DNA from: Dictyobacter arantiisoli
GTDB lineage: Bacteria > Chloroflexota > Ktedonobacteria > Ktedonobacterales > Ktedonobacteraceae
Reading direction: 5' to 3'
NCBI RefSeq assembly: GCF_008326305.1
Contig: NZ_BIXY01000061.1
Coordinates: 1 to 42,828 of the forward strand
DNA: 42,828 bases
Shown here piece by piece: positions 1 to 42,828 of this stretch. Position 1 is the first letter of the stretch. The number at the start of each line of letters is the position of its first letter. The notes beneath the pieces were generated by a model. That model made no database searches. It saw only the letters and a list, made by a program, of their open reading frames with translations, and had not been told where the DNA came from. The position numbers and the translations under genes were made by a program.

Positions 1-1
1 A

Positions 2-2575
2 CGTTCGTTGGGATCGGTCACCTATCAAGATGCCTCAACGATTGTGTTATCGACCACCGTTTCCTATCAACTCGGTAATGGATTGGCCAGTTTTTCGCGC
101 GATACTTCCACGCCCTTTGAGCGTACCATCACCCAGGATGCCTACAATCATCAGCAGATCAGCTATAGTGATGCGCTTGGGCGCCATCGCTATGATCAAC
201 TCTTTAGCGGCACAGGCGCATCAGGCAGTCCCTATAGTACGGTGCGCACCCTGCAATACAATCGCGATACGGTGGGCAATCTGGTCTCCACCGATACCTT
301 TGATGCCTCCTCCAACCTTCTTGCTTACCAGACGACGACCTATGATGGGGTCGGGCGCAAAACGGGGCTCAATGACGCAGATTCCGGCTCGTGTACGAAT
401 ACCCCCTTGCCCGCTGGCTGTAGCAGTAGCGCAGATACGGCCTGGAAGTACAACTACGACCGCAACGGTAACGTGCTCAGTCAACAAGATCCGCGTGGGC
501 AGAGTACCTATGTGAGCTATGATGTGCTCAACCGAGCGCTCTGTAAAGGCACCACATCCGCAGCGGTCTCACCCTGTAGCAGCAGTGCCTCTGCGACCTT
601 CTTTTATGATAGCTATGACAACACCAGCAATCCTGGCGTGACCTTCCCCACGACCTGTATGGCTCCCAGCGGTTCCTACGCCTCCGACCCGATTGGTAAA
701 GAGACGGCGGAAACCTTCAGTGCCACGGCAGGCAATGGATCCCGCTGTAGTGGCTACAATCAGCGGGGGCAGGCCGACCAGAGCGGGTTGACGGTCACCG
801 CCGATGGTACGACCACGACGCAAACGGTGCATGCTTCCTACAACGATATGGGGCAACCCACCACTCTGGTCTATCCCGATGGCGAAGCTTTGACGGCACA
901 GTATGATGGCAATAGCTATCTGCGCTCCTCCTACTTTGGCGATGCCAGCAGTACCGATCCCGTCAGCTTCCTGGTGGGACAGGTCTCCTACACCAACACT
1001 GGCCAGGTCTCGGGATTAGCGATTGGAGGTTCAGCAACCAAAGCATCGCAGCCGACTCCTGTTTTCTCGACCAGTGCCACCTATGATGGCATTGATCGTC
1101 CCGTGACCAGCAGTGCCACGCGCAATGGCAGCACCTTCTGGAGCCAGACGAAGACCTATGACAACGTCGGCAATACCTTGAATCTGAGCACGACCATTCC
1201 CACCGTCTCAGGAGGCAGTCAGACCGACTCCCAATCCTTCTGTTATGACGCACTCAATCGTCTCGTCTGGGCCGGAGATACCGGAACCCCGAGTGGAGGA
1301 GATCATTGTGGCTTGAATCCCAATGGCACCACTATTGCACCCTATCAACAGAGCTCTAGTTATGATGCCCTGGACCGCCTGACGAGTGGTCCGGCAGGCA
1401 CCGAAACCTATGGCACGACTCCAACGCATGGTGCCACGACGTTAAGCACGGTGCCCAACCAGTACGCCAGCTATGATGCCATGGGTAACATGACCTGTCG
1501 GAACACCGATACCACCGTGGGTTCAATGCAAAGTTGTGATGCCTCCCAAAGCGGCGCACTGATGAGCTATGACAACGAAGGTCGTCTCTCTTCCTGGACC
1601 GCGCCCGGCGGCACGACCCCCAGCGATCAATTCCTCTATGACAACGCAGGCCAGCGCGTGCTGCTCTACTACAATTTTCGCTACTATGACTCAACCAGTG
1701 GTCGTTTTACAAGTGCGGATACGGTCGAAACCAATGGAAGTGGTCTGGATCCCTATGCCTATGTGCATAACAATCCCGTGAGCCTGACTGACTCGAACGG
1801 ACATTGTCCATGGTGTATTGGTGCTATTATTGGAGCTGTTGTCGGTGCTGTAGCGGACTATGGCTACCAGGTTTATAGCAACTATCAGAGTGGAGACTCT
1901 AATCCATGGGGCGATGTGAATTGGTGGGATGTCGGCGGTGCGGCGGTTGGAGGGGCACTGATTGGAGCCACATTGGGTGCTGCGGCCCCTGCTCTTGCAG
2001 ACGCGGCGGCAGCGGGTGTGTCCGCCTACAATGCTGGTGTGGGTGCGAGTGGCATTGCTACGCTAGCCTATACGGCCTATCAATATGGACCAACCATTGC
2101 AGCGGATACCTCGGCAGTAGCTACAGCAGCTGATACTGGTGTAACGGCAGCAGCAGATACAAGTGCATCAGTAGCACCAAGGTGGACAGAGTCTACTGTG
2201 AAGGATACCTTGAATGATGCTGGTGCTAAGACAACCAATGCAGATAGCCTTAAACTGACGCGTAACGAGAATCGTCTCTATCTTGGACATTATGGTGGGA
2301 ATGGTACCATTATAGGAGGTACGGATGTTCCTCGCATTAAGCCAGGATTGACTTATCTCGATGCGCTTGCCGAAGACAATGGCGGAATGACTCTTGCCGA
2401 TCTGATAAACCCGACTATAGATGAGATAACACCTCATATTGATAAGGCTGATGAGATTCTGTTCAATATTGGTCGCAATGGACTTGCTCCTGGATCATTG
2501 ACGGAGCAAGAGTTCATGTATATATTGAGCAAAGAGCAGATCTTGCAACGAACCCAATTCGTTGAAAGGAGATAG
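2..2575 (+). CDS. RHS repeat-associated core domain protein with variable C-terminal tip (5' truncated by window edge)
   Basis: The 3' part of a long RHS/YD-repeat gene; the frame is open to the left edge, so the N-terminus is outside the window. YD-type repeats (YDxxGN, YDxLNR, YDNAGQR) run to about residue 555. The RHS core end follows: FRYYDSTSGRF, then DPYAYVHNNPVSLTDSNGH. RHS proteins form a shell around a toxin that is released after the core. Downstream of the core are two Gly/Ala-rich hydrophobic stretches (about residues 600-690) and a polar tip of about 130 residues that I cannot assign to a toxin family. Base composition falls in the tip (after about 2160), as expected for a swapped tip module. 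YDNAGQRVL joins directly to LYYNFRYYD; family members usually have roughly 80-110 residues here, so an in-frame deletion is possible. Family call is firm; toxin activity is unknown. Confidence 0.9.
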   Translation, partial: RSLGSVTYQDASTIVLSTTVSYQLGNGLASFSRDTSTPFERTITQDAYNHQQISYSDALGRHRYDQLFSGTGASGSPYSTVRTLQYNRDTVGNLVSTDTFDASSNLLAYQTTTYDGVGRKTGLNDADSGSCTNTPLPAGCSSSADTAWKYNYDRNGNVLSQQDPRGQSTYVSYDVLNRALCKGTTSAAVSPCSSSASATFFYDSYDNTSNPGVTFPTTCMAPSGSYASDPIGKETAETFSATAGNGSRCSGYNQRGQADQSGLTVTADGTTTTQTVHASYNDMGQPTTLVYPDGEALTAQYDGNSYLRSSYFGDASSTDPVSFLVGQVSYTNTGQVSGLAIGGSATKASQPTPVFSTSATYDGIDRPVTSSATRNGSTFWSQTKTYDNVGNTLNLSTTIPTVSGGSQTDSQSFCYDALNRLVWAGDTGTPSGGDHCGLNPNGTTIAPYQQSSSYDALDRLTSGPAGTETYGTTPTHGATTLSTVPNQYASYDAMGNMTCRNTDTTVGSMQSCDASQSGALMSYDNEGRLSSWTAPGGTTPSDQFLYDNAGQRVLLYYNFRYYDSTSGRFTSADTVETNGSGLDPYAYVHNNPVSLTDSNGHCPWCIGAIIGAVVGAVADYGYQVYSNYQSGDSNPWGDVNWWDVGGAAVGGALIGATLGAAAPALADAAAAGVSAYNAGVGASGIATLAYTAYQYGPTIAADTSAVATAADTGVTAAADTSASVAPRWTESTVKDTLNDAGAKTTNADSLKLTRNENRLYLGHYGGNGTIIGGTDVPRIKPGLTYLDALAEDNGGMTLADLINPTIDEITPHIDKADEILFNIGRNGLAPGSLTEQEFMYILSKEQILQRTQFVERR

Positions 2576-2584
2576 TAATCGATG
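2566..2584 (+). promoter_or_regulatory. Strong ribosome binding site and ATG leading into a 13-codon frame
   Basis: AAGGAG at 2566-2571 overlaps the RHS stop and sits 10 nt before ATG 2582. That ATG opens a 13-codon frame ended by TGA at 2621-2623. The frame is the same one used by the membrane protein that follows, so this site probably marks the original start of that gene. Confidence 0.6.
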
Positions 2585-2626
2585 TCACACGATGCCCAAA
2601 TGCCGATCTTCACTGAAGACTGACGC

Positions 2627-3196
2627 TTGATAGAGAACAATCAATTAGGCGTTCCTCTATCTATTCATTCCATAAAAAATAAAGAAATACTCTCTTGGAC
2701 TATTTTGGGCTGGTTTATCTTCATACTCTCTGTTCTTACTTTGAGCGCGCTCATCATCCTCATAATCATCAATTGGCAACAGATCATTGCGCTCTCTACT
2801 GAACATCTCCACGATATAGGAGCAGTTGAACAACGTAACGTGAAACAAAGCCAACTGTATGATGAACATTTTTCGCTCTTTCGATCTTTGGTTGTAGTTG
2901 GGTGTGTGTTTCTCTTAGGACTGTTTCTCTTGCTTGTCAGAATTTCCTCTATGAAAAGGCGACGAGTCATTGTTTGTGAGCACGGTCTTCTCCAGGTTCG
3001 CAGGAAAGTATGGAGTGATCAGGTTGAAGTGGTGCATTGGGAAGAAATCCAGGCACTCAAGTCGGTACATACCATTTCTAACCGAGAATATATGCATCTC
3101 ATACGAAAGGAAGGCAAACCGCTTGTTCTCGTTAATGATTACGAGGATTTCGACGAACTATTTGAGCAAATAAGACAATATAAACCTTTACCATAA
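2627..3196 (+). CDS. Two-TM membrane protein, DUF6585-like; candidate RHS immunity protein
   Basis: A 189-residue protein directly behind the RHS tip. It has membrane segments at about residues 23-47 and 84-106 and a C-terminal cytoplasmic domain with the pattern CEHGLLQVRR...VVHWEEIQAL...LIRKEGKPLVL, which resembles the DUF6585 fold seen in actinobacterial and Ktedonobacteria proteins. A small gene right behind an RHS tip is the usual place of an immunity gene, so that role is inferred from position only. TTG 2627 has a poor ribosome binding site. A strong site and ATG lie 45 nt upstream in the same frame (2582), but TGA at 2621-2623 intervenes, one codon (CGC) before the TTG. Either a nonsense mutation shortened the gene, or translation stops and restarts at TTG, or there is a sequencing error. 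Confidence 0.6.
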   Translation: MIENNQLGVPLSIHSIKNKEILSWTILGWFIFILSVLTLSALIILIIINWQQIIALSTEHLHDIGAVEQRNVKQSQLYDEHFSLFRSLVVVGCVFLLGLFLLLVRISSMKRRRVIVCEHGLLQVRRKVWSDQVEVVHWEEIQALKSVHTISNREYMHLIRKEGKPLVLVNDYEDFDELFEQIRQYKPLP

Positions 3197-3584
3197 AGGA
3201 AGCATATCTAGCTATTACCTACATAGCATTGATCAATGGTATGAGCTGCAATGGGATAGTCAATTGGCAAGAGGAACGTAATATGCATATGAATTCTCTG
3301 GAAATAATGTGGAACAATACAGTATATAAAATTTAATAGAACAACAAACCATTGTGGTATTGCTCCCTATTGGAATGGAGACCCTGCGCTGGCTGATCGG
3401 CCAAAAGAGGTGCAAAGTTATAGTTCCGATGGGAAACTAATGCAGGACAGTCGGTGGACCGATAGCCTGAGTTGTCCCGCTTCCGGCGTGGCCGCCAGCG
3501 TGGGTGTCGTCGGTGGAATGTATGATCCGGGCACGTCAATTTTTCGAACAGATGTTCGATCCACTTCAATCCGCTCTACAAGCG
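3197..3584. other. Intergenic stretch, no supported gene
   Basis: About 390 bases between the membrane gene and a palindromic block. Short open frames on both strands match no family I recognise and have no convincing ribosome binding site. It may be decayed coding DNA. Confidence 0.4.
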
Positions 3585-3745
3585 GGGTTGCAAGGGGCGG
3601 CTAGCCCCTTGCCGGGGTTACAGGGGTGTCCCCTGTCCTTTTTCTTTTTCCTCGCGCCGCCTGCGGCGGGCAAAAAGGGGAAAAGAAGTATGTGGGGGAC
3701 ACCCCACACCCCGGCAGAAGGCTTCGCCCTCTGCACTCCCATTGT
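3585..3745. repeat. Composite inverted-repeat element of GGGGTGTCCCC type
   Basis: Two imperfect inverted copies of about 50 nt flank a GC-rich centre (GCCGCCTGCGGCGGGC). The left copy reads GCCGGGGTTACAGGGGTGTC; the right copy on the other strand reads GCCGGGGTGTGGGGTGTCCC. Each half has its own hairpins: GCAAGGGGC/GCCCCTTGC (3590-3612), ACAGGGG/CCCCTGT, TGTGGGG/CCCCACA and GCAGAAGG/CCCTCTGC. The whole can fold into one long structure. It has the look of a non-coding MITE or REP-type element; small frames across it are low-complexity and not believable genes. Confidence 0.6.
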
Positions 3746-3968
3746 AGCGAACGTTTGTTTCAAAAGTTTGGGATAACTCATGTATTTCGTCTACCTTTCG
3801 CTCTTTGTTCTGACACCTTCTTTCATTTCTTATCCTAACATTTTCAGACAGGTGAGGCGAGATGGGTTTCCCAACAGTGTCAAAAGCGTGCCAGACCCAT
3901 TAAACTGGTGCTTTTACGACAATTATCCTGGTGAACAAGCCGCTCGGGATAGCGTGTTCATAGGGTGG

Positions 3969-4535
3969 TTATGTACCAGCGACGATGCCCTTGAGCTGGT
4001 CGAGGGACGCTCGGATAAGTCGCGATAGATCTTGCTCATCAGGTTCGCTGACCCAGCGGTCAAACGCTATTTTGAACGTGATGGATCCGACTTCCGCGGC
4101 GAGTATCGCCGCAAGGTCGCTCACGCCGCGCCTTCGCAACGCGTCGGCTATGGCGGAGGTAAGTGCTGCGCGCTTGAGCATCTCGCGTTCTTGGAGTTCC
4201 GGGTTGGCGGCAATCACGGCCTGACGCTGCCGAACGCGTTCATAGCGCTCCTGGAACACCGGGGTAGCGGCCTCCAGGGCCGCGATAACTGCATCGAGCG
4301 GCGTGGTGGAAGCAGGCGCAGCTTCGATGGCACTCACGAAGAGAGTGCGCAGCATGTCCTGACCCCCGAACAGCACCTCGCGCTTATCGGCGAAGTAGCG
4401 GAAGAATGTCCGCTCGGTGAGACCAGCCCGTTCAGCGATCTCCGTCACCATTGTCTGCTCAAACCCGCGTTCCTGGTACAGGTCCAGGGCTGCCTGCTCC
4501 AGTCGGCCCCTGGCATTGGGTTCCCATCGGCTCAT
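3969..4535 (-). CDS. TetR/AcrR family repressor, MftR-like C-terminal domain
   Basis: 188 residues from the ATG at 4535, which has GAAGGAGG upstream; the longer frame to 4616 would run through the operator and is rejected. The N-terminal TetR helix-turn-helix is clear: ALDLYQERGFEQTMVTEIAE followed by AGLTERTFFRYFADKREVLF (about residues 15-55). The C-terminal half (VRQRQAVIAANPELQEREML, then AILAAEVGSITFKIAFDRWV) resembles the MftR-type ligand domain. It is divergent from the dehydrogenase at 4778, with a palindromic operator between them, so it most likely represses itself and that gene. Ligand unknown. Confidence 0.9.
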   Translation of the reverse strand: MSRWEPNARGRLEQAALDLYQERGFEQTMVTEIAERAGLTERTFFRYFADKREVLFGGQDMLRTLFVSAIEAAPASTTPLDAVIAALEAATPVFQERYERVRQRQAVIAANPELQEREMLKRAALTSAIADALRRRGVSDLAAILAAEVGSITFKIAFDRWVSEPDEQDLSRLIRASLDQLKGIVAGT

Positions 4536-4565
4536 ACGTTCAATCCCTCCTTCATGACAGCTATT

Positions 4566-4617
4566 GACATCACTTCCAGTATACGGTATTATAGTGATGT
4601 CAGCAACCGACATCACT
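4566..4617. promoter_or_regulatory. Probable TetR operator: three copies of GACATCACT
   Basis: AGTGATGTC (4593-4601) and GACATCACT (4609-4617) form a perfect 9-bp inverted repeat with a 7-nt spacer. A third GACATCACT lies at 4566-4574, 43 bp from the right arm. On the minus strand TATAAT (4592-4587) directly abuts the palindrome, so a bound repressor would block the tetR promoter. Confidence 0.75.
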
Positions 4618-4716
4618 GTTTCGCCTTACCTGGAGAGATCTGTGGCGGAGCGGAACAGAAAAGGGTGTTGAGTCAGTGGATGTTGTGTGTAGGCCTACCT
4701 CACGATAAGAAAACAC

Positions 4717-4741
4717 ATGCTCTACTTATTAGTTAGAGCAT
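4717..4741. promoter_or_regulatory. Inverted repeat upstream of the dehydrogenase
   Basis: ATGCTCTA and TAGAGCAT (8-bp arms, 9-nt spacer) lie 37 nt before the ATG at 4778. A 10-bp palindrome GTAGGCCTAC lies about 20 nt further upstream. Either could be a second regulator site or a 5' leader hairpin; which one cannot be told from sequence. Confidence 0.35.
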
Positions 4742-4777
4742 TACCGAGAGCAATAAGTGTTATAAGGAGTACGTTAT

Positions 4778-5719
4778 ATGAGTCGAGCGATTATGTATAC
4801 GTCATTTGGCGGACCCGACGTTTTAGAACTGCAAGACATTCCAGAACCCCATGCTGGTCCAGATGAAGTACGAGTACGCGTGGCGGCCGCAGGCTTGAAC
4901 CCGATGGATTGGAAGCTCTCTTCAAATCCCGACGTGGCTGCAAGGTTTGGTATTACGTTGCCAGCAGGATTCGGTCATGATTTCGCTGGCACCATTGATG
5001 AGGTTGGCTCTCATGTCAAAGATTTTTCTATTGGAGACCGTGTCTTTGGCGGAGCGCTTGGTCGCGCCGTCGCTGACTATATTGTCCTGAAAGTTTCATC
5101 CACAGAACCACAATTGTATCATACTCCCAGTGGCATTCCAGACGTCATTGCAAGCGCTCTTCCGGTTGCTGGTCTTACCGCCGACGCGGCACTGAGCGTG
5201 ATCGGTGTCAAGTCAGGTGAGACCGTGCTCATAGGTGGTGCCGCCGGTGGCGTCGGCACCTTCGCCGTACAGCTCGCAAAGCTGGCTGGCGCAACCGTTA
5301 TCGGGACCGGATCAGAGGATTCATTCGACTATCTCCGTACGCTTGGTGCTCTTCCAGTCACCTACGGACCAGGATTGGCAGACCGCGTGCGTCAGTTCGC
5401 CCCACATGGTGTCGACGCGGCTACGGCGCTCGTGGGGACAGAGACCATAGACGTTGCCCTTGCGCTTGGTATTTCGCCAGCTCGTATTTCTACGATCGCT
5501 GCAGGACCGAATCCGCCAGGAGGTGTACATGCCACAGGCGGGGCACAAGCCAGTCCTGGTGCCCTCGAGAGAATTACCGATGCCATAAGGAGTGGGAAGC
5601 TGACCGTCCCAATAGCCGCAACGTTTCCCATCGAACGGACCCGCGAGGCTGTCACGCTTCAGTGCGGGGGGCATGTTCACGGCAAAGTGGTCATTACACT
5701 TTCTGAAAAGGATCGCTAA
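4778..5719 (+). CDS. NAD(P)-dependent MDR dehydrogenase, quinone oxidoreductase-like (zinc-independent)
   Basis: 313 residues, the usual size for the quinone reductase/zeta-crystallin branch of the medium-chain dehydrogenases. The N-terminal GroES-like domain starts SRAIMYTSFGGPDVLELQDI; GHDFAGTIDEVG follows at about residue 68. The Rossmann nucleotide-binding motif is IGGAAGGVGTFAVQLAKLAG near residue 150. The zinc-ligand cysteines of alcohol dehydrogenases are missing. The ribosome binding site AAGGAG is 8 nt before ATG. It should reduce a quinone or enone with NADPH, probably in detoxification. The divergent TetR gene and shared operator suggest induction by a xenobiotic. Confidence 0.88.
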   Translation: MSRAIMYTSFGGPDVLELQDIPEPHAGPDEVRVRVAAAGLNPMDWKLSSNPDVAARFGITLPAGFGHDFAGTIDEVGSHVKDFSIGDRVFGGALGRAVADYIVLKVSSTEPQLYHTPSGIPDVIASALPVAGLTADAALSVIGVKSGETVLIGGAAGGVGTFAVQLAKLAGATVIGTGSEDSFDYLRTLGALPVTYGPGLADRVRQFAPHGVDAATALVGTETIDVALALGISPARISTIAAGPNPPGGVHATGGAQASPGALERITDAIRSGKLTVPIAATFPIERTREAVTLQCGGHVHGKVVITLSEKDR

Positions 5720-5741
5720 ACCTCGATGAGGGGTCAGCATG

Positions 5742-5851
5742 TTTTAGTGTGTGGTGTTGGAAAAGTTCTAAGAACTTTTCCAACACCACACACTAAAAAG
5801 ATGTTTGAGCGCCGCAGGTGCGAAAACTCATGCACAGAGATGGTGGAGAGC
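5742..5851. repeat. Palindrome-plus-tail repeat, copy A
   Basis: A 57-nt near-perfect palindrome (arms 5742-5769 and 5771-5798, one central base) starts 22 nt behind the dehydrogenase stop. It is followed by a tail (5799-5851) that, with the end of the palindrome, matches copy B at 25796 in reverse orientation with one mismatch in 57 nt. Arms begin with T and end with A, so no U-tract follows the stem in either direction; it is not an ordinary intrinsic terminator. Confidence 0.8.
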
Positions 5852-5909
5852 ATGGGAATCAAACACTTTGTCAGAACTGTGGATGAGGTTCATCCAGAAA
5901 AGGTAGGCT

Positions 5910-7728
5910 ATGATGGAAAAGCCAGCACGGTCTTCGGGGCGTTCCCAGGAGCGTAGTCAATGGCAAGCACTCTTTCAGCAAAACACTGGCGATCCTGTAC
6001 AGATGCTGGTCACGATCTTTGAAAAGGAGCTTCCCGCTCCATCGACAGAATTTGGGCAAGCAGAGACGGTCCGTGTGTCTATGCGTGACGGGATAGGTCT
6101 TGCGACACGGGTATTTCTTCCGGCAGGCCAGGGACCATGGCCTGTGATTCTGGCCCGTTATCCCTATCCGATGGCGGCAATGATGGAGGCTCTTGGTCGT
6201 GTCTGGACGCGGCATGGGTATGCTTTTGTGACGCAGGAGTGTCGAGGAACGAATGCCTCGGAGGGTGTATGGGTCCCATGGGAACATGAACGCGATGATG
6301 GTCTGGATACAATAGATTGGCTCAAACGGAAATATTGGCATGTGGGGGAGGTCCTATCTCTCTGGCGTACAGTGGGTCATGGCCGATCAACTTCCACCTG
6401 AAGTGAAAGCTCTGGTTCTCTCAGTGAATGGAACTGAGCGCTATCGGCAATTGTACATGAACGGTATGTTCAGGCAGGATGCTTTTACTTCGTGGGCATT
6501 TGCTAACTCCGAGGTGAAGACGCGGCAAGATCCAGGAGAACTCTATCAGCAAGCGCTCTATGCGCGTCCACATCTGGATGTGGATGTCAAGTTGCTTGGT
6601 CAGGAACTGCCCTGGTATCGCGAATGGATTAGCAATGTGAGCCGCGAGGGAGAGTATTGGAAGCGCGGCGTTTGGAACATGCTTCAGCACATTCCACCCC
6701 AGGTACACACTCCTGTCCTGATGGTTGGTGGCTGGTATGACCACAATCTTGATGGGATGATTCGAGCCTATGAGCAGTTCCCAGAGCAGACAAGGGCTGC
6801 AAGTCGCTTTGTGATTGGTCCCTGGATTCATGCGCTGGAAAGTAGCGGGGATCTGGACTATCCTGATAGCGATGTTCTGGGGACGTTTACAATCAAGCAG
6901 GCAACTGAATGGTTTGATCATCAGCTCAAAGGACAGTCCTATCCCTATCGCAAGGGGGGGATAGACGCATATATTATCAGAGAAGGTAGGTGGCAGGTAT
7001 GGGATAGAGGATTTCCACAGACACAGAAGCAGGCATATTATTTGTGTTCCGGTCAGGAGGTGTATCCTTCCTCAGGACAATTGACGTCTGAGGCTTCGTC
7101 AACGCAGGAGCGTATCTCCTATACCTATAATCCAGATAACCCGGTTCCAACGCAGGGAGGAGAGGGTTTACTCGCCTTCTCCTTTGGTCCGACGTATCAT
7201 GGTGCCGCGCCGTCGAGTCTCAAGCAGGCAGAGCCAGGGAGCAGAGCAGATGTGATTACCTTCCTCTCCGCTCCTCTCCAAGCGGATGTCGCTATCCAGG
7301 GTCGCATCAAAGCGCATCTGCGTGTGAGCTCAGACGTCGATGATACAGCATTTACGGTGAAGCTCATGGAGGTCTTTCCCAACGGCAATGCCTACAACAT
7401 CCGCGATGGTATCAGTAGCCTTGCGTATCGCAATGGTGCGACACGGCCACAGGACTATGTGGCAGGAGAAGCGGTCGATATTGAGATCGAACTGTGGCCG
7501 ATCGCCTGGACCATCAAGCAAGGGTCACGGATACGTGTTGATGTCTCCTCCTCGAATTTTCCAGCCTATTATGTCCACCCCAACGTTAGCGGACCCTGGG
7601 CCGAACAACAACAGGTACGCATCGCTCAACAGACGCTCTCTATCGGAGGCGCACAGTCGTATGTGGAGTTCCCGGTTGCTGTCGCGTCACTCCATGCTGA
7701 TGGGATCTTCACCGCAGAGGGATCATGA
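5910..7728 (+). pseudogene. CocE/NonD family alpha/beta hydrolase, broken by a frameshift near the nucleophile
   Basis: Two overlapping frames together make one CocE/NonD (X-prolyl dipeptidyl-peptidase-like) hydrolase. Frame 1 (5910-6401) covers the N-terminal part: VRVSMRDGIGLATRVFLPAG, then the oxyanion region (FVTQECRGTNASEG) and DDGLDTIDWLKRKYW. Frame 2 (6340-7728) resumes exactly at MWGRSYLSGVQW, containing the nucleophile serine (G-R-S-Y), then GGWYDHN with the acidic residue, FVIGPWIHA with the histidine, and the C-terminal jelly-roll domain. Relatives have about five extra residues (NGKVG-like) between YW and MWG, so a deletion of about 14 nt near 6338 fits best. A one-base error in the G run at 6343-6347 would restore a frame but not those residues. 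ATG 5910 has AAAAGG upstream. All catalytic residues survive, so decay is recent or the shift is recoded. Confidence 0.8.
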
Positions 7729-7874
7729 AAAGCTGCGCTTGGACATGTCATTCGAGAAGAGGAAACACAATACTAACCATCCGTTTTTTTTGCCAAATCC
7801 CCTTGCTCTATCGATAGCCATCGTTTAGAGCGAAGTTATGCCGTTACACGAGACCAGGAATCCTGCACAGCTGA

Positions 7875-8630
7875 CTACAGGATCTCTCTTGCTTCTTGAT
7901 ACCCAAGGGATTCGGCTTGTTGAAAGGCGTGGTGTGCCTCGGCCTGTCTGCCGAGGTGTTGAAGCACACGCCCTCGGTGATAGTGGGCGCGTGCATGGGT
8001 CGGATCAAGGGCCAGGGTTTGGTCAAAATCGGCCAAGGCCCGCTGGTAGTCCTGGAGCGTCGCGTATACCGCGCCTCGGTTGTGGTAGATGTGGGCATTG
8101 CTGGGATCAAGACGAAGGGCCTGGTCAAAGTCGGCGATGGCCTGCTGGCACTCATGGATGGCGGCGTGCGCGTTACCCCGGTTGTAGTAGGCGTCGGCAG
8201 AGTTGGGATCGAAGCGGAGGGTTTGGTCAAAATCGGCGATGGCCTGCTGGTACTCGTTGAGGGCGACATACGCAGTGCCTCGATTATAGTAGGCGTGGGC
8301 ATTGCTGGGATCGAGGCGGAGGGTGTGGTCAAAGTCGGCGATGGCCTGCTGGTACTCGTTGAGGGCGACATACGCAGTGCCTCGGTTGTAGTGGGTGGCG
8401 GTGGAGTCGGGAGCGAGGCGAAGGGCCTGGTCAAAGTCGGCGATGGCCCGCTGGTACTCGTTGAGATCAGCATAGGCGGCCCCGCGGTTGTGGTAGGCCC
8501 GAGCATAGCTGGGATCGAGGCGAAGGGCCTGCTCATAAGCGGCGATGGCCTGCTGGTACTCGTGGAAGGTGGCGTGGGCATTGCCTTCCTGCACCCATTG
8601 TTCTTTGGTCTGTGGCTGTGGAGATTCCAT
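7875..8630 (-). CDS. Tetratricopeptide repeat protein
   Basis: 251 residues, starting at ATG 8630 with GGAAAGGA upstream (the frame extends further upstream but without a good start). Almost the whole protein is TPR: about seven 34-residue units with the pattern AxxxNRGxAYxxLNEYQQAIADFDQALRLDP (split across units). Neighbouring units are very similar at DNA level (repeated GGCGATGGCCTGCTGGTACT), pointing to recent tandem duplication. There is no signal peptide or catalytic domain; a protein-protein scaffold in the cytoplasm is likely. The partner is unknown and no neighbour suggests one. Confidence 0.85.
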   Translation of the reverse strand: MESPQPQTKEQWVQEGNAHATFHEYQQAIAAYEQALRLDPSYARAYHNRGAAYADLNEYQRAIADFDQALRLAPDSTATHYNRGTAYVALNEYQQAIADFDHTLRLDPSNAHAYYNRGTAYVALNEYQQAIADFDQTLRFDPNSADAYYNRGNAHAAIHECQQAIADFDQALRLDPSNAHIYHNRGAVYATLQDYQRALADFDQTLALDPTHARAHYHRGRVLQHLGRQAEAHHAFQQAESLGYQEAREIL

Positions 8631-8737
8631 GTGTCTATTCCTTTCCAGGGAGAACCACCCAATGATCTCAAGAGCGCTCGCCCGCCGGAGCAAGGTGGGC
8701 TCATGTAATTCGATGCAAAAGAAGCGGGCGAGCACCA

Positions 8738-9277
8738 TCAATGAGCAGCCCATTCCGCCCCGACAGATCCAATCGGATCGCCATCATTGCAAACGACGCA
8801 CCCCATAGCATATTGCAGCGCGCCATGTTTGGGACAGAGAACAAATTTAGCTGGCCTCCACCATGTTTGCTGATCGAGAGCGATCTGGGGATTGACGCAC
8901 TTCACGAAGAAATGACCAATCATTTGAGCAAGCTTCTCCAGACAGGCTAGTGACCAATCTTCGTGCGGCTCATAGCACAGCCGACCCTAATCCTGCATCG
9001 ATTGCGCTCTGCGTATGACCGCGAGGAGAAAGTGCTTTTCGGCCTCAAACTGTTCAGCCGTCCAGGGGATCTCATTCAGATCGAAACCAACCGTGCCCAT
9101 GCCAGAGAGAGCCTGATCACGACTAGCGAACCAGACGATGAGCAACTTCTCATGCTCTCTCTCCGCCAGAGCCGAACCACTCAGCACAAGAAGAGAGATC
9201 ATCACACTTGTGAGGCCATTCGACATCTTGAGTGATTCTGAGGACTCAACGCATTCGTTGGTAATGCGATTTCCCAT
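8738..9277 (-). pseudogene. Hypothetical protein split by an in-frame TAG
   Basis: Two minus-strand frames (9277-8987 and 8923-8738) are in the same reading frame, separated by one TAG at 8985-8987 after ...RRAQSMQD. Reading through gives a continuous sequence: FDLNEIPWTAEQFEAEKHFL, then LCYEPHEDWSLACLEKLAQM, then a Cys/His cluster (CPKHG...CVVCN) that could bind zinc. The smooth continuation across the stop argues that it was one gene. The N-terminal stretch has a signal-peptide-like run (VMISLLVLSGSALA), though the true start is uncertain. I do not recognise the family. Confidence 0.45.
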
Positions 9278-9700
9278 TTATTATACCTCGCCTGTACTGC
9301 TTCCCCATTTTATCATTCTAGATGAACCACACTGTTCCTATCTCTCACGCCGCACAGTTCGCATGTGGCCGCTATGAGTCGTTTCACCACCTCCTTTTGC
9401 TCATAAGACCCAACACCGAGGTACGTGTAAAAATAGGACATAGGGGAAACAAGCAATAATAGCAAAATAGTTTTTGCATTATGCAAACGTTTTATTCATG
9501 AAATATTGGTTAAGATATTTTTTTTCTGCAGTTTCCTGCCAAACAGATAGTAATTCATGCGTAATGAGAAAGAAGTATTTCGATAAACATCTTGCTTTGC
9601 AAACCATCACAAGGCCGATGAAACCCCTTCCTTTTGCCCTGACACACAATCGCTTGCATTTTGGGCCACATTGTGCAGAATGATCTGATTTGATTGCGAG
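9278..9700. other. AT-rich intergenic stretch, no gene seen
   Basis: Short frames only, none with a recognisable product or good ribosome binding site. Notable only for its AT-rich middle (9430-9600). Confidence 0.4.
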
Positions 9701-9835
9701 TTACTCGACGACTTGAACTGTTTCCAGGCGCTCTTTTTTCTCTTGTGGGGAAAAAGCTGCTGTCGGTTCATCAAGGATAAAAATGGGCATTTCACGCATC
9801 AACGCTCGGGCCTGCCCGGCGAGTTGGCCTATCGG
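9701..9835 (-). pseudogene. Remnant of an ABC transporter ATP-binding protein
   Basis: Read on the minus strand, the end of this stretch gives ARALMREMPIFILDEPTAAF, a textbook Walker B and D-loop, then SPQEKKERLETVQVVE and a stop at 9701. Just upstream, TPIGQLAGQ joins straight to ARALMRE, so the ABC signature (LSGGQ) is deleted. Nothing further upstream stays open. It is a decayed fragment, with no Walker A in this window. Confidence 0.65.
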
Positions 9836-9922
9836 TGTCTTTCGTCAGGATCGCACTGACAGGCCAGCTTCGCGCATTTTAGGTCAAATTGATACGGTGA
9901 CCCGGCGTAGTCCTTTCGCTCA

Positions 9923-10357
9923 TTACCCCAAACTGATGTAGGTAACTCTGCTTATGTATGAACAGCCAGCAAAGCCATTAGGGGAATTAAAAGCGGTCGA
10001 GATATTCCAAGGACTTAATTTGGATGAATGAGTTGATCCATCACAACCGACCCAATGAAAAGATAATGTATATTGCCCGCTAGCGAGAAGACCTACATTC
10101 CAGAGAGTAACATTTGCTCCTCCCGTACCCTCAAAACAGACATCGTCCTTGTTATAATCAGTGCTAATGTCGACCTGACCAGACGCACCTGGTTCACTAC
10201 TAGTACACGTGGCACGGCTAATCAAAGGTGTCATAACGGTGTGAGATTGGACAGTAGCTGCGTGGGCGGTTCCTGCGGTGCTCTGAAAGGCAGCTCCAAA
10301 GAGAGCGCACAACAGGGCTGGGAGAAGGAGAAATCGTAATGGGTGCTGTTTCATCAT
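9923..10357 (-). CDS. Small secreted protein of unknown function
   Basis: 144 residues. A clear Sec signal peptide (MMKQHPLRFLLLPALLCALF, then cleavage likely after STAGTAHA, about residue 33) is followed by about 110 mature residues with four cysteines, rich in Ser, Thr, Gly and aromatic residues, typical of a small beta-sandwich or crystallin-like extracellular protein. AAGGAACA precedes the ATG. No family is recognised with confidence. A mostly beta fold with two disulfides is an inference from composition. Confidence 0.7.
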   Translation of the reverse strand: MMKQHPLRFLLLPALLCALFGAAFQSTAGTAHAATVQSHTVMTPLISRATCTSSEPGASGQVDISTDYNKDDVCFEGTGGANVTLWNVGLLASGQYTLSFHWVGCDGSTHSSKLSPWNISTAFNSPNGFAGCSYISRVTYISLG

Positions 10358-10880
10358 TGTTCCTTTTCCTTTCTGTCAAGAAAACTATCAAGAGATTTGA
10401 CACTACCAACAACATTCTGATTTTTGAAGGCTGTAAAAGCGATAAACGATCGATGATCGTACAGATAACATGATGACCATCCTCATTGCTCACCTTCTAA
10501 CAAGTGGCTCGAGAGGAAATGTGCCAGTCAGGCATTCCGGAGTGCTCATGCGACAATGACTCCCGGTCACTTCTGTTCTCCTAGCGCAATTATAGGCAAA
10601 AATCTGGCTGTTCCAAATAGCATTGGCTATCATCCGGAACTATCATTTTGGCGTTTGCCAGGAGAAAAAGATATAAACTTGCCCGTTTTGTGCAAGAGAA
10701 CCCCACTACACCTATACACCATCTAGCTGTATAATAGTAGATGATTCGCCTATAAAATGTCTGGTCACTTCATAAGAGAAAAGAGCAAGCAGAGGATGCT
10801 ATTGATACGCTCTTCCTTTTAGCGCCCTGATCTACATCGTAGTCAAGGCTCATAGAACAAATTTAGGAGTAGAAGCTTTT
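10358..10880. other. Intergenic region upstream of two divergent genes
   Basis: About 520 bases without a supported gene. A TATAAT occurs at 10730-10735 but no good -35 box was found at the right distance. AGGAGT at 10866-10871 serves the next gene. Promoters for the secreted protein and the HTH-WD40 gene must lie here. Confidence 0.4.
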
Positions 10881-12359
10881 ATGAAAACGCAAGATGCGAT
10901 TCCCTGGAATGAGTTTATACGACAAGAGCGCATCAGACGAAACTGGAGACAGCGAGATGTCGCCGAACGCCTCGGCACCACTCCCGTCACCGTTACCAGA
11001 TGGGAGAGTGGTAGTCACTTACCCAGTGCTTACTTCCGCATGAAGCTCTGTACACTTTTTGAGAAAAGCGAACAGGAATTAGGCTTCAGCCAGAATGACA
11101 CGATTATCTTCCCTGTTACAGAAGATCCATCCGTGGTACGAAACGAAAGCATTGAAGCACCCAGAGAACACGCACTGCCTCTGGACGCTATTCCTGTGAC
11201 GTCCCTGCCTGAGAATCTTCCGGCTCCTGCCGATTCATTTGTTGGCCTTTCTTCTCCCCCTGAGCTTCCTGAAGTGCAAAAGTCCATCACCCCCCCGCAA
11301 TTGCTACAAAGAAGGACTATTGCGTTCCTCCTCGGGGCTGGAACGCTCGGGCTGGCGGCCACTGCAACTTTCACCTTCTGGTTTCCCTCATCCTCTCGCT
11401 CACGTGTCAGACCGCCCTCTCAGCCAACACCTCGCTACCCTCTGCATCCACCACAAAGCCAACGCCTGCATCACCTGGTCGACATGAATACCTCAAACTG
11501 GATCAATCATGTAGCCTGGTCCTCTGATAACCGTTATCTGGCAACAGCCAGTGGTTCCAATACACTGACGATCTGGGAGATAGAGAAAGATACGATCGCG
11601 CTGGCTCACCCTACTTTGAATCAATGGATCAACGACGTTTCCTGGTCAAAGACAAATTGGGTCGCAGCAGTCACAGCCGAGTCCGGTGCTGGTGCCTTAC
11701 AACTCTGGAAGTTCCCTGAGTCTACACCAGCCAGGACCATGAAAAAAGGGTACGCTCTGCGCTCAGTGAGCTGGTCTCCCGACAATTCTTACCTGGCTAT
11801 TTCCGGCCATAGCCCAACCGTGGAGGTGTGGAACTCCACGCTCGATCACCTGGTGAGTAGTTATACCAACGCAAAGCTGGGGCTTCTGGGCATCTCACGG
11901 GTCACGTGGTCTCCCTCTGGACGTTTCCTTGCCTGCGCTACGGACGATGGAACAGCCCATGTATGGGAAGCACTGACAGGCCAAATGCGGGTCATCTATC
12001 ATGGCCATCAGAGCCGTGTCCACGATCTGGCCTGGTCTCCCAATGAACGGGCGATTGTATCATGTAGTACCGATCAAACCAGCCAGGTCTGGGATGCAGC
12101 AACAGGGCATACGTTGATGACATACCGCGGGCAAAAGGGGGAAATTGAAGGGGTCGACTGGTCACCACACGGTACATGGATCGCCTCTGCCAGCGCAGAT
12201 CACACCGTCCAGATCTGGGCTCCCTTTACCGGTCAGTTCATCGCCCTTTATGACAAATATGACGTCACCGTAGAAACGGCACACTGGTCAACAGATGGCA
12301 CGATGCTGGCTATCGGTACAGACAAAGATGGTGTAGAGATTTGGCCAGGGCAATACTGA
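10881..12359 (+). CDS. Helix-turn-helix (Cro/C1 type) - membrane segment - WD40 beta-propeller protein
   Basis: 492 residues in three parts. Residues about 9-65 are an XRE-type HTH: FIRQERIRRNWRQRDVAERL, then TPVTVTRWESGSHLPS. A Pro-rich linker leads to one hydrophobic segment (IAFLLGAGTLGLAATATFTF, about residues 146-168). The rest is seven WD40 blades, each with the [VI]xWS...W core (for example RVTWSPSGRFLACATDDG and GVDWSPHGTWIASASADH), enough to close a propeller. The architecture is common in Ktedonobacteria. A DNA-binding cytoplasmic head with an external propeller sensor is the natural reading, but signal and targets are unknown. ATG 10881 follows AGGAGT. Confidence 0.92.
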   Translation: MKTQDAIPWNEFIRQERIRRNWRQRDVAERLGTTPVTVTRWESGSHLPSAYFRMKLCTLFEKSEQELGFSQNDTIIFPVTEDPSVVRNESIEAPREHALPLDAIPVTSLPENLPAPADSFVGLSSPPELPEVQKSITPPQLLQRRTIAFLLGAGTLGLAATATFTFWFPSSSRSRVRPPSQPTPRYPLHPPQSQRLHHLVDMNTSNWINHVAWSSDNRYLATASGSNTLTIWEIEKDTIALAHPTLNQWINDVSWSKTNWVAAVTAESGAGALQLWKFPESTPARTMKKGYALRSVSWSPDNSYLAISGHSPTVEVWNSTLDHLVSSYTNAKLGLLGISRVTWSPSGRFLACATDDGTAHVWEALTGQMRVIYHGHQSRVHDLAWSPNERAIVSCSTDQTSQVWDAATGHTLMTYRGQKGEIEGVDWSPHGTWIASASADHTVQIWAPFTGQFIALYDKYDVTVETAHWSTDGTMLAIGTDKDGVEIWPGQY

Positions 12360-12362
12360 AGT

Positions 12363-12386
12363 GAAGAACAAAAAGGCTTGTTCTTC
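12363..12386 (+). terminator. Candidate terminator hairpin after the WD40 gene
   Basis: GAAGAACAA and TTGTTCTTC form a 9-bp stem with a 6-nt loop, 4 nt behind the stop codon, followed by a short CTTT. The T-tract is weak. Confidence 0.45.
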
Positions 12387-12429
12387 CTTTGTGAGAACGC
12401 ATAAACCCTAGCGCAAAGCCAACGCGCCG

Positions 12430-12459
12430 TTGCAAAAGAAGCGTAACCGATGATACAAT
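12430..12459 (+). promoter_or_regulatory. Candidate sigma-70-type promoter of the tetR gene at 12519
   Basis: TTGCAA (12430-12435), an 18-nt spacer, then TACAAT (12454-12459). The start codon is 60 nt further on. No other good pair is present in this short gap. Confidence 0.5.
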
Positions 12460-12518
12460 GAGCGTCAATCAACAATGGAACGGAACGTATTGCCTATGCA
12501 ACATGGGAGAGGAATGTG

Positions 12519-13121
12519 ATGCAAAAGCTCGATGGCGTTGAAGATCTGAGGGTTCGTCGCACGCGTAAACTGCTTCAGCAAGCGTTGATTGAGGGGACTG
12601 TGGAGAAAGGGTTTGCGGCCCTCACCGTGCGTGATATTACCAGGCGTGCAATGGTGAACCGCTCGACGTTTTATCGTCACTACCTTGATAAATATGATCT
12701 GCTCGAACAGCATCTCAATGAGATATACGAGGTGTTAGAGGAGGGACGGTTCATAGGGGAGGGACGTCATGAAGGAATCATCGATGAAGGCATCATCGAG
12801 CTATTCAAGCAGATTCAACAGTTTCCTGACTTTTACCGCGTGATGCTGAGTGCGCAGGCGGACGCCTTTTTGAGCCAGCGCTTTCGCCAACAGACGCAGC
12901 AGCGTGTTCTTGCGTACTTCCATCAGACGTTCCCCGAAGCTGCATCTGATCCCGATACACCGCCGCTCGACCTGAAGTTCACCACTGTTGCCTCGGCTGG
13001 ATGTAGCGCGCTCGGCTGGTGGCTGGAGCAGGAGCGGCCCTCTACGCCTGAACAGTTTGTCCACTGGCTGCGACAGCTGAGTTATGATATCTCGGTCTCT
13101 ACGCTCAAGCTGAAACAATGA
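12519..13121 (+). CDS. TetR/AcrR family transcriptional regulator
   Basis: 200 residues from ATG 12519 (GAGAGG upstream; a GTG one codon earlier is possible). The N-terminal helix-turn-helix is typical: RRTRKLLQQALIEG, then LTVRDITRRAMVNRSTFYRH and YLDKYDLLEQH (residues 12-62). The C-terminal part (QQFPDFYRVML, AGCSALGWWLEQERPSTPEQ) resembles the TetR_C_33-type domains found in DhaS-like regulators. No operon partner is adjacent: a convergent marR gene follows after a 270-base gap containing several small hairpins. Regulated genes are unknown. Confidence 0.88.
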   Translation: MQKLDGVEDLRVRRTRKLLQQALIEGTVEKGFAALTVRDITRRAMVNRSTFYRHYLDKYDLLEQHLNEIYEVLEEGRFIGEGRHEGIIDEGIIELFKQIQQFPDFYRVMLSAQADAFLSQRFRQQTQQRVLAYFHQTFPEAASDPDTPPLDLKFTTVASAGCSALGWWLEQERPSTPEQFVHWLRQLSYDISVSTLKLKQ

Positions 13122-13390
13122 GATCCCTTGCTTTCAAACGTCGCTTCAGCTCTACTAAAAATATGAGCCATCCCGGATTTTGAAACGTCATGCGCTGCAA
13201 GCGCACCACTCCGCATGAGGTATCAAAATCGGGGCAACTCCAGGCGCGGCTACGTGGGTTTTCCTCTTACGTTACGTATTTCAAATACGAATGATGTATT
13301 CATCATTTTTCCTGTTTCTTTCCTCACCCGACATTTCCGTTCGGGTTCCCTCCCAAAACGGGTCAACTCCAGAGTGAAATTTCACTGATG

Positions 13391-13834
13391 TCACAAACTG
13401 GGAGGTGTCTCTGCCTCAGTTTCCAACGCATTGGCACAGGTACACAACTCGTGGACCAGTTGGCGACGCTGATCCTCTGTGAAATTGGTAACCATGTGCT
13501 CTTCAATGGCTCTAGTTTTATGGTGACTCTCTTGAAGGCAGTTCTCTCCGGCTGGAGTAAGATAGGCTTGAAGGACCCGTCCATACTCAGGATGAGGGTG
13601 ACGTACGATCAGTCCTCTGCTCTCTAAATTCGCTAAGATGAGATTCATTGTCTGTGGGGTGACAAAGCACTGCCGCGCAATCTTGTTCCCTGAAAGACCA
13701 GGATTTTCTTCAATCGCAGTGAGCGCTGAATATTGAGGGGTGGTCAGCCCTGTCTCTCGCAACGCATTGTCCATCTGGACGCGTAAAGCGTACTGGACAC
13801 GCTTCAACTGATACCCCACGCTTTGTTCTCGCAT
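13391..13834 (-). CDS. MarR family transcriptional regulator
   Basis: 147 residues with a full MarR winged helix: TTPQYSALTAIEENPGLSGN, then FVTPQTMNLILANLESRGLI and the wing around RHPHPEYGRVLQAYLTPAG. The start at 13834 has AAAGGAAAAAG upstream. It is divergent from the VOC/glyoxalase gene at 13943, and the gap holds TATCAG/CTGATA repeats that fit a MarR operator. It is likely a self-repressor that also controls the neighbour, with release by a phenolic or electrophilic ligand. Confidence 0.92.
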   Translation of the reverse strand: MREQSVGYQLKRVQYALRVQMDNALRETGLTTPQYSALTAIEENPGLSGNKIARQCFVTPQTMNLILANLESRGLIVRHPHPEYGRVLQAYLTPAGENCLQESHHKTRAIEEHMVTNFTEDQRRQLVHELCTCANALETEAETPPSL

Positions 13835-13865
13835 ACTTTTTCCTTTCTTCCTACCCTTGTATTTT

Positions 13866-13920
13866 TATCAGTATGCTGTTATAATATCAGTGTGCTGATA
13901 CTAAAACAATATACTGATAT
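13866..13920. promoter_or_regulatory. MarR-type operator cluster overlapping divergent promoters
   Basis: TATCAG-TGTG-CTGATA (13885-13900) is a perfect inverted repeat. An imperfect copy, TATCAG-TATG-CTGTTA, lies at 13866-13881, and a third half-site (CTGATA) at 13914-13919. TATAAT-like boxes (TTATAAT around 13879-13885, TATTATAAC near 13919) overlap the sites, so a bound MarR would cover the promoters. Confidence 0.65.
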
Positions 13921-13942
13921 TATAACATACAAGGAGAACGTT

Positions 13943-14305
13943 ATGGCGAAGATTCTTGGACCTGATTTCATTGGCTTACAAGTTCGCAACCTGGAAGCAT
14001 CTCGAACTTTCTACGTGGAGCTGCTTGGGCTTGAGCCTACTCCTCAAAGTCCACCCCACGCGATCGTGTTTCGTACCCAACCTATTCCATTTGCCATCCG
14101 TGAACCAGTTGTCAACCTTGATGAGGTAAGCCACCTGGGATGGGGAGTTGTGCTCTGGCTTCAATGTGACCATGCTGACGAATTGTGCGCCTCACTTGAA
14201 GGTCATGGGGTTCCCATCGTGCAACGACCTTTTGACGGCCCTTTCGGTCGCACCTTCTCGTTTGTTGATCCTGATGGTTACACGATCACCGTTCATGGTG
14301 CCTGA
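13943..14305 (+). CDS. VOC superfamily (glyoxalase/bleomycin resistance-like) protein
   Basis: 120 residues from ATG 13943, with AAGGAG 6 nt upstream; the longer frame from 13823 would run through the operator. A single VOC domain: FIGLQVRNLEASRTFYVELL at the N-terminus, and FGRTFSFVDPDGYTITVHG at the C-terminus, where FxDPDGYxI is the hallmark. Metal ligands are not fully clear. These proteins bind or modify small molecules such as antibiotics or aldehydes. Its divergent MarR neighbour supports an inducible resistance or detoxification role. Confidence 0.88.
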   Translation: MAKILGPDFIGLQVRNLEASRTFYVELLGLEPTPQSPPHAIVFRTQPIPFAIREPVVNLDEVSHLGWGVVLWLQCDHADELCASLEGHGVPIVQRPFDGPFGRTFSFVDPDGYTITVHGA

Positions 14306-14388
14306 TGAGCCAGTTCACGCTACAACCGCTGGGACCCTACTCCCTGGCATCTGAAATTGCTCCCAATTTCATGATTCAGGGTGCTCCG

Positions 14389-16059
14389 TCAGGAGCATGG
14401 CTTATTTGAGCGGTATTGACCGCAAGGGATCGGGCCTTCGTTGCGGGAGGACCCCTGGGTGAGGTTGGTGAGGATGACCTGATAGGGGGTGAGGGTGATG
14501 GTGCTCTGGTTGAGATGGACGTTGACTTTGTGCGCGGTTTTGTTGACGAGCATGAGTTTTGTGTTCGATGCCAGGGCCCCGATCTGCGCGGGATCGGAGA
14601 TGGTTGTGTTGTAGAGGATGGTGCCAGCTCCAAAATCCTGGGTGAGGGTTTTGTAGGTGGTGTACCAGGGATAGGCGAGGCCGCCGTTCGCTTTTTGGGT
14701 GGATGTCCACAGTCCGTAATCAGCGCCTCCAGCGCCGAAGTTGTTCCAGGATAGGGCAACTCCTCCGCCAGCCTGAATAAATTGCATCATGGTGGAGGCT
14801 TTGAGCGCGTTGTCCTTGTCGAAACTGCTGCTGTTATTTTCCTGGCTTGAGGCATACCATTCGGCGAGCCAGATGGGAAGGGTGGTTGCCCCTGGATAGG
14901 TTGTGGGGTCCAATGAACGCATCCATTTTACGGTGTCGGCGAAGACGTCGGCGGCGGCAAATGGCTGGTGATTAAGGATATGCCCCGTGTCACGGTTCTC
15001 GAGCGAGCCATCAAAGGTGATGAAGCCGGCGCCGCTTTTGTGCTGTAGCCAGTATTGAATAACGTCCAGTGGGCGTTGATCAATGACACCATAGGCTTTG
15101 CTCAGATGGGATGGATGGCTGCTCTGCGCTCCATTCGACCAGGTATCGAGGACGACATAAGGACCCCCAATTTTGATGTCCTGCTGATTGATATGCTGTG
15201 CGTTGGCAACATTCATGATGGTGCTATAGACCTGATTGTACATGTAGGTGTAGCCATGGCGGGCATTGGCTCCATTCGCTTGGCCGGGACTTATGGTGTA
15301 GTCGTAGCTGTTGATATCAGGATTGAAATAGCCTTTGAGCTCGTTCCAGACCTGGAAGGTGCGGACATTGTAGGGTGGCTGCATATAGCGTTCCGCGACC
15401 GCCTGTACCAGATGGGTCCACTTATCCATCTTGTTATCCAGGATACGCGAGCTATATGCAATGGGTTGCCATTCATCGTTGGCTGTCAACTGCTTCGTCT
15501 TCCCATGTCCATCGTATTCGCCCTTCATCCACCAGGGGGCTTCGGCCAGTGTGATCACGGGTGTCTGGCCCAGATGGATGGCGGTCTGGATACGCGCATC
15601 CAGCGCGCCCCAATCCGTGGGATTAGGGGTGGAGGGATCCGGCCAGGGATCAGGCAGGCCCCAGGCCATGATCGAGGTGTTCATGTATTTTACGCCCTGC
15701 TTGATCTGTGTATAGACCTTCCCGATTGCGCAGTCATCATTGCCGTATCCTTGTGTCATTTGATTGTCTGATTGCGTGATCCCGGCGGCAAACTGGGAGG
15801 TGCTTGTTGTCTGTTTATCATAATTGACGGTCACGTCAGTAGGCGTTACATTTGTTTCTTGTCTGCTATGTTGCATGGATGATGGGACCTCACGGGGTGT
15901 CGTACATTGATTAGCAGTCTGTTTTTTAGTGCTGCTCGCACCTGGACCCGCGCAGGAAAAGATAAGTGGCAACAAGACCACCAGTCCTAACAGGGATAGG
16001 ATGGAGTTTTTTTGCCATGTTCTTCTTATAGTTGTCGGTACAGTCAGTACTCTCTGCAT
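14389..16059 (-). CDS. Lipoprotein glycoside hydrolase, clan GH-A, GH39-like (downstream paralog)
   Basis: 556 residues. The N-terminal signal ends in a lipobox (LLPLIFSCAG), so the protein is anchored outside the membrane. After a Ser/Thr linker comes a (beta/alpha)8 glycosidase: GLPDPWPDPSTPNPTDWGAL, TPVITLAEAPWWMKG, then FQVWNELKGYF with the likely acid/base Glu, and LPIWLAEWYAS with the likely nucleophile Glu. A small C-terminal beta domain follows (LMLVNKTAHKVNV). It is closely similar over its whole length to the protein at 16442-18061, with long stretches shared at DNA level (around 15430 and 17405), so the two are tandem duplicates. GH39 is the best guess, substrate unknown. Position beside exopolysaccharide genes suggests trimming or release of that polymer. 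Confidence 0.82.
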   Translation of the reverse strand: MQRVLTVPTTIRRTWQKNSILSLLGLVVLLPLIFSCAGPGASSTKKQTANQCTTPREVPSSMQHSRQETNVTPTDVTVNYDKQTTSTSQFAAGITQSDNQMTQGYGNDDCAIGKVYTQIKQGVKYMNTSIMAWGLPDPWPDPSTPNPTDWGALDARIQTAIHLGQTPVITLAEAPWWMKGEYDGHGKTKQLTANDEWQPIAYSSRILDNKMDKWTHLVQAVAERYMQPPYNVRTFQVWNELKGYFNPDINSYDYTISPGQANGANARHGYTYMYNQVYSTIMNVANAQHINQQDIKIGGPYVVLDTWSNGAQSSHPSHLSKAYGVIDQRPLDVIQYWLQHKSGAGFITFDGSLENRDTGHILNHQPFAAADVFADTVKWMRSLDPTTYPGATTLPIWLAEWYASSQENNSSSFDKDNALKASTMMQFIQAGGGVALSWNNFGAGGADYGLWTSTQKANGGLAYPWYTTYKTLTQDFGAGTILYNTTISDPAQIGALASNTKLMLVNKTAHKVNVHLNQSTITLTPYQVILTNLTQGSSRNEGPIPCGQYRSNKPCS

Positions 16060-16115
16060 GCTATCTTTCTTGGTGCGAACGTAAGGCTTTTCAAGCGGGA
16101 TTGCAATGGAGAAGT

Positions 16116-16295
16116 GTAGGTGCGGCCCGAGGTCGCAACCGAGGTCCGCTTACCCGTTCATCGTACGATGCCCTCACCCCGTAGGCCCATCCCAATCTCA
16201 AGAATTGCGTTGGGGCGCATGACAGAGCGTTGGGGCACGATGGTCGTACGAGACGAGGAAAGCGCACCTCGGTTGCGACCTCGGCACGCACCTAC
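16116..16295. repeat. 180-bp inverted-repeat element (MITE-like), uninterrupted copy
   Basis: Left end GTAGGTGCGGCCCGAGGTCG and right end (other strand) GTAGGTGCGTGCCGAGGTCG; the inverted repeat continues imperfectly for about 50 nt to CGTACGA. There is no coding capacity. A diverged relative forms the outer layer of the nested structure at 35848-36371, sharing the ends and an internal GACAGAGCGTTG. Confidence 0.8.
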
Positions 16296-16387
16296 ATCGC
16301 TCCCCTGCGGTACGAATTTCCCTCCCTTATTGTGTACGAAAGAGAGGCACCTCTGGTTGTTACTCATCGATTTGATATTCCTGAACT

Positions 16388-16430
16388 CAGACATGCAGTG
16401 GAGGCGCTCCTGGCTTCCACTGCATGTCTG
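16388..16430. terminator. 15-bp hairpin behind the glycosidase gene at 16442
   Basis: CAGACATGCAGTGGA and its exact complement (16416-16430) with a 13-nt loop, 12 nt past the minus-strand stop. No U-tract follows in the minus direction; on the plus side a short CTTTT lies 8 nt away. It could be a 3' stability hairpin, not necessarily a true terminator. Confidence 0.45.
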
Positions 16431-16441
16431 GTGTGCCTCTT

Positions 16442-18061
16442 TTAATGGGTAATAATAACCTGATAGGGAGTGAGAGGAATAGTGGTTCCATTCACGCTTA
16501 CGTTGATAGGATTTGCTGTGGTGTTGACGAGCATGAGTTGCCTGTTTGAGGCCAGCGCAGTGACCGCAGCGGGATTCGATACGGATGTTATGTAAATAGT
16601 GGTGCCAGCACCAAAGTTATCCATTAAGGACTTGTAGGTGTTATACCAGGGGTAGGCCTGACCACCACCTGGCTTCAGAGTGGATGTCCAGAGCCCGTAA
16701 TCCGATCCTCCGTTGCCAGCGTTATCCCAGGATAAGGCGGTTCCCCCACCGGCCTGGATAAATTGCATCATGGTAGAGGCTTTGAGTGCGTTATCCTCAT
16801 CAACGCTGGTACCATCTATTTCCGTCCAGGAGAACCATTCCGATAAATTGATGGGGAGTGTGGTTGAACCGGGATAGAGCTTTGGATCGAGCGCACGAAT
16901 CCATTTGACCATATCGGCAAAGAGGCTGGCAGCCGCGAAAGGATTCTGGTTGAGCACCTTCATGGTGTCGCGGTTTTCCAGTGAGGCATCAAAAATAATG
17001 AAGCCCGCGCCAGTTTTGTGCTGTAACCAGTATTGCAGGACATCCAGTGGGCGTTGGTCAAAAATACCGTAGGGGGTCGTGACCTTTGAGGGATCGCTCT
17101 GTCTGGCGTTGGACCAGATATCTGTAAAGACGTATGGACCTCCGACTTTGATGTCCTGGGTGGCGATATGTTGGGCGGAGGCTGTATTCAGCAAGGTATT
17201 GTAGACCTGATTGTACATGTAGGTGTAGCCATTTTTGGCGTTTGCACCATTCGGTTGGCCGGGATCGGTCGTAAAGTCATAGTTATTGATATCAGAATCA
17301 AAATAGCCTTTGAGTTCGTTCCAGACCTGGAAAGTGCGGACATTGTAGGGTGGCTGCATATACCGTTCAGCGACCGCCTGGACCAGATGAGTCCACTTAT
17401 CCATCTTGTTATCCAGGATACGCGAGCTATACGCGATGGGTTGCCACTCGTCGTTGGCCGTCAGGGTCTGGGTTTGTCCATGCCCATTGTACGCACCCTT
17501 CATCCACCAGGGGGCGATAGCTAAGGTAATGATGGGTGTCTTGCCAGTATCAACCGCCAGTTGTACCCGCGCATCCAGCGCGCTCCAATCCGTGGGATTG
17601 GGCGTGGTAGGATCGGGCCAGGGATCGGGCAAGCCCCATCCCATAATGGGCGTATTTACATATTTCGTGCTTTGCTGGATCATCGATTTCACATTCGCCA
17701 CAGCCGTAGGATCACTCCCACTTCCCGGATCTAATGAGCCGTCAGATAATGTGATGCCCGAAGCGTATTGCGATGTAATGGCGCACTGTTTTTTGATCGT
17801 GACGGTAATTGTCGTCGAACTGTTCCCCGACTGTCCATTTCCTGCATTGCATATTGCATTATAGGTCGCGGTGGCTGTGGCGCTTTTGTTGGGCAAAAGG
17901 TCCCCCTGGTTGGTGTTGCCCCCATTCTTGCTGCTAGAATTACTACTTGATGCATCATATTGACTGCCTTTATTGAATGGATTTGAGCAGGATACTAGCA
18001 ATGGAACAAGTAAGACAAGCAGACTGAGTATATAAAAGGAGTTCATACTCCACTTTTTCAT
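16442..18061 (-). CDS. Lipoprotein glycoside hydrolase, clan GH-A, GH39-like (upstream paralog)
   Basis: 539 residues from ATG 18061, chosen because MKKWSMNSFYILSLLVLLVP followed by LLVSCSNPF is a perfect lipoprotein signal; the longer frame adds 16 residues that do not fit a signal. Then a low-complexity Ser/Asn/Gly linker and the glycosidase domain: GLPDPWPDPTTPNPTDWSAL, APWWMKGAYNGHG, FQVWNELKGYFDSD (acid/base Glu) and LPINLSEWFSW (candidate nucleophile Glu). It differs from its paralog mainly in the linker and the last 30 residues. It is the first gene of the minus-strand pair, divergent from the GT2 gene across a 540-base gap. Confidence 0.82.
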   Translation of the reverse strand: MKKWSMNSFYILSLLVLLVPLLVSCSNPFNKGSQYDASSSNSSSKNGGNTNQGDLLPNKSATATATYNAICNAGNGQSGNSSTTITVTIKKQCAITSQYASGITLSDGSLDPGSGSDPTAVANVKSMIQQSTKYVNTPIMGWGLPDPWPDPTTPNPTDWSALDARVQLAVDTGKTPIITLAIAPWWMKGAYNGHGQTQTLTANDEWQPIAYSSRILDNKMDKWTHLVQAVAERYMQPPYNVRTFQVWNELKGYFDSDINNYDFTTDPGQPNGANAKNGYTYMYNQVYNTLLNTASAQHIATQDIKVGGPYVFTDIWSNARQSDPSKVTTPYGIFDQRPLDVLQYWLQHKTGAGFIIFDASLENRDTMKVLNQNPFAAASLFADMVKWIRALDPKLYPGSTTLPINLSEWFSWTEIDGTSVDEDNALKASTMMQFIQAGGGTALSWDNAGNGGSDYGLWTSTLKPGGGQAYPWYNTYKSLMDNFGAGTTIYITSVSNPAAVTALASNRQLMLVNTTANPINVSVNGTTIPLTPYQVIITH

Positions 18062-18600
18062 GCGTATCCCCATCCTTGTAAATTTTACCGATAATGTAAC
18101 GAATGGCATCGCTGATGATTGAGCGGGCTAGTACTTTTGGGTGTCCCTGAAAGGGTGCTCCAGCTCTTTTTCCTGCATGCGTACGCGAGGAGACAAAAAT
18201 CTGTTTGCTTGACGAATGAAGATCGATCAATATATCATGGAAAAAAAAGCTCTGGAAATACGAGTATTCTCCAGCACTTTGAACAAAACGCTTCATCCTT
18301 AATCAACGGTGACCTTTTCGCTTCCCAATTACTTATCGTGCCCTGGCCTGGAGATACAAACGTGTGCTAAAAGATGTATATATTTTTTTGCTCTGGCAAG
18401 AACAGTATCTCCTATTCTTATATAGTAATACATGAATGTGATGATGCGTCAAATAAATAGGAAATATAGGACCTCTTCTATAACAGCGCGTAGTCCTGTG
18501 GGACTTCATCCCTTAGAGTGAAAGGGGGGCAGGGGCAGCCGCCCAGACGGAGCGCGAAAGAATACATTGAGTAAAAAAGAAGGTTGATTAGAATATTTCT
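18062..18600. other. Divergent control region of the exopolysaccharide block
   Basis: No supported gene. It must carry the promoters for the minus-strand glycosidases and the plus-strand GT2 gene. One candidate plus-strand promoter is TTGACG (18209-18214), 16-nt spacer, TATATC (18231-18236), which would give a long leader of about 360 nt. The stretch just before the GT2 start (18500-18560) is G-rich. Confidence 0.4.
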
Positions 18601-19392
18601 ATGCAAGTTACAACACAAGTTCCAAAAATAAGCGTTGTTATTCCCACCCGCAACGAGGCCAAAAACCTGTATCATACGCTCCCCAAAATTCCCGCTATGG
18701 TGAGTGAAGTTGTGCTGGTGGATGGTCATTCAACCGATGATACCATTGCCGTTGCCAGAGAGTTGTATCCTTCCATCCGCATCCTGGAACAGACAGGAAA
18801 AGGGAAAGGGGATGCCATGCGCATGGGATTTGCGGCGTGCACAGGTGACATCATCGTTATGCTGGATGCTGATGGTTCGGCCCATCCAGCTGAGATTGAT
18901 CGTTTTGTAGAGGTGCTGCTGGCTGGCTACGATTTTGCCAAGGGCTCTCGTTTTGTTAAAGGCGGGGGGAGTGATGACCTCACGCTATTGCGCACGCTGG
19001 GAAACTATGCTTTATGCACTGTTGTCAATATACTCTTTGGTCAACGCTATAGTGATCTTTGCTATGGATATAATGCTTTCTGGCGTCAATGTCTGGATTA
19101 TGTAGATTTGGATTGCACCGGTTTTGAGATCGAAACACAGGTCTGCCTGCGTATGTACAAGGCGAATATGAAAATTGTTGAAGTGCCGAGTATGGAGCAT
19201 GCGCGTATTCATGGTCAAAGCAATCTCCACACCTTTCGGGATGGCTGGCGCGTGCTGAAGACGATCTTTCGTGAACGGCTTGTGCGGGGCGTGAAGCTCA
19301 AACCAGAGACACGCACCTTTCAGTCGTCTCAGGAAGCACTTGCCTCTGTAGCACCTAAAACACCTGTAGCACCACGAGAAGTCGGGCTGTAA
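18601..19392 (+). CDS. GT2 family glycosyltransferase (dolichol-phosphate mannosyltransferase-like)
   Basis: 263 residues with a GT-A fold: ISVVIPTRNEAKNLYHTL at the N-terminus, VVLVDGHSTDDT, GKGDAMRMGF, the DxD motif in MLDADGSAHPAEI (about residues 97-110), and GSRFVKGGGSDDLTLLRTLG. One hydrophobic stretch (ALCTVVNILFG) may touch the membrane. It resembles DPM1-type enzymes that load a sugar on a polyprenyl phosphate, which would supply lipid-linked sugar to the GT-C-like protein at 21407. ATG 18601 has only a weak ribosome binding site. It is first in the plus-strand block. A GCAAGAA/TTCTTGC hairpin lies 24 nt past its stop. Confidence 0.9.
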   Translation: MQVTTQVPKISVVIPTRNEAKNLYHTLPKIPAMVSEVVLVDGHSTDDTIAVARELYPSIRILEQTGKGKGDAMRMGFAACTGDIIVMLDADGSAHPAEIDRFVEVLLAGYDFAKGSRFVKGGGSDDLTLLRTLGNYALCTVVNILFGQRYSDLCYGYNAFWRQCLDYVDLDCTGFEIETQVCLRMYKANMKIVEVPSMEHARIHGQSNLHTFRDGWRVLKTIFRERLVRGVKLKPETRTFQSSQEALASVAPKTPVAPREVGL

Positions 19393-19691
19393 ATCCATTT
19401 ATTGCTATCTTTCAATGCAAGAAGAGTTTTTCTTGCTAGTCAGAAAGTGCTATAAATAGTGACCGCCAAAAGTATGATGATACAATGCGAAGAAAGCAGC
19501 CAGTGCCTCAAGCTTCTTCTGTCAGTTCACCTGTTATGGGAAAAAGCCTTTATCCTGGTTGAGGGATGGAGGTAGGTGTAGCCTGCCTTTATCCTCTTAT
19601 GAAAATAAAATAGAGTGCCGGACACAATGGAATGGAATATATGATCTTTAGAGATACATAAAAACATCTAAACAAAGCACAGTACGGTACG

Positions 19692-21374
19692 ATGCGGGAG
19701 TTTTTGTTGGTGAGAATTTCGCTACTTATGCAATGGCTGAAGAATAATAGTGTCATGCTATTGAACACAGGATCGCTGATTGGCACCATGTTAGTAACAT
19801 CTGGCCTCGGATTCGCGTATTGGTTTGTTGCAGACAGGCTTTTCCCACTGAGCGCTGTCGGACTGGCTTCTGCCGCGACCTCAACCATGATGCTCCTCTC
19901 CAGTATTTGTTTATTAGGTCTCAGTACTCTTTTAATCAGTGAATTACCACGCAATAAGGGGCAGGAAGGTACGATTATCAGTGCCGCGCTCATTCTGGTC
20001 GGTCTGGTCGGTACCGTGGTTGGAATTATTTTTGCCCTTTGCACTCCCATTATTTCAAAAAACTTGCAGCCAATTGGTGCCGATCTTCCCAGTATCCTTC
20101 TCTTTGGACTGGGTATTGGTCTCACCTCGGTCACGATTATTGCGGATACCTGTATGATCGCCTTGCTCCGAGGTGAATTACAATTCTGGCGCAATGCGCT
20201 CTTTGCGGCCTCCAAATTAATCCTCCTCTTTGTGGCTGCCCGGCTGCTCGCCGAAAAAACTGGTATCTCTATTTACACGACCTGGATGGCGAGCAATCTT
20301 ATCTCGATGCTTCCCCTGCTGGCTTTTGGCATCTATAAGGCGAAAAAGACCCATCGTAGCCTGCGACCGCATTGGGGCATGATGCGCAAGGTCGGCCATG
20401 CCGCTGTTCAGCACTACATCCTGAATCTGATTTATCAGACACCCACTCAGATTCTGCCAGTGATTGCGACGATTATGCTCTCGGCGTCCGCGAATGCCTG
20501 GTTTTACACTGCATCGATGATCGCCAATTTTATCTTTGCGGTGATTGGTTCGCTGACCACGGTTTTGCACGCCACCAACGCCACCCAGATCCACACCCTG
20601 CCCCAGAAGTCCCGTATGACGGTCGGCCTCTCTTTTGGTGTGAGCCTGATTGCTGGCATTGTATTGATCGTTGGGGCGCATTTTATGCTGGGCTTCTTTG
20701 GTCACAGTTATGCTGATCAGGCATCCTGGAGTTTACGCATTCTCGCTATTGGCGCATTACCGCTCATTATTAAATACCACTATCTGGCAATCCATCGCAT
20801 TAAGGATCATGTCTCGAAAGCCATTGTGCCGATCAGTATTGGCAGTGTGCTCGAGTTAGTGATGGCTATTGTGGGAACACGCCTCTGGGGCCTATCAGGA
20901 CTGAGCCTTGGCTGGGTGATTGGTATGTATATCGAGGCTATCATCATGGCCCCCACCGTATTTCGGACCATGAAAGGATTAGATATACCGGCCATGAGCC
21001 TGCTTGAGCATGAGGATCTTGCGCTGGCTGGCTCTGGAAGTAGCAGTCAAGAGGAATCCATCTCGATCTCTATGAAGATGATGGCGATCGATTCACCGAC
21101 CGATATGATTCGCAGCATCGTTTTTATAGATGCACCGACGATTAAATTGAAGAAGTCAGAGCTCTATGGCAATGAAGCTCTCACTGACGCTTACGATGAT
21201 GCTACTGCTCCCACTATCAAACTAGACAAAGCATCTCTGCGTAAAGCTAAAGCAGCTCAAACCGAAAGAGAACTGGTGAAAAAGAACCTTCCAGCGACAA
21301 AGATCTCCAGTGATCAGATTAACGAGTTTATGAATGCACCAACCATCAAAATGCACAGCATTAAGAAGAAATAG
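19692..21374 (+). CDS. Polysaccharide flippase (Wzx/MATE-like) with a C-terminal PTIxL-motif tail
   Basis: 560 residues. About 12-14 membrane segments (residues 20-435) with the general look of the MVF/PST flippases: NTGSLIGTMLVTSGLGFAYW at the start, paired six-helix halves, SLRILAIGALPLIIKYHYLA in the second half. It probably turns a lipid-linked oligosaccharide across the membrane. The last 120 residues are a charged cytoplasmic tail carrying DAPTIKLKK (about residue 482), TAPTIKLDK (506) and NAPTIKMHS (548, near the end). The same kind of motif is repeated in the tail of the product of 23309, which is unusual. The start is uncertain: ATG 19692 lacks a good site, while GTG 19710 has GGGAG 9 nt upstream. 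The stop is 32 nt before the next gene, so they form an operon. Confidence 0.88.
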   Translation: MREFLLVRISLLMQWLKNNSVMLLNTGSLIGTMLVTSGLGFAYWFVADRLFPLSAVGLASAATSTMMLLSSICLLGLSTLLISELPRNKGQEGTIISAALILVGLVGTVVGIIFALCTPIISKNLQPIGADLPSILLFGLGIGLTSVTIIADTCMIALLRGELQFWRNALFAASKLILLFVAARLLAEKTGISIYTTWMASNLISMLPLLAFGIYKAKKTHRSLRPHWGMMRKVGHAAVQHYILNLIYQTPTQILPVIATIMLSASANAWFYTASMIANFIFAVIGSLTTVLHATNATQIHTLPQKSRMTVGLSFGVSLIAGIVLIVGAHFMLGFFGHSYADQASWSLRILAIGALPLIIKYHYLAIHRIKDHVSKAIVPISIGSVLELVMAIVGTRLWGLSGLSLGWVIGMYIEAIIMAPTVFRTMKGLDIPAMSLLEHEDLALAGSGSSSQEESISISMKMMAIDSPTDMIRSIVFIDAPTIKLKKSELYGNEALTDAYDDATAPTIKLDKASLRKAKAAQTERELVKKNLPATKISSDQINEFMNAPTIKMHSIKKK

Positions 21375-21406
21375 CATTAGAAGGAATAAAGAAGAGAGAA
21401 TCATAA

Positions 21407-23305
21407 ATGATGAAGACTGGTTCAATCGGCATGGCGAGAACAGGGTCCTCTGTACCAAATAGCAAGATGATGGACAGTATCTGTCTCCTCTTGCCTCTCA
21501 TATTTTTTGTGCTCTGGTTTTTCTCTCTTGGATCTATCAATGTCGGGCAGATGAACGATCTGGGCCTGGTGTCTGTGATGCCTCCAACCATGATTGCCGC
21601 ATTTTTGCTCATGACGGTAAGTTTTTGTCTGACACTACAGCGTAGTAGCAGATATAAAGTTCCACTCTTGCTGTTCCATATAGCTCTGATGATCTTTATG
21701 CTGTATGGGATTACGATGCTGGTGGAGCAGATGCCGCGCTTTGATATTGTGTATCGACATACAGGATATACCGAATTCATTCAGCGTACTGGCACCACCA
21801 ATCCTAATCTCGATGCCTACTTTAGCTGGCCGATATTTTTCTCACTGGCCGCCTTTCTCAATACGAGCGCGGGTTTTAGCAGCATTCTCCCTTATGCCGA
21901 TTGGGCCCCCATTGCCTTCGCCATCCTGTACTTTGCCCCGTTGCATATGATTTTTTCGGCCTTTACCAGAGATAAGCGTATTATCTGGCTTGCGCTCTGG
22001 TTTTTCTATCTGACCAACTGGATCTGGCAGGATTATTTCTCACCACAAGGATTTAACTTTTTTCTCTATCTGATGATGATTGCCATCCTGGTAAGATGGT
22101 TTAAGATGCCTGTGGATGTGCCCGCGCGACCACTCGCCGCCCGATTACGCCGCATCCCTTTTGCGACGCCGTTCTACAATTGGTTGACGGCTGCCGATAC
22201 ACAGCAGACGCCAGCCAGTCCTGCCTTGCGTCTACTGTTGCTGATCTGCTTCCTGCTCATATTTGCCTTTGATGTCACCAGTCATCAATTGACCCCTATG
22301 TTTACCCTGTTGAGCGTGGGTGGATTGATCGTTTGTCATCGTGTACGCCTCTGGTGGCTACTTATTGTGATGATTCTGATGGAAGTTTTCTGGCTATTCG
22401 TGGGCGCGAGTACCTTTATGTCGGGCCATATGAGCATGGTCTTTTCTGGATTACACCTCTTCTCTTCCTTCAACAACAATGTATCGGGGCGCGTGGCTGG
22501 CAACGCGGACCATACCTTTGTGGCTAAATTGCGCGTCTATATGTCGGTCCTCATCTGGGGATTGGCCTTTGTGGGCGCGCTGATTCGCTTGCTTCAGAAG
22601 AAACTGGATGCCTCACTTGCCATTCTTGCGGTGATGCCATTCCCATTATTTATTGCGCAACCCTATGGTGGCGAGATGATGCTCCGCAGTTATATGTTCT
22701 CATTGCCTGCGATGGTCTTCTTTGTGGCAGCATTGTTCTACAGTTCGCCAGTGGCGGCTGTACAGAATCTCCCGATTGTAAAACGCTTCTCCCTCTCTTT
22801 TCTGCGGCGACCAGCCTGGCACTCTGTTGCGCTCGTCGCCGTCAACATTATCTTGATTGCCGGTTTTCTTTTTACCCGCTATGGCAATGAAAATGAAGAC
22901 TACATCACCTATAGTGAATTTGCTGGCGTCAATTATCTGTATAGCATCGCACCAGGCAATTCATTGTTCATGACCTGTTGGATAGGCGGACCATGGCAGT
23001 TTAAAGATTATGAAAAATATACTCTTGATGACCTGGGGACTGTAGACACAACTCAGAAGGTTATTTATCCTGCGAATGTGCCGGGTATCGTCAAAGTCAT
23101 GCGCCTGAAAAGTTCTGGCGCTAACGCGTATCTGATCTTCACGCGTAGTGAAGTCACCAGATTCGATGCTACTTCTGGCTTGCCTGCGGGAAGTATGCTG
23201 ACCCTGGAACATGCCGTTACTGCATCGGGCGATTTCACACTTATTTACAAGAATTCCGATGTGCAAATATATGCACTGGCCAGTTCAGCGCAAGGAGGTC
23301 AATAG
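21407..23305 (+). CDS. Large multi-pass membrane protein, GT-C glycosyltransferase or polymerase-like
   Basis: 632 residues, about 13 predicted membrane segments (residues 25-485), then an extracytoplasmic domain of about 140 residues. After the fourth or fifth segment comes NWIWQDYFSPQGFNFFLYLM; the QDYFSPQ loop is typical of large actinobacterial and chloroflexal membrane proteins with a GT-C-like layout. No clear GT-C metal motif was found. In this gene order (GT2, flippase, large membrane protein, GT4) it is the natural candidate for the polymerase or for lipid-sugar-dependent transfer on the outside. Start ATG 21407 has AAGAGAG upstream. The next gene begins 3 nt after its stop, so the two are translationally coupled. 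Confidence 0.8.
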   Translation: MMKTGSIGMARTGSSVPNSKMMDSICLLLPLIFFVLWFFSLGSINVGQMNDLGLVSVMPPTMIAAFLLMTVSFCLTLQRSSRYKVPLLLFHIALMIFMLYGITMLVEQMPRFDIVYRHTGYTEFIQRTGTTNPNLDAYFSWPIFFSLAAFLNTSAGFSSILPYADWAPIAFAILYFAPLHMIFSAFTRDKRIIWLALWFFYLTNWIWQDYFSPQGFNFFLYLMMIAILVRWFKMPVDVPARPLAARLRRIPFATPFYNWLTAADTQQTPASPALRLLLLICFLLIFAFDVTSHQLTPMFTLLSVGGLIVCHRVRLWWLLIVMILMEVFWLFVGASTFMSGHMSMVFSGLHLFSSFNNNVSGRVAGNADHTFVAKLRVYMSVLIWGLAFVGALIRLLQKKLDASLAILAVMPFPLFIAQPYGGEMMLRSYMFSLPAMVFFVAALFYSSPVAAVQNLPIVKRFSLSFLRRPAWHSVALVAVNIILIAGFLFTRYGNENEDYITYSEFAGVNYLYSIAPGNSLFMTCWIGGPWQFKDYEKYTLDDLGTVDTTQKVIYPANVPGIVKVMRLKSSGANAYLIFTRSEVTRFDATSGLPAGSMLTLEHAVTASGDFTLIYKNSDVQIYALASSAQGGQ

Positions 23306-23308
23306 ATC

Positions 23309-24481
23309 GTGCGTTTCACAAAAGTGCTCTGGCCGATCATCATCGTATGCTCCGCCCTGGTAGCAGTAATGGCAATGTCTGTGTTTCCTGGACTTCCAGC
23401 AAGGCCGCTTTTCATCATGTGGTTTCTCTTTATTTGCCCTGGCATGGCGTTTGTGCGCTTCCTGCATCTGAAGGAATTGCTGGTAAAATTAGCACTGGCC
23501 ATGGCTGTGAGCTTCTCAATCGATGGCATTGTTGTCGGTATCTATCTCTATGCCGGCCATTGGTCACCGCTGGCAATGATGCTCACCCTGGCAGTCTTTA
23601 GCATTGCGGCAGTCAGCATAGAATTCACGAATGCACATGTGATGGTATACAATCGTTTTGCTGTTTTGCGCAGCCTTGGAATCCTATTGACCCATCCTTT
23701 GATTGTCGGGACGAGTAGTGCAAAGCCTGGCAATAGAGATGATCTGGATCTGGTTGAGGAACCTACCGTCCGTATCGTCAGCATGAACTCTATCTCCAAC
23801 TTACTTGCCACCGCAACCCCAATGGACATAGAAGAGAAGCCAACCATAGAGATGAGCACGGCTCGCCCCCAACCCTCATCAGCCCCGAACTGGGAGGATG
23901 ATATTGAGGAGAAGCCAACCATAGAGATGAGCATGGCTCAACCCTCATCAGCCACGAACTGGGAGGATGATATTGAGGAGAAGCCAACCATAGAGATGAG
24001 CACGGCTCGCCCCCGACCCTCATCAGTCCCGAACTGGGAGGAAGATATTGAGGAGAAGCCAACCATAGAGATGAGCATGGCTCTCCCCCAACCCTCATCA
24101 GCCGCGAACTGGGAGGATGATATTGAGGAGAAGCCAACCATAGAGATAGGTTGCATTCCCAGCACATCCCCACCAGTCCAGGAAGAGGTAGACAAGACTA
24201 TCCAGGTCGTTAAATCCCCCTGGCTGCAAGAGCAGCAAACTAAGCCAGAAGACAAACCTGCGGAAGAAGATGACATTGAGAAGAGAGCGACCCACCATAT
24301 TGCCAATGTGGCTCCGCCGAAGCAACCTGACAGGGATGATCTTCAGCCTCAAAAGCCATCTGGAGAGAATATTGGCGGTAACGTCCAGCAATCCTCTCAG
24401 GGAGAGGACGCGAAGCCGAAGAATCCTCCGCCTGCTCTCCGCAAGCGCTCCCCGGTCAGGTTTACGCGTATTGAAAAGTAA
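23309..24481 (+). CDS. Membrane protein with long tandem-repeat PTIEM tail
   Basis: 390 residues, GTG start with AAGGAGG inside the end of the previous gene. The N-terminal 130 residues carry about four membrane segments (VLWPIIIVCSALVAVMAMSV; LFIMWFLFICPGMAFVRFL; ALAMAVSFSIDGIVVGIYLY; LAMMLTLAVFSIAAVS). The rest is a soluble, disordered, acidic and Pro-rich tail. It begins with EEPTVRIVS, then four units of about 25 residues (EEKPTIEMS...SSAPNWEDDI) and a fifth partial unit (EEKPTIEIG), and ends with VDKTIQVVK and a basic C-terminus (RKRSPVRFTRIEK). The N-terminal domain is a short relative of the membrane part seen in polymerase-type proteins, but I do not recognise the family. The tail motif matches that of the flippase two genes upstream. 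Confidence 0.8.
   Translation: MRFTKVLWPIIIVCSALVAVMAMSVFPGLPARPLFIMWFLFICPGMAFVRFLHLKELLVKLALAMAVSFSIDGIVVGIYLYAGHWSPLAMMLTLAVFSIAAVSIEFTNAHVMVYNRFAVLRSLGILLTHPLIVGTSSAKPGNRDDLDLVEEPTVRIVSMNSISNLLATATPMDIEEKPTIEMSTARPQPSSAPNWEDDIEEKPTIEMSMAQPSSATNWEDDIEEKPTIEMSTARPRPSSVPNWEEDIEEKPTIEMSMALPQPSSAANWEDDIEEKPTIEIGCIPSTSPPVQEEVDKTIQVVKSPWLQEQQTKPEDKPAEEDDIEKRATHHIANVAPPKQPDRDDLQPQKPSGENIGGNVQQSSQGEDAKPKNPPPALRKRSPVRFTRIEK
23828..24149 (+). repeat. Coding tandem repeat, unit about 75 bp
   Basis: Units begin at 23828, 23903, 23972, 24047 and 24122 (75, 69, 75, 75 bp and a partial one). All keep GAGAAGCCAACCATAGAGAT and AACTGGGAGGA. Length changes are multiples of three, so the frame is kept; the second unit lacks two codons. 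Confidence 0.95.
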
Positions 24482-24524
24482 CAAAAACTGGTATTTATAA
24501 TAGTCACGAGCAAATTCGAGCTGA

Positions 24525-24563
24525 GAGAAGTGTTGAAAGAAGCATAGTTTTTCAACACTTCTC
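24525..24563. repeat. Hairpin behind the PTIEM-tail gene
   Basis: GAGAAGTGTTGAAA and its exact complement (24550-24563) around an 11-nt loop, 44 nt past the stop at 24481. No U-tract follows. The core GTGTTG-AAAG resembles the palindromes at 5742, 25847 and 33457, so it may be a degraded member of that family. Confidence 0.55.
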
Positions 24564-24658
24564 ACGTCCATACACTTCAATCCTTGATAGAATAATAATT
24601 ATTAATCCTCTTTATGCTGAAGAAATTTAAAATGTGAATTTATTCGAAAGGAACATTC

Positions 24659-25795
24659 GTGTTCAATAACCAGCCTCCATTAAACATATTAATGACTACG
24701 CCGCGCTATTTCCCGGATACTGGTGGGACTGAAATGCATGTGCACGAAGTTGGACGGCGTCTTGCGCAACGTGGTATGAATGTAACCCTTTTGACAACGT
24801 TTCCTCATCACTACACAGCGCCAGTTCCGGTGGAGGAAGAAGTTGAAGGAATGAAGGTCATACGTGTGCAAGCCTGGAGACAGCCATCAGATTTCTATAT
24901 TGCCCCGGACATCCATTCTTTTATGAAACGCGGCCATTGGGATCTCATTCATTGCCAGGGCTGCCATACCTTGTTCTCACCGATGGTCATGCTGGCTGCC
25001 AGAGCAGAAAAAATACCCTATATTGCGACATTTCATTCGGGTGGACATTCGTCTCGTTTGAGAACGACATTTAGAGCGACACAATGGAAACTCTTACGTC
25101 CTCTTCTCGCGGATGCTGAGAAGCTCATTGGCGTCTCCGAATTTGAGACAAACTATTTCCGTGACCTCCTGCATCTTCCTGAAAAACAGTTTTCTGTCAT
25201 TCCCAATGGCTTTAGCGTGCCTGAGGGATCATATCCTGAGGTTGAAGCGTCGTCAGCAAATCTGATTGTCTCGGTTGGTCGCTTAGAACGTTATAAAGGA
25301 CATCAGCATTTAATTGCCGCCCTTCCTAAAATACGCGAAGCGCGTCCCGATGCCCGACTGGCAATTCTGGGGGCGGGACCCTATGAAGCAGCATTACATG
25401 AAATGGCCCGCAAGCTGAATGTGGCTGAACATGTCACCATCCGCGCTATCCCGGCCAGCAACCGGGAAGAAATGATGGCCCTGCTCTCCCAGGCATCGCT
25501 GGTAACATTGCTCAGCGAGTACGAATCGCAAGGTATTGCCATCATGGAGGCGCTGGCGTTGCATCGTCCGGTCCTGGTTGCCGACACATCTGCCCTCAGA
25601 GAATATGCCCAGAAAAATCTGGCCCGTGCCGTATCTCCCGACAGCACGCCCGAAGAACTGGCCGCCGCCGTCCTGGACCAGTTAAGCAATCCACTTATTC
25701 CTGCCCAACTGAACTTACCGACCTGGGATGACTGCGCAGAACAACTCTACAGACTCTATCATACCGTCGTCAGAAAACCATCCTACGCGCTCTAA
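24659..25795 (+). CDS. GT4 family glycosyltransferase
   Basis: 378 residues, GTG start with AAAGGAAC upstream. GT-B fold: N-terminal TTPRYFPDTGGTEMHVHEVG, typical of GT4 enzymes, C-terminal VSVGRLERYKGHQHLIAALP, and the nucleotide-sugar-binding EX7E-like region ESQGIAIMEALALHRPVLVA near residue 290. There are no membrane segments; it acts at the cytoplasmic face adding a sugar to a growing lipid-linked chain. It lies 180 nt behind the repeat-tail gene, separated by a hairpin, so it may be partly uncoupled from the operon. The repeat element B begins on the base right after its stop codon. Confidence 0.92.
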   Translation: MFNNQPPLNILMTTPRYFPDTGGTEMHVHEVGRRLAQRGMNVTLLTTFPHHYTAPVPVEEEVEGMKVIRVQAWRQPSDFYIAPDIHSFMKRGHWDLIHCQGCHTLFSPMVMLAARAEKIPYIATFHSGGHSSRLRTTFRATQWKLLRPLLADAEKLIGVSEFETNYFRDLLHLPEKQFSVIPNGFSVPEGSYPEVEASSANLIVSVGRLERYKGHQHLIAALPKIREARPDARLAILGAGPYEAALHEMARKLNVAEHVTIRAIPASNREEMMALLSQASLVTLLSEYESQGIAIMEALALHRPVLVADTSALREYAQKNLARAVSPDSTPEELAAAVLDQLSNPLIPAQLNLPTWDDCAEQLYRLYHTVVRKPSYAL

Positions 25796-25907
25796 GCTCT
25801 CCACCATCTCTGTGCATGAGTTTTCGCACCTGCGGTGCTCAAACATCTTTTTATTATGTGATGTAGAAAAGGTTCGAAGAACCTTTTCTACATCACATAA
25901 TAAAAAG
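25796..25907. repeat. Palindrome-plus-tail repeat, copy B (reverse orientation)
   Basis: The tail (25796-25852) is the reverse complement of 5795-5851 with one difference. It joins a palindrome with 29-bp perfect arms (25847-25875 and 25879-25907) and a 3-nt centre. Its left end touches the GT4 stop codon. The palindrome differs from copy A at many positions, but each change is matched in the other arm. Confidence 0.85.
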
Positions 25908-26020
25908 GGTGCAGGCGCGCAAGCGCCAGCCAGCCAGGGAGCAGCAAGATCCCGCTGGTATTGGGAGGCTGACACTTTGTAATACAACAGATGAGAAAGT
26001 GCTGTTGCCCGATGGATTGT

Positions 26021-26935
26021 TTAGATGACGTCGGGGACTCGATCCAGTTCCATGTCTTGAAAAGTGATAGGATCTTCTTTGGGTTCGAGATGGGTAAAGA
26101 CGGTGCTATCTGGCAAACCGGCCCTGATGGTGCGCTCAATCTCTTCACACATAGTATGACCTTTGAGGACGGTCCAATTTCCGGGGACGATGATGTGGAA
26201 GGAGACAAAGCGGCGTCTGCCCGCCATTCTATGGCGCAGGGCATGGAACTCGATGCCGTGCTGACGATAGGTATCCAGGATATCGTTGACGATCTTGATA
26301 TCTTCCGCTGGCAGTGCTGTATCGAGCAGTCCCAGGCCAGTCTGGCGCAGCAATTTGATGCTGGTCCAGATAATATTGAGCGCGACCAGCAGGGCGACAA
26401 TGGGATCGAGGATATACCATCTGGTGAGCGCGACCAGAAGCACGCCGATCAGGACGCCAGTGGTGGTCATGACATCGGCGAATAAATGATGGGCGTCGGC
26501 TTCGAGCGTGATTGAGCGTTGTTTCTTGCCTTCGCGCAACATAAACCATGCCAGGATGCCATTGATCAGGCCGCCAGTTACAGAGAAGGAGAGACCGACA
26601 AAGGCTTGCTGAATGGGTTCTGGATGGAAGAGGCGGGGAATGGCTTCTACCGCAATAATGAGGGCCGCCACCAGAATCAATGCGCCTTCAACCCCGCTGG
26701 AAAAGTATTCTGACTTAGTATGCCCATAGGTATGATCCTCATCTGCGGGCCGGGCCGCCAGAGTGATGGCCCATAATCCTACCAGCGCGGCCACCAGATT
26801 CACAATCGATTCGGCAGCATCCGAGAATAATCCCACTGAACCCGTTAACATATAACCAATAAATTTGACCGCCATCGTCACCAATGCTGCGGCGATTGAG
26901 AGATACATATACAAACGGAGTGACTGCTGTTTCAT
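26021..26935 (-). CDS. Cation diffusion facilitator family transporter
   Basis: 304 residues with six membrane segments in the first 210 and a C-terminal ferredoxin-like cytoplasmic domain (IKIVNDILDTYRQHGIEFHA; FVSFHIIVPGNWTVLKGHTM). Metal-site motifs: GLFSDAAESIVNLVAAL in TM2, HTYGHTKSEYFSSG in the first loop, and HHLFADVMTTTG in TM5 (HxxxD). In TM2 the usual [HD]xxxD is ExxxN, a variant I have seen in a large bacterial subgroup, so metal specificity should not be guessed from the zinc rule. It exports divalent cations in exchange for protons. No metal regulator is adjacent. Confidence 0.92.
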   Translation of the reverse strand: MKQQSLRLYMYLSIAAALVTMAVKFIGYMLTGSVGLFSDAAESIVNLVAALVGLWAITLAARPADEDHTYGHTKSEYFSSGVEGALILVAALIIAVEAIPRLFHPEPIQQAFVGLSFSVTGGLINGILAWFMLREGKKQRSITLEADAHHLFADVMTTTGVLIGVLLVALTRWYILDPIVALLVALNIIWTSIKLLRQTGLGLLDTALPAEDIKIVNDILDTYRQHGIEFHALRHRMAGRRRFVSFHIIVPGNWTVLKGHTMCEEIERTIRAGLPDSTVFTHLEPKEDPITFQDMELDRVPDVI

Positions 26936-27006
26936 ACTATCCTCTAGGTCACAGGCAATAAAATGCTTGCTTGTCTATACTAAACAGAAATATATCCCTT
27001 AATAAT

Positions 27007-27045
27007 AGCACGTCACCTCTACCTTTATGGCGGAAGTGACGTGCT
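27007..27045. terminator. Hairpin between the lipoprotein and the cation transporter genes
   Basis: AGCACGTCAC and GTGACGTGCT form a 10-bp stem with a 19-nt loop. It lies behind the stop of the minus-strand lipoprotein gene. The tail on that strand (ATTATTA) is only partly T-rich. Confidence 0.45.
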
Positions 27046-27082
27046 TTCTGGGCAGATCTTGTTTTAGCGAGGATAATGGAGC

Positions 27083-28120
27083 TTAGAGCAGGAAGCCAAC
27101 CATGTACCAGAGCATATCTTGTCCACGGCCCAGGGCGTGGCCTGCCTGGGTATCTGTGGCATAGGTATAGAGGGCATGGCCGTCATAGAAGATCTGCGCG
27201 CCATTGGCGGTCTGATGGACTGATAGTTGTTTGGGAAGCGTGATGGAACTGGATATCGTCATCATGCCCTGCGGTGCCAGGAGTGGGGGCCAGTCTTTGG
27301 CACAGGCGCCGGTACAGGTGGCTTGAAACGCGGTGTCACTCTTGTAGTAGTAGAGGGCAAAGTTTTTATTTGTCAGTAGCACATGGACCTGACGACCATT
27401 GATCGCGGCCAATCCGGTATGGATAAACGCATTCATATCGCCCGTCATATTGACTGTGGTCGTGATACCTTGCATCATGGTGGTTGTGGGCGCTGTAGTG
27501 GTTGTAGGCTTGTTAGTAGTCGTCATGTTCTTCGCTAAAGAGGCCGCCAGATACCACTTCATATCCTGCCCATTGCCCTGCGCCTGTCCCGCTTGCGTAT
27601 CGGCTGCATAGGTATAGAGGGCGTGATTATCGTAGAAGACCTGCGCACCATTGGTGGTCTGATGGACCGATAGCTGTTTAGGGAGTGTCATAGAACTGCC
27701 GACCGTCATCATGCTGGCCGGTGCCAGGACAGGAGGCCAGTCGATCGCGCAATCAGCGGTACAGGTCGCTTTGAGCGCGGGATCATCCTTAAACGTGTAG
27801 ATTGGGAAGCCCTTATTGGTGAGCAGGACATGCATCTGCTCGCCATTGATCATAGCGGTTCCAGTATGAATAAAGGCAGCCATATTGCCGGTGGTACTAA
27901 AAGTGATGGTAATACCTTGCATCGTATCCATCTGTCCGGTATTTGTCGGTGTGCCAGCCGTGCCATAGCCATTATTGGCGGCGGTCGTCGTCGCCATCCC
28001 CGTGTTCTGATTCGTGGTGGATGTCGTAGCGGCTTGATTGGCCGTGCCACCACAGGCTGTCAGCAAAACGGTTAGCAGAATCATAAACGTACACGCGCCC
28101 AAACGTCGTAATGTTTTCAT
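27083..28120 (-). CDS. Lipoprotein with two COG4315 (Lipoprotein_15) repeats
   Basis: 345 residues. Signal peptide with lipobox (FMILLTVLLTACGG), then a Thr/Asn-rich linker and two homologous domains of about 120 residues joined by a Thr-rich linker. Each has the family signature: LTNKGFPIYTFKDDPALKAT then CTADCAIDWPPVLAP in the first, and YYYKSDTAFQATCTGACAKD then WPPLLAP in the second, followed by VHQTxNGAQxFYDxHALYTY and the QAGxAxGxGQDMxWY end. It is membrane-anchored outside the cell. Function unknown; the conserved CxxxC pair could form a disulfide or bind a metal. Two copies in one chain are a common arrangement in this family. Confidence 0.88.
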   Translation of the reverse strand: MKTLRRLGACTFMILLTVLLTACGGTANQAATTSTTNQNTGMATTTAANNGYGTAGTPTNTGQMDTMQGITITFSTTGNMAAFIHTGTAMINGEQMHVLLTNKGFPIYTFKDDPALKATCTADCAIDWPPVLAPASMMTVGSSMTLPKQLSVHQTTNGAQVFYDNHALYTYAADTQAGQAQGNGQDMKWYLAASLAKNMTTTNKPTTTTAPTTTMMQGITTTVNMTGDMNAFIHTGLAAINGRQVHVLLTNKNFALYYYKSDTAFQATCTGACAKDWPPLLAPQGMMTISSSITLPKQLSVHQTANGAQIFYDGHALYTYATDTQAGHALGRGQDMLWYMVGFLL

Positions 28121-28640
28121 ATACTGTCATCCCCTTAAAAAACTTTTTTGATACAACCATACGAAAATGAAATTTGCCAGTGTCATCCCTGCCCTGTAAC
28201 AAGGAACAATCATCTGGTGCTACAAACGTTGATCTATCTACTGCCTAAAGATATTCTTTGTTTTCTGCTGTCCCATCTTGTATTTCTTCTTATCATAAAC
28301 ACGTCTAACTTTCCCAATATTTACCGATAAGGAATGCGTCATATTTCCCTTCCGCGGACCAATCCTCTTTGGCTGTTTCACTTTTGATACTCTCAACCCG
28401 ACTACTGATCTCTGGCAAGGCAAGGTGGCCTATTGATCCTGTCTATGCTGCTTTTCCACTGCGGGCTCTGCGCCACGAGGCGACAATCATCTCAAGAAAC
28501 AAGCAGTAAGTCCCAAATCTGGACAAGGGCCAATTTATAAGTCATATGACAGACACATGGACCAGCGTTTGTCGGATCGTGCGTGATGGATCAGGTGACG
28601 GATTATCGCCCTCGCCATGCACCTTGCAAAGGAGACAAGA
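28121..28640. other. Intergenic region, probably includes the left end of IS607
   Basis: No supported gene. The right part should contain the left end of the IS607 element, but IS607 has no inverted ends or target duplication, so the border cannot be fixed from one copy. Confidence 0.4.
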
Positions 28641-28648
28641 GCTAGCTC

Positions 28649-28677
28649 TTGACAAAGTACACAAAGGTGTGTAAGAT
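28649..28677 (+). promoter_or_regulatory. Strong promoter of the IS607 recombinase, probably leaderless
   Basis: TTGACA (28649-28654), 17-nt spacer, TAAGAT (28672-28677). The start codon is at 28684, just 6 nt past the -10 box, where transcription would begin, so the mRNA is likely leaderless. No ribosome binding site precedes the ATG, which agrees. Confidence 0.7.
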
Positions 28678-28683
28678 AGGCGA

Positions 28684-29310
28684 ATGTATACACCGAGAGA
28701 ATTTGGGGAAAGAATCCGTGTTTCCGTCAAGACGTTGCAACGATGGGATCGGCAAGGGGTGCTCAAAGCCCACCGAACTGCAACGAATAGGCGCTACTAC
28801 ACGCAAGAAGACCTCCTCTCGATTCTCCCCCAGGAAGCGGGGGAGAGACGGCGGATCATTGCCTATTGCCGCGTATCGCGTGTCGCGCAAAAGCCGGACC
28901 TGGAAAACCAGCGAAGAGTCCTGGCCGCGTTTTGTGAAGCGAACCGCTATGAAGTCGATGAATGGATCAGCGAAATTGGTGGGGGACTCAATTTCAAACG
29001 GAAACAGTTTCTGCGACTGGTTGATGCCATCCTTGCGGGAGAAGTGGCAGTGCTGCTCATTGCCCACAAGGATCGACTGGCACGCTTTGGGTATCACTTG
29101 CTGGTGCATCTGTGCGAAACCCACGACTGCGAAATCGTGGTGATGAATACCGAGCAGTTTTCTCCTGCACAAGAGTTGGTTCAGGATTTGATCACCATTA
29201 CCCATTGTTTTAGCTCACGGTTGTATGGACTGCGCAACTACCGCAAAGTATTAGAAAAGGCACTCAAAGATGAAAACCGCGCACCGGATCAGAATGAATC
29301 CCACACCTGA
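28684..29310 (+). CDS. tnpA: IS607 family serine recombinase (TnpA)
   Basis: 208 residues. N-terminal MerR-like helix-turn-helix (YTPREFGERIRVSVKTLQRW, then TNRRYYTQEDL), followed by a resolvase catalytic domain: IIAYCRVSR with the nucleophile serine (about residue 65), LENQRRVLAAFCEANRYEV, LIAHKDRLARFGYHLL with the catalytic arginines, and a C-terminal helix. The size and order are typical for IS607 enzymes, which insert with little target choice and make no duplication. Its 3' end overlaps tnpB by 41 nt in another frame. Confidence 0.95.
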   Translation: MYTPREFGERIRVSVKTLQRWDRQGVLKAHRTATNRRYYTQEDLLSILPQEAGERRRIIAYCRVSRVAQKPDLENQRRVLAAFCEANRYEVDEWISEIGGGLNFKRKQFLRLVDAILAGEVAVLLIAHKDRLARFGYHLLVHLCETHDCEIVVMNTEQFSPAQELVQDLITITHCFSSRLYGLRNYRKVLEKALKDENRAPDQNESHT

Positions 29311-30565
29311 ACAGGTGGCGTATTTGAAACGTGCCTGTGGCACCAGGCGGTTCATTTACAATTGGGGGCGCGAACAGTGGGAAAAGCAGTACCAGGCGTA
29401 TACGCTGGAACAAAAAACGGTTCCTGAAGGGCAGCGCGTACTTCCACTACCCAACGCACTTGCGCTGAAGAAGCAGTTCCATGCTATTCGAGCAGAAGCC
29501 TATCCGTGGACATATGAGGTCACCAAGTGCGTCGTGGAGGGAGCCTTTGATGATCTAGGAAAAGCGTACAGTAACTTCTTTGCTGGACGGGCGGCCTATC
29601 CAAGATATAAGCAGAAAGGGAAATCGCACGAGTCGTTTTATCTCTCCAATGATAAATTCACCCTCGGCAGTCATTGGATCGCCATTCCGGGGTTAGGTCG
29701 TTTCATCCTGGATCAACGGAAGCAGGAGAAGGAGCGAGGCAAGCTCAGGCGAAAACTGGGAACGGTCAACCTGGCGGAAAAGCTGCGTTTTGTCGAGACA
29801 GGAAAGGTGACTCCTCCCACAAAGAAGCGCAACAAACGAAAACAGGTGCTCTGTGAGTCGGTCAAGATTCTCGGAGCCACCGTCTCCTGTGAGGCTGGTC
29901 ACTGGTATCTGAGCATTCAGATGGAGATCAAGAAGCCCTTGCCTCCGACTCCGGTACCAGTCGTGGGAGTGGATGTGGGGTTGAAACAAGCTGCCGTGGT
30001 GAGCGATGGACGAGTGCTTGAGAACCAAAAGCCACTCGCACGCCATCTCAACAAGCTCGGCAAGCTCCAACGCCACCTCAGTCGCAAACAGAAGACCAAA
30101 GACCCGCACACGGGGAAAACCACCTTCAGCGAGAACGATCAGAAGCAGCGGGTGAAGGTCGCACGCAAGCATCAGCAGATCGCCAACATCCGTCGAGATG
30201 TCCAGCACAAATTCACCACCGAACTGGCTCGAACCTGCGGGACCATTGGCGTCGAGGACCTCAACATCTTGGGGATGATGGCCAATCGGAAGCTCTCACG
30301 TGCCGTGGCTGATGCGGCGATGGGACAACTCTTGCAGTTGTTGAAGACCAAGGTCGCTGCTTCTGGCGGGAACTTCTTCATCGCCTCGCGCTGGTTTCCC
30401 TCGACCAAACGCTGTTCAAAGTGCGGACAGATCAAAAAACGGATGCCTCTCAAGCATCGCACCTATCAGTGTCTGGCCTGTGGGCTGGTGATCGATCGCG
30501 ATCTGAATGCGTCCTTGAACCTGGCACAGTTTGCACACGACATGCTTCGCCGCCTTTCGGCTTAA
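29270..30565 (+). CDS. tnpB: TnpB RNA-guided nuclease of IS607
   Basis: 431 residues, the usual TnpB length. N-terminal helical part (RIRMNPTPEQVAYLKRACGT; RFIYNWGREQWEKQY), and a split RuvC domain: VGVDVGLKQAAVV (first Asp, about residue 234), GVEDLNILGM (Glu, about 328) and VIDRDLNASLNL (last Asp, about 408). The zinc ribbon is CSKCG and CLACG (about residues 381-403). All key residues are present, so an active RNA-guided nuclease is expected, with its guide RNA made from the tnpB 3' end and the right end of the element. The C-terminus after RuvC III is short. Confidence 0.95.
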   Translation: MKTAHRIRMNPTPEQVAYLKRACGTRRFIYNWGREQWEKQYQAYTLEQKTVPEGQRVLPLPNALALKKQFHAIRAEAYPWTYEVTKCVVEGAFDDLGKAYSNFFAGRAAYPRYKQKGKSHESFYLSNDKFTLGSHWIAIPGLGRFILDQRKQEKERGKLRRKLGTVNLAEKLRFVETGKVTPPTKKRNKRKQVLCESVKILGATVSCEAGHWYLSIQMEIKKPLPPTPVPVVGVDVGLKQAAVVSDGRVLENQKPLARHLNKLGKLQRHLSRKQKTKDPHTGKTTFSENDQKQRVKVARKHQQIANIRRDVQHKFTTELARTCGTIGVEDLNILGMMANRKLSRAVADAAMGQLLQLLKTKVAASGGNFFIASRWFPSTKRCSKCGQIKKRMPLKHRTYQCLACGLVIDRDLNASLNLAQFAHDMLRRLSA

Positions 30566-30620
30566 AGGTGGCCGTCCTGGGCAGTGGCTACGACCGATGA
30601 CGTTAAAGCGCCTGTGGAGC
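30540..30620 (+). ncRNA. Candidate reRNA/omega-RNA region at the right end of IS607
   Basis: GCCGCCTTT (30549-30557) and AAAGGTGGC (30564-30572) form a 9-bp stem (one G-U) that spans the tnpB stop codon. TnpB guide RNAs are known to overlap the tnpB 3' end and run into the right end, so this is the expected place. Exact ends, and hence the guide, cannot be read without a second copy. Confidence 0.35.
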
Positions 30621-30942
30621 CAATGTGAGACCGAAACGAGGGAGCTGATCCAAAGGTCCTCGTGCTCTGGCAACTGGCTATGAAGCAGGAACAACTGACC
30701 GCTCTGGCGTGTCTTGCACACGTTTGAGTATGAGAAAGGTAGCAGGATGCATGAGAGCGTCTTCCGCGTGGTGCGTGGAGTGTGGAGTGTGGAGTGTGGA
30801 GGGCTCTGCAGCAGATAGGTGAGGCGCGCGAGCCCCTTGCGCATCTGTACCTTATGTGCTTTGATATATCATAAGAGGGACGTGGACCTGTGCAAGGCCC
30901 GCCAGCATCGCACACTCAAGAGAAGAGAGGTAACACAGAGAT

Positions 30943-31902
30943 ATGAGGTTTCTGGGACACCGCGAATCGCTCCAATCCTCAGCGAGCACCGCGGATGCAG
31001 ATGTCAGTGACAGCGCCTGGGAGCGAAACCAGCTCGCTACGTCTTCTACAAGTGCTGAGGTGACCGAGCAGACCGAGGACATGGTCTCCCTGCCGGAAGA
31101 GGACCTCGACGACGACTTCTGGCAGTTCCTCAGCGAGGGGTTTCCCAGCACCGAGGACATGGTCTCCCTGCCGGAAGAGGATCTCAACGACGACTTCTGG
31201 CAGTTCCTCAGCGAGGGGTTCCCCAGCACCGAGGACATGGTCTCCCTGCCGGAAGAGGACCTCGACGACGACTTCTGGCAGTTCCTCAGCGAGAGGTTCC
31301 CCAGCACCGAGCCGACTGTGCACGATGCCTCCAGGGATCAAGCAGAGGTTAGCCAGACGAGTCAGCAGCGCTGGCGGGAACGAATGAAGAACGACCTGGA
31401 GTACCGGGAGCGTGCACGGAAGTACCAGCGGGAGTATAATCGGGATCGGTATAAGAACGAACCGGATTACCGGGAGCGTTTGCTGGAGCACAAGCGGGAG
31501 CGGTACAAGAACGAATCGGATTACCGCGAGCGTGCACGGAAGTACCAGCGGGAGTACAATCGGGAGCGGTATAAGAACGATCCGGAGTATCGGGAGCGCA
31601 GACTGCAATACGAGCGAGAGTCCGGCGCAAACTGGAAATTACAAGAGAAATGGCTCGACGTCGCCACTAAGATACACGAACTCACGGAGCAGGTTGAGAC
31701 GACGGAGCAGACCATTTTCGATCAACGCCCAGCCTGGAACGACCGATTAGAGCACAGCTCAAAGCACCTGATGGACACGATGCAGACCACTTTCTATCAC
31801 CCCAACGACAGTCTAGAAGAGCGTCTGGCTCGGCAACGTCTTGAACAGTCCCGAGAGCAGCGGCTTAAAGATCTCAAAACGCATCTTGCAGAGGAGCCCT
31901 AG
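30943..31902 (+). CDS. Repeat protein: acidic/aromatic triple repeat plus charged coiled-coil arrays
   Basis: 319 residues, not recognised. Residues 44-122 are three 26-residue units (TEDMVSLPEEDLDDDFWQFL then SEGFPS), nearly identical at DNA and protein level. Residues about 140-225 are Arg/Tyr/Glu-rich repeats of the type RYKNxxxYRERxxxYxRE, expected to form long helices. The last 90 residues look like a coiled coil (KIHELTEQVETTEQTIFDQR; SLEERLARQRLEQSREQRLK). There is no signal peptide or membrane segment. The DDDFWQFL core, acidic with two aromatics, is like a peptide docking motif. GAGAGG lies 13 nt before the ATG. It directly follows the IS607 element; whether it belongs to it is unknown. 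Antisense open frames here are artefacts of composition. Confidence 0.7.
   Translation: MRFLGHRESLQSSASTADADVSDSAWERNQLATSSTSAEVTEQTEDMVSLPEEDLDDDFWQFLSEGFPSTEDMVSLPEEDLNDDFWQFLSEGFPSTEDMVSLPEEDLDDDFWQFLSERFPSTEPTVHDASRDQAEVSQTSQQRWRERMKNDLEYRERARKYQREYNRDRYKNEPDYRERLLEHKRERYKNESDYRERARKYQREYNRERYKNDPEYRERRLQYERESGANWKLQEKWLDVATKIHELTEQVETTEQTIFDQRPAWNDRLEHSSKHLMDTMQTTFYHPNDSLEERLARQRLEQSREQRLKDLKTHLAEEP
31075..31308 (+). repeat. Three exact-length 78-bp coding repeats
   Basis: Units start at 31075, 31153 and 31231, each 78 bp, with only a few differences (for example CTCGACGAC versus CTCAACGAC). Such identity implies recent duplication or ongoing correction. Confidence 0.95.
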
Positions 31903-32303
31903 CTCACAGTCCCACGCTCAACTGTGAGGGAACGGGTTGCTGGCTTATGGCGGTTACGCTCACGTCGTGCCGCCTGACAGTGCACCAGGCCTTGCGTGCC
32001 CTTCCCTGTGAATGTGTAGTCTTGAATTGCGCGTTTACAGAGTCGTTTCCCCCACGCATCTCCGCTCATTCCCACTGCAACTTCCATCATAGCGCCTGCT
32101 CTGGTAGATGCGACAGCCCGCTCAATTTAATCGCCCGCCCTCAATCGGGAAAAGATGCAACTCGCCATCCTGTCCGGGCATTTCTATCTGCTCAGCAAGG
32201 CGCTCTGGTTCAACTTTTGATGAACCAGAGCGCCTGATAGGACAGGTGACCGCGTGTAGAGCTATGTCTGTATGGCTACACGTTGCTGTACAGACGAGAC
32301 GGT
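31903..32303. other. Intergenic region with a 15-bp hairpin
   Basis: No supported gene. At 32198-32235, AGGCGCTCTGGTTCA and its exact complement enclose an 8-nt loop, 70 nt past the end of the minus-strand remnant at 32304 and 296 nt behind the repeat-protein gene. It may be a terminator for the minus-strand gene that once ended at 32304. Confidence 0.5.
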
Positions 32304-32512
32304 TTAAGAGATGGCCAGGGCGAAGACGTGCAGCGAGCCTTGATTGACTGAAGCAGGCAAGGTGATGCTGGCGACCTGTTTACCCGTTTCGAGCGTGATC
32401 GGTGCCGAGGCGAAGATGTATGCCGCAGTCTGATCCTGTCCAGCACCAGCGTTGCGATAGGCGGTTTTCACTGCAACGGTATTGCTGTAGGAAAGCTGAC
32501 TACCGCCGCTTA
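32304..32512 (-). pseudogene. 3' remnant of a secreted beta-sandwich protein gene
   Basis: The minus strand reads SYSNTVAVKTAYRNAGAGQD, then TAAYIFASAPI, GKQVASITLPASVNQGSLHV and FALAIS before a TAA at 32304-32306. This is the usual end of the C-terminal beta-sandwich found on extracellular glycosidases in these bacteria and actinomycetes (xxVASVTLP...xHVFAxAx). The upstream part is missing where the IS110 fragment begins, so the gene was cut by that insertion or rearrangement. Confidence 0.65.
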
Positions 32513-32515
32513 TAG

Positions 32516-33421
32516 ATGAGCTATATTGTATATAAGTCTTCTTTTATTACTGATAAGTCCGGACGAGCGATCTTGCAAGCGATGATCCAAGGAGAGCACG
32601 ATCCCGAAATCCTGGCAGACTTGGCACGAGGACGCTTGCGAGAGAAGCGCAACGAGTTGAAGGAAGCAGTCCAAGGAACGCTTTCAGATCATCATCGCTT
32701 CTTGCTGGGAAGTCAACTTCGCCAGATCGACTTTCTCGATGGACAATTGAGAGAGTTGGATCAAGAGATTGCCCAACGTCTCGGTCTTCCTGGGGGACCA
32801 GATGATCCAGACCCACTCGAAGACCAATCAGTTGGGAAGAAGGCCCCTCCCCAGGAGCCACCAGAAGCCTCTCTTGCTGTTGCGCCTTCTCTTGAACTAA
32901 TTGCACCATCTGACAAGAAACTCACGAATGCTCAGGTTCTCGACTTCCTGGACCAAATTCCTGGCATCAACCTTCGCATTGGGGAGATCGTGATTGCCGA
33001 AGTGGGTAGGGGAGTGGATCGCTTTGCGAGCGAGGACCAACTCGTCTCCTGGGCTGGCTTGTGCCCAGAAGCCAAGATTAGTGCAGGCAAACGGCTCAGC
33101 AACAAAACGGGCAAAGGAAACCGCTGGCTTCGTCAAGCCCTCGTTGAAGCGGCAAGCGCGGCTGCCCGCAGTAAGAAGACGTTCCTGGGAGCCTACTTCC
33201 AACGATTGCGCAAACGGATGGGATACAAAAAAGCCATTGTCGCTCTGGCTCACCGCATTCTGGTGATTATCTATCACTTACTTCATGAGCAGCAACCGTA
33301 TCGTGAACTAGGGCCGGAGCACCTCCAGGATCAAACGGCAGAAGCTTCCAAACGGTGGGCTCTCCGACGCCTGGAGCAATTGGGCTATCAAGTGACCTTG
33401 CAGGAAGCAGAGGTGGCTTAA
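32516..33421 (+). pseudogene. IS110 family transposase, 5' truncated (catalytic DEDD domain missing)
   Basis: 301 residues. From about residue 13 (DKSGRAILQAMIQGEHDPEI) it matches the second half of IS110-type transposases: linker, coiled-coil region (QLRQIDFLDGQLRELDQEIA), and the C-terminal domain with LDQIPGINLRIGEIVIAEVG, LVSWAGLCPEAKISAGKRLS, the conserved serine region, and RLRKRMGYKKAIVALAHRIL. Family members have about 100-150 more residues at the N-terminus holding the DEDD nuclease, which are absent. The first dozen residues (MSYIVYKSSFIT) look like flanking DNA. It cannot be an active transposase alone. Confidence 0.85.
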
Positions 33422-33456
33422 GTCACCTCTGGAACCTCTCTTTTCAGAAGAATAAA

Positions 33457-33511
33457 TATTACTATGTGATGCAGAAAAGTCCTTTAGATTTTTCTGCATC
33501 ACATAGTAATA
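33457..33511. repeat. Palindrome of the post-stop family, third copy
   Basis: 22-bp arms (33457-33478 and 33490-33511) with an 11-nt loop, 35 nt past the IS110 stop. The core TATGTGATGCAGAAAAG matches copy B's TATGTGATGTAGAAAAG, and the changed base is complemented in the other arm. The conserved tail of copies A and B is missing here. Confidence 0.8.
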
Positions 33512-33537
33512 AGAACACAGGTGGGTTTCCCCTGTGA

Positions 33538-34578
33538 TCAAGCCTGGGGGTTGACCATGACTTTGATGGCTTTGCGATTGTCCATGGCAACATAGCCCTC
33601 GGGAACATCATCCAGATTGATGCTCATGTCGAGGACGGGGGAAGGATCAATGGTGCCGTTGAGTATGTGTTTGAGGAGTTTGGGTAGATACGCCCGCACA
33701 GGCGCGACTCCACCACGTAGCGCGACATTCGCCATGAACATCCTGAGCATATTAATCTCTTTGCCGGTCGGGACGCCAACAAAACCGACATAGCTGCCGG
33801 GGCGTGCCATACCCAGCGACTGATTCAGGGAATCCTGAGTGCCGACGCATTCGAGTACGGCCTCGGCTCCTCCTTTGGTCATCTCCTGTACCTCTTTGAC
33901 TGCTTCCTCACCTGTTTTCCTGACCAGTTTAGTGGCACCGAATTGCTCGGCGACCTTGAGGCGCTTTTCCTGATGTCCGACCATGATAATCTCTTGCGCA
34001 CCCATCAATTTCGCCGCCAGGATACCACAGAGGCCGACCGCGCCATCGCCTACAATCGCGGCAGTTCCGCCCGGGCGCACTCCTGCCGCCAGCGCTGCAT
34101 GATAGCCCGTGCCCATGACATCGGTCAGAGGCAAGATCTTCTTCAGCATGGCTTCATCGTTCTTCACCTCTGCAGGAAGCACAACCAGCGTGCCATCGGC
34201 CCAGGGAGTGCGCACGGCCTCCCCCTGCCCACCATCATTTTCAGTCCCACCCCAGACCGAGCCATGGATGCAGGAGGTTTGCAGGCCCTTCTGACAAAAC
34301 TCGCAGGTGCCATCTGAAATCACAAAGGGCGAGATCACGAGATCCCCTTTCTTCATGGTCTTCACCTCAGATCCCACCTCCTCCACAATCCCCATCAACT
34401 CATGGCCCATCCGCGCGCCATCGGGCATCTTTTGCACTCCCCGATACGGCCACAGGTCCGAACCACAGATACAGGCCAGACTGACACGCAGCACGGCATC
34501 TGTTGGCTGCTCAATCTTAGGATCAGGCACATTTTCGACCCGCATATCGCGAGGACCATGGTACACAGTTGCACGCAT
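33538..34578 (-). CDS. Zinc-dependent alcohol dehydrogenase family protein
   Basis: 346 residues. Catalytic zinc ligands: CICGSD (Cys, about residue 38) and GHELMGIVEEVG (His/Glu, about 59). CEFCQKGLQTSC is a partial structural-zinc cluster with three cysteines where four is usual. The Rossmann motif is IVGDGAVGLCGILAAKLMGA (about residue 173). Start ATG 34578 has AAGGAG. It resembles the glutathione-independent formaldehyde and sorbitol dehydrogenase group, though the substrate cannot be told. It stands alone; the palindrome at 33457 lies beyond its 3' end. Confidence 0.9.
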   Translation of the reverse strand: MRATVYHGPRDMRVENVPDPKIEQPTDAVLRVSLACICGSDLWPYRGVQKMPDGARMGHELMGIVEEVGSEVKTMKKGDLVISPFVISDGTCEFCQKGLQTSCIHGSVWGGTENDGGQGEAVRTPWADGTLVVLPAEVKNDEAMLKKILPLTDVMGTGYHAALAAGVRPGGTAAIVGDGAVGLCGILAAKLMGAQEIIMVGHQEKRLKVAEQFGATKLVRKTGEEAVKEVQEMTKGGAEAVLECVGTQDSLNQSLGMARPGSYVGFVGVPTGKEINMLRMFMANVALRGGVAPVRAYLPKLLKHILNGTIDPSPVLDMSINLDDVPEGYVAMDNRKAIKVMVNPQA

Positions 34579-34729
34579 TGAAAAACTCCTTTGTATGCTA
34601 TGGAATTCTCTGTTATTTGCAACGCAAGTCTGCTTTCGTCTCCCATGATATCACATCGCTTCTGACGCTATCTCTTGTTTTACCTCTACAATGGTTCAAA
34701 TCATTCTGCCCATCCTGCAACAAAGGATG

Positions 34730-35704
34730 TTATTGTTTATTGATGTTGATGGCTCCGATATTGTTTTTAAGATGGAGATGGATATGGCTCTCGGTGTTGG
34801 CAGGGTTATCATTGGAATTGAATTCGTTGCTTACTTTGCCAATGTTGGTCTTGCTATCCAGTGCAAAGATCTGGTCGGCTGGAAAGGTGAGATTGATGGC
34901 TCCAGTGTTGTCCTCGAAGGTGTAGTCGCCGTCGTTGGTGATTGAGCCCTGGAAGGTGATGTCCCCAATGTTCTCGCGAATACTGGATGTCCCTGTCAGG
35001 GTGCTGTCCTCAATCTCGACTTTGCCGGTATTATCTTTTACATCCATGGTACCGCTCACACCGTTGATAGTGATATTGCCGAGATTGAGGGAGGACTGGA
35101 TGTTGCTATTGGCGGGTAGAGTGACATCAATATCGACATTCTTGTTATGCATGAAGTCAGATCCAGATGTCTTCTGTTCATTAACAGTGATGGTGTTGGA
35201 ATTGCTGTCCTGTGTGCTTTCGACATTGACCGCGTGTGATTGATTGAACAGTCCGCTATCTTTCTCGGTGGCTGTGACCGTCACCGTATCGCTCGCGCCC
35301 GTATGGAATCTTATGGAGCCTACCTGGGCATTAACGATGATCTTTGGCATGGCCCCCACGGTAAAGGTGCGTGTTGGATACAAGGTAGCGTGGTTACCAG
35401 TGACATTAGTGGCAAAGTTAAATGCACCCCCTAGCACGAGCAGGAGCAAGATGATGGACGCAGCGATCCACAGACGTCGTGGACGCCGACGACGCTGCGA
35501 CTGTGGATAAATCTTCTGGCCTTCATATCCCTCCATCCGTTGCCGCATCGCCGCTGCATAGCCCGCTTGATAAGCCTCTGTATCCTGTAACGGCTCCCGC
35601 TCCTGAGCCTGCCGCTGCTCGCGGGGATCGTTATTCATCATATACGACGTATCGGCAATATTGGCAGCCTGCTCGCGCCGTTCAAATTCCGACTGCTGAT
35701 TCAT
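34730..35704 (-). CDS. DUF4097-type beta-helix membrane protein
   Basis: 324 residues. A charged cytoplasmic N-terminus (about 75 residues, Gln/Arg-rich, QAGYAAAMRQRMEGYE) is followed by one membrane segment (LWIAASIILLLLVLGGAFNF, about residues 78-97) and an outside domain of short beta repeats: NLGNITINGVSGTMDVKDNT, GKVEIEDSTLTGTSSIREN, GDITFQGSITNDGDYTFEDN, typical of DUF4097 (putative adhesin). Start ATG 35704 has AAAGGGA. Members are common in Gram-positives and Chloroflexota, often near envelope-stress regulators; none is adjacent here. Confidence 0.88.
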   Translation of the reverse strand: MNQQSEFERREQAANIADTSYMMNNDPREQRQAQEREPLQDTEAYQAGYAAAMRQRMEGYEGQKIYPQSQRRRRPRRLWIAASIILLLLVLGGAFNFATNVTGNHATLYPTRTFTVGAMPKIIVNAQVGSIRFHTGASDTVTVTATEKDSGLFNQSHAVNVESTQDSNSNTITVNEQKTSGSDFMHNKNVDIDVTLPANSNIQSSLNLGNITINGVSGTMDVKDNTGKVEIEDSTLTGTSSIRENIGDITFQGSITNDGDYTFEDNTGAINLTFPADQIFALDSKTNIGKVSNEFNSNDNPANTESHIHLHLKNNIGAININKQ

Positions 35705-35867
35705 GCACTATCCCTTTCGAGAATCGATAAATTCTAGCGCCTATTCTATAAAATTGCGTGTATTATGTTCGATTAACAAAGATAGTACGTATCAATACAG
35801 CTCAGGTTGCATAATATCCTTACCCATCGCGCATGAAAAGTCCAAACACGTAGGTGCGGCCCGACGT

Positions 35868-36195
35868 CCACCTACTCCAACAAATGGAGGTGAAGCAAGA
35901 ACTCCCTGCCTGCCGACGGAGTCTGGGTACGGATGCTGGTGTGCTTGCAAGCGTTTTTTTGGGTGCACTACCATACCGCTTCATGAAGAGGAATGAAGGC
36001 GAGAGGAGCTATCCGTAGGAGCCACCCTTCACGGGTGGAGGGTCACGACCCTCTCGCACTGGCTCTCCTTCCCGCCTGCTCTGGTGGGGCTTTGGGGCGC
36101 AATGGCAATGCCCCTCCACCCGTGAAGGGTGGCTCCTACGGATGCATCGGCGTTCCCCATGCTCCCTCTTTCCATTCATTTGTTGGAGTAGGTGG
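35868..36195. repeat. Middle element with CCACCTACTCC ends
   Basis: Perfect 19-bp ends: CCACCTACTCCAACAAATG (35868-35886) and its complement (36177-36195). It sits inside the left end of the outer element; CCGA(C/G)G occurs at both junctions, which suggests a short target duplication. It carries a third element inside. A second copy without that inner piece lies at 42558 in opposite orientation. Confidence 0.8.
36011..36143. repeat. Innermost element with perfect 32-bp inverted ends
   Basis: ATCCGTAGGAGCCACCCTTC and on for 32 bp (36011-36042), repeated inverted without mismatch at 36112-36143, 133 bp overall. Absent from the related site near 42615, where the flanks run straight through, so it was inserted later. 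A single half with four changes lies at 37589. Confidence 0.85.
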
Positions 36196-36400
36196 CCGAG
36201 GCCGCAACGGAGGTCCGCATTCCACTTCCACGTACACATATCTCGCCTGTAGACGGTAGGACCCTGCATACGCCAACCATTGTGCGGAGGCACGTGACAG
36301 AGCGTTGAGGTGAGATTGCTGTACGAGGAACGGGAAAGCGGGACTCACTAGCGTTCGTGCCGCACCTACGTTTTTATTGATTATTGACGGTATTGAGCAT

Positions 36401-37474
36401 TCAGGCCTGGTTGTCTTCCCAGACGATGGCTACTTTGCCGCATTTGCCGCTATCGAAGAGTTCGTAGGCTTCGCGGGCCTGATCGAGGGTGAAGCGGTGC
36501 GTGACCATGATTTCAGGATGCAGGTTCCAGCGGACAAGATGCTCAAGGAGATCTTCCATCTGGGGGACACTACAGACCCAGGAGCCATGCAGGGTGAGTT
36601 GTTTGTGCAGGAGCAGAGGACTGGGTTCAAAGGAGACGCTGCCACCTTCGCCGACATAGACGACACGCCCCCACTCACGGGCGAGTTCGAGGCAGGTGTG
36701 GCGTGCGGTGGCATTGCCGGAACAGTCGATGGCGACTTCAAAGCCATTGCCCTGGGTCAGGGAGCGCAGGGTATCCAGGGCCTTGACGTCTCTGGAGTCA
36801 ACCACTTCGGTGAAGCCAAGCTTCTGGAAGAACTCGATACGCTCAGGTATGGCTTCGGCTCCTACAACACGTGCGCCCATGGCGCGGCAGAGCAGCGCGG
36901 TACCAATCCCAACCGGACCCAATCCGGTGATCAGGACGGTATCGCGCCCCGATACGCTGGCGCGCAGACAGGCCGCATAGGCGGTTCCCAGGCCACAGGC
37001 CACCATGGCACCATCCAGATAACTCAACTCGTCGGGGAGGGCGACCAGGGTGCGTTCCTCGGCCAGCAAGAAATCGGCGTGTCCACCGTTGCGCTGCCAG
37101 CCATAGGCGGCACGTCCACCTTCAACACCCACCTCTTCCGTACAACTGATCATCCAGCCATTACGGCAATTGTGGCACTGCCCGCAGCCCGCGATATGAT
37201 ACAGGACCACGCGATCACCGGCCTTAAAGCGCGTCACATCAGGTCCCACGCGCTCAATGATGCCACAGGGCTCGTGTCCCGCGATCACCCCCTGGTACGC
37301 CTCTGGCCCATGACCCTGATCGGTTGGTCGATAGATCGCACGCAGATCGCTCCCGCAGAGCGACGATGCCTTCATGCGTACCAAGACCTGCCCATGACCT
37401 GGCTCCGGCACCGGAAAATCCCGAAATTCTAATTGTCGATTGCCTGGTAAAACAACGCCAGTCATCTTTGACAT
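36401..37474 (-). CDS. Zinc-dependent alcohol dehydrogenase (threonine/sorbitol dehydrogenase-like)
   Basis: 357 residues with both zinc sites complete: catalytic LCGSD (about residue 39) and AGHEPCGIIERVG, structural CGQCHNCRNGWMISC (four Cys). Rossmann motif ITGLGPVGIGTALLCRAMGA (about 182). The C-terminal part, VTHRFTLDQAREAYELFDSG, is typical of the TDH/SDH branch. Start 37474 has AAGGAG 12 nt upstream; ATG three codons later is possible. It is single, between the nested repeat and a half repeat. Likely oxidises a polyol, sugar or threonine; exact substrate unknown. Confidence 0.9.
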   Translation of the reverse strand: MSKMTGVVLPGNRQLEFRDFPVPEPGHGQVLVRMKASSLCGSDLRAIYRPTDQGHGPEAYQGVIAGHEPCGIIERVGPDVTRFKAGDRVVLYHIAGCGQCHNCRNGWMISCTEEVGVEGGRAAYGWQRNGGHADFLLAEERTLVALPDELSYLDGAMVACGLGTAYAACLRASVSGRDTVLITGLGPVGIGTALLCRAMGARVVGAEAIPERIEFFQKLGFTEVVDSRDVKALDTLRSLTQGNGFEVAIDCSGNATARHTCLELAREWGRVVYVGEGGSVSFEPSPLLLHKQLTLHGSWVCSVPQMEDLLEHLVRWNLHPEIMVTHRFTLDQAREAYELFDSGKCGKVAIVWEDNQA

Positions 37475-37588
37475 AATAAAGCATGCTCCTTATCGAAATA
37501 GCAATTATCGGTAATCAGAATCAATACCTGGCTATTATAGCGCACGCTTCATTTGTATGCATACCCAAATGAAATCGTTTTCTGAGTT

Positions 37589-37620
37589 CCCCTCACCCGT
37601 GAAGGGCGGCTGCTACGGAG
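37589..37620. repeat. Half copy of the innermost element, supplying a stop codon
   Basis: CCCTCACCCGTGAAGGGCGG and on to CTACGGA matches one end of the element at 36011. The minus-strand gene that follows ends inside it: its last codons (CCG TAG) are element sequence. Confidence 0.7.
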
Positions 37621-38962
37621 CCTGATCTGGTATCGTTTGCCTCCAGATGAGCTTGTTGTGCTGGTCGTAGAGCTCGGCCTGCATAGGTAGCTTGATCTGC
37701 TGCTCCGGCCTGCAGGCAAAAAAGACATAGCCATCCTCCACGGCATCCTCAAGCTGCTGGCCCGCTTGATTGATCAGGCGCACGCGCTTGATATGAAAGC
37801 CATTATCGATCACATGCCCGTAGGCCGTCTGCAAAAGCTGCTGATTACCGAAGATGGTCCAGCTCACGGTAAGAAAGATCAAGGGATGATCGCGCACGGG
37901 TGCCACGAGCTTGAACCACTGATTTTGCATATCGATGCTGCTCCCGCCACTGATGAAGTGCCAGGTGCCATCCTCATTTTGTTGCAAGAGGAAGACAAAG
38001 CGCTGCTGCTCACGATTAATCCCCTGGAAGGTGGCTTCATAGAGCTTCCAGCCTGCGGTACTCTTCTCGCGTAAGAATTGGAGGGTGGCGAAATCTATGT
38101 TCCCATAGAACTCATGCTGCTTTCCCAGGTGTTCTACCACAGCTTGCCTGGCTAGAACATCGCGATTGGGTAGCTCCTGGCGCGGTGGTACGTGTGGTAC
38201 GTGTGGTACGTGTGAAACGGGTGGGATTGGCCTGCGGGCATAGGTGCGATACAGTGCGTTGGAGTGGCTGCCCTGCTTCTCTTTTGCATCGGTAGAGAGG
38301 GATGGTCTGTTTCGCGGGCTTGACTGTCCCACGAGTTCTGCGACCGCTGCTCGCACGCGCCCCCAAAATTCTTCTGGCTCTGGCTGACCATCCTGAATCG
38401 TCATCAAGAGCGTCGCCGGGGGGATCAGACAATCGAGCGGCAACTCGTAGCGGATTAAATAGATTGTCAGAGGAGGAATAAGTGCATGATAGGGACGCAA
38501 TTCATCGTAGAGTCGCTTGCCAGACTGTTGTTCCGCGTTGCGCAGCGCCCTGCCAAATTCAAGTGCACGCTTCTTACGCTGGCTGGCGACTGATGTATAT
38601 TGCCCCCACAGCTCTGCCAATCTTTCTCGCACTGCTTGATTGCCATCCCAGACAACGTAAGGATACTGTGGCTCAAGGACTTGTCGCGCTGACAGATTCT
38701 GAAGAGGCTTGAGTGGATTGGTGGCAGCAAGCCGTTGGAGAGCTTGTTTTTGTGCGCTTTGTTGATGTATCACCTGCTGTAGCCAGACCTCCCAATCCCT
38801 GGCGGTAAGCCCGGCGGCCCGTAATGAGCTGTCTCTGTTGACATGTTGATCAAATGGGGGAACATGGAGTCCATCAGCCTGTAAGGTCCAGATGCAGAAA
38901 TCAATCATACCATCAAAATCGATACTATAGGACCAGGCATTGGATGAATGGAGCATTTGCAT
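37613..38962 (-). CDS. Uncharacterised 449-residue protein
   Basis: Not recognised. No signal peptide or membrane segment. The first 200 residues are mostly helical and Gln/Leu-rich (WEVWLQQVIHQQSAQKQALQ; RERLAELWGQYTSVASQRKK). A Pro/His linker (VSHVPHVPHVPP) comes from a 9-bp tandem repeat near 38190. The last 160 residues look like a mixed alpha/beta domain (LYEATFQGINREQQRFVFLL; GTWHFISGG; DGYVFFACRPEQQIKLPMQA) with a beta-sandwich feel. The natural C-terminus may be lost because the stop lies in an inserted repeat half. The ribosome binding site is AGAGAG before ATG 38962. No operon partner. Confidence 0.7.
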   Translation of the reverse strand: MQMLHSSNAWSYSIDFDGMIDFCIWTLQADGLHVPPFDQHVNRDSSLRAAGLTARDWEVWLQQVIHQQSAQKQALQRLAATNPLKPLQNLSARQVLEPQYPYVVWDGNQAVRERLAELWGQYTSVASQRKKRALEFGRALRNAEQQSGKRLYDELRPYHALIPPLTIYLIRYELPLDCLIPPATLLMTIQDGQPEPEEFWGRVRAAVAELVGQSSPRNRPSLSTDAKEKQGSHSNALYRTYARRPIPPVSHVPHVPHVPPRQELPNRDVLARQAVVEHLGKQHEFYGNIDFATLQFLREKSTAGWKLYEATFQGINREQQRFVFLLQQNEDGTWHFISGGSSIDMQNQWFKLVAPVRDHPLIFLTVSWTIFGNQQLLQTAYGHVIDNGFHIKRVRLINQAGQQLEDAVEDGYVFFACRPEQQIKLPMQAELYDQHNKLIWRQTIPDQAP

Positions 38963-39298
38963 AGCAACTCTCTCCCGTCATAGATAGCAATAAATAAAAG
39001 TTATTCATAGAAAGATGAACAAGAGATAGGATTCCAATGCTTTTTTATGCAGCACATAAATATATATTTAGTATACGTGCAATGTTTTGCAATGTTGTAT
39101 ATCATTTTGACACGATAAGTTATCGATATCTTATTATGCGTTATGCGAATCGCTTGATGGTGCTGTAAGAGTGTAGCAATGCTGCAAAAAGATGCAGCAC
39201 TCTTTTGTTGCTCATTATTCTGCAGGGGAAATACAATTTTTGCCCATGTCGGCAGGATGCACTTTACTGGTTATGCTTCCCTCCATTGCAACGGGGAA
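38963..39298. other. AT-rich intergenic region
   Basis: No supported gene. GCTGCA/TGCAGC with flanking GAGTG/ACTC (39168-39206) forms a hairpin with CTTTT behind it on the plus strand, possibly a bidirectional terminator. The left part holds the promoter of the minus-strand gene at 38962. Confidence 0.4.
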
Positions 39299-39889
39299 TC
39301 AGGAGATTTTATGCGAAATGGTATATTTCTTGCTTGCTTTTGTCTGTGGCACGCGTACGCGTGAGAGCGTGAGTGAGGGTGTTTTCTCGCCCAGACTGAG
39401 CGAGTGTATCACTTCATAGCGGATCGAGAGATGGGATTTATTCAGTTCATAGAGGATCACCACGCCACCGCACCAGACGATTCCGACACCGCCCAGGAAG
39501 GTCATAAAGGCGACGGTCGCAATTGAATCTGAATGTTGCATTGCCGCCATGGCAAGCAAAAACATACTGATCACAAAGATCATAATCGCGATCCCGATCA
39601 GGAGCGCGGCATCGTGGATCAATTTATGGCGGCGCAGCAGGTGGGGAAGTTGTGCGTCAATTTCATCGATGCGTATCTTACAAAACTCATCCATCGTCCC
39701 AATCGCCTCCTCCAGGGTGTTTTCAGTGGTGCGCAGGAGATCAAAACGCTCCTGAGTCATCGCACGCATACGCACACTGATGCCATCATAGCGTTGGAGT
39801 TGTCCATTCAGGAAGAGAATACAGCACGAGATCATTACAACAGGTGCAACAATAAGACTAATAGTACGAATAAGATCGGTCATGTCCAT
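39299..39889 (-). CDS. DUF2721-like membrane protein
   Basis: 196 residues from ATG 39889 (AAGGA 12 nt upstream; a longer frame adds 26 residues with no ribosome binding site). The N-terminal pattern IRTISLIVAPVVMISCCILF followed by RMRAMTQERFDLL is typical of DUF2721, with membrane segments at about residues 8-28, 97-118 and 125-148. The middle is a helical, acidic part (ENTLEEAIGTMDEFCKIRID). The C-terminal 30 residues are basic and cytoplasmic. Function unknown; no partner gene. Confidence 0.75.
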   Translation of the reverse strand: MDMTDLIRTISLIVAPVVMISCCILFLNGQLQRYDGISVRMRAMTQERFDLLRTTENTLEEAIGTMDEFCKIRIDEIDAQLPHLLRRHKLIHDAALLIGIAIMIFVISMFLLAMAAMQHSDSIATVAFMTFLGGVGIVWCGGVVILYELNKSHLSIRYEVIHSLSLGEKTPSLTLSRVRVPQTKASKKYTISHKIS

Positions 39890-40323
39890 GAGATTAATAA
39901 TCCTTCTGGCAAAGAGTGAGAGATAATTGCAAACAAGCTCAGCAATGTTCAGGAGAGAAAAACTCAAACAAGGGAGCTATAAAATTATTATTATTATTAA
40001 ATAAATATTTCATTTTGTCGATAAGCAAATAAGCTTATCACAGTTATAGTGAATGTAGCTCTATTTCTGATAGATAGAATCGTAAAAAAATAAAATTCAG
40101 CTACTCTTTCAAAACGCACGTTTTCAACATTCTCACCAAACTGCACCTCGCAGATCGCACGCAGGCCGCCATCTATGCTCTCCAGCAGCGCCTGGTTCAC
40201 TCACAAAAGCACAGAAACACCGGTCAAGTAATGGGAAGAGAGAAACCAAATCAAGGACATGTTATCGTACATGATGCCACTACTCATAGCGACGAGGCAA
40301 TCCCTTGCACTTTTCTCAGAAGC
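39890..40323. other. Intergenic stretch with one doubtful frame
   Basis: A minus-strand frame at 39997-40200 starts LLESIDGGLRAICEVQFGEN, which looks protein-like, but then turns into AT-rich, low-quality sequence. It may be the start of a decayed gene. No other gene seen. Confidence 0.3.
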
Positions 40324-41262
40324 TTACATTTCCTCAACCTCTGTCGCGGTATTTGTACGCCGCCCCAGCACCTCGTGTGCAACGGCAAGAAATTCCTGGA
40401 CCAGGGGAGGGATGTCTTTTCGACGCCACACCAGAACCGTTTCGATGGCACCATCCCCATCGAGATCGACAAGAGGACGATAAACGATCCCTAGATTGCG
40501 GATGTCTGCTGCTGAAGCAGGCACAATGGCAATACCCAGGTTTGCAGCCACCAGCCCAAGTTGCATACGAATGTCAGGGACCTCTTGCGTAATGCGCGGA
40601 CTAAAGCCGCAGAGCTGAATGATCCGGTCGTAAAAAAAATGTGAAACCTGGCGTTGGCAAAAAATGAACGGTTCATTGCTCAGGGAATGGAGCGAGATGG
40701 ACGCCTGTGAAGCCAAGGGATGACGTTGTGCGAAAGCAGCAACGAGAGGAATACGCTCAATAACGACTGAATCTAGCTCGTCTGGTATCACCGAGGGGGA
40801 GAGGACAAAAACCACCTGGATCTGTTGCGCTTGTATGGCTTGCAGTTGGTCCTGGATCGTCACCTCTCGCAGGCGAATCTCCACAGCGGGAAAGCGCTGA
40901 CGGTAGATGGCCAGGATGTCAGACATCAGGGTGGTCGTTGTGCTCGTACTCTCGACATATCCAATGTCCAGCCGACCCGCCAGCCCGCGTTGTGCATCTT
41001 GCACCCGCGAGAGGGCATACTCCATCTGCTCAAGCACGCGTTGAGCTTCCTCCAGAAACACCTGGCCCGCGTTCGTCAGCGTCACGGTATGGTAATTCCG
41101 CTCGAAGAGCTGCACCCCTAAGGTCCGCTCCAACTGGCGAATCTGTTGACTTAAAGGCGGCTGTGCGATTTGCAATTTTTCGGCAGCTCGGCCAAAATGC
41201 AACTCTTGAGCGACGGCTAAGAAGTAGCGCAAATGGCGCAACTCGACATGCTGGCTATACAT
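40324..41262 (-). CDS. LysR family transcriptional regulator
   Basis: 312 residues. N-terminal winged HTH: LRHLRYFLAVAQELHFGRAA, then LQIAQPPLSQQIRQLERTLG (residues 8-65). The rest is the two-lobed effector domain: GRLDIGYVESTSTTTTLMSD; EVTIQDQLQAIQAQQIQVVF; and MQLGLVAANLGIAIVPASAA at the end. It belongs to the BenM/CatM-like group by its HFGRAAEKLQIAQPPLSQQI helix. Divergent from the dehydrogenase at 41378 with a 115-base gap, the classic LysR arrangement, so it likely activates that gene. Effector unknown. Confidence 0.92.
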   Translation of the reverse strand: MYSQHVELRHLRYFLAVAQELHFGRAAEKLQIAQPPLSQQIRQLERTLGVQLFERNYHTVTLTNAGQVFLEEAQRVLEQMEYALSRVQDAQRGLAGRLDIGYVESTSTTTTLMSDILAIYRQRFPAVEIRLREVTIQDQLQAIQAQQIQVVFVLSPSVIPDELDSVVIERIPLVAAFAQRHPLASQASISLHSLSNEPFIFCQRQVSHFFYDRIIQLCGFSPRITQEVPDIRMQLGLVAANLGIAIVPASAADIRNLGIVYRPLVDLDGDGAIETVLVWRRKDIPPLVQEFLAVAHEVLGRRTNTATEVEEM

Positions 41263-41292
41263 ATTATATCTCGCAGGGATAGGAACGATATA

Positions 41293-41322
41293 TTGGACAT
41301 ATTGCTAGTATAGCGCTATAGT
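41293..41322 (+). promoter_or_regulatory. Promoter and palindrome between the LysR and dehydrogenase genes
   Basis: TTGGAC (41293-41298), 17-18 nt, then CTATAG/TATAGT (41316-41322). The palindrome TATAGCGCTATA (41309-41320) overlaps the -10 box, so a bound regulator could block or reshape it. A LysR box (T-N11-A) is expected close by. Confidence 0.5.
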
Positions 41323-41377
41323 CAAGAGGACATCGGCAAGAAGCCTGATGATCGACATCTCTCATAAAGGAGAACAC

Positions 41378-42409
41378 ATGAGTACTGAAACATCTCAAAC
41401 CATGAAAGCCATACAGATTCATACCTTCGGAGGTCCTGAAGTGTTAGTGTACAAGGACGTGCCGCGTCCTGTGGCGGGGCCGGGCGAAGTTCTGATTCGC
41501 GTCTTTGCTGCAGGCCTCTACCCTGGTGATTGGTATTTCCGCTCAGGGTTTGCCAACGTGCCAGAGGCCGTGCGGCGCGTGCTCCAGCAAAGGGCAATCT
41601 CTCTGCCCTTTATTCCTGGCTCACAAGCGTCAGGGATTGTCGAGGCTGTTGGGCCAGGTGTCACCGCATTTCACAGGGGTGATGCAGTCTATGGCCTGCT
41701 TCGCTTTCCCGGTGGTGGTTCCCCGGCAGGAGCCTATGCCGAATATATCACGGCTCCAGTGGAGCATCTGGCACTCAAGCCAGCAAGCATTGATCATCTC
41801 CAGGCGGCAGCGGTCCCGATGGCAGCGCTGACCGTATGGCAAGGGATTATGGAGCATACGAATCTGCAAGCCGGACAGACCGTGCTGGTCAATGGGGCTG
41901 CTGGTGGAACTGGTCACATCGCAGTGCAACTGGCGAAGGCCAGAGGGGCGCGGGTCATCGGTGTTGCATCTGGGCGTCATGAAGCGTTTCTGCGCGCACT
42001 GGGTGTTGATGTGTTCGTTGATTACACGACCACATCTCTAGAGCAAGTGGCTCATGAGGTCGATGTAGCCATCGATACCGTCGGCGCCATGGGGGAAAAC
42101 CCGCTACTCGTGACGCTCAAGCGCGGCGGCACGCTCCTGTGGATTGGCTTACACTCGATGAACAACGGCGTCGTGATCGAAACTGAACACACCGAGGCTG
42201 GTGTGACCATTGAGAAATTCCAGGTCCGTTCCAATGGAGCGCATCTGGCTGCAATCAGTGAGTTGATCGACACGGGGCAATTGCGCGTCATTGTCGATAC
42301 GGTTGTGCCTTTGGCAGAAGCGCCGAAGGCGCACGAGCGGGGCGAAGCTGGTCACTTGCAAGGAATCATTGTCCTGCGTGTCGCAGAAGAAGGTCGCGGC
42401 CTGGAATGA
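41378..42409 (+). CDS. NADPH-dependent MDR oxidoreductase, quinone reductase-like (zinc-independent)
   Basis: 343 residues from ATG 41378, with AAAGGAG 6 nt upstream; the frame extends 10 codons further but without support. N-terminal AIQIHTFGGPEVLVYKDVPR, substrate domain GSQASGIVEAVGPGVTAF, nucleotide motif VNGAAGGTGHIAVQLAKARG (about residue 175) and VDVAIDTVGAMGENPLL. Zinc cysteines are absent. It is related to the enzyme at 4778 but not close. The LysR neighbour suggests induction by an aromatic or quinone-like compound. The stop codon is followed within 8 nt by the first repeat-element end. Confidence 0.9.
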   Translation: MSTETSQTMKAIQIHTFGGPEVLVYKDVPRPVAGPGEVLIRVFAAGLYPGDWYFRSGFANVPEAVRRVLQQRAISLPFIPGSQASGIVEAVGPGVTAFHRGDAVYGLLRFPGGGSPAGAYAEYITAPVEHLALKPASIDHLQAAAVPMAALTVWQGIMEHTNLQAGQTVLVNGAAGGTGHIAVQLAKARGARVIGVASGRHEAFLRALGVDVFVDYTTTSLEQVAHEVDVAIDTVGAMGENPLLVTLKRGGTLLWIGLHSMNNGVVIETEHTEAGVTIEKFQVRSNGAHLAAISELIDTGQLRVIVDTVVPLAEAPKAHERGEAGHLQGIIVLRVAEEGRGLE

Positions 42410-42413
42410 TGAT

Positions 42414-42828
42414 GGAACGCACCTACGTTTGTGTTCATTTTATGCGCTATTGGGTATGTTTCTCCTGAAATTGCTCCCAACCTTATGGTTCATGGTGTCC
42501 CCCAATACGGCTCAAATACCTGAAATGATGATGAAAACGTAGGTGCGTGCCGACGCTCCACCTACTCCAACAAATGAATGGAAAGAGGGAGCATGGGGAA
42601 CGCCGATTGCCTTCATTCCTCTTCATGAAGCGGTATGGTAGTGCACGCAAAAAAACGCTTGCAAGCACGCCAGGATCCGTACCCAGACTCCGTCAGCAGG
42701 CAGGGTGTATGGTTTTCCGTCATCGAGACCCGGCCCTGTTTTCCCTCATCGTATCTGCAGAGGTGGGTGAGAAGGAGCCTGTCTTTCTGCGATATACTAC
42801 CACGAAAAGGAGGGTGATGATCGTTTTC
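42414..42828. repeat. Repeat cluster at the right edge: outer end, middle element copy, no gene seen
   Basis: CGCACCTACGTT (42416-42427) faces AACGTAGGTGCG (42536-42547), the ends of the outer family in opposite orientation. From 42537 an outer end (ACGTAGGTGCGTGCCGACGC) runs into the middle element (CCACCTACTCCAACAAATG at 42558), here reversed relative to 35868 and lacking the innermost insertion. Similarity to the middle element stops near 42705. CTGAAATTGCTCCCAA (42465-42480) also occurs at 14351. A possible start, AAAAGGAGGGTG then ATG 42817, is cut by the window edge. Confidence 0.65.

Follow-up and report, generated by a model that had tools for sequence, protein, structure and literature searches.

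Introduction

Most of what is known about control by bacterial kinases and FHA domains, the latter being specific for phosphothreonine, comes from single sites in mycobacteria and the T6SS. According to the account given in PMC6180346 (citing Gee et al., 2012), the mycobacterial MOP-type flippase MviN/MurJ has a cytoplasmic C-terminal region that is under the control of a Hanks-type kinase (PknB), and FhaA is recruited to it via phosphothreonine. The phosphothreonine-bearing C-terminal tail of mycobacterial CwlM also binds the FHA domain of FhaA, thereby linking envelope synthesis to MurJ (PMC6180346). In the Agrobacterium T6SS (TssL-Fha system with PpkA), the DLPpTVVEI sequence of TssL binds an FHA protein only if phosphorylated (PMC3953482).

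The locus described here came to our attention through an original prediction that two membrane proteins of an exopolysaccharide operon share a Thr-containing tag in their tails, possibly read by FHA domains, an arrangement that was not known to its author from described EPS systems. Given the precedents of MviN-FhaA and TssL-Fha, phosphothreonine/FHA control of an envelope export protein is not itself new. In the present study, we have analyzed the tag, its distribution amongst relatives and its genomic context.

Results

Organization of the locus and predicted structures of its membrane proteins

The window, i.e., the whole stretch of DNA that was analyzed, is contig C61 (42,828 bp) from the 7.2-Mb genome (256 contigs) of a soil bacterium, Dictyobacter arantiisoli. 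The operon comprises, in order, GT2 (18601), flippase (19692), polytopic protein (21407), 390-aa protein (23309) and GT4 (24659). Their coordinates, together with those of the tags, are listed in Table 1.

Table 1. Features of the operon and of the tag-bearing tails (positions in the window).
Feature	Position	Strand	Evidence
GT2 glycosyltransferase, first gene of the operon	18601..19392	+	Pfam PF00535, 86.5 bits; orthologue in most relatives' loci
Flippase (MOP/Polysacc_synt-like), 560 aa, with predicted cytoplasmic C-terminal tail	19692..21374	+	PF01943; orthologues in relatives
Tag-bearing flippase tail, residues 432-560	20985..21371	+	Translation; tailed only in part of Ktedonobacteraceae
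Tag 1, DAPTIKL	21129..21149	+	Thr and hydrophobic +3 in 6/6 aligned tailed sequences
Tag 2, TAPTIKL	21204..21224	+	Conserved 6/6 as PTIRL / HTIRL / PTVKL
Tag 3, NAPTIKM	21333..21353	+	Conserved 6/6 as PTIKM / ITMGM / PTLQM
Polytopic membrane glycosyltransferase with predicted GT-C fold, 632 aa	21407..23305	+	AlphaFold2 model and Foldseek
4-TM protein (residues 1-128) with long, predicted unstructured tail, 390 aa	23309..24481	+	AlphaFold2
Tag-bearing tail of 4-TM protein, residues 119-390	23663..24478	+	Site count vs shuffles
Tag 4, EEPTVRI	23756..23776	+	Aligns with VETPTVQIP, TETDTVQMP in orthologues
75-bp tandem repeat, 4.3 copies, encoding four EEKPTIEM and one EEKPTIEI	23834..24147	+	Tandem Repeats Finder, 89% matches
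Pro-less tag, VDKTIQV	24188..24208	+	Translation
GT4 glycosyltransferase, downstream gene	24659..25795	+	PF00534, 103.5 bits; same place in loci G023 and G025

By Pfam scan, the flippase scored 26.2 bits to PF01943, slightly below the curated cut-off of 28.2, and no kinase family was matched, so that it has no C-terminal pseudokinase domain. Simple hydropathy shows 9 segments only in this protein; its C-terminus would be cytoplasmic by analogy with the MOP fold. No Pfam family was found in 21407 by the same scan. An AlphaFold2 model of this protein (mean pLDDT 79.2, pTM 0.81) was compared with known structures by Foldseek, which returned 16 PDB chains with E <= 0.001 (ArnT, oligosaccharyltransferases, AftA, DPY19, ALG9), the best match being ArnT 5f15 (E 9.8e-7), with oligosaccharyltransferases next. 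Judged by its model, 21407 has the fold of a GT-C glycosyltransferase, and two of its acidic residues, E107 and D209, do not vary in alignment A1.

The 390-aa protein (23309) has no Pfam match and its 4-TM family has neither a Pfam nor an NCBIfam name, DUF6541 matching weakly just 2 of 15 members (E 0.00099 at best). AlphaFold2 placed helices at residues 3-25, 32-51, 57-82 and 87-128, with pLDDT falling to about 45-50 past residue 135; assuming the N-in topology that we infer for the model, the tail would be cytoplasmic. On the basis of their folds, all three ends that bear tags in this or related loci (flippase C-tail, 4-TM C-tail and GT-C N-extension) are predicted to be cytoplasmic.

Tag sites and the conserved rule

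The original prediction listed ten sites in the tails of 19692 and 23309, each with a Thr followed by I/V and then by a hydrophobic residue at +3. All ten were present upon translation, with I/V at +1 and the hydrophobic residue at +3 in every case; nine conform to P-T-[IV]-x-[LMIV], whereas the tenth reads DKTIQV. The number itself needs correction, however, since the five EEKPTIE[MI] sites derive from one tandem duplication, leaving about six independent sites rather than ten. An acidic residue or Asn was said to precede most sites; TAPTIKL has no acid within the four residues before the Thr and NAPTIKM has Asn only. As for the Pro-Thr pair, its Pro did not prove to be a conserved part of the tag: Pro is missing from VDKTIQV and often also in other genera (e.g., DDTVVV, EDTRKLN, EEKETVNIP, LDTMQLP), so that the conserved rule is acid-x-x-Thr-x-x-hydrophobic, not P-T-[IV].

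Frequency of the tag and preference for Thr

In a sample of 2.03 Mb of the host genome (28% of the total; longest-ORF proteins amounting to 592,730 aa), the motif PT[IV]x[LMIV] was found nine times in the two window proteins, compared with 0.7 times in shuffled sequence of the same composition. Elsewhere in the sample the motif was at chance (56 occurrences in 1553 "other" proteins vs. 63.0 in shuffles). The two proteins also scored highest (6 and 3) in an earlier sample of 701 proteins, all others having two or fewer. The 23309 tail alone contains eight acid-T-x-x-hydrophobic sites, as compared with 2.06 in shuffles. By the same acid-containing rule, the flippase tail on its own is not significant (2 vs. 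0.94, p 0.24), and its support comes from its orthologues.

The cytoplasmic ends of the operon proteins from 15 relatives' loci and the window were pooled and searched for an acid at -4 to -1, Thr, and LIVM at +3, with a Ser version of the rule serving as a control. The Thr rule was matched 108 times vs. 38.3 expected (maximum of 2000 shuffles, 60), and the Ser rule 18 times vs. 36.9. As the pooled sequences are related, sites were also counted with one genome per genus and near-identical repeats collapsed; this gave 37 Thr sites vs. 16.1 (sd 3.65), a value reached by 0 of 5000 shuffles, and 7 Ser sites vs. 16.3. No such bias was seen in a negative control of 29 long GT-C N-extensions from outside Ktedonobacteraceae (Thr, 13 vs. 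12.1; Ser, 13 vs. 13.7). The pooled profile around Thr is hydrophobic at +1 and +3, with 1.8-fold acid at -3, 2.0-fold Pro at -1 and 1.9-fold LIVM at +3. Shuffling preserves composition but not local order, and if acidic tails are patterned in general, this could account for part of the Thr excess. The result for Ser makes it unlikely that this is the main cause. These counts suggest that the preferred acceptor residue is Thr and not Ser, a preference that is no proof of modification.

Distribution amongst relatives and change of carrier

The operon, consisting of flippase, GT-C-fold glycosyltransferase and 4-TM protein, is widespread in Chloroflexota. Orthologues of 21407 and 23309 are adjacent in 15 of 15 loci, from 14 relative genomes, in which at least one of the two was found. 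The GT-C protein occurs far outside Ktedonobacteraceae, with a flippase-like ORF near it in most loci, and is accompanied by the 4-TM protein in Chloroflexota. The tags, in contrast, are found only in Ktedonobacteraceae; in relatives beyond the family, matches in long extensions do not exceed the chance level, and many relatives are entirely without tails. In six aligned flippase tails from the window's genus and Ktedonobacter, Thr and the hydrophobic residue at +3 were retained in 18 of 18 cells, and cross-genus identity was 0.54 at the tag columns vs. 0.18 for the rest of the tail. Neither of the two outcomes named in the original prediction as refuting it was thus obtained, the motif being commoner than in shuffles and, in flippase tails, more conserved than its surroundings.

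The carrier of the tags differs by lineage, being the flippase C-tail, the 4-TM C-tail or the glycosyltransferase N-extension. In the window's genus and Ktedonobacter (G032, G033, G034), tags are present on both the flippase and 4-TM tails. In Tengunoibacter (G036a), they lie on the flippase tail and on a 170-aa GT-C N-extension, and the 4-TM protein is tailless. One MAG (G046) has them on the GT-C N-extension, as four copies of DDTVVVKK and three of EDTRKLN/D, such that all 7 Thr of the extension (the contig is cut there) fall within tags; another (G027) has eight on the 4-TM tail. Loci without a flippase tail are mostly also without a 4-TM tail (G029, G030, G043, G022, G036b), a short one being present in G031. 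A zinc ribbon sits amid the tags of G046, and zinc ribbons were seen beside tags in both G046 and G027.

The proposal that membrane proteins from the same operon, although unrelated in other respects, have a tag in common was thus borne out, in that the tag is shared, conserved, Thr-specific and located in ends predicted to be cytoplasmic and unstructured. Taken together, the sequence comparisons indicate that the tag is a real, non-random, Thr-specific and lineage-restricted feature of the putative export complex.

Kinase, PP2C and FHA genes

The host genome contains about 74 kinase (PF00069), 12 PP2C (PF13672) and 20 FHA (PF00498) matches. The operon itself has no conserved kinase or FHA gene; amongst the relatives' loci, G025 alone has an FHA gene close by and G046 alone a kinase gene, so that co-occurrence with such genes is only sporadic. 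Elsewhere in the genome, a PP2C phosphatase (C1:158552-159436) is encoded directly upstream of a Ser/Thr kinase gene (C1:159508). This phosphatase has a variable insert containing DQPTIKL and DPDQTVKL, in a match that was noticed after the fact. The [DE]QPT core is kept in 16 of 18 aligned orthologues, some with two copies, and the other two have AQETVSL and AQTTVRL; Thr is never replaced by Ser. The neighboring kinase has no acid-containing tag, although its linker has TTIQIP and TIMVP.

Two broader roles for the tag were considered and rejected. As a mark of all kinase, FHA and PP2C linkers of low complexity, the loose motif accounted for 8 of 606 Thr, compared with 44 of 3014 in other proteins, and is therefore not a general signature of the kinase network. 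A narrower pattern, [DENQ](x)PT[IVLM], defined post hoc, was found 26 times in kinase/FHA/PP2C linkers vs. 12.0 by shuffle, and 105 times in others vs. 107.7. As a general tag of envelope proteins, an enrichment that the original prediction raised as a question, the whole-genome DNA pattern gave 22 matches vs. 15 in the reversed control, with 7 of the 22 in the window and no excess outside it. Few of those outside it lie in long frames (the PP2C, the C-terminus of DNA polymerase III delta', an MFS tail and one other), and the delta' match, LDTPTIKM, is probably due to chance. Searching the literature for Wzx in combination with FHA yielded no publication on the subject, nor was a paper found that names substrates of the kinases of Ktedonobacteria.

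Discussion

On balance, we lean towards a reading in which the export complex carries multisite Thr-phosphorylation tails that are read by an FHA protein. The flippase (19692), GT-C glycosyltransferase (21407) and 4-TM protein (23309) would together form an export/glycosylation complex, in which the tags on cytoplasmic, unstructured ends would serve as multisite phosphothreonine acceptors. The tag Thr would be phosphorylated by at least one of the many Hanks-type kinases of the cell, PP2C phosphatases would strip the phosphate and an FHA-domain protein would read the phospho-tags, so as to gather, activate or inhibit the complex.

The individual steps carry different weight. Phosphorylation of the tags is probable from their sequence context, which resembles that of bacterial Hanks kinase sites in having acid before the Thr and a hydrophobic +3. 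In M. tuberculosis, the profile of PknA-dependent sites shows acidic residues at -1 and from -3 to -6, Pro at both -1 and +2, and Leu/Val at +3 (PMC7164672). That an FHA protein reads the tags is, by analogy with the systems described above, amongst them the FHA-binding TssL phosphopeptide with its like D-x-P-T-V core, an evenly poised question, to which the retention of the hydrophobic +3 contributes in that it fits FHA pockets. The avoidance of Ser also favors an FHA reader, given that FHA domains are phosphothreonine-specific. By the same analogy, the flippase and the 4-TM protein may be clustered through the tags, though here we are hesitant.

The observations might instead reflect docking that is independent of phosphorylation, with an unphosphorylated acid-x-x-Thr-x-x-hydrophobic peptide being held by an adaptor that gathers the complex. 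The arrays, the change of carrier and the conserved hydrophobic +3 would suit any linear docking motif, and the zinc ribbons beside the tags of G046 and G027 suggest other protein-protein contacts. We nevertheless consider docking unlikely, as the strict use of Thr and avoidance of Ser are less easily accounted for if there is no phosphorylation and no phosphothreonine reader, even if a buried Thr methyl could suffice, and as the context matches bacterial kinase sites. Phosphorylation without a reader, in which the tails would act as kinase sinks or as charge switches that affect the flippase and its partner in cis, with no FHA scaffold, draws on the same sequence evidence as the phosphorylation/FHA reading, and inactivation of the MurJ pseudokinase domain and of FhaA leaves M. 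tuberculosis viable (PMC6180346). Kinases take Ser as well as Thr, however, so that Ser avoidance favors a phosphothreonine-specific reader, and the kept hydrophobic +3 suits FHA pockets; this explanation appears decidedly improbable. Neutral growth, whereby acidic Pro/Thr-rich tails drift and expand by tandem duplication with the tag as a by-product of composition, is hardly credible, for although the 75-bp repeat yields five of the ten sites and many relatives have no tails, counts exceed composition-preserving shuffles even with repeats collapsed, tags are more strongly conserved than the rest of the tail and the long extensions of other lineages are at chance.

If the tags are indeed phosphorylated and read by an FHA protein, a further and rather doubtful extension would be a portable multivalent phospho-tag that has moved among three membrane proteins, allowing a kinase/FHA network to cluster or gate sugar export, with the tagged PP2C as a counter-switch. 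Regulatory tags that persist while the protein bearing them is exchanged are rare, and the change of carrier between lineages would, if true, be such a case. More generally, sequence alone predicts here that an exopolysaccharide export complex of Ktedonobacteria carries a phospho-tag system extending over several sites and several proteins. The exact candidate Thr residues are named, and the rule (acid, Thr, hydrophobic +3, Ser avoided) can be used to search for further substrates.

Amongst known systems, the GT-C glycosyltransferases ArnT and PglB/OST have in common with 21407 the predicted fold, at an identity of only about 12%. CwlM is not a polytopic export protein and has one main anchor Thr (T382), its motif being neither arrayed nor common to operon partners. 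In TssL, the D-x-P-T-[VI] core that it has in common with the tags lies at a cytoplasmic end, that of an export component of the inner membrane (PMC3953482), but as a single site with Glu at +3, where the tags have a hydrophobic residue, and in another export machine whose kinase and Fha come from the T6SS. As regards gene linkage, the T6SS has a dedicated kinase/FHA gene, MviN has none, and at the present operon such genes are only sporadic. With neither a pseudokinase domain nor a dedicated kinase/FHA gene in the operon, the system is not a member of MviN-FhaA or TssL-Fha. It would nonetheless work like both, and resembles MviN/MurJ, as that protein is outlined in the account cited above, in having a flippase of the MOP type, whose C-terminal region is here predicted to be cytoplasmic, to be phosphorylated and to bind an FHA protein. 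MviN/MurJ, in that account, serves peptidoglycan and has a pseudokinase domain, whereas the present flippase belongs to an exopolysaccharide/GT-C locus and has a tail predicted to be unstructured, with three tags and no such domain. Unlike those of MviN/MurJ as described there, the candidate sites reported here are common to a second protein and, in relatives, to a third.

Two paralogous lipoproteins encoded upstream of the export operon had no Pfam match. When the relatives' loci were compared, relatives of the 16442 lipoprotein were found close to the export operon in most of them, and both proteins are probably secreted glycosidases belonging to the operon's system. The repeat protein likewise matched no Pfam family, and the two genes of the IS607-type unit overlap at their ends.

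Features of the window outside the export operon
Feature	Position	Strand	Description
Lipoprotein	14389-16059	-	paralogue of 16442; conserved WNELKGYF
Lipoprotein	16442-18109	-	paralogue of 14389; conserved WNELKGYF
IS607-type unit	28684-30565		MerR-headed resolvase; OrfB/TnpB (Cas12f1-like) gene
Repeat protein	30943-31902		3 near-identical STEDMVSLPEEDL(D/N)DDFWQFLSE(G/R)FP repeats, then charged RERxRKYQREYNRxRYKN repeats

In the genome that holds the window, a second PP2C (C62:24798-27410, locus L238) combines a zinc ribbon with a linker carrying AEQTTIVP, AEQPTVVP and AEQPTVDI repeats. An MFS-like transporter (C97:24546, locus L260), a further membrane protein bearing one Thr-centred tag, has ADMPTVELECV in its short terminal tail. 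In the metagenome-assembled genome G027, a single ORF (L066:3-3293) fuses the flippase to the GT-C protein through a 275-aa linker containing a zinc ribbon and a few Thr tags.

In the congeneric relative G025, a double-FHA membrane protein (L056:4187-5611), which itself contains DEPTLNRS, is encoded near the operon. This protein, whose matches are FhaB/OdhI-like, is a possible tag reader limited to the G025 lineage.
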